Below, piece after piece: positions 1 through 44,725 of a DNA stretch of 44,725 nucleotides. Origin of the DNA: a virus; IMG/VR virus record IMGVR_UViG_3300035099_000078, positions 1-44,725 of that record; one strand, written 5' to 3'. The notes under the pieces were generated by a model. That model was not told the DNA's origin. It searched no databases and saw only the letters and a program-made list of their open reading frames with translations. Numbering within the stretch: position 1 is the first letter of the stretch; every line of letters starts with the position of its first letter. Made by a program: the position numbers and the translations under genes.

Positions 1-127
1 GGTTAGAGGAGATCCAATACCATCTGGGACCAGGATGCTGCTTTGCCAAGCTTCTGCACCTACGGGATGGACTCAGTACACAGGCTTGAATGATAAAATG
101 GTAAGGGTTGTTTCCAGTACTGGCGGT
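1..127. repeat. Terminal 127-bp overlap, left copy
   Basis: These 127 bases are identical to 44599-44725. The repeat lies inside one open reading frame that reads continuously across the joint, so it is best explained as the overlap left when a circular or circularly permuted genome was assembled. A length of 127 is a common largest k-mer in short-read assemblers, which is inference. The unique genome is therefore 44,598 bp. Confidence 0.95.
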
Positions 128-439
128 GGGACTGGTGGAAGCTGGACGGTAAGTGGTTTATCATCGAATACGGTAGTTGATCATACTCACTCAGTAGGAA
201 GTCATACCCATGGGGTTTCTGGGCTATACATCCCCTATGGCGGGTCTGGTATTGGGCTAACAACTTCAAATAGCATGCTGGATAATGCTACAGGGGGATC
301 GGGGAATATCCCAATTTCAGGCACTACGGATGCTTCTACCGGCACTACGGGAGCTGCCGGTACTCATAACCATACCATTTCCCAGGATGGGACTTGGCGT
401 CCAGCATATGTAGATGTCATTGTCTGCATAAAGGACTAG
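1..439 (+). CDS. Tail collar/fibre protein, 3' part (starts at 44306)
   Basis: This is the C-terminal part of a 243-residue protein whose start is at 44306; the joint is in frame. The visible segment has a collar-like core with GW near its start (PTGWTQYTG), a glycine/threonine-rich stretch, and two histidine clusters, HTHSVGSHTHG and a later THNHT. Such H-x-H clusters are typical of phage tail-collar and short tail-fibre tips, where they can bind metal in a trimer. It ends RPAYVDVIVCIKD, like collar domains that finish on a hydrophobic strand. It follows the beta-helix tailspike gene, so it probably forms part of the receptor-binding apparatus. Confidence 0.8.
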   Translation, partial: VRGDPIPSGTRMLLCQASAPTGWTQYTGLNDKMVRVVSSTGGGTGGSWTVSGLSSNTVVDHTHSVGSHTHGVSGLYIPYGGSGIGLTTSNSMLDNATGGSGNIPISGTTDASTGTTGAAGTHNHTISQDGTWRPAYVDVIVCIKD

Positions 440-441
440 GA

Positions 442-753
442 ATGAAGTGTCCATTGAATAGCTTTAAGGATTGTATTGAATCCAGATGTGCTTTCTGGGT
501 TAAGATGTCTGGGACCAATCCCCAGACTGGTATGCCAATTGACCAGTGGGGTTGCAAGGAAGTCTGGGATACCATTCTAAGGAGTGAGCAGAACTTGGTT
601 ACTAGACAGAACAGCGCAGCAATTAATAGCCTTAGGAACAACCTTCTTAACCTCGGTATTGGGAAGATAACCCAGAAGATGCTACAGATGGCCAGTCAGC
701 CAGATTCTCCTGAAGCTATTGCTATTGTAGAGGACAAGGATGCAAAGTCATAG
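442..753 (+). CDS. Hypothetical protein, 103 aa
   Basis: I do not recognise this protein. The ATG at 442 follows the collar gene by two bases and has AAAGGA about 7 bases upstream; a longer frame from 394 would overlap the collar gene needlessly. The N-terminal part has three cysteines (C3, C10, C15) and W-rich segments (CAFWVKM, DQWGCKEVW), suggesting a small metal-binding fold. The C-terminal half is an amphipathic helix region. Its end overlaps the next gene by 14 bases, so the two are probably translationally coupled within the tail module. Confidence 0.7.
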   Translation: MKCPLNSFKDCIESRCAFWVKMSGTNPQTGMPIDQWGCKEVWDTILRSEQNLVTRQNSAAINSLRNNLLNLGIGKITQKMLQMASQPDSPEAIAIVEDKDAKS

Positions 754-2542
754 GGTATATCTTGAAGGAATAAGCTATCCAGATGCCTTGAAGGATGTCC
801 CTACTCCTAAGGAATCTCCCTTTGTTATTGGACCTCCCATCAAGGGCATCAATACCTATTCCAAACCAGTTGACATAGACAACAATGAAGCTTCTCTCTG
901 TTATGATGCCAGGGTCGTAAGGGGTTGGATTGAGCCAAGGCCAGGAATTGAGCTTCTTCATGAGTTTACTGATGAAACAGTAATGTACATGAAGGAGTTT
1001 ACAACCTCGACAGGAGCTTACTATTTCTTGGTCCTTACTACCAAGTCGATCTACTATACGACCAACTACAGCACCTATACCAGGATTCCCTGGTACTATA
1101 CCACTGGCACAGCTACAACTAATGGAACAACAACGGTTACTGGGACAGGAACATCTTGGCTAACCAATGCTAGGGCAAATGATCGTTTCAAGATCGATAG
1201 CATCGGCACCTGGGCAACCATAGCATCCGTTGATAGCGATACCCAGCTTACTCTTTCATCTGCATACTCAGCGGCATCTGGCGCAGCTTATCATATTGAC
1301 AGATACTTTGGTGGAGACACCGACAACACCTTCTGGTCAGTTATTGACGCCTACAATGATCGCTTTATCTTCTCCCAGGGTATCGATACCATCCTGTATG
1401 CTACTCCTCCATTCGATACCTTGCATATTCTCAACTCATCCTACGCTTCCAACTTTGCTACAATCTACGGTGATCGTCTATTTATTGGCTCAGTTAGGGA
1501 AAATCCCATGTCTTCTCCAGCTGATTATGCCTTTCGTCTTCGCTGGAGCGTAGCAGGAAACTATTCAGATTTCTCCGGGACTGGCTCAGGCTACAAGGAT
1601 TGCTCTGAAGACCCATATGATATAACTGGTCTTGCAGTCATCAGTGACACCCTGCTGATCTACAAGACCTACTCCATTATGCATGCTACCAGGACTGGCA
1701 GCGCATCCAGTCCATTTGATTTCAAGGTCCGTGTAGATTCCATTGGCTGCTACATCCCAGGCAGCCTGGTTAGCATTGGGGACTCCCATTTCTTTGCAGG
1801 ATCAGACAATTTCTACACTTATGACCTGCGCAGTCCTAAAGCAGTAGGGGACAAGGTTAAGGATGCCTTCCTTGACGAGCTCAACCCAACCTATGCCCAT
1901 CGTACCCATGCCCTTGTGGCTGAGGAGTTCAACGAGATACAGATCTACTATCCAGACACATCTTCCAGTACTCCCAATAGGTGCCTAGTCTATAACTATG
2001 ACCTTCTTGCTTTTACAAGCAAATGGCGTGTATCTTCCCTAGCCTCTGGCTATGGTAAGCAATATTCTTCAGATACCTGGGATTCCTCTCCTGGAGTTTA
2101 TACCTGGGATACCTGGATAGGCTCCTGGGATTCCTCAGACCTGTTAGCCAACAAACCTATAAACCTAATAGCTAATGGTGCCAATCTTTACAAGCAATCT
2201 ACATCCCTTACTGATGCTGGCACCAGTTTTACTCTAGAGTGGAGAACCAAAGAATTAGCATTGATCGAGTTGCAAAAGAGGATACTGTTTTGCCGTGTCA
2301 GGATCGGCTACTATACCCAGACTGCTGGTAGTATCTTGGTATCCATTAGCGGAGATGGTGGAGCAAGCTGGGAAACAGATAGGACCTGTAGCATATCGAC
2401 AAGCTCTACTTCACAACTGAAATATGCTGTAGCTGATTTCTTGGGTACTTATAATTCCATTATTGTCAGGGTTAGAAGCACCGGTGTCAGGTACAAGGTT
2501 GTCAGGATTGTCCTAGAGCTTACCGCAGCAGGAGAAATCTAA
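740..2542 (+). CDS. Tail nozzle / packaged-DNA stabilisation protein (P22 gp10-like)
   Basis: The protein is 600 residues with a beta-strand-rich, repetitive sequence lacking membrane segments, and it begins with the pattern typical of podovirus tail-tube B/gp10 proteins (VYLEGISYPDALKDVPTP, then a short conserved segment around ASLCYDARVVRGWIEPRPG). A TTTVTGTGTSW segment near residue 130 is a small module common in phage structural proteins. These proteins form the beta-propeller nozzle closing the portal channel. The ATG at 740 has AGAGGA upstream and overlaps the preceding gene. Family assignment rests on recognition of the N-terminal pattern, size and position. Confidence 0.65.
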   Translation: MQSHRVYLEGISYPDALKDVPTPKESPFVIGPPIKGINTYSKPVDIDNNEASLCYDARVVRGWIEPRPGIELLHEFTDETVMYMKEFTTSTGAYYFLVLTTKSIYYTTNYSTYTRIPWYYTTGTATTNGTTTVTGTGTSWLTNARANDRFKIDSIGTWATIASVDSDTQLTLSSAYSAASGAAYHIDRYFGGDTDNTFWSVIDAYNDRFIFSQGIDTILYATPPFDTLHILNSSYASNFATIYGDRLFIGSVRENPMSSPADYAFRLRWSVAGNYSDFSGTGSGYKDCSEDPYDITGLAVISDTLLIYKTYSIMHATRTGSASSPFDFKVRVDSIGCYIPGSLVSIGDSHFFAGSDNFYTYDLRSPKAVGDKVKDAFLDELNPTYAHRTHALVAEEFNEIQIYYPDTSSSTPNRCLVYNYDLLAFTSKWRVSSLASGYGKQYSSDTWDSSPGVYTWDTWIGSWDSSDLLANKPINLIANGANLYKQSTSLTDAGTSFTLEWRTKELALIELQKRILFCRVRIGYYTQTAGSILVSISGDGGASWETDRTCSISTSSTSQLKYAVADFLGTYNSIIVRVRSTGVRYKVVRIVLELTAAGEI

Positions 2543-2721
2543 TGGCAATAACAAGAGTAAACATGGTTCCGATGGTAGCTCCAGATGAGTTTACTGATCT
2601 GGAGGATGTATGGCGTTACCTGGATGAGTTCAGCAAGGCTGTTAACGATATGTTTGAGGATATTGTCAGGTACACCGAGAATATAGAGGCAATACTAAAA
2701 GACAATGGATTGATCACTTGA
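2542..2721 (+). CDS. Small acidic structural-region protein, 59 aa
   Basis: A short frame starts with ATG overlapping the stop of the gp10-like gene (TAATG) and ends with TGA at 2719-2721. The product is acidic and mostly helical (EDVWRYLDEFSKAVNDMFED), with no cysteine or membrane segment. The tight coupling and lack of any competing frame support a real gene. Its function is unknown; a small accessory protein of the tail machine is possible. Confidence 0.65.
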   Translation: MAITRVNMVPMVAPDEFTDLEDVWRYLDEFSKAVNDMFEDIVRYTENIEAILKDNGLIT

Positions 2722-2729
2722 GGTTTACC

Positions 2730-2909
2730 ATGACGGTAGAAGAGCTCAAGGAATGGATGGAAGAGAGGTTTGACAGAGTAGAAAGGCGTCTTGACTGTAT
2801 GAATGGCAAGATTACTACCCATGACCGATGGCTCTGGCTTATCCGGGGCATTGGTATCGCCGTAGTTACAGCTCTTGGAATCCTGGGGGTCAAGGTTTCG
2901 AAGCTATGA
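2730..2909 (+). CDS. XhlA-like membrane-anchored small protein
   Basis: The 59-residue product has an N-terminal charged coiled-coil segment (MTVEELKEWMEERFDRVERR), a short linker and one C-terminal membrane helix (residues ~37-57, WLIRGIGIAVVTALGILGV). This is the layout of XhlA-type haemolysin/holin-associated proteins. The ATG at 2730 has GAGG 6 bases upstream; a TTG at 2718 is in frame but lies in that ribosome binding site. It may assist lysis, although it lies far from the endolysin gene. A virion or replication-anchoring role cannot be excluded. Confidence 0.6.
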   Translation: MTVEELKEWMEERFDRVERRLDCMNGKITTHDRWLWLIRGIGIAVVTALGILGVKVSKL

Positions 2910-3439
2910 CGACCAATGGCGACCCATATCCCTTGCCTCCTGGATGGCAGAATTTTGCTGCTACCAAGGAGAATATTACCAGAGCATGGGTTGAGATGAA
3001 CAAGTTTCCCATCCTGTTTGATGACTTTAAACGGGGAAACTTTAAGTACTTTATTTCTCTGTTTCTCGATCCCGACAATCTATTTCTGCAATGTGGAGAC
3101 TATGGTATTGCTAAAATCAGAGGTATAACGCCAGGAGCAAATTGTGAAGTTTATCTAAACTTTTGGGATAGCAGGTTCAAGGGGAGACAAGAAGAATGTA
3201 AGATGGCCCTGCGCTGGCTATTTTACCATTTCAAATTAAGGAGAGCTACCAGCATAATTCCCAAACCATCAAGAGTGGCTATACGCTTTGCTAAGTCGAT
3301 TGGCTTCCAGGAAGAAGGTATTTTACGGAGTAGTTTCCTATACAAGGGAAGGTATCTTGATAGTATTGTTCTTGGTATATTAAAAGAGGAGGTTTTTGAT
3401 GAAGGTCTACAGAAAACTGACAATCAGTCTAAAGGATAA
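2906..3439 (+). CDS. GNAT-family N-acetyltransferase
   Basis: The 177-residue protein looks like a GNAT acetyltransferase of the RimJ/RimL type: a strand pattern around NCEVYLNFWDSRFKGR, a helix (CKMALRWLFYHF), then PSRVAIRFAKSIGFQEEG, the 'N/R-x-x-A-x-x-x-x-x-k-x-G-F-x-x-E-G' acetyl-CoA region, followed by a final strand. GNAT enzymes transfer acetyl groups from acetyl-CoA to amines; several tailed phages carry one near tail genes. The ATG at 2906 overlaps the upstream stop as ATGA. The substrate is unknown. Confidence 0.65.
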   Translation: MTTNGDPYPLPPGWQNFAATKENITRAWVEMNKFPILFDDFKRGNFKYFISLFLDPDNLFLQCGDYGIAKIRGITPGANCEVYLNFWDSRFKGRQEECKMALRWLFYHFKLRRATSIIPKPSRVAIRFAKSIGFQEEGILRSSFLYKGRYLDSIVLGILKEEVFDEGLQKTDNQSKG

Positions 3440-4370
3440 TAGGATCATCGACGAAGATTCGTATAACTACGATGGTTCTATAGCCCTATGCTGCGGTGGT
3501 GGGGGCGGCACTCAGATTGTCGAAAAATCCCCGATACCCCAAGAGTTCAGTGGCCTAGCAACCCAGCTTGGCCAATTCCTCGGTGGAACCTCTGGGACTC
3601 CTGGCAAGGCTTTGACTCCTACCCAATATTCCGGAACCTACTCCGATATGTACCAAAACCTTCTACGGGCCCAACAGCAGATGCAATATCCAACAGCAGC
3701 GGAGCGGGCTCTCCAGACTGGTGTTCAGACTGGTTATATGTACCCCTATGCTGGACAGCTTGATCCCTATGCCCAGATGTCCCAGACTCAAATGGCTGCA
3801 ACAGGAGCACCTTACAACCTTACTGCGGCTTTCATGGGCTCCTATCCAGCATACCAAGCAGCCCTGGACGCTGCCCTTGCCCAAGCTAAGGAATCGGCAA
3901 GCATGCGGGGAGGATTAAGGGGGAGTGCTGGTTCTGAGTACATGGGCGAGGCTGCTGCGGGAACTACAGCAGACTTTTTGAAGTATTTGAGTGGTGTTGG
4001 TCAACAGTCCTACGAAGCTGCACAGGCTAGAAGACAGCAAGCTATCCAGCAGGCCGCTGCACAATCCGCCCAACAGCAGGCTGCCTGGGAAGCTGCGGCT
4101 GGTAGAGTAGGGCAGTATATTCCTATGGCCTATGAAGCTGCTACCTGGCCAGCGCAGACCCAAGCTCAGCAGTTGTCTCAGGCTATGCAGCTGGGCCAAG
4201 GACTGGAGACTACTGGGACTTATCCATGGCTTAGCTTTGTCCAGAGCTTGATTGGTACGCCACAAGCCCAGTATATTGCTGCACCGGAAGCGCCCAGCAT
4301 GGCTCAGCAAATGGCTCCCTATGCCACATCTGCAGCAACAATTGCTACAATAGTAGCTATGTTAGCATAA
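3399..4370 (+). CDS. Probable internal virion / ejection protein, Ala-Gln rich
   Basis: The 323-residue product has a short charged start, a CCGGGGGT turn near residue 30, and a long Ala/Gln/Tyr-rich helical region with many QQAAAQSAQQQ-type stretches. It ends in a hydrophobic alanine-rich tail. That composition, and its place after the nozzle gene and before two large helical proteins, matches podovirus ejection proteins (compare P22 gp7 or T7 gp14 in role, not proven homology). The ATG at 3399 has AGAGGAGG upstream at 3384-3391. It overlaps the GNAT gene by 41 bases. Confidence 0.55.
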   Translation: MKVYRKLTISLKDNRIIDEDSYNYDGSIALCCGGGGGTQIVEKSPIPQEFSGLATQLGQFLGGTSGTPGKALTPTQYSGTYSDMYQNLLRAQQQMQYPTAAERALQTGVQTGYMYPYAGQLDPYAQMSQTQMAATGAPYNLTAAFMGSYPAYQAALDAALAQAKESASMRGGLRGSAGSEYMGEAAAGTTADFLKYLSGVGQQSYEAAQARRQQAIQQAAAQSAQQQAAWEAAAGRVGQYIPMAYEAATWPAQTQAQQLSQAMQLGQGLETTGTYPWLSFVQSLIGTPQAQYIAAPEAPSMAQQMAPYATSAATIATIVAMLA

Positions 4371-5176
4371 TGGAAATTAGCGGTAAGATAAAACAGTCAT
4401 TTGATATTATATCTTCGGAATACGTTCCAGGGAAATCAGTTGTATTATGCAGTTTTGGAAAAGATTCAATGGTATTGCTTGATCTTGTAATGAAAAAATA
4501 TGGCGATATACCCATTGGACATTATAGTCTTCCAGGATATCCCAAAAAGAAAGAGTTTGCATTGAAGTTTATCCAAAAACTTAACCTTGTGGTTCACAAT
4601 ATACCGATAATGGCAATGGATATATTCATGGACAGCAACGGCAAGTTTGAACTTATGGTGTTCCTGCCGATTTCAAAAGACAAGTGCCTTATGCCATGTG
4701 TTGACATTATAGATACCAGAGAAAAGAACTGCATTTTTGACTTATTGGCCGGTCCGTTCTATTCCAATACGGTTAGTCCATGGACCGTATTCTTTGTAGG
4801 CCACAAGCAAAGCGATGTTGATTCATTCTTTGGGCCAGTTCCAATCAGTAAGGATAGGAAGCTGGTTGGTGACATTAAAATCTGTTACCCGCTTAAAGAT
4901 TGGACCGATGAGGATATATGGCAATATACAATCGAAAATGGCATACCGTATAATGACAAATGCTATAACAAGGACAACAATTTCCTGCCGTTTGAGGACA
5001 CAACATACAATCCGCATTATTATTCTGCCTGCACGGATTGCATAAATCCCAACAAACCCAAAGAAGTATATTGTAGAATAGCAAGTAGAAAGATACCGAA
5101 CAAGAGATTCGGGGATATGGACTATTATCCCCAAAAACATTCTTTTTACAGGACTATTCTCAATCAAATTCTTTAG
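4370..5176 (+). CDS. PAPS-reductase-family (PP-loop) protein
   Basis: The 268-residue protein has the PP-loop SFGKDS at residues 28-33 (variant of SGGxDS), followed by a helix, the pattern of adenylyl-sulfate/PAPS reductase-like and related nucleotide-alpha-hydrolases. A late segment (CYPLKDWTDEDIWQYTIENG) matches the family's 'P-l-x-x-W-t-d-x-D-V-w-x-Y' block. A cysteine pair, CTDC, follows near residue 222. The family reduces PAPS or activates substrates through adenylation; phage copies are common but rarely characterised. The start overlaps the upstream stop (TAATG). Its AT-rich codons differ from neighbouring virion genes, suggesting a transferred moron. Confidence 0.8.
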   Translation: MEISGKIKQSFDIISSEYVPGKSVVLCSFGKDSMVLLDLVMKKYGDIPIGHYSLPGYPKKKEFALKFIQKLNLVVHNIPIMAMDIFMDSNGKFELMVFLPISKDKCLMPCVDIIDTREKNCIFDLLAGPFYSNTVSPWTVFFVGHKQSDVDSFFGPVPISKDRKLVGDIKICYPLKDWTDEDIWQYTIENGIPYNDKCYNKDNNFLPFEDTTYNPHYYSACTDCINPNKPKEVYCRIASRKIPNKRFGDMDYYPQKHSFYRTILNQIL

Positions 5177-5188
5177 ACAGGAGGACAT

Positions 5189-7087
5189 ATGCCCGTTACT
5201 TATATTCCAAGAGGAAAGACAACAGCGGAAACCTATGCTGAAGAACAGGAAAGACTTTTAAACAATATTCTGCGGATACTCAGTATGGCTCAGTTGGGCG
5301 AGGAAATACGACAAAAACAAGCCTTGGGTGAACAGAAAAAATATGCCGAGGCATACAAGGCTGCTACGGCCGAAGGTCCAGAGAAGGCTGCTACAGAAGG
5401 TACAGTAACTATGCCACAGCTTTTGGGAGCCGAACAGGCATACGGTGTTAAGCTTACCCAGCCAGTACCAGGAACAATGACATTTCAGGGATACAGCCCG
5501 GAACTTGCTGCCCAGGGATTTCCAACCGAGCAACCTTATACCATCCCAACTGCCGGTATGAGAGTTCCCGGTGGACTTCTGAGTCCCCAGACTGGCGGTA
5601 TTACTCCAACCTACCAGCCTCCGGCTCCCGAAGAAGGCCTATTTGCCAGGGCAATAAGGGGGATAACCGGTGCTCCTGCTCCGGCACCACCTGCGGAGAT
5701 TATGCCAAGACCGGCGACACCGAAGGAACAGGCAATCCAGGCACAACAGGAATACTTACGGCAATATGCAACGGGTCAATTGGGATTAATCAATAGATAT
5801 GGCCCTGAGCAAATTGCCGCATGGAAAGAGGGAGTAGAACTGCCTCCGGCAAAGAAAGAAGAAGCGCAAATGCGCCAGGGTGCTGAGATTGCCAAGTGGC
5901 AATTCGAGCAAAAGCAACGGCAAGCTGATGCTTTGGATAGGACAAAAGCAAGATTTAAATTCAACTTAGGAACAAAATTTGGGAAGACGGATGAAAAAGG
6001 AAACATAAGACCTCTCACTTCAGAAGAAACTGATTACTATGCCAATATGTTTGCTTTTGGCGGGGCACAACCAGAAGATTTAACTGAAGATTCAGCTCCT
6101 AATCTAGGATTGATTCCGCTTTCTAAACCAAGAGTGGCTGATCAGAAGATGGAACTAGCTAATGAATTTGCCGATTATTATGGGAAAAAGATTTCTGAGC
6201 TTCCCAAAGATTTAGCAAAGAAAAGAGGACCAGCAGAAGCAGTCGGCGCTATTAAAATTGGTCCCGATGATGTAGTTCATGGACCAAGTTGGACTTATGC
6301 AGAAGAAAAGGGCTTTGCGACAAAAGAAGAGGCCATGCAGCATGCATTACAAATGTATAAGATGATTCCGGATAAAGACAAAGCTGCGGTTATTCCTTCT
6401 GTAGAGCTTGGAGCTGGCAATAAATATATTCCCAAACTAATTCCGGATATTACGCAGAGGATACCGGCATCCGTTCCAACTGCTACACCAGGGATTTCCT
6501 ATGACAGAAGGAAAGAAGCTTGGGTTGAGACGCTTCCAGATGGTACAAAGAGGAGATTATCTTCCCAGGAAGTGCGGGAGACTAAACTTGACTTTTTAGA
6601 ATCCCAACCTACATCCGATATCAGAACAATGCAACAGGCGACTCCTTCGGTGTTGGAGTTGGTAAAAAAATCCAGGGAAAATCTGGTTGCGGCTGAAAAA
6701 AAATATGGAGTCGGACCATTGCAAAGCAGATGGAGAGATTTTTGGTCGGGGAAGATTGGAGCTGCCGACCCCGAGTTTAGGGCGTTAAAAACAACCATGG
6801 GGCTCTTAACCACAAGATTGATGAGAATGCATGTCGGGGCGAGGGGTGGAGAATATATGATGAAGCATTTCGGAGACATGCTTGCAACGGCAAAGGATCA
6901 TCCAGACAACTTAAGAGCAGTATTAGATGAAATTGAGAATTATGCAAAAGAAATCAGGGATACCCGGATTCCAAAAGCAGTGATGTCTCCAGAGGGCAAA
7001 CCGACTTCCTCACAAAAGAAACCAGGAATCAAAAAGATCATTGTCTATGACAGCAAAGGTAATCGCATAGAAGAAAGGGAAGAATAA
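5189..7087 (+). CDS. Large internal virion / ejection protein, 632 aa
   Basis: The protein has a helical N-terminus (TTAETYAEEQERLLNNILRI), a long proline- and glutamine-rich low-complexity section up to about residue 200, then mixed charged helices. I see no catalytic motif. Large, helical, low-complexity proteins after the nozzle gene are typical of podovirus pilot/ejection proteins, which are injected ahead of the DNA. A strong site, AGGAGG, precedes ATG 5189. It is coupled to the next gene by TAATG. Function is inferred from position and composition only. Confidence 0.5.
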   Translation: MPVTYIPRGKTTAETYAEEQERLLNNILRILSMAQLGEEIRQKQALGEQKKYAEAYKAATAEGPEKAATEGTVTMPQLLGAEQAYGVKLTQPVPGTMTFQGYSPELAAQGFPTEQPYTIPTAGMRVPGGLLSPQTGGITPTYQPPAPEEGLFARAIRGITGAPAPAPPAEIMPRPATPKEQAIQAQQEYLRQYATGQLGLINRYGPEQIAAWKEGVELPPAKKEEAQMRQGAEIAKWQFEQKQRQADALDRTKARFKFNLGTKFGKTDEKGNIRPLTSEETDYYANMFAFGGAQPEDLTEDSAPNLGLIPLSKPRVADQKMELANEFADYYGKKISELPKDLAKKRGPAEAVGAIKIGPDDVVHGPSWTYAEEKGFATKEEAMQHALQMYKMIPDKDKAAVIPSVELGAGNKYIPKLIPDITQRIPASVPTATPGISYDRRKEAWVETLPDGTKRRLSSQEVRETKLDFLESQPTSDIRTMQQATPSVLELVKKSRENLVAAEKKYGVGPLQSRWRDFWSGKIGAADPEFRALKTTMGLLTTRLMRMHVGARGGEYMMKHFGDMLATAKDHPDNLRAVLDEIENYAKEIRDTRIPKAVMSPEGKPTSSQKKPGIKKIIVYDSKGNRIEEREE

Positions 7088-9447
7088 TGAAGCAAGCCCA
7101 ATTACCAGATGGGACAATACTTGAATTCCCAGACGATATTCCAGATGAGAAAATGGATTTCATAGTCAAACAACATCTATTTGGTAAAAAACCAGAGGAA
7201 CCTCCGACTGGAGAAGTACGGGCAGAACCGCCGTGGTATATCAGATCGTTGAAGCCAACGCTGGAAACTGCTGGATTGCTTGGCGGAGGGGCGGTAGGAA
7301 CTGCCGCTGGTCCTATAGGTTCTGTTGCTGGTGGTGGACTAGGATACGCAATAGGAAGACAACTATCGGACAGGATTCTGGAATTCCTGGAACGCAAAGA
7401 GGCTGTTACTGGGAAACCTCCATCAACTACGTCAGAAGCCTTTAAGGAAGCTGGTTCGGATATAGCGACAGGTGCTGCAATACAAGCTGGCGGCGAAGTT
7501 GCTGGCCCTGCGGCTACAAAAGCTATGCAGGCTATGTTCGGCAAAATGACACCAGCTACAGAGGCACTGATACAGACCTACAAAGAATATGGTATTAAGC
7601 CTCTGCCTTCGGAAATTGCGGGGCAAAAGAAGACGTTAAGTATACTGGAGGGGGTGCTTGGTTATCGACCGTTATCTGGAGACGTTTTCCTTAAGAGGTC
7701 TGCGCAGAACTTGGAAAAGATGGTAACGGCAAGAGACCAACTGATTCAGAAAGGCCTTCCAGCTGAATCACTGGAGGAAATGACTAATGCTATTAAAAAA
7801 GAGGCCCAGAATATACTGCAGAGATATATAAAAGCATCCAGCGAAATCATCGAGAAGATGTCAGAAGATTTCATGAAAAAGGTTGGGTTGGAAACCCGTT
7901 TTTCTGCGGGAGCAAAGCTATCGACGATCCTTGAATCCGACCGTCTTGCTAGGTCGCAAGAGGTTAAGAAGTTATACGATAATGTTTATAAAAAACTTCC
8001 CCAAAAAGGCTGGGATGAGGTTCCGCTTTCGGAATCTACTATCAGACATGCTGAGAACACATTAAAAGAAGAAATGGCCAAAGTCCTTAGCAGTAGGGAT
8101 ACCAACTTAATTAAAAGATTGAATGATATTATTTCATGGGGAAGAGGCCCTAAAATAAAAGGTGTGCCAGAAGCTGCGTTTATTAATCCCGAGATGATTG
8201 CGCGCAACCCAGAGCTTATGAATGTAATTCAAGAGTCAGGACAAACTAATGTGCCAACATGGATTGGACTGGACAAAACCCGGTCGGAATTATTGGAGGA
8301 AGTAAGGAATATAATGATCCAGGGATACGGACCTACAAATAAATCCAGAGTTCTGTCCGAGATAGCAGAGAACTTAAACGAAGACATGAGCAGCTATGCT
8401 GAACGGCTAGGAGGAGATGTCTGGAAAAACTTTCAAGCAGCAAGATCGGCATCGAGAAGGCTACATGAATTGTATACCCATGATTTGTTAAAAATCATGA
8501 ACAAGAGTCCCGAAGAAATCGTAGACAAACTTATTGGCGGTGGGAAAGAAGTCACCTTGCTGAAAGATATTCGAATGGCCACCGGTGATAAAGGTATTGA
8601 GCCACTTAAGCAAGCTTTTTTCAAGAAGCTGATCGACAAATCAACATCTAAGGAAGTCTTTGATCCAGTAAAGCTTAGGAAGCTTATTAACAATACGGAC
8701 AAGGATGTAATTAACGAACTTGCGACTTCCGAGCAACTAAAGATGATAAACCGTATGGCTGGCATGAAGCAATATTTTAATGTAATGCAAGATAAAAACA
8801 AATTTGTTAATTTCCTGGGTGATATTTCTGATGCTAATTTGAACAACGTATGGAGAGCGATCGTAAGACCAGAAAATACGGAATACATTAAAATGGCCAA
8901 AAGACTTTTTTCTCCAGAGAATATTGAGAGAATCTCATCCCTTACTATAGAGAATGTTTTGAAAGCGTCGAAGGGAGGATACTATCTTCCTGTTAGCTCT
9001 GCTGGGAATTTCCAAAGCTATAACAGCGTCCTGAAAGAATTACTTCCAGCGGATAGATACAATAAGCTTCGAATGTTTATAGGAATGGGACAAAACATGA
9101 GAAGAGTAGAAGATCTGGCAAGAAATGCCTCGCAAACGGGGCAAACTCTGATGGGAGCGGAGACTATGCTAGCACTGATAAAATCCGCCGAAAAGGGCAT
9201 AGCCACTCTGGACTTGCAACCATTTCTAGAAAGTGCTGTTCGATTGACAGGAATCCCTTATTTAATTTCCAAGATATATACCAGCGATGCTGCCATACGT
9301 TCTTTACAGGCTGCAATGCGCGGAGACCCAACAACTAAGGAAGCGATTGGTAATTTTGTCAAAGCAATTGCTATGGTATCTAACAAGATAATTGAAGATC
9401 ATCCTGAATATGCTAAGGAAAAAAGGGATATCGTTTTTGAACAATGA
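7087..9447 (+). CDS. Large ejection-type protein with glycine-zipper segment, 786 aa
   Basis: The N-terminus LPDGTILEFPDD (residues 6-17) is a motif seen at the start of many phage virion proteins. Residues ~62-90 are a glycine zipper (GLLGGGAVGTAAG, then SVAGGGLGYAIG), able to insert in membranes. The remaining ~690 residues are strongly helical with charged repeats. This fits an ejection protein that lines a transmembrane channel during DNA entry. The start overlaps the previous stop (TAATG) and the end overlaps the next gene by ATGA, so the three are one translational block. Confidence 0.55.
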   Translation: MKQAQLPDGTILEFPDDIPDEKMDFIVKQHLFGKKPEEPPTGEVRAEPPWYIRSLKPTLETAGLLGGGAVGTAAGPIGSVAGGGLGYAIGRQLSDRILEFLERKEAVTGKPPSTTSEAFKEAGSDIATGAAIQAGGEVAGPAATKAMQAMFGKMTPATEALIQTYKEYGIKPLPSEIAGQKKTLSILEGVLGYRPLSGDVFLKRSAQNLEKMVTARDQLIQKGLPAESLEEMTNAIKKEAQNILQRYIKASSEIIEKMSEDFMKKVGLETRFSAGAKLSTILESDRLARSQEVKKLYDNVYKKLPQKGWDEVPLSESTIRHAENTLKEEMAKVLSSRDTNLIKRLNDIISWGRGPKIKGVPEAAFINPEMIARNPELMNVIQESGQTNVPTWIGLDKTRSELLEEVRNIMIQGYGPTNKSRVLSEIAENLNEDMSSYAERLGGDVWKNFQAARSASRRLHELYTHDLLKIMNKSPEEIVDKLIGGGKEVTLLKDIRMATGDKGIEPLKQAFFKKLIDKSTSKEVFDPVKLRKLINNTDKDVINELATSEQLKMINRMAGMKQYFNVMQDKNKFVNFLGDISDANLNNVWRAIVRPENTEYIKMAKRLFSPENIERISSLTIENVLKASKGGYYLPVSSAGNFQSYNSVLKELLPADRYNKLRMFIGMGQNMRRVEDLARNASQTGQTLMGAETMLALIKSAEKGIATLDLQPFLESAVRLTGIPYLISKIYTSDAAIRSLQAAMRGDPTTKEAIGNFVKAIAMVSNKIIEDHPEYAKEKRDIVFEQ

Positions 9448-10772
9448 AGCTACACTTTAGGTCTGTTGACGGATCAATCCTTTCAGTCGCTTATCACTGC
9501 CAGCAGGAGGGGACTGCTGACATCTCCTGCTCTATTGCCGAGACGGAAGATAATGCCAGGGAGCAGTACAAGGGACTGCTGAAGTTCTACCATGACAATT
9601 GGCAGAGCAGGATAGATCGGGATACTGTTGTTATCTTCGACCAGATAAGCCGTGGAGAGGAAGCTGATCGATTGAAGGATGCTGGGATCCCAGTTATTGG
9701 AGCTGGCAAGTTCAATGATCGTCTAGAGTTAGATCGTGCTTTTGCCATGGAATGGACTCAGCAGCATGGGATTGCTATCCCAGAATCCTGGACCTTTACA
9801 GACTACAATGAGGCTGTTGATTTCATTAAGGAATATCCTGGACGTCTGGTATTCAAACCATCAGGAACCCTACCAGCTGAAACAACTTATGTCAGCCAAG
9901 ATGAAGGTAATGTTGACCTGCTATATCACCTGGAAAGGCTAGAGCATCTATCCAAGGGGGCAGAGTTTATCCTTCAGCAGGTCATTGACGGCATTGAAAT
10001 ATCTACTGAGGGATGGTATTACAAGGGGCAATTGATACCGCCACCTAATGCTACGATGGAAGAGAAGAAGCTGATGACAGGAGGGCTGGGGGCCGGAGTT
10101 GGATGCGCTGGCAATGTCGTCTGGCTATGGGATCACCCGGGGTCCTACATGTATGACCATACCTTGAAGAAACTGGAGCCAGAGCTTGTTAAGGAGGACT
10201 ACACCGGTACCCTGGATATCAACACCATCTACGTTCCCGAGGAGAACAAACTGTATGCCTTGGAGTACTGTCCCCGATTTGGCTATGCTGGGATAGAGAA
10301 CCTTTGCGCCATGGTCCAGGCCTTTGGTTCCAGCATGTCGGAAGTCTTCTGGCTCTGGGGTATGGGTAAACTAGAAAGTATCCCAGTAGTTCCTGCCATA
10401 TCAGTCGCTATTGTTATCACGGTCCCAAGGTCAAAGGACGGCACCGTTCCCAAGCATGAGTATATAGGGGGAAACATAGACTATTCAAGATTCTTCTGGG
10501 GAGATGTGCAGCTGGACAAGAAATCGGGCAATCTAATCTCTGCAGGGGTTGATGGGATTATTGCTACCCTGGTAGAAACTGCCCCAACAATAGATGAAGC
10601 ATTAGCTAAGGCTTATACTAACCTTGATAAGCTAATATTGTCCAACAAGCAGTATAGGATAGACATTGGTTGCAGGTACAAACAGCAATTCCCAACCATC
10701 GAGAGGGTAGATAGGAAGTATAGACAATCTATTCAGAGGGCTGCTTCTCCGGAAATGGGTCATAATGGCTAA
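9444..10772 (+). CDS. PurD-like ATP-grasp ligase
   Basis: The 442-residue protein resembles phosphoribosylamine-glycine ligase (PurD). It has a Rossmann-like N-terminal part ending DAGIPVIGAGKFNDRLE (residues ~79-95), the lid/ATP region LVFKPSGTL (135-143), and the Mg-binding strand LEYCPRFG (273-280), which resembles the family's E-x-N-x-R-F-G but has Cys for Asn. It overlaps the upstream gene by ATGA. ATP-grasp enzymes join a carboxylate to an amine using ATP. As the last late gene, beside virion genes, it might support purine synthesis or modify a virion component; neither is shown. It overlaps the convergent early gene by 44 bp. Confidence 0.75.
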   Translation: MKLHFRSVDGSILSVAYHCQQEGTADISCSIAETEDNAREQYKGLLKFYHDNWQSRIDRDTVVIFDQISRGEEADRLKDAGIPVIGAGKFNDRLELDRAFAMEWTQQHGIAIPESWTFTDYNEAVDFIKEYPGRLVFKPSGTLPAETTYVSQDEGNVDLLYHLERLEHLSKGAEFILQQVIDGIEISTEGWYYKGQLIPPPNATMEEKKLMTGGLGAGVGCAGNVVWLWDHPGSYMYDHTLKKLEPELVKEDYTGTLDINTIYVPEENKLYALEYCPRFGYAGIENLCAMVQAFGSSMSEVFWLWGMGKLESIPVVPAISVAIVITVPRSKDGTVPKHEYIGGNIDYSRFFWGDVQLDKKSGNLISAGVDGIIATLVETAPTIDEALAKAYTNLDKLILSNKQYRIDIGCRYKQQFPTIERVDRKYRQSIQRAASPEMGHNG

Positions 10773-10917
10773 CATCCTGGCTGCAAAGATTCTCCCTAAA
10801 ATACCTTATCGCCTCCTCGTGTAGCTTTCTTTGCTCTTCAGTTAGTCCATCTAGATGTTCCTTACACCAAGGGTATTCGCCAATTGGCAGCATTGTTATT
10901 AGACCATTCTTCACCAT
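10729..10917 (-). CDS. Hypothetical protein, 62 aa, last gene of the early unit
   Basis: The ATG lies in the sequence ATGGTGA, overlapping the TGA of the AAA+ ATPase gene, with GGAGG and AAGG upstream, so translation is coupled. The product is charged (EYPWCKEHLDGLTEEQRKLHEEAIRYF read as a helical region in two short parts) with no recognised domain. Its 3' end runs 44 bases into the end of the convergent ATP-grasp gene. No terminator hairpin is visible between the two units. Confidence 0.65.
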   Translation of the reverse strand: MVKNGLITMLPIGEYPWCKEHLDGLTEEQRKLHEEAIRYFRENLCSQDVSHYDPFPEKQPSE

Positions 10918-12125
10918 CCTTCAACCTCCCTTTGGGCTTTAGCCTTACCATGCTTCTGCAGATCAAATATCCCATTCTGCTTTATGCCCGATACAAATTC
11001 GTCTGTCAGCCACCAAAGCTTCTCTTTTTCTATCTCCATGGAATTTACTACTCCTGCAATCTGGTAATCTTCAAGGATTGCAAAGGCAGTCCTAAAAGGA
11101 ATATTGAGCTTCCGGGAAAGATCAGCAGTCCGTATCCGATTATCCCCAGCATCGTAAAGGATTCGCAGAATGTCCACTTTTAGTTCTGGCAGGCTGTATA
11201 CAGCCGACCTCTTGACTAGATCAATAATCTCGCTCATCTTCTTCTTGTTCAGGATAGATAAACACATAGCCAACTGAGTAAAGTATCTTGTTATTCTTGT
11301 CGGCGACTCGGCATATGGCTTATATTCTAGGTCCTTGCTGTAGAGATTGCGTCCTACAACCTTCCTTAAATTGCTCGTCAGAATAGCTATATTCCTTATT
11401 TGTTCGGACCACTCGCTCTCCATATCAAAGGCCTTCTCTTCGTCATTCCGCATGTTATATTCCTTGACAATACTATCAAGATATGTCCTTGTAACCTCCG
11501 AGATTTTCTGCCTCAAACGATATTCCTTCCCGACATTAGATTGGGCCTTCTTGGCTACTTCCTCTGCGGATGGCATATGTTGAGGCTCCAGTCTCCAGTA
11601 TATCCACCGTTCACCCAGTTCCCTAATGATATCTATATTGGCGTCTATCTGCGGGGTAGTCATACCAATAAAGCCAAGCTTGCCCGTCCAAGTAAAGGAC
11701 ATCTTGTTGCCCACAACCCTGCTAAGCTGACCATCGGATATCCTTCGAATCTGGCTTACAATTTCCTTCTTGACATCGGTTTTCATAGACAAAAGGGTAC
11801 TCATATCCTTAAAGACCAGGACTTTCTTGTTCTGCCTCTTCAGATCATTCAGAAGCGATATCTGTCCTGCATTCCTTTTAGACTCTTGGAATCCCGAGAT
11901 GAAGGAATGGGTAGTTAGACTATCAACGATATGTACGGCGGGATGCTTGTCTAAGAAGTTTGCCATCTCGGTCTTGCCTGATCCTGGGGGACCTATAAGC
12001 ATGAGATTTAGGGATTCCCAGTGCATCAGATTGGAGATAACAACTGCCAGGAAGATATCGATGACAGAAGTATCCTTAAACAAAAGGAATTCCTGCCAGC
12101 TTTCCTTTAGGTCTTCTATAGTCAT
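10911..12125 (-). CDS. AAA+ ATPase with C-terminal winged-helix domain
   Basis: The 404-residue protein has Walker A GPPGSGKT at residues 45-52, a Walker B-like strand VLVFKD at about 102-107, and a sensor-like strand LGFIGMTTP. After about residue 300 a winged-helix region follows (LPELKVDILRILYDAG, then IRTADLSRKLNIPFRTAF as recognition helices). AAA+ proteins with a DNA-binding end often load helicases or remodel DNA complexes. As the only clear large ATPase besides the Sak4-like protein, and with DnaA boxes at the origin, a role in initiating replication is plausible but inferred. Confidence 0.75.
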   Translation of the reverse strand: MTIEDLKESWQEFLLFKDTSVIDIFLAVVISNLMHWESLNLMLIGPPGSGKTEMANFLDKHPAVHIVDSLTTHSFISGFQESKRNAGQISLLNDLKRQNKKVLVFKDMSTLLSMKTDVKKEIVSQIRRISDGQLSRVVGNKMSFTWTGKLGFIGMTTPQIDANIDIIRELGERWIYWRLEPQHMPSAEEVAKKAQSNVGKEYRLRQKISEVTRTYLDSIVKEYNMRNDEEKAFDMESEWSEQIRNIAILTSNLRKVVGRNLYSKDLEYKPYAESPTRITRYFTQLAMCLSILNKKKMSEIIDLVKRSAVYSLPELKVDILRILYDAGDNRIRTADLSRKLNIPFRTAFAILEDYQIAGVVNSMEIEKEKLWWLTDEFVSGIKQNGIFDLQKHGKAKAQREVEGW

Positions 12126-12131
12126 ATGAAA

Positions 12132-12338
12132 TTATTTATCTTCGCATCTTACGCTTGTAAAGAATCCACCCCGTTCTTCCCCAAATACAATTGCCCCCCA
12201 ATAACCGTCTTTTTGATAGAAGCATCTTGCATAATTCTCAAGTTCCATCATTGCTTCCCTCATGCTTTTGGCATCACAGATTAGACCTAGTGGAGTAATT
12301 TCCCAATATTTATCGTCATCTTGTTTTTTGCGTTGCAT
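12132..12338 (-). CDS. Hypothetical protein, 68 aa
   Basis: The start has AAGGAGAGG about 9 bases upstream. The product has a charged N-terminus, one helix (KSMREAMMELENYARCFYQ) and a beta-rich end; no motif is recognised. It lies 6 bases before the AAA+ gene and directly behind the structured element at 12368-12469, which would form part of its leader. Confidence 0.6.
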   Translation of the reverse strand: MQRKKQDDDKYWEITPLGLICDAKSMREAMMELENYARCFYQKDGYWGAIVFGEERGGFFTSVRCEDK

Positions 12339-12367
12339 TTACATCACCTCTCCTTGCAGAATAATAT

Positions 12368-12469
12368 GGCCCCTATGCCCAGGATTCTACGACCAGACCG
12401 CCTACGCTCGGCATTGCGGGGATCTCACCCACTCTTAACCGGTTACCTGGGTCCCACGCCATGGGGGCC
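12368..12469 (-). ncRNA. Candidate structured RNA element, GC-rich
   Basis: Read on the minus strand this segment folds by eye into a long branched structure. An outer 10-bp stem with one mismatch pairs 12469-12460 with 12377-12368. A 6-bp stem follows (CCCAGG at 12451-12446 with CCTGGG at 12083+... i.e. 12383-12378). A 5-bp stem pairs 12443-12439 with 12096+... i.e. 12396-12392. Two hairpins lie inside (GTGGG/CCCGC and GCC/GGC). It is clearly richer in G+C than its flanks. It is not a tRNA. A 29-codon frame (12373-12462) also runs through it. Function unknown; it may be a regulatory leader or a small inserted element. Confidence 0.4.
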
Positions 12470-12697
12470 TTTAGAGTCAGAAATAACCACGGGAGAAGAT
12501 TTCCATAATTCGATTTGTTCCTCAGCCCAGCAAAATAAATCCCTTTTTAATTCCGAATCCTCTTGTCCCGTTAGAATCTCTAGATCAACATCAATTATAG
12601 AATCTTTACTTTTAAAGATTACAGTAATCCTACCATCATGACACTTCCTCAAATTAACCTTGACACCTTCAACTTCAATAGTTTTTGTGTCTTTCAC
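12443..12697 (-). CDS. Hypothetical protein, 84 aa
   Basis: The frame begins with GTG at 12697, 13 bases after the stop of the phosphoesterase gene, with only a weak ribosome site. The product alternates strands and charged helices (GRITVIFKSKDSIIDVDLEI; LKRDLFCWAEEQIELW) and looks like a compact alpha/beta protein. Its last 10 residues (KGPHGVGPR end) are encoded inside the GC-rich structured element, so the original C-terminus may have been altered if that element was inserted. No family recognised. Confidence 0.55.
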   Translation of the reverse strand: MKDTKTIEVEGVKVNLRKCHDGRITVIFKSKDSIIDVDLEILTGQEDSELKRDLFCWAEEQIELWKSSPVVISDSKGPHGVGPR

Positions 12698-12709
12698 AAT
12701 GCGGGCCCA

Positions 12710-13516
12710 TTACACCCTTTGGGTACTATCAGCAATATTGGGTATCTTATCCATCAAATAATGCCAAACCCTAATTCTGTCCTGGTGATCGATGAAGACA
12801 ATTACACCACCAATATCCGGCTGCATCTTCCCGTAACTTTTTAGGTATACCCTTGACGGCTCGTAGGCCATCCAGCCAGGGAGCTGTATCATGTGCAACC
12901 TATTCTCGTGGAAGTAGATGAAATGGTGCCAGTGGCCGCGTACAATAACATCGATGTTTGGAATCTTTCTCAGGGATTCTGCCCATTTGATATGCAGGGC
13001 CTCTCTGCCCATGAGCATCTCCCGATAAATATAAGCAGCGCTCTGCCCGTGGGAAATATTGAAGACCTTCTTAGATGGCTCAAAGACCAAGTTAGCTATG
13101 GCGCCTTCCCATTCTCCATACAGAACATTGCATATATCCCTTTCTAGAGCAGACCCCAAGATCGAAGAATGGTAACTGCTACCAGGGAACATGCATAACT
13201 GGCGTTTCCGGACAAGAGGCTTAAGGCACTCAATCGCCATCTCCTTTTGTTCGTCTACGTCGGGCGTCAACAACATAATTCCCCGTTCCGCAGGGTTTTG
13301 TCCATGGACTGTATCTCCTACAATAACCACCGTATCAACATTGTTGTTATCGCACTCCTTACAATAGGTTAACCAAAAGTTCCATATTTTCTTTTGTTCC
13401 TTGGAGTGCTTAAGGCCAACGCCCTCTCGAGTTAAATATTTTGGCGGACAAAGAGCATAACGTCCCCCAATATGCAGGTCCGAAACAAAAGCAATTACCC
13501 TTTTAAATTTATTCAT
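12710..13516 (-). CDS. Calcineurin-like metallophosphoesterase
   Basis: The 268-residue protein shows the metallophosphoesterase motif series: SDLHIGG (residues 12-18), VGDTVHG (66-72), GSSYH in place of GNH(E/D) (112-116), an isolated SHG (155-157) and GHWHH (194-198). These bind two metal ions and hydrolyse phosphodiesters or phosphomonoesters. The replacement of the usual Asn in GNH by Ser is unusual and could change the reaction. In this DNA-metabolism operon an SbcD/Mre11-type nuclease or nucleotide phosphatase role is possible. It overlaps the upstream gene by ATGA. Confidence 0.85.
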   Translation of the reverse strand: MNKFKRVIAFVSDLHIGGRYALCPPKYLTREGVGLKHSKEQKKIWNFWLTYCKECDNNNVDTVVIVGDTVHGQNPAERGIMLLTPDVDEQKEMAIECLKPLVRKRQLCMFPGSSYHSSILGSALERDICNVLYGEWEGAIANLVFEPSKKVFNISHGQSAAYIYREMLMGREALHIKWAESLRKIPNIDVIVRGHWHHFIYFHENRLHMIQLPGWMAYEPSRVYLKSYGKMQPDIGGVIVFIDHQDRIRVWHYLMDKIPNIADSTQRV

Positions 13517-13731
13517 TTTTTTGATACCACCTTCCGTATTCTTTCTAGCATAGCATAGTCAATTTCACAACCACGCTGGGAGCGCATTAACCCAAGTTCG
13601 TCTAACTTCATCTTAATAGCAGTTAGTGTTCTGCCTTTTAAAACTAACTGGATGTCTCTCGCCGATATTTTCTCTTCTGCTAATTCCCTAAGGATTTTTA
13701 CTTCCTCTTCAGACCAAAACCTTCCGCTCAT
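13513..13731 (-). CDS. Small SANT/Myb-like or GcrA-like DNA-binding protein
   Basis: The 72-residue product starts RFWSEEEVKILRELAEEKISARDI, then VLKGRTLTAIKMKLDELGL, the pattern of GcrA/Myb-type helix-turn-helix domains (W-s-x-E-E, then R-t-x-x-A-I-x-x-K). It ends in a basic helix. It is linked by ATGA overlaps to both neighbours. Such small proteins often regulate early or middle phage genes; the target is unknown. Confidence 0.7.
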   Translation of the reverse strand: MSGRFWSEEEVKILRELAEEKISARDIQLVLKGRTLTAIKMKLDELGLMRSQRGCEIDYAMLERIRKVVSKK

Positions 13732-14081
13732 GGTATGTCACTCTCTTTGTAGATTTTGATCCCCCGACCTTCAGCAATCTCTAACTCTTCCATCATTCCT
13801 TTTGATCCTGCCAGCCAGGGATTTTGGGTTAGATATATAGCATCACATCTCTTAAGTATCTCCATCGAGTTTTCTTTCAAGTCTGATTCTTTGACGTCTA
13901 TCTCCCCCAGCATCAATAGCCATTCGACAAAGGGAGAATAAACAGCATATCCCTTGTTGAGTAGAATGGCAGAATGCCTAACACCAATCTTGATATTCCT
14001 TAGGAATTGATCTATAGCATTATGACCATTATCCAATGGGCTAATAGGGCCAGCTATATAAATTAGCTCTCTTGAACTCAT
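13728..14081 (-). CDS. DUF4406 / nucleoside 2-deoxyribosyltransferase-like protein
   Basis: The 117-residue protein has YIAGPIS at residues 8-14, a helix with many Asn and Ala residues, then NKGYAVYSPFVEWLL and a C-terminal half with CDAIYLTQNPW and KGMMEELEIAEGRGIKIY. This is the DUF4406 pattern, related to nucleoside 2-deoxyribosyltransferases, which move deoxyribose between bases. The Glu in 'MMEELEIA' corresponds to the usual nucleophile-region. A nucleotide salvage or base-editing role is inferred. Confidence 0.75.
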   Translation of the reverse strand: MSSRELIYIAGPISPLDNGHNAIDQFLRNIKIGVRHSAILLNKGYAVYSPFVEWLLMLGEIDVKESDLKENSMEILKRCDAIYLTQNPWLAGSKGMMEELEIAEGRGIKIYKESDIP

Positions 14082-14084
14082 TGC

Positions 14085-14294
14085 CTATTTCTCCTTATCT
14101 GGATTCAATTCATTCTCGACGTCTTTTAAGCTAATTCCAAGCTCTTTAAGAAAATCCCTCAATGGAATTTCATACGGCGCAATACCTACAAAACCGTCAT
14201 ACCATCCCGATATTTCCAACAATCTTTTACTTTTTATGTATGTTACGTTAATTCCCGAATCACCCTCGCCAGAAACTATCTCTCTGGATTTCAT
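14085..14294 (-). CDS. Hypothetical protein, 69 aa
   Basis: The ATG overlaps the stop of the ERCC4-nuclease gene (ATGA). The product has a beta-rich first half and an acidic helical end (LKELGISLKDVENELNPDKEK). No motif is recognised. Its coupling to neighbours supports expression. Confidence 0.6.
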   Translation of the reverse strand: MKSREIVSGEGDSGINVTYIKSKRLLEISGWYDGFVGIAPYEIPLRDFLKELGISLKDVENELNPDKEK

Positions 14295-14803
14295 CAGATC
14301 TCCCCCTTCCTCTTCAGATTGAAATACCGAATGAACCTATCCAATATCCATCTTTCAGCCTTACGTCTATCAGGCTGATAGTAGACTCCTATCCCGTACC
14401 TGATCTCCAGGGATGTCAGGAATCCCCGGGCAACATTGGGATGCAGCAATGAGAATTCCTGCCAGGACAGGACATCATCCTCGGTTGCCTCAATGAGCAA
14501 CCATTTCCTTTCATACTTGCTGAGCCCTTCAAGCTCAGCCTTAAACCTCTCCCTGCCCTTACCGATCGACCCAAAGAGATCGCTAAGGTTCTTGCGTTCT
14601 ACAGCAAGGAGATCCTGGAACCCTCGGATACTGTAGTCTCCATATTTTAGGGTATCCCGAACTATCGTCAATCCCTTCCTGGGATGTTTAAAGAGCATAT
14701 CCTGTTCCCTGGTATCAATGACCAGGATGAAGTCCTCTGGGAACTCAAACTTAAATTCAATAGGCTTCTTATCTCCCCTATCCTTTGGAATGCTTATCTT
14801 CAT
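14294..14803 (-). CDS. ERCC4-type (XPF-like) nuclease
   Basis: The 169-residue protein carries the ERCC4 nuclease signature: IDTRE (residues 29-33), GDYS (55-58), VERK (68-71) and a following Asp in NLSDL. These residues bind the metal in XPF/Hef and phage recombination nucleases that cut branched DNA at single-strand/double-strand junctions. There is no HhH dimerisation domain, so it would act as a stand-alone core domain or with a partner. It sits between ssDNA-binding-type and phosphoesterase genes, which supports a recombination or fork-processing role. Confidence 0.85.
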   Translation of the reverse strand: MKISIPKDRGDKKPIEFKFEFPEDFILVIDTREQDMLFKHPRKGLTIVRDTLKYGDYSIRGFQDLLAVERKNLSDLFGSIGKGRERFKAELEGLSKYERKWLLIEATEDDVLSWQEFSLLHPNVARGFLTSLEIRYGIGVYYQPDRRKAERWILDRFIRYFNLKRKGEI

Positions 14804-15048
14804 TCTTCAAAGTCCAGTATTGAGAATTGGTCAATCCTGCCCAATAGGTAGGGAGGACTGGAATGCCCATAATGGCATACCCAACGGACAGTCCAGCCCT
14901 CGCCATGGTTATGTTCCAGCTCAAAGCGGACCATTCCTCCGCAGCCACGTGGACTATTGCCCGGGCATCTTCTGTAGAAAACAGAGCGTGGCCAGATATA
15001 ATAGCAATGGTCCGCGATTAGTCTTTTCGCCTTAGGCCCAATCATCAT
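14800..15048 (-). CDS. Hypothetical cysteine/histidine-rich protein, 82 aa
   Basis: The product has CPGNSPRGCGG and later VCHYGHSS, i.e. C-x7-C plus C-x-x-x-H, a possible zinc site, with several tryptophans between. The start lies inside the end of the DUF669-like gene (17-base overlap) and the stop overlaps the nuclease start. Function unknown; a small zinc-binding nucleic-acid protein is a reasonable guess. Confidence 0.6.
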   Translation of the reverse strand: MMIGPKAKRLIADHCYYIWPRSVFYRRCPGNSPRGCGGMVRFELEHNHGEGWTVRWVCHYGHSSPPYLLGRIDQFSILDFEE

Positions 15049-15535
15049 TTTTTTCGTTAGCTACAGGAATAATGGTCTTGGCCTCTTGCTTTGATAGTCC
15101 TACTTTCTCCGCAATCAGCTTAGTAGCATCCTTGGCCGTGTAGTATGCCACACTATTGGACATCATGTTCCCCTGATTGGTCTTCTTATGGATAATCTTA
15201 GCTCCATAAATCTTGCCAACCAGCTTATCCTTTAGTCGATTCCGAAACCCTTCAGACTCGAATAGGTCCGTATCGCACTTCTCAGGACTGATAGCCCCAA
15301 CCTTAACTAGGAATCCAGCAAGCCTCTGGACTCCAAACTCATCTGATCCTGCTGTCCAGCCAAAATTCTCAAAATGCAGGATTCCTTCTGACGGGCCCCC
15401 TTCGGCCCTAGCTGTAATCTTGGCAAGATACTTGCCGTTGTCCTTGACTTCAACCTTGGCGTCCTCGATCAGAAACAGATGGACGCCCTCCTCGACAATG
15501 GGAAACTCACTCTCGAACTTCGGAACAATTTTCAT
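15032..15535 (-). CDS. DUF669-like candidate ssDNA-binding/recombination protein
   Basis: The 167-residue protein starts with FPIVEEGVHLFLIEDAKVEVKD, then GKYLAKITARAEGG, then a strand with HFENFGW. This is the layout of DUF669 proteins, found with phage Sak4/RecA-like and Cas4-like genes and thought to bind single-stranded DNA. It ends DDWA after an acidic/polar tail. An AGGAGG site precedes the ATG at 15535. Given the Sak4-like and nuclease genes in the same operon, it probably serves their single-strand annealing pathway. Confidence 0.65.
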   Translation of the reverse strand: MKIVPKFESEFPIVEEGVHLFLIEDAKVEVKDNGKYLAKITARAEGGPSEGILHFENFGWTAGSDEFGVQRLAGFLVKVGAISPEKCDTDLFESEGFRNRLKDKLVGKIYGAKIIHKKTNQGNMMSNSVAYYTAKDATKLIAEKVGLSKQEAKTIIPVANEKNDDWA

Positions 15536-15570
15536 AGCCTATCCTCCTCATGTTTTTTGGAATTTTTCAA

Positions 15571-15696
15571 TTATCTCTTCTTCCTTTTCAAGCCAGTTCC
15601 TCGCGGAGGAACCTTAGTTGTCCCGTAAAGCCTTTTATGTCTAGCTCTACGTTCTGCTTCAGTCCTTGGCCTCCCCATCCTTCTAGCTCCAGCCAC
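15571..15696 (-). CDS. Small basic protein, 35-41 aa
   Basis: The frame reads MGRPRTEAERRARHKRLYG and then TTKVPPRGTGLKRKKR. The 'A-E-R-R-A-R-H-x-x-L-Y-G-t' plus 'P-P-R-G-T-G' pattern is one I associate with very small basic phage proteins of unknown function. GTG at 15696 sits 7 bases after a full anti-16S match (ATCACCTCC on the plus strand, 15704-15712) and gives 41 residues; ATG at 15678 gives 35. The basic nature suggests nucleic-acid binding. Confidence 0.65.
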   Translation of the reverse strand: MAGARRMGRPRTEAERRARHKRLYGTTKVPPRGTGLKRKKR

Positions 15697-16250
15697 CGTA
15701 ATTATCACCTCCCTTCTTTTGATCCTTCTGAAATAACTCGCTTTCTACGAATGGTTTCCTTGGTAGGCGTGGCTCGCTCTTTCGTGATGGTTTTCTTGTC
15801 TTCCTTGGTTCGCTCGTATTCAATGGTTTCCTTCATGACGGATGGCTCGCTTATGAACGTTGGTTTTCTCATGGACCCTGGCTTGCTCACCAAGTTTGGT
15901 TTTCTCATATGCCATGGCTCGCCTACTGGGCATGGTTTGCTCGGCTATCTTGGCTCGCTCATCTCGTTTGGTTTTCTTCTGTAGTATGGCTCGCTTGCAT
16001 ACACTGGTTTCCTCCGAGGCGATGGCTCGCTTATTGATGATGGTTTTCTCTTTAAAAACGGCTCGCTTTCCACTCGTGGTTTGCTCACCCCATATGGCTC
16101 GCTCATCGACATTGGTTTGTTCACCTCGCCTGGCTCGCTCATTGGAGGTGGTCTCCTCGGCGCCATTAGCTCGCTCAGTTTAAGTGGGTTACTCTTAATC
16201 TCTGGCTCGCCCAGTCCTTCTGGTTTTCTTGGGGATTTTGGCTCAATCAT
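15683..16250 (-). pseudogene. Hexapeptide-repeat gene [S/R][E/K]Pxxx, interrupted
   Basis: ATG at 16250 overlaps the stop of the IS110-like gene (ATGATTGA), so this begins as a normal coupled gene. It encodes alternating SEPxxx and RKPxxx hexapeptides, for example SEPYYR RKPNEM. A TAG at 15945-15947 stops it after 101 residues, but the same repeat continues in frame beyond. One extra base in the unit at 15824-15842 then shifts the frame; after correction the repeat runs on to a TAG at 15683-15685. The intact product would be about 188 residues, highly charged and probably disordered. It may be a decaying gene, or coding may be secondary to the DNA repeat. Confidence 0.6.
15734..16238. repeat. 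28-unit, 18-bp periodic array with variable spacers
   Basis: On the plus strand the segment divides into 28 units of 18 bp (one, at 15824-15842, is 19). Each begins with a 9-base core: odd units mostly TGGCTCGCT, even units mostly TGGTTTTCT/TGGTTTCCT. The other 9 bases differ in nearly every unit. A degenerate unit follows at 16239. Cores alternate strictly, giving a 36-bp super-period. The period persists through the amber codon and across the 1-bp insertion. Confidence 0.9.
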
Positions 16251-16983
16251 CAACCATTTCCTCAGCAGTTATTATGTGTTCATGTCCACCTTTTGCTATA
16301 ACATATGGCTGGGATATAGGCAACCCTTCTGCCTCCCTCCACTTCAACCAAAGATGACTTAGGAACAGCTTCATCATCTTCCTGAATGCCATCCGGTCAA
16401 CGTGACCCAGGGAGAATTTGCCATCCTTCTCAACCTTTTTGCCATCCTCTGTAGGAAGATTGGCTGCCGGTACAACCTGAATTCCTTTATCGGCTAGCTT
16501 CTGAACTATCTTTTCTTTCTCCGCTCTGTAATAATCCGCATATTTGTTGTTAGCCTTGATAAAGGACTGCCCCAGTCTCCAGCACATCACTTTTAGCATT
16601 TGGTTATAGTGTATTGGTTCTCCCTTAGTCCGCTTTTCTACATGCTTATTGCCATCCTCACCAATTGGAGCACCCAGGGCATATCTCCATAGCTTTGATA
16701 TGGTTTGGCACTTCTCGATATCAATGAGGCAGATTACCTTACCGATGTTAAGGTCACCGATGCCCTTGATCTGCGAGAACCAGCCATAGCAAGGATGAGC
16801 CCTTACTACTTCGGCCACTTTGCTATTTAGCCATTTCTCGAGGTCATAGACCCGCTTTTTAATTTCAGTCGTCAGGGGGTCTTCGGACTCGTTACGTTTC
16901 AGGTGGCTTTCCCTAACCTGAGCTTGCACCCTGGCTTTTTGGATGAAGTACAATGCTTTGTCAACGAAAACCAAATCTTGCAT
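16243..16983 (-). CDS. IS110/IS116-type HhH (Transposase_20-like) phage protein
   Basis: The 246-residue protein has a helical N-terminus, then GWFSQIKGIGDLNIGKVIC (residues ~68-86), a helix-hairpin-helix, and ISKLWRYALG, as in the C-terminal domain of IS110-family transposases. The end (DRMAFRKMMKLFLSHLWLKW, then QPYVIAKGGHEHII) matches phage versions of this domain. The DEDD RuvC-like domain of true IS110 transposases is absent, so it is not a complete transposase; a DNA-junction-binding role is more likely. ATG 16983 has AAAGGAG 10 bases upstream and is preferred over the in-frame start at 17037. It is coupled to the repeat gene. Confidence 0.7.
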   Translation of the reverse strand: MQDLVFVDKALYFIQKARVQAQVRESHLKRNESEDPLTTEIKKRVYDLEKWLNSKVAEVVRAHPCYGWFSQIKGIGDLNIGKVICLIDIEKCQTISKLWRYALGAPIGEDGNKHVEKRTKGEPIHYNQMLKVMCWRLGQSFIKANNKYADYYRAEKEKIVQKLADKGIQVVPAANLPTEDGKKVEKDGKFSLGHVDRMAFRKMMKLFLSHLWLKWREAEGLPISQPYVIAKGGHEHIITAEEMVDD

Positions 16984-16997
16984 TTTGGGTTTCTCCT

Positions 16998-17201
16998 TTA
17001 TTGACGCCCAAACGTGGCATCCTGGCATCTCTGGCAAAAACCGGAGATACGGTATTCTCGTCTGGACAATTCATCCCTAAATCCCGTTACTTTGTCTCCG
17101 CACCATGCGCAGGTATCGTTACGGATGGCATCCCTTCTGGACTTCGGAGCAAGCAAGTCAATCAAAAACTCAATATCCAAACCCTTCTTAGTTGGTTCCA
17201 T
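16998..17201 (-). CDS. Zinc-ribbon protein, 67 aa
   Basis: Two cysteine pairs, CAWCG and CQRC, separated by about 25 residues form a treble-clef or zinc-ribbon site. The N-terminal helix is LDIEFLIDLLAPKSR. A strong GGAGGTGA site precedes the ATG at 17201. No catalytic motif is visible; nucleic-acid binding is the usual role of such small proteins. Confidence 0.7.
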   Translation of the reverse strand: MEPTKKGLDIEFLIDLLAPKSRRDAIRNDTCAWCGDKVTGFRDELSRREYRISGFCQRCQDATFGRQ

Positions 17202-17472
17202 AGGTCACCTCCTTATAATTGTTTTCTTCCCAATGCCAGGAGATTATTATTTCTCCTGTAAGCTTCTCATTCCAGTCATAATAACCAGCAATTTTTGCTT
17301 CCTCTCCCTGCCTCCACAGGGCGAACAGATTCCCGGGATGCCTTCTGCTATGACTGTACGCCGTCGCTTTCTTGGTTATACACCACGGTATCTTTCGCTT
17401 GCTAAACCAGTCTGCCCAAGCCAAAAGCGACCTACGGGATTCTACCCATTTTGAAAACCTGAAATAGCTCAT
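17188..17472 (-). CDS. Hypothetical Trp-rich protein, 94 aa
   Basis: The product is basic and rich in tryptophan (9 residues), with an N-terminal SYFRFSKWVESRRSLLAW and an end that looks beta-stranded (KLTGEIIISWHWEENNY). Its ATG overlaps the stop of the 37-residue gene (ATGA), and its end overlaps the zinc-ribbon gene by 14 bases. No family recognised. Confidence 0.6.
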   Translation of the reverse strand: MSYFRFSKWVESRRSLLAWADWFSKRKIPWCITKKATAYSHSRRHPGNLFALWRQGEEAKIAGYYDWNEKLTGEIIISWHWEENNYKEVTYGTN

Positions 17473-17582
17473 TTTTCTTGTCTCCCTAGGATGCGGTCGA
17501 TTATTGATTCTATTTCCCCAATCGTTTTCAGAATCTTTTTAGCCAGCGCCCTAATCTTCTGCCTTTCAACTTTTGCTATCAT
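17469..17582 (-). CDS. Small paralogue C of tandem family, 37 aa
   Basis: The frame reads MIAKVERQKIRALAKKILK and then an IESIIDRIL-type helix. Its leader and first codons (GGAAATAACTATGATAG) repeat those of the next gene upstream (17585-17809), and the protein looks like a shortened copy of it: the start and the C-terminal helix are kept while the middle is missing. It is too short for usual gene callers. A coiled-coil oligomer is likely. Confidence 0.6.
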   Translation of the reverse strand: MIAKVERQKIRALAKKILKTIGEIESIIDRILGRQEK

Positions 17583-17584
17583 AG

Positions 17585-17809
17585 TTATTTCCTTCCTTCA
17601 TGCTGATAATGTTGTTGGTGTCTTCCTGCTCGAGCTAGCTTAATTCCCGTTTCTAGGTAATCGACTATTGATTCTAATACCTGGATTCTCTCTAGCATCT
17701 TTTGCATGATCGGGAGCCATGTTACCTCAGTTGGGATTCCCCAGGGAACCTTGGTGCCCATCTCTTGGGCTAACCGTTCGATCTCTTGCTTTTCAAACTG
17801 TCCTATCAT
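17585..17809 (-). CDS. Small paralogue B of tandem family, 74 aa
   Basis: Residues ~10-46 (EIERLAQEMGTKVPWGIP then TEVTWLPIMQKMLERIQVLE) align with the 53-residue gene upstream (EEMARKLGTEIP, VWFPIVKKLLERIEKLE). A helical tail and a histidine/glutamine-rich end (HQQHYQHEGRK) follow. It starts 2 bases after its neighbour's stop, in the same leader sequence as paralogue C. Function unknown. Confidence 0.65.
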   Translation of the reverse strand: MIGQFEKQEIERLAQEMGTKVPWGIPTEVTWLPIMQKMLERIQVLESIVDYLETGIKLARAGRHQQHYQHEGRK

Positions 17810-17811
17810 AG

Positions 17812-17973
17812 TTATTTCCCTCCCTCAAGTTTCTCAATCCTTTCCAGCAGTTTTTTGACGATTGGGAACCATACAAGATGCATAGATATCGACGGAGGTA
17901 TCTCCGTCCCCAGTTTTCTTGCCATCTCTTCAACCTTCAGCCTCTCGGCTTCCGATATGCTAGTATGTGACAT
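17812..17973 (-). CDS. Small paralogue A of tandem family, 53 aa
   Basis: The frame starts MSHTSISEAERLKVEEMARK and ends ERIEKLEGGK. The core LGTEIPPSIS plus VWFPIVKKLLERIEKLE matches paralogue B with few changes. Upstream GAGGTGAAACCC gives a ribosome site. This gene is below normal length cut-offs but the homology to its neighbour and the exact 2-base spacing support it. Confidence 0.65.
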   Translation of the reverse strand: MSHTSISEAERLKVEEMARKLGTEIPPSISMHLVWFPIVKKLLERIEKLEGGK

Positions 17974-18006
17974 GGGTTTCACCTCTGTCTCCTTTCAGTC
18001 ATTGTC

Positions 18007-18225
18007 TTAATTGTCCTTTTTGAAATATTTTTTCGCATAATCCAACGCTTCCCAGAAATCTGGTTTAATCCAGCTTTGTTTCCTCATCATTTCCTCTATA
18101 AATGGCTCATTTAGAACCTCTTTGTAAATAACGCAATTGTGTTGATATGGACTAAATGAATCCATTTGTATTCCTTCTGTAGTTATCAACCAATTGCCGA
18201 TTCTTTTTATAATCTTTGGTTTCAT
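18007..18225 (-). CDS. Hypothetical protein, 72 aa
   Basis: The ATG at 18225, with AAGGAAATAG upstream, is preferred over a longer frame from 18318 that would lie inside the ATPase gene. The product begins MKPKIIKRIGNWLITTEGIQ and ends in a Trp/Lys-rich helix (WEALDYAKKYFKKDN). No motif recognised. It starts 2 bases after the Sak4-like stop. Confidence 0.6.
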   Translation of the reverse strand: MKPKIIKRIGNWLITTEGIQMDSFSPYQHNCVIYKEVLNEPFIEEMMRKQSWIKPDFWEALDYAKKYFKKDN

Positions 18226-18227
18226 TT

Positions 18228-19028
18228 CTATTTCCTTAGGACAGCCATAATCCTCTGGAAGTCCAGCGGTGCCGGTCCATGCTTGATGGTTTTTTCGTAG
18301 ATTTCGGATGACGAACAACGGGCGAGGAATGTATCCCCTTCCTGGTCTGCAAGGGATACGAAACTAACCCTGGCGGGTACTGGCTTGCCATCAATATAGC
18401 TAAACGGTTTAACAATATACCCCATGAAATCGAAAAGTCCAGGCAGTAGGCGTGGGAATACAATGCCTTGAAGGTATGGAGCGGTCCTTATGCCTCCACC
18501 GTATCTCCGATATCCCTCTTGGATATCGATAGATGTCGCTACAGACACAAGACCATATTTGTTAAAGGAGATTAGTAGCTTTGTAACCCTAAGCATAAAA
18601 CTATTAAGTACATCCCAGTCACCCTTGTCAAGCCTTGTTCTATCAATGATACTTCGGTAGTCGTTCTTGGCAACCCTTTCGGTTTTCCGGGCATCCTCAA
18701 TCTCGGCTTTGAAGTTAGATTGCCCGAAGGTTAGACCATCGAAGAATACGGTCTTGTAGTCCAGCTTGCCTTCCTTGACTTGCTCCAATAGGCTGTTCAA
18801 GAATTCTTCAAGGTCGTCGAAGGAATCGGGTTGGTAATAATCGATCTTTAATCCCTCTGGAATCCCAATCTGGCTATGGACCAACCTTGGGTCTTTCTCC
18901 TCCACGTTGATAAAGCAGATCGGGCCCGGGCAGGTTAATGCTGCCCCGGTCTTGCCGCATCCCGTAGGGCCATAGACTAGAAAGCTGGCTCCAATACTGC
19001 TGCCATCTAATTGTTCAAGTTTTTTCAT
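18228..19028 (-). CDS. Sak4-like / RecA-fold phage ATPase
   Basis: The 266-residue protein has Walker A GPTGCGKT (residues 20-27), the strand CFINVEEKD, and Walker B VFFDGLT (94-100). This short RecA-core layout matches phage Sak4-type annealing ATPases (AAA_24 family). These promote single-strand annealing and usually act with an SSB-like partner and a nuclease; both types of gene lie in the same operon (15032-15535 and 19202-20167). It overlaps the upstream small gene by 14 bases. The annealing function is inferred. Confidence 0.8.
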   Translation of the reverse strand: MKKLEQLDGSSIGASFLVYGPTGCGKTGAALTCPGPICFINVEEKDPRLVHSQIGIPEGLKIDYYQPDSFDDLEEFLNSLLEQVKEGKLDYKTVFFDGLTFGQSNFKAEIEDARKTERVAKNDYRSIIDRTRLDKGDWDVLNSFMLRVTKLLISFNKYGLVSVATSIDIQEGYRRYGGGIRTAPYLQGIVFPRLLPGLFDFMGYIVKPFSYIDGKPVPARVSFVSLADQEGDTFLARCSSSEIYEKTIKHGPAPLDFQRIMAVLRK

Positions 19029-19215
19029 TATTTACCCCCCGTTTCGGTCTTAATTGATGCCTCTCTATTCTGTCAAATATATGACAAAACATTTTAATTT
19101 GTTCCATTGCATCGTCGCTGTTAATCTTCCCTTTGTTATGGACATCAACCACACCCATAATAAATCCAGCAAGCGCTGAATCCCGGAGAAGCTGCTCTAA
19201 GTCAAGCTTTTTCAT
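19015..19215 (-). CDS. Hypothetical helical protein, 66 aa
   Basis: The protein is mainly helical (LDLEQLLRDSALAGFIMGV, then SDDAMEQIKMFCHIFDRIE) with a basic C-terminus. Interestingly its first residues, MKKLDLEQL, resemble those of the downstream ATPase (MKKLEQLDG). It overlaps both neighbours by 14 bases. It may be a small partner of the ATPase or nuclease; no family is recognised. Confidence 0.6.
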   Translation of the reverse strand: MKKLDLEQLLRDSALAGFIMGVVDVHNKGKINSDDAMEQIKMFCHIFDRIERHQLRPKRGVNNEKT

Positions 19216-20167
19216 TGCTTATCCTCTTTTTATATATCTCTTCGCTAATACCTCCACTCTCACAGACTGACAGGAATTCGCAGGAACTTGGCATGAAGCA
19301 AGCTGTCCTATTGGATGTAGGATAAAATTCCGTCTCCAGGTCGATCTCTATGACTACCTTCTGCAACCTGGCTAAATGATAATCTAAATTAAATTCATTT
19401 CTCCAGTAGTTGACGTCTCGGATATAATGCCCCGGCCTATTCTTGACGTCGGCATAGATCCTTTGAGCATAGGAGTCAATAGACTCCTTACGGCTAAGCT
19501 TAAGACTTGGCACCGTTACCAGCCTAACAGTAATCCTCTGTAGGTCCTTAAGGAGTAAGAAATAGGTCGATAACTGGTCCTCCAGGACCCATTTGCTATA
19601 ACCCTCTGGCCTACTGGTATATTTGAATTCATAGGCCATTGTGCCCATCAAAAGGTCCAGCCTTCCCGTCAAAGTCCATCCAGAACCTAGGTCCAAGTTA
19701 GCCTCTTTCTGGGCCAATCCTCGCATCTCGCCATATGCCGATTGGGAATACCATTGCAAGAGCTGGTACAGAGCTATCAGCTCCTGTAATTTGTAATCAT
19801 CCTCTTCATTCTGAATGTTCAAGCCATCGACGATAGCATGAATTATTGGCTTCCAGTCTCCCCCAGTATGAATAGCATCGAAGCATTGGCTGGCTACATC
19901 ACCCATCATCATCCTGATAGGCTTTTCAATCAATTCCCATTCTCTAGATAGCTTCCATCTTTTCTTACATGCTGTCCAGGTGACCAATTGAGAATAGCTA
20001 ATATACTTTGACTTTTCCACCCTTGCCTCCCCGTTGCTTATGGGTATGCCATGCCTTTTGGCATACTCAATGCAAATAAAATTTTGGGATAGCTTGCACA
20101 TGCCCCCACGTATATAGTGGAGGCATGGCTTAACTGATTTATCTATTTGACGACACATGGATTGCAT
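19202..20167 (-). CDS. Cas4/AddB-like PD-(D/E)XK nuclease with Fe-S cluster
   Basis: The 321-residue protein has a PD-(D/E)XK core: LTGRLDLL with D171, AYEFKYT with E180 and K182, then QLSTYF (residues ~199-204), the family's Q-motif. Cysteines C67, C290, C296 and C302 (C..C-x5-C-x5-C) match the 4Fe-4S site of AddB/Cas4 nucleases. The N-terminus adds a further cluster (C5, C15, C24, C32 with CLHYIRGGMCKL) like a CCCH zinc finger. Such enzymes resect DNA ends and feed the annealing ATPase downstream. The start overlaps the upstream gene by 25 bases. Confidence 0.85.
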   Translation of the reverse strand: MQSMCRQIDKSVKPCLHYIRGGMCKLSQNFICIEYAKRHGIPISNGEARVEKSKYISYSQLVTWTACKKRWKLSREWELIEKPIRMMMGDVASQCFDAIHTGGDWKPIIHAIVDGLNIQNEEDDYKLQELIALYQLLQWYSQSAYGEMRGLAQKEANLDLGSGWTLTGRLDLLMGTMAYEFKYTSRPEGYSKWVLEDQLSTYFLLLKDLQRITVRLVTVPSLKLSRKESIDSYAQRIYADVKNRPGHYIRDVNYWRNEFNLDYHLARLQKVVIEIDLETEFYPTSNRTACFMPSSCEFLSVCESGGISEEIYKKRISNEKA

Positions 20168-20349
20168 ACCATAACCTCTGCTTCGGGATTTAGTTCCTTT
20201 ACTTTTCTAATTACAAACTCTGCATCATATTTCGCGGACCACACAGTTCGTACTGTATTCCTTCCGCCAAACAGTCTGACCATCTCTGGATCACCCTTGA
20301 TGGTCATTATCCAGTCCTGCGCATCCTTGCTTAATATTATTTTCTTCAT
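20143..20349 (-). CDS. Hypothetical protein, 68 aa
   Basis: The product starts MKKIILSKDAQDWIMTIKG and contains GGRNTVRTVWSAKYDAEF, then a helix. It looks like a compact alpha/beta protein with a late C-x-x-C (CNPC). AAAGGG lies upstream of the ATG. The long hairpin at 20386-20422 lies in its leader. No family recognised. Confidence 0.6.
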   Translation of the reverse strand: MKKIILSKDAQDWIMTIKGDPEMVRLFGGRNTVRTVWSAKYDAEFVIRKVKELNPEAEVMVCNPCVVK

Positions 20350-20385
20350 GTTTCAATCCCTTTCAGGGTTCGTTTTTTCTTTCAA

Positions 20386-20422
20386 CCTGCAGGGCGCCTA
20401 ATTGCCTGGGCGCCCCTACAGG
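20386..20422. other. Intercistronic hairpin, 13 bp with one bulge
   Basis: CCTGCAGGGCGCC (20386-20398) pairs with 20409-20422 through a 10-base loop, with one bulged base and one G-U pair. It directly follows the stop of the 20429-20926 gene in the leftward transcript. There is no U-run after it on either strand, so it is not a standard Rho-independent terminator; it may stabilise or cut the mRNA. Confidence 0.6.
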
Positions 20423-20428
20423 ATTAAA

Positions 20429-20926
20429 TTAAGGAATTGGAATAATAGAGGAATCTTTTCTCCTTATTTCTCTAGTTTCCCCGTTGGGGAATAGCATATA
20501 AGCATATTCCCCTCTAGCTTTCCTCCCCGTTGATTTTGCATGGATAATCAGCTGGGGGCCACGGACATTTACAAGTCCCCAGGCTGTTTCGCCTGCATTC
20601 CCATTCGGGGAATGGTATTTCTTCCCCGTGGCCATTATCTCAAAGTCGCCTTCAAGATTGAAAAATTCCGCCCATCCGCCCTCTCCTGATTCCTCTTGGA
20701 TCAGGGCGATCCAAGAATCCACCCCTGCAGGTCGGGCAACGAAGAATCCCTCACGGAGGGATTCGATTCGCGTCCACCTGATTGGGAATTTAATCTCTTC
20801 AGGATCAGATATCCATCTTTGCGGCAGGCATAATAGGATTTTCTCCCGATCATGGGGTCCCGCTGCGAGGACGAAGCAACAGAGATCCCTTTCGATAGCC
20901 TGGAGTGCATTTTTCTCTTTTTCCAT
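20429..20926 (-). CDS. Hypothetical protein, 165 aa
   Basis: The protein has a helical start (EKNALQAIERDLCCFVLAAG) and then a beta-rich remainder with many Gly, Trp and Arg residues. GGGAGG lies 7 bases before the ATG. No motif is recognised. As an early gene close to the origin it may be a host-takeover or DNA-handling protein; that is speculation from position. Confidence 0.6.
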   Translation of the reverse strand: MEKEKNALQAIERDLCCFVLAAGPHDREKILLCLPQRWISDPEEIKFPIRWTRIESLREGFFVARPAGVDSWIALIQEESGEGGWAEFFNLEGDFEIMATGKKYHSPNGNAGETAWGLVNVRGPQLIIHAKSTGRKARGEYAYMLFPNGETREIRRKDSSIIPIP

Positions 20927-20941
20927 TTTCTTTCCTCCCTT

Positions 20942-20959
20942 GCCCAGGTGTCCCTGGGC
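20942..20959. other. Perfect hairpin before the 20926 start
   Basis: GCCCAGG (20942-20948) and CCTGGGC (20953-20959) form a 7-bp stem with a TGTC loop, placed just upstream of the ribosome binding site of the 20429-20926 gene on the leftward RNA. A 12-bp palindrome, ATTGAGCTCAAT, lies at 20979-20990. Confidence 0.6.
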
Positions 20960-20988
20960 CTTGGATTTTGGGATTGATTATTGAGCTC

Positions 20989-21015
20989 AATCCTCTAAGT
21001 TCAACTCAGAGGATT
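20989..21015. other. Hairpin at the 3' end of gene 21006-21209
   Basis: AATCCTCT (20989-20996) and AGAGGATT (21008-21015) form a perfect 8-bp stem with an 11-base loop that covers the stop codon of the upstream gene. No U-run follows. Confidence 0.55.
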
Positions 21016-21209
21016 AAGTAACCCCATTTATTTGCCACTTTGATGCTAACTACCTGCCGACTACAACGATAGGTTGGCTGATATAATCTCTCTATCTTTT
21101 TCTCTGGATGTAGCTCGGCAATAATGCCACTGGTGGCATCTTTCTTCCAAAACCCTTCCCAAACATATCCTTCACCTAGAGGGATGCGACTTACCCTTAC
21201 TTCTTCCAT
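21006..21209 (-). CDS. Hypothetical protein, 67 aa
   Basis: ATG 21209, preceded by AAAGGAGAGG, gives a protein starting MEEVRVSRIPLGEGYVWEGF and ending with strands (QVVSIKVANKWGYLIL). A longer frame back to 21332 would cover the next gene in another frame and is rejected. The fold looks beta-rich; no family recognised. Confidence 0.6.
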   Translation of the reverse strand: MEEVRVSRIPLGEGYVWEGFWKKDATSGIIAELHPEKKIERLYQPTYRCSRQVVSIKVANKWGYLIL

Positions 21210-21385
21210 TTTTCCTCTCCTTTCTGCAATCCCTTGCTGTATGCAAGGAACTGCTCGACAAGGCATTCTGCAGCATGCCTTGTGGTTGTGCCACATACAA
21301 TTGAATGCCGACAAACCACAGTCTGCCAACATGCCTCGGGAAATTTCTTATGTACCTTACGGCAAATTGGGCAAGCTATTTTCAT
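21197..21385 (-). CDS. Small zinc-finger-like protein, 62 aa
   Basis: The product begins MKIACPICRKVHKKFPEACW and carries further Cys and His residues (VCRHSIVCG; RHAAEC), enough for one or two zinc sites. The coding DNA itself holds two perfect hairpins, at 21232-21248 and 21258-21283. It overlaps the next gene by 13 bases. Confidence 0.6.
   Translation of the reverse strand: MKIACPICRKVHKKFPEACWQTVVCRHSIVCGTTTRHAAECLVEQFLAYSKGLQKGEEKWKK
21258..21283. other. Perfect 9-bp hairpin inside a coding region
   Basis: ACAAGGCAT (21258-21266) and ATGCCTTGT (21275-21283) pair perfectly around an 8-base loop that itself contains CTGCAG. A second hairpin, CCTTGC/GCAAGG with a 5-base loop, is 10 bases away at 21232-21248. 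Confidence 0.6.
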
Positions 21386-21407
21386 AATTTTCCTCTCTTA
21401 AAACAAA

Positions 21408-21441
21408 AGGCCATCCTAAGGATTTCTCCCCGAAATGGCCT
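21408..21441. other. Hairpin between genes 21440-21721 and 21197-21385
   Basis: AGGCCAT (21408-21414) pairs with ATGGCCT (21435-21441), with an alternative inner stem ATTTC/GAAAT. It fills the gap between the first and second early genes and has no U-run. Confidence 0.5.
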
Positions 21442-21721
21442 ATCTGCAAAATGGGCATCTTGCACTCTTGGGGAATCCATGAGTGCAGATGTCCTCTTCT
21501 TTTTTTACTTGTGCGCCAAAGCTCTCGACTTTGGCGTCTCCAATACTACCGCTATCAGCCTTAATATTCTGCATGATAGCGGCTAATGACCGGTGCCCAT
21601 TCGGTCTCCGGTCCTCTTTCACGTGCTCCCCGCAATGGGGGCACCTTACCATATTCCTTCGCCCAGGGACCCATCCAAGGTCCTGGGCGTCGCGCCCACA
21701 CTCGCATCTTATTGTCCTCAT
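21440..21721 (-). CDS. Zinc-ribbon protein, first gene of the early unit, 93 aa
   Basis: Cysteine pairs CEC, CPHC and, at the end, CPFC, with an isolated CTHGF, suggest two zinc sites flanking a central region (GHRSLAAIMQNIKADSGS). GAGGTATC precedes the ATG. Being the first gene leftward from the control region, it is probably made earliest and may be a transcription factor acting on phage or host promoters; that is inferred. Confidence 0.6.
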   Translation of the reverse strand: MRTIRCECGRDAQDLGWVPGRRNMVRCPHCGEHVKEDRRPNGHRSLAAIMQNIKADSGSIGDAKVESFGAQVKKEEDICTHGFPKSARCPFCR

Positions 21722-21790
21722 AATAGATACCTCTTTTCGGAATTTTTCGAAGCTCTCATAAAGGATAGGTGAGAAAATCGTGCCAAACCG

Positions 21791-21820
21791 TGTGGATAAC
21801 TTAGCAAAATCTGTGGATAA
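21791..21820 (-). promoter_or_regulatory. Two perfect DnaA boxes
   Basis: TGTGGATAA, the reverse complement of the consensus TTATCCACA, occurs at 21791-21799 and again at 21812-21820. The 21-base offset is two helical turns, so bound host DnaA would sit on one face. Partial boxes TTATCAACC (21913) and TGTGGATTT (21935) follow in an AT-rich tract. Confidence 0.8.
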
Positions 21821-21885
21821 GTGCCATAAAAAGCTAAATCTAGGGTGAATTTGTTGTGATTTTTTGCCCTTTTAAATCTTGCAAA

Positions 21886-21901
21886 CCATTGATTTCAATG
21901 G
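21886..21901. promoter_or_regulatory. 16-bp inverted repeat, operator-like
   Basis: CCATTGA and TCAATGG flank two T residues, forming a perfect inverted repeat suited to a dimeric DNA-binding protein. Confidence 0.5.
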
Positions 21902-21999
21902 ATTTTTAAAAGTTATCAACCTGTTTCCTGGGGTTGTGGATTTCTTTTTTTGATCGATCGACAAAGAATGTCAGTTGGTTGTTAAACGATGTGACAAAA

Positions 22000-22014
22000 T
22001 GCCACGGTGTGGCA
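22000..22014. promoter_or_regulatory. 15-bp inverted repeat, operator-like
   Basis: TGCCAC and GTGGCA flank GGT, a perfect 6-bp-arm site between the DnaA boxes and the rightward promoter. Confidence 0.5.
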
Positions 22015-22022
22015 AATTGCCC

Positions 22023-22045
22023 CATTGTAATTACAATGTAATTAC
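22023..22045. promoter_or_regulatory. 16-bp palindrome plus 11-bp-spaced direct repeat
   Basis: CATTGTAATTACAATG (22023-22038) is a perfect palindrome. Its half TGTAATTAC recurs 11 bases on (22026 and 22037), i.e. one helical turn, as expected for cooperative repressor binding. Confidence 0.55.
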
Positions 22046-22049
22046 GCAG

Positions 22050-22193
22050 CTAATATACATAGGGTTAACAGATTCCTTAATGATATTCATGGACTACAGA
22101 TTAAGGTTGTAGAATCAATAAGTTAGATAGCTAGTCATTTTGCTTAGGTTTGAACTAATATACATATGGTCTAAAAATTCTTTAATAATATTA
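22050..22193. repeat. Imperfect ~38-bp direct repeat
   Basis: CTAATATACATA starts both copies (22050 and 22155). Each continues through a GGT, then TAA, ATTC and TTAAT-ATATT block. Roughly three quarters of positions agree. The copies are 105 bp apart and could be origin iterons or regulator sites. Confidence 0.6.
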
Positions 22194-22313
22194 TATAGTT
22201 AATGGTTATTGATTTTATTAGGTTTTTTATAGACCCTATATATTTAGGTCGAAGGCTAAAGATAATCTAGATGCTAAATTCAATAATAATCTAGCATATC
22301 TAGAAAAAAGTGC

Positions 22314-22342
22314 TTGACAAACAAGGAAATTTGGATTATATT
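22314..22342 (+). promoter_or_regulatory. Rightward sigma70-type promoter
   Basis: TTGACA at 22314-22319 is separated by exactly 17 bases from TATATT at 22337-22342 (one mismatch to TATAAT). It is placed about 20 bases before the ATG of the ribbon-helix-helix gene. ATAATCTAG sites at 22262 and 22286 lie directly upstream and may be operators. Confidence 0.8.
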
Positions 22343-22363
22343 AGAGCAAGAAAGGGGGTAACT

Positions 22364-22732
22364 ATGGATTACAGAGTAAGGTTGTCAGTAGAAATAAGTA
22401 AGTGGCTAACGGAGATTGCTAGGAACGAAGGCACGACTCCTCATCAGCTTGTCCAACGATGGGCAATGCAGCATCTCAGGAAAAAGAATTGGCTCGCCAA
22501 GGAAAATAAGATTGAGCTATCTGCTAAGCTAAGTGGATGGTTGATGAAGATAGCAAAGGATAGGAATATTTCTATTCCTCAACTAATCGTTCGAGCAGTC
22601 AATAGGGATGTCCAAGTGATCGATTGTCTCAAAAGGCTGGAATCTGTTCCAGCAACCTATGCTTCTCCTGCAGACGAGCAAAAGGCTAAAGCAGAGCAAG
22701 CCAATCCTGATCCCTGGTCCCAGGGCGCCTAG
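22364..22732 (+). CDS. Double ribbon-helix-helix DNA-binding protein
   Basis: Residues 3-38 (YRVRLSVEISKWLTEIAR then TPHQLVQRWAMQHL) and 48-83 (NKIELSAKLSGWLMKIAK then SIPQLIVRAVNRDV) are two copies of one ribbon-helix-helix unit. One chain could therefore fold as the dimer that Arc/MetJ-type proteins form from two, as in TraY. A polar tail follows. The ATG at 22364 with GGGGGT upstream lies ~15 bases after the predicted transcript start. It is the first gene right of the origin, so it is a candidate regulator of its own promoter and the late/early switch. Confidence 0.75.
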   Translation: MDYRVRLSVEISKWLTEIARNEGTTPHQLVQRWAMQHLRKKNWLAKENKIELSAKLSGWLMKIAKDRNISIPQLIVRAVNRDVQVIDCLKRLESVPATYASPADEQKAKAEQANPDPWSQGA

Positions 22733-23067
22733 CAAGCCCTAGAATGCCTAGATCCCCAGGGCCCGCTATCCTACCCCTACCCCATAGACGATCGCCTGCC
22801 TGCAGCTCAGCTGGCTTTATCCCATGCCATCCCCATCTGCTATCCTAGCCTGCTATCCCATGTTATAGCAGGGGGTACCCCGGGCACCCCGGGGAGAAGA
22901 TGCTTCGGGGAAAATTTGCATTCTGTCGAACCCATCTAAACTACTTTAGGCATCTATAGACTTTTCTACAGTTGCAGATAGTAATAGGTATAGCATTTTT
23001 GCAACACCGTATCATTTCCACAACAATTTATCTTGACAGGGATTATGGGATAGTATAGCTTATAGGT
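22733..23067. other. Gene-free region with palindromes before terS
   Basis: No credible gene is present. GCTATCC recurs several times (from 22769, 22839, 22852). A hairpin CCTGCTAT/ATAGCAGG (22849-22856/22865-22872), the palindrome GGGGTACCCC (22872-22881) and a GC-rich hairpin CCCCGGG/CCCGGGG (22878-22894) are packed together. Because packaging sites often lie next to terS, this could be the pac/cos region; it could also attenuate transcription. TTGACA at 23033 is a possible -35 for terS. Confidence 0.5.
23033..23059 (+). promoter_or_regulatory. Possible late promoter before terS
   Basis: TTGACA at 23033-23038 is followed after only 15 bases by TATAGC (23054-23059). Spacing is short and the -10 imperfect. 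A transcript from it would begin only a few bases from the ATG at 23068, which lacks a clear ribosome binding site, so a leaderless message is possible. Confidence 0.35.
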
Positions 23068-23610
23068 ATGGTTAACGGGACAGTACCAGCTACTTATACT
23101 GCAGATAGTTGTCTCGTTGAGGTCTGTAGTCTGGCGGGGATAGACATTGGGACTAGGATTGGGATAGTCCATGCCATCATCTGCATGCTGTCTCTAGGCT
23201 GGAATGAAGATGATGTACTGGCTAGGACTAAGACCATGGGCGTTACCAGGGGAATGATAACCAGAGTCAAGGCCCGCAAGGGATTCGATAGGTGGTTTCA
23301 TCATTACGAAACCCTGCCCGATAGGAGCATAGAAGTAGCCAGGAAACTACAAGCCATCGGGGCCCCTAGAGCCATGGCTAGACTCCTAAAATCTACCTTC
23401 AGCGAGTTTGAGTCCATATCCAACAAAGCAGCAGTCGAGATTGTCAAAGGCAGCGGGGTCTCGTCCAACGTCGAATCCAAACCCGTTATCAACGTCTTGA
23501 TAAGCAATGAATTAGCTAGGCATCTAAACGAAGCGGCTAAGCTGGTCTACAAGGATGTCGGTGATACTGAACCGTTACAACTCCCGGTAGATAGCGATGA
23601 ACAAGGTTGA
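23068..23610 (+). CDS. Terminase small subunit (probable)
   Basis: The 180-residue protein lies directly before and overlaps terL by 14 bases, the classic terS-terL arrangement. Residues ~25-70 (GIVHAIICMLSLGWNEDDVL, then MGVTRGMITRVKARKGF) read as a helix-turn-helix, as needed for recognising the packaging site. A helical middle (ARKLQAIGAPRAMARLLKS) could form the oligomer, and the end (NVLISNELARHL) is a plausible TerL contact. No sequence-specific TerS signature is visible; assignment rests on context. Confidence 0.65.
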   Translation: MVNGTVPATYTADSCLVEVCSLAGIDIGTRIGIVHAIICMLSLGWNEDDVLARTKTMGVTRGMITRVKARKGFDRWFHHYETLPDRSIEVARKLQAIGAPRAMARLLKSTFSEFESISNKAAVEIVKGSGVSSNVESKPVINVLISNELARHLNEAAKLVYKDVGDTEPLQLPVDSDEQG

Positions 23611-25105
23611 CGAAAAAGAAATAGCAAGGCTGAAAAGGCTGTACTGCCAGAAGAGCCTCTACTATTTCGCTGAAGCCTTAGGCTTTAATCGCCTTTATCA
23701 TCCCCTCCACTACGAACTATGCAAGGAGATATCCAACCTTGACAATACCCAGGGCCTCTTCCTCCTCCCTAGAGGCGTCTTCAAAACAACTCTGGGCAGC
23801 ATTACCTTCTGCATCTGGCTAACCATCCAGGACTATCTCGAGACCATTGGCAAACCAGGACGAGAAATCCGTATCCTCCTTGCCAAGGAAAATGCCACCC
23901 TCGCAGAGCATGACCTTGCCTCCATCGAAGCTATCCTGGACAACAACGAGATCATCAAGGCCATCTTCCCCGACCTTGTGCCTCCTCCAACAACAAGGTC
24001 TCGTTGGAATCGCCAGGAAATGATGGTCAACAGGAAGTCCAGCTGGCCAGAAGCAACAATAACAACAATCGGCGTTGGTGGTGCTGCCCAGGGTATGCAT
24101 TTTGACTGCATAGTCTATGATGACATTATCGGGGATGATGCTAAGAATTCAGATATCATCATGGAAAGGACGATAGAATGGTTTGACTATTCCCAATCTC
24201 TCTTGATATCCCCAACTAAATCCCTTGTCAGAATCTACGGCACCAGGTGGTCCAAACGGGATATCTACCAGCACATCATTGACAACTATCCCAGGGTTAA
24301 GGTTTATACCAGAAGCATTATCGAAAACAATCAGTCTATCTTCCCAGAGGTTTATCCGCTTCACATCCTTGACGAGATGCGGGAACGTAACCCTGTCCAT
24401 TACTTTGGCCAGCTCTGCAACAATCCAATCGACCCTGGCAAGTGCGAGTTCAAGCCAGAATGGATCAAGAAATACGAATTCCAGAGGGGCAAGGACGATG
24501 AGCTGCTTATCAAGTTCGAGGACGATCCTCTTCCTTTAGATATCCGTAGCTTCGATATTGTCGGAGCATACGACCCTAGCGTCGATGAATCTCCAAAAGC
24601 CTCCAGACGGGCTATCGTCTATACAGCTATGGATAGCAAGCAGAGGGTCGCAATCCTCGACTGCTATGCCTCAAGGGAGTCAGTCGACGCTGTTCTAGAC
24701 CGCATCTTTAACATGTTCCACCACTGGCATCCCAGGAAGTTCAGTATAGAATCAGTAGCTCTATCTAGGATCTATATTGATCTTGTTCAAAAAGAAGCCA
24801 AGATTAGGAATACCTGGATTGCTGCTCAACCCTTCAAGGTTAGCTCTCGACAATCCAAAGACAGCAGGATTAGGGATGCCATACAGCAAGTTGCTGCTGA
24901 GGGTAGGCTATATTGCTTGCAATCCTTTAGGGATCTACAACAAGAGTTTATTGACTTCCCCAATGGCAAAACCAAGGACATCCTCGATGCCCTATCCATG
25001 TGCATCCAGACTCATCAGCCTCCTATTAGCGAAGAGGAAAGGAAATATTCAGAGGACTATGATGAGTACGTTCTGCAATCCCGTAACAAAGTGACAGGGT
25101 ATTAA
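23597..25105 (+). CDS. terL: Terminase large subunit
   Basis: The 502-residue packaging motor has the ATPase Walker A LPRGVFKTT (residues 57-65), Walker B CIVYDDI (171-177), and the coupling motif GTRW (215-218). The RNase H-like nuclease half contains AYDPS (D326), an acidic SIES strand (E385) and a C-terminal DILDAL with D461/D464. Length and motifs are normal for the family. It pumps DNA through the portal and cuts the concatemer. It is coupled to terS and followed 7 bases later by the endolysin gene. Confidence 0.95.
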   Translation: MNKVDEKEIARLKRLYCQKSLYYFAEALGFNRLYHPLHYELCKEISNLDNTQGLFLLPRGVFKTTLGSITFCIWLTIQDYLETIGKPGREIRILLAKENATLAEHDLASIEAILDNNEIIKAIFPDLVPPPTTRSRWNRQEMMVNRKSSWPEATITTIGVGGAAQGMHFDCIVYDDIIGDDAKNSDIIMERTIEWFDYSQSLLISPTKSLVRIYGTRWSKRDIYQHIIDNYPRVKVYTRSIIENNQSIFPEVYPLHILDEMRERNPVHYFGQLCNNPIDPGKCEFKPEWIKKYEFQRGKDDELLIKFEDDPLPLDIRSFDIVGAYDPSVDESPKASRRAIVYTAMDSKQRVAILDCYASRESVDAVLDRIFNMFHHWHPRKFSIESVALSRIYIDLVQKEAKIRNTWIAAQPFKVSSRQSKDSRIRDAIQQVAAEGRLYCLQSFRDLQQEFIDFPNGKTKDILDALSMCIQTHQPPISEEERKYSEDYDEYVLQSRNKVTGY

Positions 25106-25112
25106 GATAAGG

Positions 25113-25538
25113 TTGAATACCATAGGCTTTTATACGGCTGCAAGAGAATTAGTTAGGAAACACGAGGGATTACGTCTCAAGGTATATAGAGATACCGCTG
25201 GCAAGTTAACAATTGGCTATGGCAGGAATCTAGATGACAAGGGCATCTCCAATTCCGAAGCCGAGACGCTCCTGGACAACGATCTCAAGGAGGTCTATGG
25301 AGACCTTGAAACCATCTTTAGCAAGACTATCTGGGATGAAGACATCAACAGACTAGCAGCCCTTGTCTCCATGCGCTTCAATCTTGGTCCTGCGGGTTTT
25401 AGGAAATTCAAAAAGATGATTGAGGCTGTTAGGAACAGGGACTGGAATGAGGCTGCTAATCAAGCCAAGGATTCTCAATGGTACAGCCAGGTAGGGGTTC
25501 GTGGACAGGAAATTGTTGATCTTTTGAAAGGCAAATAG
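25113..25538 (+). CDS. T4-type endolysin (GH24 lysozyme)
   Basis: The 141-residue protein has the muramidase catalytic pattern HEGLRLKVYRDTAG then LTIGYG: E18, D27 and T33 correspond to the T4 lysozyme triad. It cuts the MurNAc-GlcNAc bond in peptidoglycan. There is no signal peptide, so it needs a holin; candidates are at 39634-40047 and 34990-35172. The start is TTG at 25113, with AAGATAAGG immediately upstream. Its position beside terL, far from the holins, is unusual. Confidence 0.9.
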   Translation: MNTIGFYTAARELVRKHEGLRLKVYRDTAGKLTIGYGRNLDDKGISNSEAETLLDNDLKEVYGDLETIFSKTIWDEDINRLAALVSMRFNLGPAGFRKFKKMIEAVRNRDWNEAANQAKDSQWYSQVGVRGQEIVDLLKGK

Positions 25539-25578
25539 CCCCGAAGACTCCCATGGAGTAGCCTGGCAAGGCTGGGGC
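25538..25578 (+). ncRNA. Candidate three-way-junction RNA over the endolysin stop
   Basis: Three perfect 5-bp stems nest exactly: GCCCC (25538-25542) with GGGGC (25574-25578); ACTCC (25547-25551) with GGAGT (25555-25559), loop CAT; AGCCT (25560-25564) with AGGCT (25569-25573), loop GGCA. The second and third helices abut, as do the third and first. The element begins at the last base of the endolysin stop and ends ~13 bases before the next ribosome site. Confidence 0.45.
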
Positions 25579-25597
25579 GTCTCAATAGGGAGGTAGG

Positions 25598-25765
25598 ATG
25601 AGCAGATCAGTTAAGGCGTCAAGGAATAAGGTCCATAAGGTTATGGGAGAATTTAAGAGAGGACAGCTGTATTCTGGATCGGGCCATAAGGTTACGTCTC
25701 GTAAGCAGGCTCAAGCCATAGCTCTTTCGGAAGCTGGTCTAAGCCGTAAGAAAAAGAAGAGATAG
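25598..25765 (+). CDS. DUF6496-type small basic protein, 55 aa
   Basis: The frame reads through MGEFKRGQLYSGSGHKVTSR and then KQAQAIALSEAGLSRKKKKR. The K-x-G-Q-L-x-S-G-S-G-x-K-V-x-x-x-x-Q-A-x-A-I-A-L-S-E-A pattern is the DUF6496 family, common in phages and bacteria and of unknown function. AGGGAGG lies upstream of the ATG. It ends 1 base before the metallopeptidase start. Confidence 0.85.
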   Translation: MSRSVKASRNKVHKVMGEFKRGQLYSGSGHKVTSRKQAQAIALSEAGLSRKKKKR

Positions 25766-25766
25766 T

Positions 25767-26801
25767 ATGCCTGAACAAGATCTAAGGTGGGAACAGCGTG
25801 TGGATCAGCCCGCTGCTCCAGAAGCTACAATATCTACATACCACCCAAATTATCTTGAGGAGATCATCAGAACCTTGGTTGGTTTCTCCCCCTATGAGAT
25901 TCCGCATCAGTCGAGGGAGAAGACAGCCATGGACCTGATAGGCCTTGCTTCTAACTTTGCTTCGCCTAGAACCATAGCTCCTATGGTAGCTGCTTTAACC
26001 AAGCAGCAGATACTTTCAGGAATCAGCAGGCCAGCAGTTAGGGAATCTGTAGGACAATACCTTGAGAAAATCCCCCAAGCTATTCTCGATAAACTGAAAG
26101 GATTTAGGGAAGTCGCTCCTAAAGAGATATACGAAGCTGCTGGACTCGAGCATAAACCTCTGGAGGCAGTAAAGGGAACTTATCGCCCAGCTGAACGAGA
26201 CATTTTCATTGCAGTTCCTAAAGAAGTCAAGAATAAACTTGCTGACAAGATTTACAACTGGTTTCTAGAGACTGGGGATAGCGATCTGATAAGGACGATC
26301 AAGCATGAATTTGCTCATCACTTTGAAGAGTTTATGACCTCTAATGATGCCCTGAAAGCAGTTGGCAGAATGAAGGAACTTGGGGTTAGGGCCAAGTACG
26401 ACAAGCTGCTGGAAGGGTTGTTCAAACCTAAAGCTTCTAAGGAGCATAGAGAACTATTTGCTGAAACCCTTCAAGAACTAAGTCCAGGAGAGACTGGTTA
26501 TGTTTTGCAAGATTTGTTTGAAAAAGTTGCTAAAAGGAAGCTAGTTGAAAGGACAGGAATACGAACAGAAGTTCTTAAATCTGTGACTGAAGAACCAAGG
26601 GCTGGCCAGTTTGTTATTTTCCTTGACGAAGCTGGCAATGTTCAGAAGGGCAAGATACGGGATTATGACTCATACTCCAAGACTGCAATGATATTCCCGC
26701 AGGACAGGTCTTTGATCCCTAAAGACCCAATATCCCAGGCTAGAGCCTCTATTGACGTTCCCTTGGATCGGATAACTAAACTAGAGGGCGGACCACGTTA
26801 A
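25767..26801 (+). CDS. Zinc-metallopeptidase-motif protein upstream of portal
   Basis: The 344-residue protein has HEFAH at residues 180-184 inside a helix (RTIKHEFAHHFEEF), the HExxH zinc site of gluzincin/metzincin-type peptidases; E226-region residues (LFAETLQEL) could supply the third ligand. The N-terminus is polar and a C-terminal beta segment (GQFVIFLDEAGNVQKGKI) follows. Position just before portal suggests a capsid-maturation or virion-borne peptidase, but this is not the usual serine-type head protease. Its ribosome site is weak, so it may depend on coupling with the gene before. Confidence 0.65.
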   Translation: MPEQDLRWEQRVDQPAAPEATISTYHPNYLEEIIRTLVGFSPYEIPHQSREKTAMDLIGLASNFASPRTIAPMVAALTKQQILSGISRPAVRESVGQYLEKIPQAILDKLKGFREVAPKEIYEAAGLEHKPLEAVKGTYRPAERDIFIAVPKEVKNKLADKIYNWFLETGDSDLIRTIKHEFAHHFEEFMTSNDALKAVGRMKELGVRAKYDKLLEGLFKPKASKEHRELFAETLQELSPGETGYVLQDLFEKVAKRKLVERTGIRTEVLKSVTEEPRAGQFVIFLDEAGNVQKGKIRDYDSYSKTAMIFPQDRSLIPKDPISQARASIDVPLDRITKLEGGPR

Positions 26802-26817
26802 TCCAGGATGGTAAGTA

Positions 26818-28770
26818 ATGATAAAACAGCTTAAGATTCCAGACGACAAACAGAAACAGATTGTTAACTTCTTCGAGCAGGAAATCAAATCTGCCTTACG
26901 TTCCAGGACAGAACTTGAACGTCATTGGGTCAAGCAGTATGGGATGTTCGAAGGAAAGCCATCCCAGGAGGTCAAGACATTCCCGTGGCCTCAAGCCAGC
27001 AATGTAGTCATCAATATCTTGTCCATTACTATTAATGCCTTCATTGCTAGGCAGATGAACAGCCTATTCCAATACCGACCCTTCTGGACTGTTACTGCTC
27101 TCAACAGGAAATGGACAGATCATGCTATCCCAACCCAGCGTCTTCTGGAATATGCCCAGCGTTTCGAGATGAAGTTAATCAGGAATATCGTCAACTACTT
27201 CTACGATATGGCTCTTTACGGCACCGGTATCGCCAAAATTCCTTGGCTTCTGGAAACAAAGGAAGACAAGAAATATAATGACTCTGGCGATGTTGTTAAG
27301 TCTATAGTCAACATGGCAGACGGTCCCAGGTTTATCCCCATATCGATCTACGACTTTATCATCCCAATCCAATCTGCAACAGATATTCAATCTACTCCAT
27401 GGATCGCCCATAGGTTTCGTCTCCGTTATCCTCAGATCAAGGAGCGTGAACGATTGGGCTTCTATATGAATACCGACAAGGTAGAAAGGGCCCTAAGAGT
27501 CCGTGCTGATGCTATTGAAACGGAGATTGAGCGAATTCGGTATCTTGAATATTCCCAGACTGCAGAGGAATATGAAATCTACGAAGTCTGGTGCGATTAT
27601 GATTATGACGACGATGGGATAGAAGAAAAATGCGTCTTTACGATCAACTTCGATGCCAATACTATTCTTCGAGCGGTTCTGAATCCATTCAATCATCGTC
27701 TGCGTCCATTCATTACAACGCAGTGCTTCCCAAGACCCTACAGCATCTATGGTCTTGGATTTGGCCATAAGCTTGAGAGACTGCAGGAGGCTATTACAAC
27801 TCAGGCTAACCAGGCTATTGATAATGCGACTATAGCCAATACCAGATGTATCACCTACACTGCTGGCTCTGGCGTCAAGCCTCCGCTGAAGATTTATCCT
27901 GGCAAGGCAATCAAGGTTACAAACCCTGGCGATATTGGGTCGTTCCAGCTTGGCGATATTTATCCCTCTCAGAACCTGATTATCAACTTTCTTAGGGATG
28001 TATGCGAAAGGGAGACTGGGATCAGCGACTATTCTCTTGGCAAGGAATCATCCATTGTCAAAAGCGGAGCTACAGCGACATCAACATTGGCTTTGATTCA
28101 GGAAGGCTCCAGGCTCTTTGACTTCCTGCTCAAGAATTTCAGACAGGATATGTCTGATGTCGCTTACCAGGTCTACAGTCTCTATTCCCAGTTTAAACCG
28201 TCTGGCTTAGTTTTTAGTCTTCTAGACAAGGATGGGGCCCTAGTCGAGGAGACCTGGAATGCAGCTACAGAAGAAGATATACGGAGATGTCTGCTATTTG
28301 AGCTAACAGCGTCTAACGTTTATGTTAATCAGATGTTAGAAAGGGAATCCTGGATTCAGCTTCTTAATATGGTCATGGGCTACTACAATCGTATCTTCGA
28401 AGCCGCTCAGCTAATCGTCTCTCCCCAGGCACCCAAGGAACTCAGAGACCTTGTTGGCAAGATGGTTGTCTCTGGCACGCTTATTATGGATCGTATCATC
28501 GATCGCTGGGGGATCCTGGACAAGGAAAGGATGATTCTACAACCAGAGGATATTGAAACTCTAATTGGGCAAGCTGAAGCTCAAGCTCCCCAAAGAGCTC
28601 AGCAGCAACAAATGATGGACTTACTTAAGGAGGCAATGAGACGTGGAGGAAGACAGCAAACAAGACAGCAGAGACCTCCTGGAGTCCCCGGGGTTCCTGG
28701 ACCTTCACCGGCCCCTGGACCCGCAGGAGTTGGAGGACCTTCGGGACCTCCGCCTGCACCCAGGCTATAG
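26818..28770 (+). CDS. Portal protein
   Basis: The 650-residue protein has the size and composition of podovirus-type portals: an N-terminal helical wing (QKQIVNFFEQEIKSALRSR, then FPWPQASNVVINIL), a core with ALYGTGIAKIPWL, a crown/stem region (GISDYSLGKESSIVKSGATA, ATSTLALI), and a C-terminal low-complexity tail rich in Q, R, then P and G. Twelve copies form the ring that carries DNA into the head. It lies between terL and the scaffold/capsid genes, the standard order. The Pro/Gly tail overlaps the next gene in another frame. Confidence 0.85.
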   Translation: MIKQLKIPDDKQKQIVNFFEQEIKSALRSRTELERHWVKQYGMFEGKPSQEVKTFPWPQASNVVINILSITINAFIARQMNSLFQYRPFWTVTALNRKWTDHAIPTQRLLEYAQRFEMKLIRNIVNYFYDMALYGTGIAKIPWLLETKEDKKYNDSGDVVKSIVNMADGPRFIPISIYDFIIPIQSATDIQSTPWIAHRFRLRYPQIKERERLGFYMNTDKVERALRVRADAIETEIERIRYLEYSQTAEEYEIYEVWCDYDYDDDGIEEKCVFTINFDANTILRAVLNPFNHRLRPFITTQCFPRPYSIYGLGFGHKLERLQEAITTQANQAIDNATIANTRCITYTAGSGVKPPLKIYPGKAIKVTNPGDIGSFQLGDIYPSQNLIINFLRDVCERETGISDYSLGKESSIVKSGATATSTLALIQEGSRLFDFLLKNFRQDMSDVAYQVYSLYSQFKPSGLVFSLLDKDGALVEETWNAATEEDIRRCLLFELTASNVYVNQMLERESWIQLLNMVMGYYNRIFEAAQLIVSPQAPKELRDLVGKMVVSGTLIMDRIIDRWGILDKERMILQPEDIETLIGQAEAQAPQRAQQQQMMDLLKEAMRRGGRQQTRQQRPPGVPGVPGPSPAPGPAGVGGPSGPPPAPRL

Positions 28771-28957
28771 GATTTATCTTTCCCTTCTGCATGAATTAGC
28801 AGATGATTGGCGCAATATAGCCATGTCTGCCAAGGACTGGGAATCTTATGTCGCCGCCCGTAAGGTCTGGGAAGTTATCAACTATACTATCATCCCACTC
28901 ATCTTTGGCGAGTTAGAAGGACTAGAGGTCCTTAAAAACAATAAGAAGGAGGATTAG
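28643..28957 (+). CDS. Hypothetical protein overlapping the portal 3' end, up to 104 aa
   Basis: A strong ribosome site TAAGGAGG (28626-28633) inside portal lies 9 bases before a GTG at 28643 in the +1 frame. The resulting frame overlaps portal by 128 bases, then continues as SLLHELADDWRNIAMSAKDW and VWEVINYTIIPLIFGELEG, a well-formed helical protein. A later ATG at 28823 would give only 44 residues but has no ribosome site. The helical part beyond portal looks conserved-like; the start is uncertain. Confidence 0.55.
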   Translation: MEEDSKQDSRDLLESPGFLDLHRPLDPQELEDLRDLRLHPGYRIYLSLLHELADDWRNIAMSAKDWESYVAARKVWEVINYTIIPLIFGELEGLEVLKNNKKED

Positions 28958-28959
28958 AT

Positions 28960-29676
28960 ATGCCGCCAGTAAAGATTCCGGGAGTAGATCTGCCGGAAGA
29001 ACAGAAGCAGCCAGCTCAGCAAGGACAGGATGCTCCTGTAGATCAGAAGCCAACGGAGATTATTCTGGATGGCGAAGGTATTCCAGAGCCATTCAGGGGT
29101 AAGCCCGCCAAGGAAGTTGTCGACAAGCTTTTAGAGACCAATTTAGAAATTGAGAAACTAAAAGCAGAGCTGGAGAAGGAAAGAACCAGTAAGCAAGCAA
29201 TTCCTAGCAGACCTGTAGATCAGATGTCTGAAGAGGAACGTAGGGCCCAGATGGAACGGGAGTTCTTCTCTAATCCCATCGAGTTCCAGAACAAGCTTTT
29301 CCAGGAAAGGATGAAGCCACTTGTCGGCCAGTTTTACCAGACCCAAGAGCAAGTCCAAAAGGAATTTGCTCGTAAGAGACTGGAGGACTTCGACAAGTAC
29401 GAGAAGGACATCGATGGGGTTATGAAGGATGTCCCTCCAGAGCTGAAGGTTAATCCTCAGACCTGGGAGCTTGCTTACAATATCGTCTTGGGGCGGGAGT
29501 ACAGAAAGGCTATCAAGGAAGCTAAGGCTAAGTCTGGTATGTTTACCGAGACTGGTTCTGCTCCCAAGTCAGCTTCCTCCAAACCGATTCTTACCGACGA
29601 GGAGCGTAGCGTAGCTTCCAAGTTTGGTATGACTGAAGAGGAATGGATTGAGTGGAAGGAAGCAAAAGAGATCTGA
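28960..29676 (+). CDS. Scaffold-like protein
   Basis: The 238-residue protein is rich in Glu, Lys and Gln, predicted as long coiled coils (KLLETNLEIEKLKAELEKER; FARKRLEDFDKYEKDI) after a disordered Pro/Gln start, and ends in a small basic/acidic helical tail. Charged helical proteins between portal and capsid are typically scaffolds that guide procapsid assembly and then leave. AAGGAGG precedes the ATG. No protease site is visible. Confidence 0.7.
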   Translation: MPPVKIPGVDLPEEQKQPAQQGQDAPVDQKPTEIILDGEGIPEPFRGKPAKEVVDKLLETNLEIEKLKAELEKERTSKQAIPSRPVDQMSEEERRAQMEREFFSNPIEFQNKLFQERMKPLVGQFYQTQEQVQKEFARKRLEDFDKYEKDIDGVMKDVPPELKVNPQTWELAYNIVLGREYRKAIKEAKAKSGMFTETGSAPKSASSKPILTDEERSVASKFGMTEEEWIEWKEAKEI

Positions 29677-29679
29677 TAG

Positions 29680-29693
29680 ATTTAGATCTAAAT
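29680..29693. promoter_or_regulatory. 14-bp palindrome and shared CTAGATGCTAA site
   Basis: ATTTAGATCTAAAT is a perfect palindrome in the gap before gene 29724. CTAGATGCTAA follows at 29700-29710 and also occurs upstream of the rightward promoter (22267-22277), so one regulator could bind both. Confidence 0.4.
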
Positions 29694-29723
29694 TAATAGC
29701 TAGATGCTAATCAGGAGATTGTT

Positions 29724-30131
29724 ATGGCAAAAGAAGAACATCGAATTGAGTCTGTTGATCCCACTTCCAAGGAAGCCAAGAATGCTGCTATAGACCATTC
29801 CCATTTTGATATGTTCAAGGTCGAGGGAGACCCAGAGATGGAATACTATTGGGCTAGGAGTACCAATCCCACCCAGCCAGGCAGTGTTGAATGGGAATCA
29901 ATGCACCGTAAGTTCGAGACGTGCAATGATCCCAAGATCAAGGCTATTGGCAGGCGACCAGATGGGACTTATCAGGTTGGGGATGCTATTCTTATGCAGC
30001 GTTCTAAAGCCGTTGCGGAGAAGGAGCGGAAGGAAATTGAGGATGCAGAAAGACGTAGAATGAGGAAAATCGAAGATGAACTTCAGCATGCTGCTAGGCG
30101 AGCTGGAGTCAGAATTTACAAATCAGATTGA
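29724..30131 (+). CDS. Hypothetical head-region protein, 135 aa
   Basis: The protein has a polar start, a central segment EMEYYWARSTNPTQPG, and a strongly charged C-terminal helix (KAVAEKERKEIEDAERRRMR). It lies between scaffold and decoration genes. A small head or scaffold-associated protein is likely. CAGGAG lies 7 bases upstream of the ATG. No family recognised. Confidence 0.6.
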   Translation: MAKEEHRIESVDPTSKEAKNAAIDHSHFDMFKVEGDPEMEYYWARSTNPTQPGSVEWESMHRKFETCNDPKIKAIGRRPDGTYQVGDAILMQRSKAVAEKERKEIEDAERRRMRKIEDELQHAARRAGVRIYKSD

Positions 30132-30159
30132 GACAATTTGATTAGGAGGTTAACAAAAT

Positions 30160-30657
30160 ATGGCTACTATTACGTTAACAAGAGCGGTGCTCGCCAAGAC
30201 TGAGTCTGGTAATGAGCCTATGGTGATAATGTATCCCGAGGCTGCCAGCCAGAGTTTTGTCAAAGGCGAGTTTGTGTACTTGGATAGCGGATACGTAAAG
30301 GAATGTGGTGATAACCCTACGGCAATCCTAGGAATGGCTATGGACGATGCCCATAGTAGTACTGCTGGAGCATACAAAGTCGGTGTCGCTGTTTTTAGCG
30401 ACAATACCATCCTGGAGATGAATAAGGTTAATTCTTCTGATTCGGGAGTGGCTACTGCTTATTCCGATATTGGAGCAGTCTTTGGAATCTATCGGGATAC
30501 TGACGACAGCCAAGTCCATGCAGTTGCTAGCCCAGCCAACCCAAGATTGATCTGCATTGGCCTTAGCGGTAGCGATCAGGTTGGCGACACCGGTGGGCGT
30601 CTATTGCTAAGGGTTATTGGGACTTACCGCCAGCTGGCTTCCACATCTGGTGGTTGA
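30160..30657 (+). CDS. Head decoration-like protein
   Basis: The 165-residue protein is beta-rich and begins ATITLTRAVLAKTESGNEPM, continuing with GEFVYLDSGYVKECGDNPTA and ILGMAMDDA. The repeated 'G-x-f-V-y-l-x-x-G' and 'i-l-G-m-A' pattern, 165-residue size and place directly before the capsid gene are those of capsid decoration/stabilisation proteins. TTAGGAGG lies upstream. No enzymatic motif. Confidence 0.6.
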   Translation: MATITLTRAVLAKTESGNEPMVIMYPEAASQSFVKGEFVYLDSGYVKECGDNPTAILGMAMDDAHSSTAGAYKVGVAVFSDNTILEMNKVNSSDSGVATAYSDIGAVFGIYRDTDDSQVHAVASPANPRLICIGLSGSDQVGDTGGRLLLRVIGTYRQLASTSGG

Positions 30658-30674
30658 TAAGGAGGGGATAAACT

Positions 30675-31586
30675 ATGCCTACTACAAGAACAGCGAACCT
30701 TTCAGCCTTGTTGTATCCGGGGCTGCACAAGGTGTTTTTCAACGAATACAAAGGAATCCTCACCAAGACGGAATACGACAAGATATTCAATATCGAGACT
30801 TCCACTCAAAACTACGAGAAGGTTTATGAAATGACCATGTTGGGTGGCAGCATTCCTGAAGTTGGTGAGGGAGAACAGATCACCTACGTCGACCCTGTTG
30901 GTGGCAATACCGTAACGTTTACCCATAAGAAATGGGGACGTGGGTTTGCAATCACCGAGGAAGCGTACGAAGATGATCTGTATCGTACTATTGGGCCCAA
31001 TGCTACCAAGGCGCTTGCCAAGGCATCTTCCAACACTATCGAAGTCCAGGCGGCAAGCGTGCTGAACAATGCTACTAGCACGACCTACTATACTGGATTC
31101 GATAGCAAGGCTCTTGCTAGCACGTCGCATACGGTGCTATTCACTGGTGGAACCTATGCCAATCGTCCAGCAACCCTTGGCGCTCTTGGAATTACCACTC
31201 TTCAGGCAGCAGTTCTCAGGATCGAGAAATGCCCCGACCAGGATGGGGTGATTGCCGGCCTTCGGGCTAAGCTTATCGTCATTCCTCCTGATCTACGGTT
31301 CCTCGCCCATGAACTTCTGAAGAGCGAATACAAGCCCTTCAGTGCAAACAACGAGGTCAACGCTCTTGCTTCAGAGGGACTCAGCTACTTCGTTAGCCAT
31401 TATCTCTCCAGCACAACCTTCTGGTGTGTACTGGCTGACAAGCACAACCTGAAATTCTTCTGGAGACGCAAACCAAGATTCGATCCCAGCGACGACTTCG
31501 CTACTGGGAATGCGCTGTTTAAGGTGACACAACGCCATATTCAAGGCTTCGGAGATTGGAGAGGTTTCGATCTCGGCAACACATAA
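30675..31586 (+). CDS. Major capsid protein
   Basis: The 303-residue protein shows features of the HK97/Mu-gpT-type major head subunit: an N-terminal segment (LLYPGLHKVFFNEY), the E-loop-like strand SIPEVGEGEQITYVDPVGG, the conserved GRGFAITEEAYEDDLY spine helix, and an A-domain end (IVIPPDLRFLAHELLKSEY). No N-terminal delta domain to be cleaved is obvious. AAGGAGG precedes the ATG. It is the last gene before the HNH insertion. Confidence 0.9.
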   Translation: MPTTRTANLSALLYPGLHKVFFNEYKGILTKTEYDKIFNIETSTQNYEKVYEMTMLGGSIPEVGEGEQITYVDPVGGNTVTFTHKKWGRGFAITEEAYEDDLYRTIGPNATKALAKASSNTIEVQAASVLNNATSTTYYTGFDSKALASTSHTVLFTGGTYANRPATLGALGITTLQAAVLRIEKCPDQDGVIAGLRAKLIVIPPDLRFLAHELLKSEYKPFSANNEVNALASEGLSYFVSHYLSSTTFWCVLADKHNLKFFWRRKPRFDPSDDFATGNALFKVTQRHIQGFGDWRGFDLGNT

Positions 31587-31589
31587 TTC

Positions 31590-31636
31590 AATAATTTCAA
31601 TAGGTTAGGATAGTATTTCCAGTCTATGAAATTATT
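31590..31636. other. Inverted repeat downstream of the capsid gene
   Basis: AATAATTTCA (31590-31599) and TGAAATTATT (31627-31636) are exact reverse complements; TAG/CTA extends the stem after a bulge. The stem is AU-rich and has no U-run, so it is weak as a terminator. It borders the HNH promoter. Confidence 0.5.
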
Positions 31637-31638
31637 AC

Positions 31639-31667
31639 TTGACACCTCCCTCGGTGCAGGTTATAAT
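31639..31667 (+). promoter_or_regulatory. Perfect consensus promoter of the HNH gene
   Basis: TTGACA (31639-31644), a 17-base spacer, and TATAAT (31662-31667) match the sigma70 consensus at all twelve positions. The expected transcript start is near 31674, downstream of the first arm of the hairpin that covers the gene's ribosome binding site. Confidence 0.9.
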
Positions 31668-31692
31668 GATTGTAACTATACTGAGGGAGGTG
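31643..31692 (+). promoter_or_regulatory. SD-sequestering inverted repeat
   Basis: CACCTCCCTC (31643-31652) is the exact reverse complement of GAGGGAGGTG (31683-31692), and four more pairs including two G-U extend the stem inward. The second arm contains the GGGAGG ribosome binding site of the ATG at 31697. RNA started upstream would fold it away; RNA from the internal promoter lacks the first arm. Confidence 0.75.
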
Positions 31693-31696
31693 CAAA

Positions 31697-32413
31697 ATGG
31701 AATTCCAGAAGAAGTGTGAAGTATGTTTGACTGATTTTGTAACTGACAATCCACTGAAACGAGCCTGTTCAACCGAGTGTTCCTTTGCATTGCGTTATCA
31801 AAAGGTGCGGGAATGGAAGCAAAGGAAGAAAGAGGAAAAAGAGAAAGAACGCAAGGTTTGTGTTCAGTGCGGTAGGGAATATAAGCCCAATATTTATACT
31901 CCCCACCAAAAGTATTGTTCTTTGGAATGTCGAATAAAGGCAAGATTACCAAAAGATACAGGTTATCCAAGAGAGGCACAATGTGCATACTGCGGTAAGC
32001 CAATCGTTGTTACCCAGGAGCATCCGCACAGGAAATATTGTGGAGTTAGATGTCAGCATCGAGCCAATGTTAACAACTACAATAGAAAGAATGCTAAACA
32101 GCGTGGAGTATTTGCCAAAAAAAGCAGGTGGAACGGCAATTGGTTTTCGGCTTTAGAGCGGGATGGCTATAAATGCAGATTGTGCGGAGCTGATGATAGA
32201 AGGTCTTTGGAAGTGCATCACTTGGACAATAGAAATTGGACTGCTGATTACAAAGATGCCAATCATGACTTGGATAATCTTATGACACTTTGTAAGACTT
32301 GCCATAAGAAGTTTCATACAATCGTGTATGAGATGATTGATGGCAAATTCTATGTATCTGGTTTGGCTATAGACTTTTTGAAGCCAAAGCAAATTTTCAT
32401 TAAGGAGGTATAA
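31697..32413 (+). CDS. HNH endonuclease with N-terminal zinc fingers
   Basis: The 238-residue protein has three Cys-pair zinc modules (CEVC..CSTEC; CVQC..CSLEC; CAYC..CGVRC) and then an HNH domain: CRLCG, LEVHHLDN, HDLDNLMTLC and CHKKFH. The His-His pair, the Asn of DLDNL and the last His form the catalytic site, with a structural zinc in the C-x-x-C pairs. It interrupts the capsid region, has its own promoter, and uses more AT-rich codons, all typical of a free-standing homing endonuclease. It cuts DNA, probably in the same region of phages that lack it. Confidence 0.85.
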   Translation: MEFQKKCEVCLTDFVTDNPLKRACSTECSFALRYQKVREWKQRKKEEKEKERKVCVQCGREYKPNIYTPHQKYCSLECRIKARLPKDTGYPREAQCAYCGKPIVVTQEHPHRKYCGVRCQHRANVNNYNRKNAKQRGVFAKKSRWNGNWFSALERDGYKCRLCGADDRRSLEVHHLDNRNWTADYKDANHDLDNLMTLCKTCHKKFHTIVYEMIDGKFYVSGLAIDFLKPKQIFIKEV

Positions 32414-32414
32414 C

Positions 32415-32651
32415 ATGGCTCAGTACACAGCAGAGAGCTCAGGAAACAAGTTCCTGATTAAGGATTCTGCCGGTAATCCTATCTTTGGCGTAGACTTTGT
32501 GGGTGAAGGGGGAACTACCTCGTTTCCAGTCTTGATTATGGATGTTAGCGGGGTTAGTTACTATTACTGGCCCAACAGTTCCGGTGTTCTCAGGTATGGG
32601 ACAACGGAGCCTACTACGTCTACCCAGGATACGGCTGGTAGTGCGGTTTAA
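32415..32651 (+). CDS. Small beta-rich virion-region protein, 78 aa
   Basis: The product is polar and beta-rich (KFLIKDSAGNPIFGVDFVG; SYYYWPNSSGVLRYG), without charge clusters or membrane segments. The middle 'D-S-A-G-N-P-I-F-G-V' resembles short structural proteins placed after capsid genes. AAGGAGG lies upstream, at the end of the HNH gene. Before the HNH insertion it would have followed the capsid gene. A head-completion or decoration role is possible. Confidence 0.6.
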   Translation: MAQYTAESSGNKFLIKDSAGNPIFGVDFVGEGGTTSFPVLIMDVSGVSYYYWPNSSGVLRYGTTEPTTSTQDTAGSAV

Positions 32652-32658
32652 CTATAAC

Positions 32659-32695
32659 AGAGGGATAGATTCTTCTATCCCTCTATCTTCTTGGG
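32659..32695 (+). terminator. Rho-independent terminator candidate
   Basis: AGAGGGATAGA (32659-32669) and TCTATCCCTCT (32674-32684) form a perfect 11-bp stem with loop TTCT, followed by a mixed U/C tract (ATCTTCTT). It probably ends or attenuates the capsid transcript ahead of the glycosyltransferase genes. Confidence 0.65.
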
Positions 32696-32707
32696 ATATT
32701 CATCTAT

Positions 32708-34117
32708 ATGTCTAAAGGAGATATAACTCTCTGCATTCTTATAGCTTCTGGTTGGGAAAGACCCGAGATTCCTGCTGTTCAGGCAGAAAGGCTGAATTTC
32801 CTTTTGACTTCTATACTTGTTATTAACGATCCTCCTAATGTTAGGATTATTGTATGCGATGATTTTTCTGAAAATACGAGAGCCCAAAAGGAATGCCGCG
32901 ACGTCTGCAATAAGTTTGGAGTAGAATATTTCCTTAAACCTTATCCCTGGAAGGGTCCTTGTGGCAACTATAACTTCGCTGTAAGCCTATGCGACACCGA
33001 ATTTATCGCCATGCTTGGGGATGATCAGTTCTGCACTCCTGGCTGGTGGAAATACATGACTTACTTTATTGAGCACAACAGGGACTTGAAGTGGGGAATG
33101 CTGGGCTGGTCGGTGATATTTGCAGAAGATCTGGTGAAAATAGGATTTTTTGATAGAAGGGAAGATTTCTACAATTTTAAGCAGAAGATCTTCTGTCTTC
33201 AATTCAGCAATCTTGATAGAAAAATCATAGACGGTAACTGGTGCAATTGGGATAAGCCCCGCTTCAGGGGATGCTGTTCTGGAACAGCGTTTGTTATTCG
33301 TAAATCCTTGTGGGAACAGTTTGGCGGATTTTACGAGGAGCTCTATCAATTTGACGAAGATTATGGAGATAATGTCTGGAATCTGACTGACTATTACTGT
33401 ATCCAGGTTCCAACTCCTCCCATCGTTCACTATGGAGGAGCTTGTAACTGGCCTCCAGAAAAAGGTCCTTCGGACGAGAGGTGGAGGAAGGGTTGGAAGA
33501 CAAGGCCATTTGTTCCTGTAAAATTTGAAGAGAGGGGAAAGAAGGCAGCAGAGAAAATAAACAGCATTGGAGATTCTGCTCTTGCGAATGTCAATTTTAA
33601 GCCACTAATTCCTGAACGGCCAGAGAAGAAAGATCATATTCTTGACCTTGGATGCGGAAAGAACAAGAGACATCCTAAGGCAATTGGGATTGACATCATA
33701 GGCAAGCCCATAACCGATGCTGATATTATCTGTAATTTAGGATTTGATTATCTTCCATTTCCAGACAGTAGTTGCTCTTTAGTTATGGCCCACGATGTTC
33801 TTGAGCATATTCCCCATACAGCTTGGATAATGGACAGGGGAATCATAAGGAGACTTCAACCAACAATCTTCCTCTTCAATGAAGTTTATAGGGTTCTCAG
33901 AAACGGAGGACGATTTGAGATAGCGGTTCCAGTTGAAGACACTGCTCGCTTCCAAGACCCAACTCATGCAAGCGTTTGGAATTACAAAACGTTCGATTAC
34001 TTCTCTAACACCTACGAGGGGTTCAAAGAGGCTTATGGCCATACGAGCAATTTCAAGCTTATAAAGAGAGAAATGGACGGTCAACATCTTCAGGTTTTGC
34101 TGGAGGCGATAAAATGA
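32708..34117 (+). CDS. Fused glycosyltransferase (GT-A) / SAM methyltransferase
   Basis: Residues ~1-270 are a GT2-type glycosyltransferase: the nucleotide-sugar strand IIVCDDFS (D51-D52), LGDDQF (metal-binding, 103-108) and a later GGFYEELYQFDEDYG. Residues ~300-469 are a class I methyltransferase with motif I ILDLGCGKNK (311-320), AHDVLEHI (motif IV region) and VLRNGGRFEIAVP. The fusion suggests that a sugar is added and then methylated, or that one glycan is modified at two points. The ATG lacks a good ribosome site and follows a terminator, so expression may be low. Confidence 0.8.
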   Translation: MSKGDITLCILIASGWERPEIPAVQAERLNFLLTSILVINDPPNVRIIVCDDFSENTRAQKECRDVCNKFGVEYFLKPYPWKGPCGNYNFAVSLCDTEFIAMLGDDQFCTPGWWKYMTYFIEHNRDLKWGMLGWSVIFAEDLVKIGFFDRREDFYNFKQKIFCLQFSNLDRKIIDGNWCNWDKPRFRGCCSGTAFVIRKSLWEQFGGFYEELYQFDEDYGDNVWNLTDYYCIQVPTPPIVHYGGACNWPPEKGPSDERWRKGWKTRPFVPVKFEERGKKAAEKINSIGDSALANVNFKPLIPERPEKKDHILDLGCGKNKRHPKAIGIDIIGKPITDADIICNLGFDYLPFPDSSCSLVMAHDVLEHIPHTAWIMDRGIIRRLQPTIFLFNEVYRVLRNGGRFEIAVPVEDTARFQDPTHASVWNYKTFDYFSNTYEGFKEAYGHTSNFKLIKREMDGQHLQVLLEAIK

Positions 34118-34989
34118 AACTAGGTCTCCCTTCAGGAGTGGGCGATTGCAGTTGGGCAGTATCCAAGTTGATCAATGCTCCAGAATGGCCAGAGATTGAA
34201 TTCGAGATTGCTGATGGTTGGCCATTCAGGACAGCTCCATACTTCGAGATGCTAGGCAAGAAAGCCACCTATGGACAGTTTCACTATGACGATATCATTG
34301 CTTTTGAGAACTACAATCCCTACAAGACTTGGGAGAATATTAGGTCAAAAGGATACGGTTGCTATTTGATTCAACCCAACCAGCATCTTGAAGCTGGTAA
34401 GCCCCTGCATGAATGGTTGCCAGACCTGGAGACCAGCTACCATTATCCATTAGCTATTCCAGACCTTAAGGCATCCAGACGATATAGTAAGTGTTTTCAG
34501 CCCTTGGAAGAGTACCCCTATTGGGTTGGAATCAGCGCGGCATCTTATCGGGGCTCCAAGGCTTGGAATACCTGGGAGTTGGATTCCTGGGCTGACCTAT
34601 GCTTAAGACTCATTGCTGATGGCTATCATATCTGCCTCATGGGAGGCAAGTGGGATGACCTGACGGATGAGCTCGAATTCCATCTTCCTGTGTCTCCTGA
34701 TCAGGTGCTAAACATCGTTGGCAAGACGACATTCCCAGAGGCTTGCGCAGTCCATAGGCTATGCAAGTTCTACATTGGCTTTTCTTCTGGCCTTGGCATC
34801 ATTAGATCGGTTATGGGTTTACCAACTATTATGCTCTGGCCAGACCATCAGCAGAAACTCAGCACTTCCTGGGCTGATCCAGAAGATCTTTATTCTGGCA
34901 AGTATATCGCTTGTGGATATACAAAACCTAGCTCTATTTATAAAACATTTATACAGCAAGAGGCATCGTTTAGAAAGGAGGAACATTAG
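34114..34989 (+). CDS. GT9/heptosyltransferase-like glycosyltransferase
   Basis: The 291-residue protein resembles the GT-B fold of ADP-heptose transferases: an N-terminal GVGDCSWAV segment, and a C-terminal half with YWVGISAASYRGSKAWNTW, ICLMGGKWDDLTDE, IVGKTTFPEA, and YIGFSSGLGIIRSVMGLPTI, the conserved sugar-nucleotide loop and 'S-G-x-g-h-x-A-x-x-x-x-P' element. It would transfer a sugar from a nucleotide donor, possibly to an LPS-type or virion glycan. The start overlaps the previous gene by ATGA. Substrate unknown. Confidence 0.75.
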   Translation: MKLGLPSGVGDCSWAVSKLINAPEWPEIEFEIADGWPFRTAPYFEMLGKKATYGQFHYDDIIAFENYNPYKTWENIRSKGYGCYLIQPNQHLEAGKPLHEWLPDLETSYHYPLAIPDLKASRRYSKCFQPLEEYPYWVGISAASYRGSKAWNTWELDSWADLCLRLIADGYHICLMGGKWDDLTDELEFHLPVSPDQVLNIVGKTTFPEACAVHRLCKFYIGFSSGLGIIRSVMGLPTIMLWPDHQQKLSTSWADPEDLYSGKYIACGYTKPSSIYKTFIQQEASFRKEEH

Positions 34990-35172
34990 ATGAACATCTG
35001 GCTAAAAGGGTTGTTGAGCGCTGCATTGAGCGGGGCTGCGGTTGGAGCTACTGCCGTTCTAGCAACTCCGATCACCGTTAGCATGGAGAACTTCAAGAGC
35101 TTGGGTTATATGGTCCTTGTTGGAGCCATTGTTGGGCTCCTGAATTATCTCAAACAATCACCACTTCCATAG
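34990..35172 (+). CDS. Small membrane protein, holin-like, 60 aa
   Basis: Two hydrophobic helices (residues ~5-26, GLLSAALSGAAVGATAVLA, and ~37-52, YMVLVGAIVGLLNYL) frame a short loop, and the protein ends LKQSPLP, an ending I recall from small phage proteins often labelled holins. AAAGGAGG lies upstream. It could release the endolysin, but a second, better holin candidate lies at 39634-40047. Confidence 0.55.
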   Translation: MNIWLKGLLSAALSGAAVGATAVLATPITVSMENFKSLGYMVLVGAIVGLLNYLKQSPLP

Positions 35173-35180
35173 GAGGAAAC

Positions 35181-35531
35181 ATGAAGAGGATAATTCTGAT
35201 TGGGCTGTTTTGTTTGTTCCCTGCTGTCTGTTACGCTGGCCCCTTCCTGGTATGTGATCCATATCCGTCAACCGATGTTCAACCAACTGACTTCGAGCTG
35301 GTGATTGACGGTGGTTCAGTTATTATTTCTTCAGCAGTGGATGTAACTGGTGGCAAAGCATTAAAGTATGATGTAGGTGGTGTATCTATTGGCAGTCATA
35401 CTGTATCTGTCAAGGCTTGCAAGGATTACGATGTATGGGGGAGGACTTGCAGTTCAGCTGTAAATTTTACCTTCGCAAAACCGGTGGTTTCTTCTCCTGT
35501 AGTCCCGGCCAATATAAAATTGAGCAAATGA
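35181..35531 (+). CDS. Secreted protein with signal peptide, 116 aa
   Basis: Residues 1-19 form a Sec signal peptide (MKRIILIGLFCLFPAVCYA), with probable cleavage VCYA|GP. The mature part is beta-rich with pattern VIDGGSVIISSAVDVTGG and TVSVKACKDYDVWG, like a fibronectin-III or Ig-type domain. Four cysteines may form disulfides after export. Phage-encoded exported proteins often act in superinfection exclusion or cell-surface change; nothing here proves that. AGGAGG precedes the ATG. Confidence 0.65.
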   Translation: MKRIILIGLFCLFPAVCYAGPFLVCDPYPSTDVQPTDFELVIDGGSVIISSAVDVTGGKALKYDVGGVSIGSHTVSVKACKDYDVWGRTCSSAVNFTFAKPVVSSPVVPANIKLSK

Positions 35532-35538
35532 GGTAAAG

Positions 35539-36006
35539 ATGGCAGAGATACTGGTGAAGGCAGTAGATGCAACCAATGCTGACCCAGAGAAGGATAGAGG
35601 AGGATGTTACAAGAGAGGCTATCCTGTAGTTGTAAAGGAAGACAATCACCCTGGGTGGGGTAGAGAGGAGGGACCTCCCAACTTTTTTGTTATCAAACTA
35701 CCAGGAGTTCCTGCTGATGTAGTCAAGAAGTATATTGAAGAATGGAGAATTTATGCTGGTATTGATGATAGAGGAATGCCTTGGTATAAAAATTATCAAC
35801 GCAGAAAGTGGAAGATTGGCATAGACAGTTTACCAACAACAGTTAAGAATAAGCTACTTTCTCAAGGTTCTATTACTATTAAGGCAAGTCCTTCTATAAC
35901 AAAATATGATATAGATTGGTCTACTGCTAAGCAATACTTTTTTAATATGGAGACTAATACTGTAGAAACGCAAGACTTGGTCGCAGTTGAAGAAGGTGTA
36001 ATTTAA
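35539..36006 (+). CDS. Hypothetical tail-region protein, 155 aa
   Basis: The protein has a beta/alpha mixture: ILVKAVDATNADPEKDRGGC, then KRGYPVVVKEDNHPGWG and a helical PADVVKKYIEEWRIY. The 'G-c-y-k-r-G-d-p-V-x-V-x-x-D' pattern resembles small proteins encoded beside phage tail genes. It ends by overlapping the next ATG (1 base). No family recognised. Confidence 0.55.
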   Translation: MAEILVKAVDATNADPEKDRGGCYKRGYPVVVKEDNHPGWGREEGPPNFFVIKLPGVPADVVKKYIEEWRIYAGIDDRGMPWYKNYQRRKWKIGIDSLPTTVKNKLLSQGSITIKASPSITKYDIDWSTAKQYFFNMETNTVETQDLVAVEEGVI

Positions 36007-37010
36007 TGCCAACAGAAGTAATAAAAGTTGTTGACCCAGATAATGGTTCAGGAACAGATTATACTTCTCTTTCTGCCTGGGAGGCTGGGCAACAACAGGA
36101 TTTGGTAACTAACGATAGAATTGCCACTGCCAAATGTCGATGCACGTCTGGCAGTGCAGATACTGCGGCTCTTACTATTGATGGATGGACAACAAACTCA
36201 ACACACTACATAAAGATTTGGACTGATCCAAGTGAAGGTTACAGGCATAATGGCAAATGGAATACGCAAAAGTATAGGTTGACAGTTACTGGCGCAAAAG
36301 CTATTAGCAATAATATAGGATATGTTAGGGTTTTCGGGCTTCAAATATCAATTGATGGAGGTCAGGAAGCGTTTAGTGCCCCATTTCCGATTGGGGTCAC
36401 AGGAGAAATTTATGTAGGTTATAACATTATTAAAGCAACAGCCGCAGGAAGTGATACTAAAGGGATTAAGATATTTAGAGTTTCTGGTTCTGTTTATATC
36501 TATAATAATATTATTTATGACATTAAACAAACTGCGGCTACCTCTGCTGGTATAGAAATATATGGTGTAACTTCAGCTCCTGTTTATAACAACACGGTTG
36601 TTGATTGTTATTATGGTTTATGGTCAGAATTGGGTACCGTGATATTAGCTAAAAACAATATTGTTAAAGGTAGTGGTGATGTCAATGCTTATGTAGGAAC
36701 ATTTGTTTCTGGAACCGATTATAATGCCACTGATGGGACTGATGATATTGGGACAGGAACGCATAATCGCACTTCTCAAACTTTTACTTTTGTTGACGAA
36801 GTTAACGATGATTTTCACCTTGCTTCAACCGACTCTGGAGCAAGAGACCATGGTGTAGATTTATCTTCCGATCCCACTTTTGCCTTCTCTGATGACATAG
36901 ATGGCCAAACCCGTTCAGGCACTTGGGACATCGGAGCGGATGAGTACGTAGCTAGTGGTCTTTCAATAAACATATATGACAGTACAGGTGTAACTGAAAG
37001 TTTAGACTAA
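36006..37010 (+). CDS. Right-handed beta-helix virion protein with one C-terminal YDS repeat
   Basis: The 334-residue protein has a parallel beta-helix pattern of turns rich in Asn and Gly (YIYNNIIYDIKQTA; APVYNNTVVDCYYG; LAKNNIVKGSGD) and ends in the WDIGADEY segment common at the end of such repeats. The last residues, SINIYDSTGVTESLD, match one unit of the repeat protein at 39040-39624, then stop. Beta-helix proteins in phages usually bind or degrade host polysaccharide. The catalytic residues cannot be identified by eye. Confidence 0.65.
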   Translation: MPTEVIKVVDPDNGSGTDYTSLSAWEAGQQQDLVTNDRIATAKCRCTSGSADTAALTIDGWTTNSTHYIKIWTDPSEGYRHNGKWNTQKYRLTVTGAKAISNNIGYVRVFGLQISIDGGQEAFSAPFPIGVTGEIYVGYNIIKATAAGSDTKGIKIFRVSGSVYIYNNIIYDIKQTAATSAGIEIYGVTSAPVYNNTVVDCYYGLWSELGTVILAKNNIVKGSGDVNAYVGTFVSGTDYNATDGTDDIGTGTHNRTSQTFTFVDEVNDDFHLASTDSGARDHGVDLSSDPTFAFSDDIDGQTRSGTWDIGADEYVASGLSINIYDSTGVTESLD

Positions 37011-37019
37011 GGAGGTGCC

Positions 37020-37319
37020 ATGAAAACACTAAAGGATTACTTGGACGTTTTTGGGATCGCAGCGGAGACTTTCAACAGCCTCAACAATATCCACAGCTTC
37101 GATCCCGTGGTAGTCGATGCGGCAACTAAATCTATTGACGACTATCTAACTGGAGGCGGGAGGTTCAAGAGCTATAACGAACTGGTGGACAAGTACCTCA
37201 TCGAGGCGAAGACCATCAAGTTCGATATGGCTAGTAACCCGCAGAAGTATTTTAAGGTTTCCAGCACTACTGGGACGGAAGACAAAGGGTTCTTCAAAAA
37301 ACTATTTGGAGGTAAGTAA
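37020..37319 (+). CDS. Hypothetical protein, 99 aa
   Basis: The protein is helical and polar (TLKDYLDVFGIAAETFNSL; IDDYLTGGGRFKSYNELVD) with a basic C-terminus FFKKLFGGK. A strong GGAGG lies before the ATG at 37020. It sits between the beta-helix protein and a tail-type protein with which it shares a 1-base overlap. No family recognised. Confidence 0.6.
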   Translation: MKTLKDYLDVFGIAAETFNSLNNIHSFDPVVVDAATKSIDDYLTGGGRFKSYNELVDKYLIEAKTIKFDMASNPQKYFKVSSTTGTEDKGFFKKLFGGK

Positions 37320-37801
37320 TGGGCAAAACAGTTTCTGACGGGATCAAGATTCATGGGTTCTGCCGTGTCCAGTTAAAGAACTCCGAGACCAAGGAGCTTG
37401 TTGGAGATTCTGGTTGGCAGGGTCCCAACCAGATTACCAATGACGGGTTCCTGAATTTCCTAGTGAAGCTGCTCGGGGCTTCTGCTGGATCTTCCCAGGT
37501 TGGCTTCATGGCTATTGGGACTGGAACGGCGCCGGCATCCAGTTCCCAGACTCTTCCTGGCGAGATCATGTCCAGCACCAAGCGGAAAGCGGTAACGTTT
37601 ACTAACGTAAACAGCACAACCGCTCAGTTTACTGCTTCCTGGTCCAGCTCCGACATCAGTGCTGCTTATACAATCCAGAATGCTGGACTGTTTGCAGCTA
37701 CAACGACCAATGCAACCTTGTTCGCTGGGCAGACTTACGCCACTAGCCAGTGGAACACGAACCAGGACCTAAATGCCACGTACCAGATCAGATTTTCGTA
37801 A
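37319..37801 (+). CDS. Tail-associated beta-rich protein, 160 aa
   Basis: The product reads like a phage tail/baseplate-tip protein: IKIHGFCRVQLKNSETKELV, NQITNDGFLNFLVKLLGASA, then FMAIGTGTAPASSSQT and repeated Ser/Thr-rich strands. The 'N-x-I-T-n-x-G-l' plus 'i-G-t-G-t-x-a' pattern is common in phage proteins with unknown exact role. No membrane segment. The next gene starts within its 3' end. Confidence 0.6.
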   Translation: MGKTVSDGIKIHGFCRVQLKNSETKELVGDSGWQGPNQITNDGFLNFLVKLLGASAGSSQVGFMAIGTGTAPASSSQTLPGEIMSSTKRKAVTFTNVNSTTAQFTASWSSSDISAAYTIQNAGLFAATTTNATLFAGQTYATSQWNTNQDLNATYQIRFS

Positions 37802-38255
37802 GGCGCATAAGGGCTACTTGCTGGATATTGGTTGCGGTTCCAATAAGCAGCCAGGGTTTATTGGCATGGATAAACGGGCCCTCGATGGGGTTGACATCGT
37901 CCATGACCTTGAGCAATTCCCATGGCCCCTGGAAGACAACTCATGCCATATCATTGTTGGGCACCATATCGTAGAGCATATTAAACCCTGGCTAATGTTG
38001 CAGTTCATGGATGAACTATGGAGGATCATGAAGCCAAATGGCCAGCTTGCTTTGTCCATGCCCTATGGGTGGTCCAAAGGATTTGTTGCTGACCCAACCC
38101 ACTGCAATCCATGCAACGAGGTGACTTGGCAGTACTTTGATCCAGATTATCCGCTTTACAAAATTTATGAGCCTAGACCATGGAAAATAGAAAAGGGATT
38201 CCCGCAATACCAAGTAACAGGAAACCTGGAAGTCGTAATGCGAGCTCGGAAATGA
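37773..38255 (+). CDS. SAM-dependent methyltransferase
   Basis: The 160-residue protein shows class I methyltransferase motif I LLDIGCGSNK (residues 16-25), an acidic D after the second strand (IGMDKRA), the catalytic-region strand HIIVGHHIVEHI, and a late strand LWRIMKPNGQLALSMP. It resembles the methyltransferase half of the fusion at 32708-34117, so the two may share a substrate. Start ATG 37773 has AGGA upstream and overlaps the preceding gene by 29 bases. Confidence 0.8.
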   Translation: MPRTRSDFRKAHKGYLLDIGCGSNKQPGFIGMDKRALDGVDIVHDLEQFPWPLEDNSCHIIVGHHIVEHIKPWLMLQFMDELWRIMKPNGQLALSMPYGWSKGFVADPTHCNPCNEVTWQYFDPDYPLYKIYEPRPWKIEKGFPQYQVTGNLEVVMRARK

Positions 38256-39043
38256 TTCCATCGTTAGGGATTGTCCAAGCTCAGAAGTCTTCTAAACGAC
38301 GAATCCTTGTCGCCGTTCCAATGACAGGATTAGTCAGGTCTGAATGGGCCGTTGCTAGATATGGGCAGGTAATTCCTTGCAACTGGAGTCAGACTGACAG
38401 CCTCATGTGGCTGGAACAGTTTTCTCCTCTGGGGTTCCTAGTTGCTGATGCTCGTAATATGGCAGTCAAGCAGTGTCTAGACTATAAGTTTGACTGGCTT
38501 TTCTTCATTGACCATGACGTTGTTCTTCCTCCGCATACCATTGTTACCTGGAACGAACGTATGCTGGATGGCAAGATTCCCATGTGGGCGGGGCTATATT
38601 TCACCAAATCGGTGCCTTCTGAACCTCTTGTCTATCGTGGTCGGGGGACTGGCTACTACATAAAATGGAAGCTGGGTGACAAGGTCTGGGTTGACGGTAT
38701 CCCGATGGGCTGTACGATGATACATTCGTCCATTCTTCGTGTTGTCTGGGACGACTCCGAAGAATATGAAGCTGGAGGATTTCGGCTTAGGCGAGCATTT
38801 GAGACTCCAGCAAAGGTATTTACTGATCCAGAGACCCAGTCATGGTTTACTGTTTCTGGCACCGAGGACCTCAACTTCTGCAACAAGTTGATCGAGAAGG
38901 ACTATTTGGCTAAAGCTGGCTGGCCAGAGTACCAGAAGAAGAAGTATCCATTCCTGATAGATACTTCGGTGTTCTGCAAACATATTGACTTTGACGGCAT
39001 CCAGTATCCTAGTCGCGGTGAAGAGGCATACTTTAAGAGATGA
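38252..39043 (+). CDS. GT-A-type glycosyltransferase
   Basis: ATG 38252 overlaps the methyltransferase stop (ATGA) and gives 263 residues; an in-frame start at 38180 would overlap more. Residues 18-23 begin the first strand (RILVAVPMTG), LVADARNMAV (63-72) is a conserved helix, and FIDHDVVL (85-92) holds the DxD metal motif. The late GTEDLNFCNK matches the general-base 'E-D' segment of GT2-like enzymes. It likely adds a sugar to a virion or surface acceptor. It overlaps the repeat gene by ATGA. Confidence 0.75.
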   Translation: MIPSLGIVQAQKSSKRRILVAVPMTGLVRSEWAVARYGQVIPCNWSQTDSLMWLEQFSPLGFLVADARNMAVKQCLDYKFDWLFFIDHDVVLPPHTIVTWNERMLDGKIPMWAGLYFTKSVPSEPLVYRGRGTGYYIKWKLGDKVWVDGIPMGCTMIHSSILRVVWDDSEEYEAGGFRLRRAFETPAKVFTDPETQSWFTVSGTEDLNFCNKLIEKDYLAKAGWPEYQKKKYPFLIDTSVFCKHIDFDGIQYPSRGEEAYFKR

Positions 39044-39624
39044 GCGTAGTCTTAACCAAACTGAATTTTAACGTTTATGATAGTACGTCGGTAGCGGAGA
39101 ACTTGACTCCGCTGGTACCAGTTCTGGTTCCTTCTGTTTACGACAGCGTTTCTATAACTGAGTCCGTTACACCGTTGGTGAAATTTCTTGTCTCTAGCAT
39201 CTATGATTCAGTTTCCGTTGTTGAATCATTGACTGTAAATATTCCTCTTCCTGGCCTTGTTACTTTTAGCGTTAATGATTCTACAACCGTAACTGAACAA
39301 ACATCGGCAAGTATTCCGCTTCTTTCGTTTTCTGCTTACGATACAGTCTCTATCCAGGAATTCTTGTCTGCTGTAGTTCCCCTTCTTAAGTTTTCTGTTA
39401 TCGAGAATGTTGCAGTACAAGAGAACTTGGTCTCTCTTCTTGTTAAGCTAACAGTAACAGCCGAGGACTATGTGGCCATTACGGAATCGATAAACACAAT
39501 GCTAAAGGTTTTAAACCTATCGGCGGCGGACAATGTTTTAGTCAACGAATATTTGTGGGTTAGTAGCGGAGGGGAAATTCCAGTAGGATATTCAATGAGT
39601 ATGCATTTATTCCTCAAACTGTAA
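39040..39624 (+). CDS. YDS-repeat virion protein, 194 aa
   Basis: The protein consists of about eight tandem ~22-residue units: an aromatic strand with VYDSVSVxE or similar, then a Leu/Val/Pro strand (LTPLVPVLVP). The unit recurs once at the end of the beta-helix protein (36006-37010). Repeats with D-S-V/T-x-V-x-E occur in phage tail-associated beta-sheet proteins. It may form a fibre shaft or an immunoglobulin-like surface. It ends in a hydrophobic MHLFLKL. Confidence 0.6.
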   Translation: MSVVLTKLNFNVYDSTSVAENLTPLVPVLVPSVYDSVSITESVTPLVKFLVSSIYDSVSVVESLTVNIPLPGLVTFSVNDSTTVTEQTSASIPLLSFSAYDTVSIQEFLSAVVPLLKFSVIENVAVQENLVSLLVKLTVTAEDYVAITESINTMLKVLNLSAADNVLVNEYLWVSSGGEIPVGYSMSMHLFLKL

Positions 39625-39633
39625 GGGGGGAGC

Positions 39634-40047
39634 ATGTTTGACATAACTGGAATTGGTAGTGTTGTAGATGTCATAGGGTCGATCATCAATAAAATATTCC
39701 CCGACAAGAATGTCTCGGAACAGGCTAAGGTAAGACTATCAGAGTTAGCCCATGAAGGACAGCTAAAGGAGCTGGAGCTGCTTCTTGAGCAGATCAAGGT
39801 CAATGCTGTAGAAGCAGCCAGCGACAAGTGGTGGAAGGCTGGAGCAAGGCCATTCATCCTATGGGTCTGCGGAGGAGCCTTTGCTTACCATTACATCGTG
39901 CAACCTATGCTGGGATTCTTTACTGGATGGCCAATGCCAACTTTGGACATGGGCGAGCTGATGACTGTTCTTCTTGGCATCCTGGGACTGGGTGCCTATA
40001 GGAGCTATGACAAAAAGCAGCTGTCCAATAACAAAGGAGATCAGTAA
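39634..40047 (+). CDS. Holin of the GTA-type three-TM family
   Basis: The 137-residue protein has an N-terminal amphipathic segment (VVDVIGSIINKIFPDKN), a coiled-coil part (LSELAHEGQLKELELLLEQI), and then WWKAGARPFILWVCGGAFAY followed by a second hydrophobic helix (MTVLLGILGLGAYRSYDK). 'W-w-x-x-x-R-P-x-i-l-W' is the hallmark of the gene-transfer-agent-type holin family (PF11351-like). It would open the inner membrane for the endolysin. GGGGGGA precedes the ATG. Confidence 0.75.
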   Translation: MFDITGIGSVVDVIGSIINKIFPDKNVSEQAKVRLSELAHEGQLKELELLLEQIKVNAVEAASDKWWKAGARPFILWVCGGAFAYHYIVQPMLGFFTGWPMPTLDMGELMTVLLGILGLGAYRSYDKKQLSNNKGDQ

Positions 40048-40259
40048 TGCCATATCTCTGGACTTTTAGTTTCCGTAGATGGGATACTTGCCCAAGATGC
40101 GGGCTGGACTGGCCCCTGGAGGATCTTAGCAGGGACTATACTGGTGTCAGGGTCTGCCCAGAATGCTATGACCAACCTGGGTATGATGAATATCGCAGAA
40201 ACTATACCTTTAGGCTTGAAGAGCTGAAGGAAGATGACAGTATGGGAGACATCTTTTAA
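40047..40259 (+). CDS. Zinc-ribbon protein, 70 aa
   Basis: Two CxxC knuckles, CPRCG and CPEC, lie 23 residues apart and a charged tail follows. It is coupled at both ends by TAATG overlaps, between the holin and the adaptor. Such small zinc-ribbon proteins next to head-tail genes are seen in several phages, with unknown role. Confidence 0.65.
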   Translation: MPYLWTFSFRRWDTCPRCGLDWPLEDLSRDYTGVRVCPECYDQPGYDEYRRNYTFRLEELKEDDSMGDIF

Positions 40260-40873
40260 TGACACTATCAGAGTTACTTACAGAGCTTAGGGCTAATCTT
40301 GGTAATGTGTCAACCGATTCCGTATCTAATGATAGGCTGACCTTGTGGCTTAACAACTGCCAGATAGAACTGTTATCTGCCTTCCAGTTCTTCCAGAATG
40401 AGAAGAAGGTTACTACAACCATGGTAGTTGACCAGGCAGAGTATCAGCTGCCATCTGACTGTTTGGCAATCTACGATCTTCGAGACAATACCATCAAGAT
40501 GAAGATTAGGCGTACCCATTATCGTAAGATCGACAATGTTGACTACACTATATCTGGTGATCCTACACACTACATCAGGTTTGGTAATTACATCCAGCTA
40601 ATTCCTGTTCCAGACTCTGCTAATATCCTCATGCTCCGTTACTGCGTAACGCCAACAGCAATGTCAGCAAGCAGCGATACTCCTACTGTCCCAGTACCCT
40701 GGCATGAAGCCCTTCTGCTAGGCGCTGAGGTCAGAGGCTGGAAGGCCCTTGGGGAATACAAGCGTGCTGCTATTGTCAAAAACGAATACATATCCCTGGT
40801 CAGGTCCAGGGCCGCAGAATGGGAAATTGAAGAAAGTGATGAAGACTACGGTCTAGAGATGACTTTTAGATAA
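40259..40873 (+). CDS. Head-tail adaptor protein (candidate)
   Basis: The 204-residue protein has an N-terminal helix-rich part (TLSELLTELRANLGN, then LTLWLNNCQIELLSAFQF), a beta-barrel-like middle (QAEYQLPSDCLAIYDLR; HYIRFGNYIQLIPVPD), and a C-terminal helix. The 'L-p-x-D-x-x-x-i-x-x-v' and 'l-x-l-x-P-x-P' pattern is that of podovirus head-to-tail adaptors (T7 gp11 or P22 gp4-like in role). It sits before tailspike and nozzle genes, which supports the assignment. Confidence 0.6.
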   Translation: MTLSELLTELRANLGNVSTDSVSNDRLTLWLNNCQIELLSAFQFFQNEKKVTTTMVVDQAEYQLPSDCLAIYDLRDNTIKMKIRRTHYRKIDNVDYTISGDPTHYIRFGNYIQLIPVPDSANILMLRYCVTPTAMSASSDTPTVPVPWHEALLLGAEVRGWKALGEYKRAAIVKNEYISLVRSRAAEWEIEESDEDYGLEMTFR

Positions 40874-40887
40874 GGAGGTAAACATCA

Positions 40888-41202
40888 ATGAGCAATAGCT
40901 ATTCTACAAATCCAATTGTCCTCGATACGTTCACTAGCGCAATTGATCTTGGAAATATCTTGTTTGCCAATTCCAATGCCATGTTCTTTATCGAGCATAT
41001 CGAGTGGCAAAACCCTGGTGCGGCTAACGATACTGCAGTAGTAACTGATGCTGACGGCGTGGACGTGTTTAACGAGACATGCACAACTGCTAAACAGTCA
41101 GTCCTCAAGAAGTTCGGTGCTACTGCGGTGAAGGGATTGAAGATTGGTGCCAGCGGGGTTGCGTCTGGGAAGGTTTCGATTCTTCTGTCTACAACCTTCT
41201 AA
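40888..41202 (+). CDS. Small beta-rich virion protein, 104 aa
   Basis: The product is beta-rich with pattern IEHIEWQNPGAANDTAVVTD and GLKIGASGVASGKVSILLST. It resembles small structural proteins of unknown role encoded between adaptor and spike genes. AAGGAGG lies upstream of the ATG. No charged or membrane segment. Confidence 0.55.
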   Translation: MSNSYSTNPIVLDTFTSAIDLGNILFANSNAMFFIEHIEWQNPGAANDTAVVTDADGVDVFNETCTTAKQSVLKKFGATAVKGLKIGASGVASGKVSILLSTTF

Positions 41203-41232
41203 ACACTTTGGAGTTTTGTAAAAGGAAAGAAG

Positions 41233-41748
41233 ATGTTAAACAAAGCGTTAAGAGTTGCGCATATTGGTATCCTCATTGCGGCTTTCTGCACAGCTTCATG
41301 GTTAACAGCTTGTTGGTTATCTGGAACTATAGGAGCTACTAGAAAGATACAAATAGAGAGCCTGGTTATTACTGTCCCAGAATCTCTTCCTGACTTCAGT
41401 CAGTGGGGAGGAAACATTCTTGGTGTCAAGAACTATTCCAACGGGAATGCCGTAGCCGCAATAGAGGCCTATTCGCCAGACCATGGCATTTATGTAATGG
41501 CCCTATTTGCAAGGGTTAGCAAGGAAATATCCATTATAGCAATCCAGATGGACGCTTTTTTGCCCGACTGGGACAAGGATGGAGTGGTCGATACTTCTAA
41601 AATCAAGACGACTTTCTATGAGGATGTTACCTTCATGCAGATTGGCAAAATCTCTTACGTGTTGATCCAGGTAGAAAGTCCAACTGACTTCCAGATAATT
41701 GAAAGTCATATTGCTAAGATAGCTATATATAAGGGATTGGGATTATGA
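41233..41748 (+). CDS. Possible lipoprotein / membrane-anchored protein, 171 aa
   Basis: A hydrophobic N-terminal segment (residues ~9-26) ends in LTAC, which fits the lipobox with C27 as the lipid-bearing residue. The rest is a soluble alpha/beta domain with VDTSKIKTTFYEDVTF and SYVLIQVESPTDFQII. If lipidated it would face the periplasm or outer membrane and could act in superinfection exclusion; alternatively it is just membrane-anchored. AAAGGAAAG lies upstream. No homologue recognised. Confidence 0.55.
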   Translation: MLNKALRVAHIGILIAAFCTASWLTACWLSGTIGATRKIQIESLVITVPESLPDFSQWGGNILGVKNYSNGNAVAAIEAYSPDHGIYVMALFARVSKEISIIAIQMDAFLPDWDKDGVVDTSKIKTTFYEDVTFMQIGKISYVLIQVESPTDFQIIESHIAKIAIYKGLGL

Positions 41749-41837
41749 GTATTAGTCTCAAAAATAAGAATTCTGCCGTAGGAATTAGGGAATACCATGG
41801 TTACTACTATTTGGAATCCGTCAGAGACTTCTGGTGA
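41745..41837 (+). CDS. Possible tiny coupled ORF, 30 aa
   Basis: ATG overlaps the previous stop (ATGA), and the frame ends at 41837, overlapping the next gene by 41 bases. The peptide contains KNSAVGIREYHGYYYLE. The coupling is suggestive, but length and overlap make chance likely. Confidence 0.25.
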   Translation: MSISLKNKNSAVGIREYHGYYYLESVRDFW

Positions 41838-42009
41838 GTTAATTGTATCTGAAGATGACGAGACAATCTTGCTGGAAGATTCCAATGTCGAGGGTATCAT
41901 ACCAGAGACAGATGGTTATTTACCAGAGACCATTTGGAGTAGTGCTTCTTCCGTTTTAACTACATGGGCGGAAGCATCTTTACCAACAACTACTTGGGCA
42001 GAGGTATAG
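41797..42009 (+). CDS. Small acidic protein before the tailspike, 70 aa
   Basis: The protein is acidic in the middle (ELIVSEDDETILLEDS) and ends with a Trp-rich repeat: TIWSSASSVLTTWAEASLP then TTTWAEV. The DNA of this end recurs before the collar gene (about 44246-44310). It lies 3 bases before the tailspike start. It could be a chaperone or a linker of the fibres; function unknown. Confidence 0.55.
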   Translation: MVTTIWNPSETSGELIVSEDDETILLEDSNVEGIIPETDGYLPETIWSSASSVLTTWAEASLPTTTWAEV

Positions 42010-42012
42010 TAG

Positions 42013-44169
42013 ATGTCTAAAAAGATAACACAGTTTGACGAGGATACAACTCCTTCTTCTGATGATCTTTTGCTTACGGTGAATGATCCAGGTGGAACTC
42101 CAATCAATAAGAAAGTAACGATTGGTAATCTGTTTGCTAATGCTCCAGATATTACTACTTCTGATCTCATTACTAAGGGTCCATGGATTGATTCAAGGGC
42201 TTATGATACTCTCGAAGAAGCTAATACTGCTGCTTATAATTCTGGAAAGCTTTTAGTCGTCTCTCAGAACTACACATTAACCACCAATACTACCTTAACT
42301 GCTGCCGTGAAAGTGCTTAAGAGTGGTGGATTTACTAAAGCGTCTACTTATACTTTGGCTATCAATGGCCCCTTTGAAGCTGGTCTGTACCAAGTCTTTT
42401 CTGGATTTAGTGCTGGGGATGTCACATTTGCAAAAGGAAGTGTTAAAGAGGTAATCCCTTTATGGTGGCAAGAAAACACTAATCCAGGAACAACCGATAT
42501 GGCATTGGCGCTCCGCTGTGCAGTTGCCGCGGTTGGTTCTTATGGCCCTACTGTTTATTGTCCCAGTGGTACATATTACTTGTCTTCTGTAGTTAACCAA
42601 CCCCTTTTTGGAAATGCCAATTTGTGGATAAACGTGGACAATCCAGGACTTACTTTAAGGGGCGATCCTGGTGGAACGATTTTTGTACAACAGCAACTTC
42701 CGCTGCCAAATCAAAACCAAATGATAGGTGTATATCCACTTGGGACAAAACACGCATATCCTCCACAGAATTCTGATATTGTTGAATATGATTTTAATAG
42801 CTGCGTAGCTCGTTCTTTCTCTATAACTCTTTCAACTCCAGGTGATGCAAGCCATTTCTCTTCTGGGGATATAGTCTATATCCATAGAGAGTTGATTCCT
42901 GGATTTGATAATGAATATATCGGGGAACAGAACCAGGTAATAGATTCCAATGCTACCACTGGAGTTGTTACGCTGGCTTATCCTTTGGTCTGGGACTATA
43001 CTGGTTCGACAAGAAAAATAAGCAATGTTGATTCTGTTACAGTCAAGGATTTAACGATTGACGGGATCGAATTCCGGCATTATGTAGTGGCTATGGGAAT
43101 TGGTACGGTCTGGAATCTGACGGTTAAGAATTGTGTTTTCAGGTCTACCGGAGGATCATATGGAGCAATAGGATCAGGAATGATTTCTAATGCTTTAGTT
43201 GAAGGTAATGCATGGTACCAAGGGCAAAGTGTAACAGAGGGGAATCCATGGGATTTTTCATGGAACAGTTCCAGAATAAGGATTAGGAATAATTTGGTAT
43301 ATTCTTCCACATATGGCTTCGCGGGTGATGAAGCGGCTTCTGATTTTGAGATAACAGATAATTTAATATTTGTAAATGGTAATGGTACTGACCCGGGTGA
43401 TTTTGATGCAGGTTTGATAATTCAAATAAATACTGCTGTAATCAGTAATAATCTTATAGTTTTTAGAACCACTGTAGTGAATCATTCAGCAATCCAAGCT
43501 TACCAATTACTAAACTACAACCATATCATTACAGACAATATAATTCTTAGTAACTCCCCCCAAGTAATTAACGCAGCAGCTCCAGGAGTGATCATCAGTG
43601 GAAATCGTATCTGGGGAACTTTTAATATAGGAATAGATTGTCCAGCTGTCAGAGGCGTGGTTGTAGGTAATTCCATTGAGCTTGTTGGAGACTCTGTTGG
43701 ATGGGCAGTATTATTAGGCACAGCTTCAGTAGTTGACCAAATAGTGCAGGGCAACACAATACTCCGATCAGATTCTGGTACCGCTGGCGCAATTCGCGTT
43801 AATTCACCCGGTGGTTCATCTCCTGGCCCGGTGATAGTTGGGAATTATATTAATGGATTCCAATATGGAATTTACTTTCAGGATGGGATGTCCTATTATC
43901 AGGGGGCTAAAGTCACAGAAAATAACATAGCTAATACTACTACTCCTTACCATAACTGCCTTACCAAAAATAGAGGCTTATCTTCGGCAATAGCCACTGG
44001 GGGAACCATTGCCCATGGTCTTGCTGGAACACCTACCAGCATTAGCGTAACAGCAGCAGACTCTGGGCCTACAGATATTTATTGTTCGGCGGATGCAACG
44101 AATATCACAGTTAATTTTGGTGGAGGTGGCAGTCATACCTTCTACTGGGCGGCTGAATACGTCCCATAA
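42013..44169 (+). CDS. Tailspike / receptor-binding protein with beta-helix
   Basis: The 718-residue protein starts with an adaptor segment typical of phage tail fibres (KKITQFDEDTTPSSDDLLLT, then DPGGTPINKKVTIGNLF). Residues ~130-650 form a right-handed beta-helix of the pectate-lyase type, seen in repeated turns such as NNLIVFRTTVVNHS and GNRIWGTFNIGI. A C-terminal segment (GLAGTPTSISVTAADS) resembles a fibre tip. Such spikes bind and often cleave capsule or LPS sugars. It follows the small acidic protein by 3 bases. Confidence 0.8.
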   Translation: MSKKITQFDEDTTPSSDDLLLTVNDPGGTPINKKVTIGNLFANAPDITTSDLITKGPWIDSRAYDTLEEANTAAYNSGKLLVVSQNYTLTTNTTLTAAVKVLKSGGFTKASTYTLAINGPFEAGLYQVFSGFSAGDVTFAKGSVKEVIPLWWQENTNPGTTDMALALRCAVAAVGSYGPTVYCPSGTYYLSSVVNQPLFGNANLWINVDNPGLTLRGDPGGTIFVQQQLPLPNQNQMIGVYPLGTKHAYPPQNSDIVEYDFNSCVARSFSITLSTPGDASHFSSGDIVYIHRELIPGFDNEYIGEQNQVIDSNATTGVVTLAYPLVWDYTGSTRKISNVDSVTVKDLTIDGIEFRHYVVAMGIGTVWNLTVKNCVFRSTGGSYGAIGSGMISNALVEGNAWYQGQSVTEGNPWDFSWNSSRIRIRNNLVYSSTYGFAGDEAASDFEITDNLIFVNGNGTDPGDFDAGLIIQINTAVISNNLIVFRTTVVNHSAIQAYQLLNYNHIITDNIILSNSPQVINAAAPGVIISGNRIWGTFNIGIDCPAVRGVVVGNSIELVGDSVGWAVLLGTASVVDQIVQGNTILRSDSGTAGAIRVNSPGGSSPGPVIVGNYINGFQYGIYFQDGMSYYQGAKVTENNIANTTTPYHNCLTKNRGLSSAIATGGTIAHGLAGTPTSISVTAADSGPTDIYCSADATNITVNFGGGGSHTFYWAAEYVP

Positions 44170-44305
44170 TAACTTGCAGCCGTACATAGTCATTTACATG
44201 TGGAAGAGGATAGCATAGAGGGGGATTTTATGGCTATACTAGAGGCAATCAACTACCTGGACAGAACCATCTTTACCAGCAACAACTTGGACGGAGGTAT
44301 AGCGA
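44170..44305 (+). repeat. Inter-fibre gap with degraded linker copy
   Basis: From about 44246 this gap repeats the end of gene 41797-42009. In the corresponding frame it reads TTWTEPSLPATTWTEV followed by TAG, but an upstream TAG leaves it without a start. The copy also supplies the GGAGG ribosome site of the collar gene (44293-44297). Confidence 0.65.
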
Positions 44306-44725
44306 ATGTCATATACCAGAGCTTGGAATGAAAGTATTCCCGACGGGTCTGAGGACAAGACCTTTGGCGATGATAGAATCAGGGAATTCAAGGCAGATAT
44401 CAGGGAGAGATTAGCTACAGAGCATACTGATATTGCTACCTCTGCTGGTCTTGTTGAGCTTAGGCATTTAGCTGGTTTATGTGCAGTAATGTTCAATGGG
44501 ACGACTACTGAAATCAATGCTCTATCAAGTCCACCTCGGGGTGCTGTAGCCTTTGATACTACTTTGAGATCATGGAAGTATTATGACGGAGCAACATGGG
44601 TTAGAGGAGATCCAATACCATCTGGGACCAGGATGCTGCTTTGCCAAGCTTCTGCACCTACGGGATGGACTCAGTACACAGGCTTGAATGATAAAATGGT
44701 AAGGGTTGTTTCCAGTACTGGCGGT
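44306..44725 (+). CDS. Tail collar/fibre protein, 5' part (continues at 128-439)
   Basis: This is the N-terminal 140 residues of the 243-residue collar protein. It begins SYTRAWNESIPDGSEDKTFG and has DDRIREFKADIRERLATEH, the adaptor helix pattern I recognise from short tail-fibre proteins. Next comes a short strand with VAFDTTLRSWKYYDGATWVR, common in phage fibre repeats. GGAGG lies 8 bases upstream of the ATG. The ORF crosses the assembly joint in frame (position 44725 equals 127). Confidence 0.8.
   Translation, partial: MSYTRAWNESIPDGSEDKTFGDDRIREFKADIRERLATEHTDIATSAGLVELRHLAGLCAVMFNGTTTEINALSSPPRGAVAFDTTLRSWKYYDGATWVRGDPIPSGTRMLLCQASAPTGWTQYTGLNDKMVRVVSSTGG
44599..44725. repeat. Terminal 127-bp overlap, right copy
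   Basis: Identical to 1-127. It should be counted once. The joint is inside the collar gene. Confidence 0.95.

What the first reader, a model, noticed from the sequence alone, without database searches (positions are those of the whole stretch)
15734..16238. 28-unit 18-bp array: fixed 9-base cores alternate with hypervariable 9-base spacers
Seen: cores alternate TGGCTCGCT and TGGTTTTCT-like, one every 18 bp, while the spacers share almost nothing. Ordinary tandem duplication would make whole units alike. The cores rarely vary at synonymous sites, although the gene reads SEPxxx/RKPxxx, and the 18-bp period continues past the amber codon and the 1-bp insertion. This suggests selection on the DNA or RNA itself (regular protein binding, nucleoid-like or replication iterons) in addition to, or instead of, the peptide. 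It may be a previously undescribed repeat element coupled to an IS110-type HhH gene.
Basis: partly seen in the sequence, partly recalled or inferred. Interest (0 to 1): 0.8.

Follow-up and report, generated by a model that had tools for sequence, protein, structure and literature searches.

The report
TIGR guide-RNA array with TasA gene
The repeat array is a string of 14 two-part guide RNAs next to the phage gene for the protein that uses them, a member of the recently described TIGR-Tas family of RNA-guided DNA-binding systems; it is a real and interesting element, but of a kind already known.

Summary
In detail: 29 nine-base cores, strictly alternating between two types, one about every 18 bp, separated by hypervariable 9-base spacers (window 15737-16247, minus strand). 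It is not a coding repeat. The same pattern occurs in 112 other stretches of viral contigs (165 arrays, 2155 distinct units), with stop codons in the spacers at about the chance rate. The array is a dual-repeat TIGR (Tandem Interspaced Guide RNA) array: edge repeat AGCGAGCCA, spacer A, loop repeat AGAAAACCA, spacer B, 14 units of 36 nt. The adjacent 'IS110-like HhH gene' (16243-16983) encodes its TasA protein: NCBIfam TIGR_Tas 181 bits (cutoff 100), and a confident model whose best structural matches are TasH and TasR. The array begins inside the tas stop codon. Of 97 related array-bearing records, 78 carry Tas. When spacers recur in new contexts, the two flanking a loop travel together (51/56 and 61/80), not the two flanking an edge (5/56 and 3/80). 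No target was found in this phage, in the sampled loci, or convincingly in IMG/VR. New member of a known kind.

The parts
16243..16983 (-). tasA gene, 246 aa, Nop-domain Tas protein without a nuclease domain; ATG at 16983 preceded by GGAG. The first-stage 'IS110-type HhH gene'.
   Evidence: NCBIfam NF052498 TIGR_Tas 1.8e-53, 181.7 bits, cutoff 100; phmmer to PDB 9mty TasR 7.7e-21 and TasH 2.2e-12; AF2 pLDDT 93, best Foldseek matches TasH/TasR
15737..16244 (-). Dual-repeat TIGR array: 14 units of edge repeat (AGCGAGCCA), spacer A, loop repeat (AGAAAACCA), spacer B
   Evidence: same architecture in 112 related stretches
16239..16244 (-). First edge repeat, 5'-truncated (GAGCCA), overlapping the tas stop codon TGA (16245-16243) by two bases
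   Evidence: [quoted passage not shown]
15737..15742 (-). Last edge repeat, 3'-truncated (AGCGAG)
   Evidence: [quoted passage not shown] The terminator described there was not found here.
15571..15708 (-). Small ORF (45 aa, start uncertain) just downstream in the same direction, after a purine-rich AGAAGGGAGG; suggests array and gene may share a transcript
   Evidence: inference
16998..17201 (-). Small ORF (67 aa) immediately upstream of tasA in the same direction

Best explanation
This is a TIGR-TasA locus in an environmental phage. The array is transcribed with tasA and, by analogy with published systems, cut within each edge repeat into 14 tigRNAs of about 36 nt. A dimer of the nuclease-less TasA holds each tigRNA by its box D-like (AG) and box C (CCA) motifs. 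Spacer A pairs with one DNA strand and spacer B with the other, opening and bending an ~18-bp target. With no nuclease, the likely result is a block to transcription or replication, or DNA bending, at targets in other elements or the host. Shown here: family membership, array architecture, tas-array linkage, spacer pairing across the loop, no excess of self-matches. Inferred from the published family: transcription, processing, DNA binding. Speculative: the target and the biological role.
For: The Tas protein scores 181 bits on the curated TIGR_Tas model, matches solved TasR and TasH chains by sequence (as a profile TasH 8.4e-53 and TasR 1.2e-46) and by fold (E 3e-10 to 7e-6, with IS110-type recombinases only after them). 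The array has the published features: two alternating short repeats, 9-nt spacers, truncated edges at both ends, position beside tas. In related contigs 78 of 97 records carry Tas, and in most loci holding both, the array starts within about 30 nt of the tas stop on the same strand; none was found antisense. Edge repeats keep positions 3-6 as C-G or U-G (1028 of 1052) and 2-8 as G-C (1023 of 1052); loops are A-rich, as in the TasR structure. Spacer co-inheritance across the loop, 51/56 against 5/56 and 61/80 against 3/80, indicates that edge-A-loop-B is the inherited unit.
Against: No expression data. No target found: self-matches equal control geometries, as do matches among the loci; IMG/VR scans of three window guides gave 1, 1 and 2 hits with no shared target. 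Box D reads AG here, not the UG of TasR, so the outer U-A pair seen in TasR cannot form in the same way. No terminator found after the array.
Confidence: 0.96

Rival explanations
1. A coding minisatellite: the array encodes a hexapeptide-repeat protein (SEPxxx/RKPxxx), broken here by an amber codon and a frameshift.
For: The frame is open over 102 aa in the window, 15945-16253.
Against: Homologous arrays have stops in the spacers of that frame at about the shuffled rate, 434 against 406 of 6465. Core variation is mainly non-synonymous: edge GAG to GTG/GGG/GCG 105 against GAA 14; edge CCA to TCA 185; loop AAA to AAC/AAT 332 against AAG 13.
Confidence: 0.01
2. Iterons or a regularly spaced protein-binding array (replication, partition or nucleoid-like), with the cores as DNA sites.
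For: Regular pitch and conserved cores; a related phage has a ParB_N-domain gene in the equivalent segment.
Against: Two strictly alternating cores (2123 of 2155 neighbouring units), spacers co-inherited in pairs across one core type only, and an array always in the sense direction of tas point to RNA guides. A set of binding sites gives no reason for about 1000 different spacer pairs kept as pairs.
Confidence: 0.02
3. An IS110 transposase gene with its bridge RNA, or a degenerate insertion element.
For: phrog_4285 'transposase' 5e-36; NCBIfam IS110 weakly matches 24 of 46 aligned proteins.
Against: The TIGR_Tas model scores far better, the fold is nearer TasH/TasR (E 3e-10) than IS621/ISCro4 (E 7e-3 and worse), and the protein lacks an N-terminal catalytic domain: it aligns from residue 69 of TasH and 114 of TasR.
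Confidence: 0.01

Closest known systems
TIGR-TasA with dual-repeat array (e.g. FpTIGR, Flavonifractor plautii; Faure et al. 2025, PMC12045711)
   Same: Nop-only Tas protein, adjacent array of alternating repeats with 9-nt spacers, 36-nt unit, truncated edges at both ends
   Different: Different host and sequence; FpTIGR repeat letters were not compared because that record was not fetched. Terminator not seen here.
TIGR-TasR (PDB 9mty)
   Same: Same Nop fold; A-rich loop repeat, edge repeat with an extra pair, both repeats ending in CCA
   Different: TasR has an N-terminal RuvC nuclease and UG as box D; here there is no nuclease and the repeats begin with AG
TIGR-TasH (Salicola phage CGphi29; PDB 9w04 and others)
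   Same: Phage-borne; nearest solved fold
   Different: TasH has an N-terminal HNH nuclease and 16 nt of spacer per guide instead of 18
IS110 transposases and bridge RNA (IS621, PDB 8wt6)
   Same: Related Nop-like RNA-binding domain
   Different: Catalytic N-terminal domain, a single bridge RNA, no array
CRISPR arrays
   Same: Repeats alternate with variable guide spacers
   Different: One longer repeat type, spacers of similar length to the repeats, cas genes; unrelated protein

Membership tests
TIGR-Tas (dual-repeat) | Tas protein with Nop domain | tested here: met
   TIGR_Tas NF052498 181.7 bits, Foldseek TasH/TasR E 3e-10
TIGR-Tas (dual-repeat) | Adjacent array of two alternating 8-12-nt repeats with ~9-nt spacers | tested here: met
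[quoted passage not shown]
   GAGCCA at 16244-16239, AGCGAG at 15742-15737
TIGR-Tas (dual-repeat) | Predicted rho-independent terminator after the array (typical, not defining) | tested here: not met
   None found on the minus strand just after 15737 by a simple consensus scan
[quoted passage not shown]
   Both repeats begin AG and end CCA, 83-99% per position over all arrays; box D is AG rather than the UG of TasR, and the paper says these motifs can diverge between loci
TIGR-Tas (dual-repeat) | The two spacers flanking a loop repeat form one guide | tested here: met
   Spacer pairs conserved across loop, not edge; indirect, evolutionary evidence
TIGR-Tas (dual-repeat) | Processing into 36-nt tigRNA | not testable with these tools
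   Needs small-RNA sequencing
TIGR-Tas (dual-repeat) | tigRNA-guided binding of both DNA strands | not testable with these tools
   Needs binding assays; natural target not found
TasA subtype | No fused nuclease | tested here: met
   246 aa, aligns from residue 69 of TasH and 114 of TasR; no HNH or RuvC Pfam hit in it or in 45 relatives
IS110 transposase | N-terminal catalytic (DEDD/RuvC-like) domain plus transposase family match | tested here: not met
   N-terminal region absent; Pfam finds no transposase domain in this protein

The most novel reading that the evidence does not exclude
Phage TasA systems form a shared pool of 36-nt guide modules that are exchanged whole between related phages. 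TasA then works as a nuclease-free, multi-target, RNA-guided DNA-binding (blocking) factor against competing elements or the host, and arrays grow by module exchange rather than by capture of single spacers.
Probability: 0.3. Interest if true: 0.7.

Novelty: new member of a known kind. Interest (0 to 1): 0.42.

Why it matters
The natural targets, the origin of spacers and the role of nuclease-less TasA are stated as open in the discovery paper. This locus, and the arrays that share its repeats, give 993 distinct guide units for target hunting, and evolutionary evidence that the 36-nt module is the unit that is inherited and exchanged. It also shows that annotation as 'transposase' (phrog_4285) and spurious repeat ORFs hide such systems.

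Tried and rejected
Peptide-repeat reading: rejected. Recoded amber: TAG ends 10 of 54 listed ORFs in the window, so a reassigned stop is unlikely. Rfam: no match at E 1 or below around the locus. A homologue search with the window Tas as a single sequence in viral contigs confirmed nothing; the DNA pattern of the cores worked instead. Target search: the expected geometry (spacer B, then reverse complement of spacer A) against other arrangements, in the window, in own loci and in all loci: no excess. Exact 18-base targets with 0-2 bp gap in IMG/VR: two shared guides gave 10 and 1 hits, three window guides gave 1, 1 and 2. The 10 include four homologous contigs and otherwise scattered places; L188 is a gap-0 exact match for the first window guide, but single matches are expected by chance. 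A search for homologues of the ParB-like gene of L189 among the array loci returned nothing (only the first, phmmer step ran).

Full report
WHAT IS THERE. Reading the minus strand, the window carries 29 nine-base cores between 16247 and 15734, alternating between AGCGAGCCA-like and AGAAAACCA-like, with 9-nt spacers (one of 10 nt). Shuffled sequence gives runs of at most 2 such cores against 29 here. The amber codon is inside a spacer and the 1-bp insertion is the 10-nt spacer.

IT IS NOT A PEPTIDE REPEAT. A scan of IMG/VR with the two cores at the right distance found 112 stretches. In them, with 5 or more cores per run, I found 165 arrays and 2155 distinct units; neighbours alternate in type in 2123 cases. 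Spacer bases 1-8 are close to random and base 9 is mostly a purine. Stop codons occur in the spacers in every frame; in the SEP/RKP frame 434 of 6465 codons are stops, against 406 when spacer letters are shuffled. Core changes fall mainly at non-synonymous bases, for example edge GAG to GTG, GGG or GCG 105 times against GAA 14, and loop AAA to AAC or AAT 332 times against AAG 13. All these counts come from loci chosen by at least one exact copy of both cores, so core conservation is somewhat inflated; most units counted were not themselves selected.

WHAT IT IS. The adjacent protein scores 181 bits (cutoff 100) on NCBIfam TIGR_Tas_endo, matches TasR (PDB 9mty) and TasH by sequence, and its AlphaFold model (mean pLDDT 93, pTM 0.87) matches TasH and TasR first and IS110-type recombinases only afterwards. 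The literature describes this kind of array: two alternating 8-12-nt repeats, 9-nt spacers, a 36-nt unit, truncated edge repeats at both ends, located beside a Nop-domain Tas gene (PMC12045711). Here the first edge overlaps the tas stop codon and the last edge is cut after AGCGAG. Because the protein is 246 aa and starts at the Nop coiled coil, it is the nuclease-less TasA type, despite the family name 'endonuclease'.

EDGE AND LOOP. By analogy with the TasR structure, the A-rich AGAAAACCA is the loop and AGCGAGCCA the edge. Edge positions 3 and 6 stay C-G or U-G in 1028 of 1052 cases and positions 2 and 8 stay G-C in 1023, while loop positions 3 and 6 do not pair. Both repeats share AG at the start and CCA at the end. 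So box C matches TasR, and the box D position reads AG instead of UG.

THE UNIT THAT TRAVELS. Some related arrays share spacers in different orders. When a spacer A recurs in a different context, its partner across the loop is kept (up to 2 mismatches) in 51 of 56 comparisons and its neighbour across the edge in 5; for spacer B the figures are 61 and 3 of 80. Comparisons are not independent, since several arrays are related, but the asymmetry is large. It supports the loop/edge assignment and indicates that whole 36-nt modules are exchanged, gained or lost.

LINKAGE TO TAS. Tas was found in 78 of 97 distinct array-bearing records at E 0.001 or better, 67 of them above the curated cutoff (one record was searched twice); several of the rest are short fragments. 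In most loci holding both, the array starts within about 30 nt of the tas stop on the same strand; no array was found antisense to tas.

THIS PHAGE AND A RELATIVE. A related phage (L189, 82% identity in the Sak4-like protein) is collinear around the region but has, between the Sak4-like gene and the counterpart of the gene at 15032-15535, a ParB_N-domain gene and a 186-aa gene in place of the window's small genes, tasA and array. So the module sits in a variable segment. The discovery paper notes TasA loci occasionally in operons with parB-like genes; here the two occupy alternative versions of one segment, which may be coincidence.

TARGETS. From the published cut pattern (8-nt 3' overhangs) I derived the target as spacer B followed by the reverse complement of spacer A with 0-2 bp between; this geometry is my inference. 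Matches to the own locus and among all loci do not exceed the other arrangements, so there is no sign of self-targeting. Five exact scans of IMG/VR gave 10, 1, 1, 1 and 2 hits, without a convincing target. The target remains unknown.

VERDICT. Observation confirmed; the nucleic-acid reading correct; the novelty claim not. New member of the TIGR-Tas family, TasA type.

Noticed in passing
L189:6814-8345: A related phage (82% identity in the Sak4-like protein) has a ParB_N-domain gene and a 186-aa gene of unknown function in the segment where the window has small genes, tasA and the TIGR array.
   Followed up: partly
window 21750-22320: AT-rich region between the divergent gene blocks with two TGTGGATAA (DnaA-box-like) sites at 21791 and 21812, two copies of a 38-nt repeat (22050 and 22155) and an 18-bp near-tandem repeat (21986-22021): a possible replication origin or control region.
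   Followed up: no
window 16243-16983: PHROGs labels this Tas family 'transposase' (phrog_4285, integration and excision), so phage annotations probably mislabel Tas genes; many mycobacteriophage genes annotated transposase or hypothetical show weak similarity.
   Followed up: no
L007, L013, L016, L032, L051, L065, L073, L081 arrays: A group of related arrays that share some 36-nt guide modules in different order; a natural data set for TIGR array evolution.
   Followed up: partly
window 14294-14803 and 18228-20167: ERCC4-type nuclease, Sak4-like annealing protein and PD-(D/E)XK nuclease in the same block as tasA: a recombination/replication gene cluster.
   Followed up: no
L188:5828-5845: Exact gap-0 match to the target predicted for the window's first guide, in contig IMGVR_UViG_3300032516_000309; the same sample also holds an array-bearing contig (L006). 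Single hit, compatible with chance.
   Followed up: partly

Follow-up and report, generated by a model that had tools for sequence, protein, structure and literature searches.

How can a selfish gene sit beside the phage genes that are transcribed most heavily and do the phage no harm? This open question is raised by a 44,725-nt stretch of viral DNA (hereafter, the window), in which an HNH endonuclease gene follows the gene for the major capsid protein (MCP). The HNH gene (positions 31697–32413, plus strand) encodes a protein of 238 aa that matched Pfam HNH (2e-7) and phrog_1271 (2e-31), and its HNH and zinc residues, i.e., the invariant C/H/N columns, were intact. The MCP gene (30675–31586, plus strand; Phage_capsid_4, 3e-17; phrog_371), which would be the source of read-through RNA, ends upstream of it, and a portal protein was also encoded in the window. 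No terminator-like site was listed on the plus strand between the MCP and HNH genes. Downstream, the HNH gene is followed by a small gene (32415–32651, plus strand) and then by a hairpin that appears in the list of terminator-like sites (32659–32684, plus strand). The HNH stop codon lies beyond the Shine-Dalgarno sequence of this small gene and 1 nt before its ATG (32399–32415); HNH translation crosses the ribosome site of the next gene, and therefore the two genes may be coupled.

The HNH gene is preceded by a promoter nested in an inverted repeat. The −35 element TTGACA (31639–31644) and the −10 element TATAAT (31662–31667), both on the plus strand and separated by a 17-nt spacer, each matched the consensus at 6/6 positions. 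This internal promoter thus matched 12/12 positions of the sigma-70 consensus and would not be of the phage late or middle type. The exact pattern TTGACA-N16-18-TATAAT had a single match in the whole 44.7-kb window, at 31639–31667, and was present in 6/100 shuffles, so that the promoter by itself is moderately surprising at most. From the promoter position, transcription would start at 31674 on the plus strand, 7 nt past the −10 element.

The 5′ arm of the hairpin (31643–31656, plus strand) takes in the final two positions of the −35 element plus 12 bases of the spacer and lies upstream of the putative transcription start. The 3′ arm (31679–31692, plus strand), recognized from both the inverted repeat and the fold, holds the Shine-Dalgarno sequence GGGAGG (31685–31690, plus strand), all bases of which were paired in the read-through fold. 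The two arms form 14 pairs including two G-U pairs, with a perfect 10-bp repeat in which CACCTCCCTC (31643–31652) pairs with GAGGGAGGTG (31683–31692). Folding added a 3-bp clamp and an upper 8-bp stem and loop, which is built from the −10 region in the read-through RNA (31659–31677, plus strand). The window contains four perfect repeats of at least 10 bp with a loop of 3–60 nt, compared with a mean of 2.2 (maximum 6) in 20 Markov resamples; such repeats are near chance, and the unusual aspect of this one is its placement. The hairpin is not terminator-like: it has no U run, CAAAATGG comes next, and it was absent from the list of terminator-like sites. Rfam covariance models gave no match at the gathering score anywhere in the window. 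A preliminary description of this DNA had already placed the promoter, the arms, the Shine-Dalgarno sequence, and the HNH start at these positions, with one arm across the −35 end and the spacer, and the sequence bore this out.

The same description had called for folding of the two transcripts, one that continues from the capsid gene and one that starts at the internal promoter. The 65-nt stretch that spans the hairpin folded at −33.2 kcal/mol (z −8.3), and none of 200 shuffles folded as well (0/200). When the 32 gene starts of the window were ranked by pairing of the Shine-Dalgarno sequence with upstream sequence, the HNH start took rank 1. In RNA beginning at 31674 or 31672 the hairpin was absent, and z rose to +1.0 and +1.7, respectively, which is less structured than the shuffle mean. 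According to the models, 22.8–23.9 kcal/mol would be needed to open the start site in the capsid read-through RNA and 5.2–5.4 kcal/mol in the promoter-started RNA; the latter value was insensitive to placing the start 5–9 nt past the −10 element (five positions tried). Because the MCP stop codon is 110 nt upstream of the HNH start, the stem would not be opened by ribosomes that terminate there. The fold and the opening energies therefore agree with the proposal that the ribosome site would be hidden in capsid read-through RNA, and the folding likewise agrees with the proposal that RNA from the promoter, taken to start at 31674, would stay open.

On this basis, we consider it probable that the hairpin acts as a shield against read-through, with HNH translation confined to its own RNA. 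In the proposed mechanism, the insert would be a homing-type HNH gene that brings along a transcription start of its own together with a lock on translation. A polymerase coming from the capsid gene would copy both arms, and their pairing on emergence would bury the Shine-Dalgarno sequence; because the paired arms would hide this sequence, little HNH would be made from the abundant capsid messages. RNA from the internal host-type promoter would lack the 5′ arm, remain open, and be translated. With the read-through RNA locked and its own RNA open, the HNH gene could thus tolerate a heavily transcribed region without overexpression, and early expression would be possible, its level depending on the internal promoter. 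The promoter type alone suggests that HNH is expressed early and is silent in late capsid read-through. Promoter use, the transcription start, capsid read-through, the blockage of translation, early timing, and homing activity are steps that we infer. The claim of the preliminary description that HNH is synthesized only from its own promoter is supported by the anatomy and folding energies given above as well as by the empty sites and the recurrence described below, and the word "only" is one that we infer.

Fourteen stretches matched the window, and three of them encode relatives of its MCP (L012, L013, and L014; 97%, 89%, and 93% identical, the last up to an interruption). The HNH gene, promoter, and hairpin were found at this place in 0/3 of these relatives. 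The small gene that now lies downstream of the HNH gene directly follows the MCP gene in L012 and L013, with gaps of ~40 nt and ~73 nt, respectively, and a different small gene begins ~61 nt after the MCP gene in L014. Because the three MCP relatives lack all three components, the promoter, hairpin, and HNH gene together constitute an insertion, approximately at 31637–32392 (plus strand), with ends good to a few bases. Another hairpin with a 10-bp perfect repeat (31590–31636, plus strand) follows the MCP gene outside this segment and probably predates the insertion. Hairpins of other sequence also follow the MCP stop codon in L013 (4930–4966) and L014 (5558–5592), and none does so in L012; these post-MCP hairpins of changing sequence may have a role in mRNA stability or processing.

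In L014, an insert with a LAGLIDADG ORF (4660–5320; LAGLIDADG_1, 3.5e-7) splits the MCP gene after approximately codon 223. It is probably an intron, and Rfam gave no match to it at the gathering score. Thus, two kinds of homing element occur in one capsid region of near relatives. As for close relatives of the HNH protein that could provide covariation, the viral search gave matches of no more than 33–34% over the HNH domain and the phage DNA search gave none; direct covariation for the window stem is absent, as these searches provided no near homologue of the HNH gene whose hairpin could be aligned.

The recurrence of this arrangement was investigated in other phages. A viral scan for TTGACACCTCC...TATAAT...GGAGG returned two stretches. 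One (L016, also L064) lies in front of an HNH gene that belongs to a different family. The other (L017, 1145–1215) contains a terminator-like hairpin whose 3′ arm lies over the −35 element of a consensus promoter, followed by a 58-aa ORF and thyX. When the search was broadened to every exact promoter with GGAGG and ATG downstream, it returned at least 120 stretches with at least 122 promoter-gene pairs; two HNH genes were noticed among the pairs listed (L147 and L168), and the pairing of their starts with pre-start RNA was 0.65 and 0.60, respectively. Searches with HNH alignments and with named phages yielded 190 loci with 124 distinct HNH ORFs. A start was scored as hidden when the start site paired to at least 0.45 with the RNA that precedes the transcription start. 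L064, which had been found by complementarity, was left out of all HNH-versus-other tests, and L015–L017 and L022–L063 were left out of the promoter-stratified controls. HNH-like proteins (by motif) were also removed from the controls, as were sequence duplicates, and HNH starts with a Shine-Dalgarno run below 4 were left out of the start-site tests (63/124 in one).

Promoters matching 11–12 of 12 positions were found inside hairpins in L066, L093, and L096. Where the promoter scored at least 10.7 of 12, starts were hidden in 5/6 HNH genes versus 27/164 controls (MWU p 8e-4, Fisher p 9e-4). There was no effect with weaker promoters (1/7 HNH versus 11/64 controls), and for all promoters together the counts were 6/13 and 38/228 (Fisher p 0.017). 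A rule that HNH genes hide their start sites regardless of promoter was rejected (13/59 versus 27/151, p 0.31), and its extension to weak or extended −10 promoters was unsupported; L071, which had looked like a case by eye, scored 0.00. Replication in prokaryote genomes was mixed to negative. In this sample, 45 loci had no ORF by the rule, 28 had no Shine-Dalgarno sequence, 27 had no promoter, and eight were scored; L393 (0.50) and L436 (0.66) reached 0.45 and six fell below it. The promoters of L393 and L436 matched 9/12 positions and were under the promoter cut-off of the promoter-stratified test, and 0/4 HNH genes that passed the rule of that test in this sample were hidden. L375 from a prokaryote genome is a counter-example, with a promoter of 11/12 and a pairing of 0.19.

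Two observations from the same material concern other settings. In Enterococcus phage Sw5 (L274, 740–840), an HNH gene lies between ribonucleotide reductase genes and its Shine-Dalgarno sequence pairs with CTCTTTC ~40 nt upstream (pairing 0.83, fold z −1.8), which is reminiscent of Aeh1 mobE. Consensus promoters in start-hiding hairpins also precede non-HNH phage genes for lipoprotein-like and small proteins (L179, L184, L207, L192, and L060). A start-hiding promoter hairpin may likewise be of use to further autonomous genes that are exposed to read-through.

A link to capsid genes emerged from the neighbours of the HNH genes. In L066, L093, L096, and L081, an HNH gene with a promoter inside a hairpin lies 51–69 nt downstream of an MCP gene (fold z −4.4, −4.6, −6.3, and −4.8, respectively). 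The MCPs of L066 and L093 are 35% and 33% identical to that of the window, and the MCP of L096 belongs to another family (phrog_1328, no BLAST similarity). The upstream ORFs of 103/124 HNH genes were compared with four capsid queries and 20 of these with PHROGs, which added L081, L092, and L108 to the MCP-linked HNH genes; L092 and L108 are without the arrangement. L081 was counted once the Shine-Dalgarno requirement had been lifted: its start codon, without a Shine-Dalgarno sequence, is part of the 3′ arm and faces the spacer and the −10 element, and its modelled native starts were offset ~3 nt too far downstream. The arrangement was present in 4/6 HNH genes found behind an MCP gene versus 2/117 others (L083 and L355; p 2e-5), an exploratory comparison with the neighbours classified in part; before L108 joined the capsid-linked group, the counts were 4/5 and 2/118. 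The recurrence statistics in general are exploratory, as the criterion was shaped during inspection, the numbers are small, and the loci came from related queries.

In the window, L093, and L096 it is chiefly the Shine-Dalgarno sequence that is paired, and in L066 and L081 chiefly the start codon. Given this variation and the lack of relationship among the stem sequences, it is the pairing that is kept and not the sequence. In a poorly resolved tree of the HNH proteins, the capsid-linked ones did not form one clade, and the capsid link required six changes compared with a shuffled mean of 6.8 (86/500 shuffles as low), which is compatible with a repeated as well as with a single origin of capsid-linked HNH genes. 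We put forward, tentatively and as a possibility, that HNH genes directly behind MCP genes repeatedly evolved, from unrelated sequences, a hairpin around a host-type promoter in which the start codon or Shine-Dalgarno sequence is concealed from capsid read-through, giving early-on and late-off expression, the reverse of T4.

Other functions of the hairpin were weighed against the read-through shield. RNase III can use a stem of ~22 paired bases. The hairpin reaches this length through two stacked stems, and its main role might lie in RNA processing or stability: RNase III or another nuclease would cut the stem in read-through RNA, split the capsid and HNH messages, and could even free the Shine-Dalgarno sequence; a second hairpin directly upstream and the hairpins after the MCP genes in L013 and L014 fit such a role. 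Processing alone, however, needs no 3′ arm that coincides with the Shine-Dalgarno sequence or start codon, and this coincidence was seen in 5/5 capsid-linked cases despite differing sequence and stem length, so that we regard this explanation as unlikely. We have still less confidence in the palindrome as a DNA operator, to which the HNH protein or a phage repressor would bind over the promoter for autoregulation. The 24 nt between the arms would be atypical of a dimer site, other loci conserve pairing rather than sequence, and the Shine-Dalgarno sequence already explains the right arm, although the left arm overlaps the −35 element and I-TevI, a homing endonuclease, represses its own late promoter according to PMC2988022.

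It also seems very improbable that a good Shine-Dalgarno sequence (GGGAGGTG) met a pyrimidine-rich spacer by coincidence, producing a fold without a role. Chance does provide about two perfect 10-bp repeats per such window, the viral scan for CACCTCC...TATAAT...GGAGGTG returned 42 stretches, near a rough chance estimate of 45, and the strong-promoter controls include 27/164 genes with hidden starts; yet coincidence would leave unexplained the z of −8.3, the rank of 1/32 among starts, and the recurrence behind capsid genes. Our guess is that several of the 42 CACCTCC...GGAGGTG stretches originated from the Shine-Dalgarno sequence of a divergent gene. Such an origin was rejected for the left arm in the window, where the upstream gene runs in the same direction.

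If the translational lock is true, it would answer the question of how selfish genes can lie beside the most transcribed phage genes without harming the phage, and early rather than late homing is predicted for such elements. The promoter-in-hairpin lock would also be a compact insulation part that can be tested. With its recurrence behind the capsid genes of distant phages, what began as one odd hairpin becomes a hypothesis that viral databases at large can be used to check.

Finally, we compared the locus with known systems. In IS10 and IS50, a host sigma-70 promoter lies inside an inverted repeat, and only RNA started outside hides the transposase ribosome site. These are transposase genes with element ends, whereas the window gene encodes HNH and no transposase. 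Among phages, hairpins hide the ribosome sites of the homing endonuclease genes T4 I-TevI, I-TevII, I-TevIII, and segB and Aeh1 mobE, as described in PMC2988022. For I-TevI and segB, PMC2988022 and PMC3014915 describe an upstream-started RNA that hides the ribosome site and an internal promoter that frees it. In our models, opening the start site cost 12.2 kcal/mol for I-TevI and 15.4 kcal/mol for segB, compared with 3.5–4.6 kcal/mol for four other T4 starts. By sequence and fold, the AATAAATA/CATAAATA stretch, presumed to be the late promoter, falls in the 5′ arm of both genes. An arm shared between promoter and hairpin, which the preliminary description had regarded as a compact design worth testing, is consequently not new.

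The window gene resembles the T4 and Aeh1 genes in that a homing endonuclease with a hidden ribosome site is embedded in another transcription unit and that an internal promoter inside the hairpin gives RNA without the 5′ arm. In T4, the promoters are phage late promoters, so that the gene is silent in early RNA and is translated from late RNA, whereas the window has a consensus host-type promoter behind a capsid gene; its stem is also stronger (about 23 versus 12–15 kcal/mol). The likeness to T-even phages that had been proposed therefore holds for the principle, i.e., the hidden ribosome site and the internal promoter, but not for the timing, which would be reversed if the sequence is a true guide to the behaviour of this phage. 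For the T4 late genes e (lysozyme) and soc, PMC3014915 describes a long early RNA that hides the start and, for e, late promoters within the 5′ part that give open RNA; these differ from the window in being non-selfish genes with phage late promoters. A further type is represented by seg43(25) of Aeromonas phage 25, where, according to PMC2988022, a strong hairpin at the homing endonuclease start is upstream of the ribosome site rather than covering it; L266 resembles this type. Searches of an open-access library turned up no report of a phage HNH gene with a host promoter in this role, nor of the capsid link. The principle itself is known, and what is new here is its version with a host-type sigma-70 promoter together with its recurrence.
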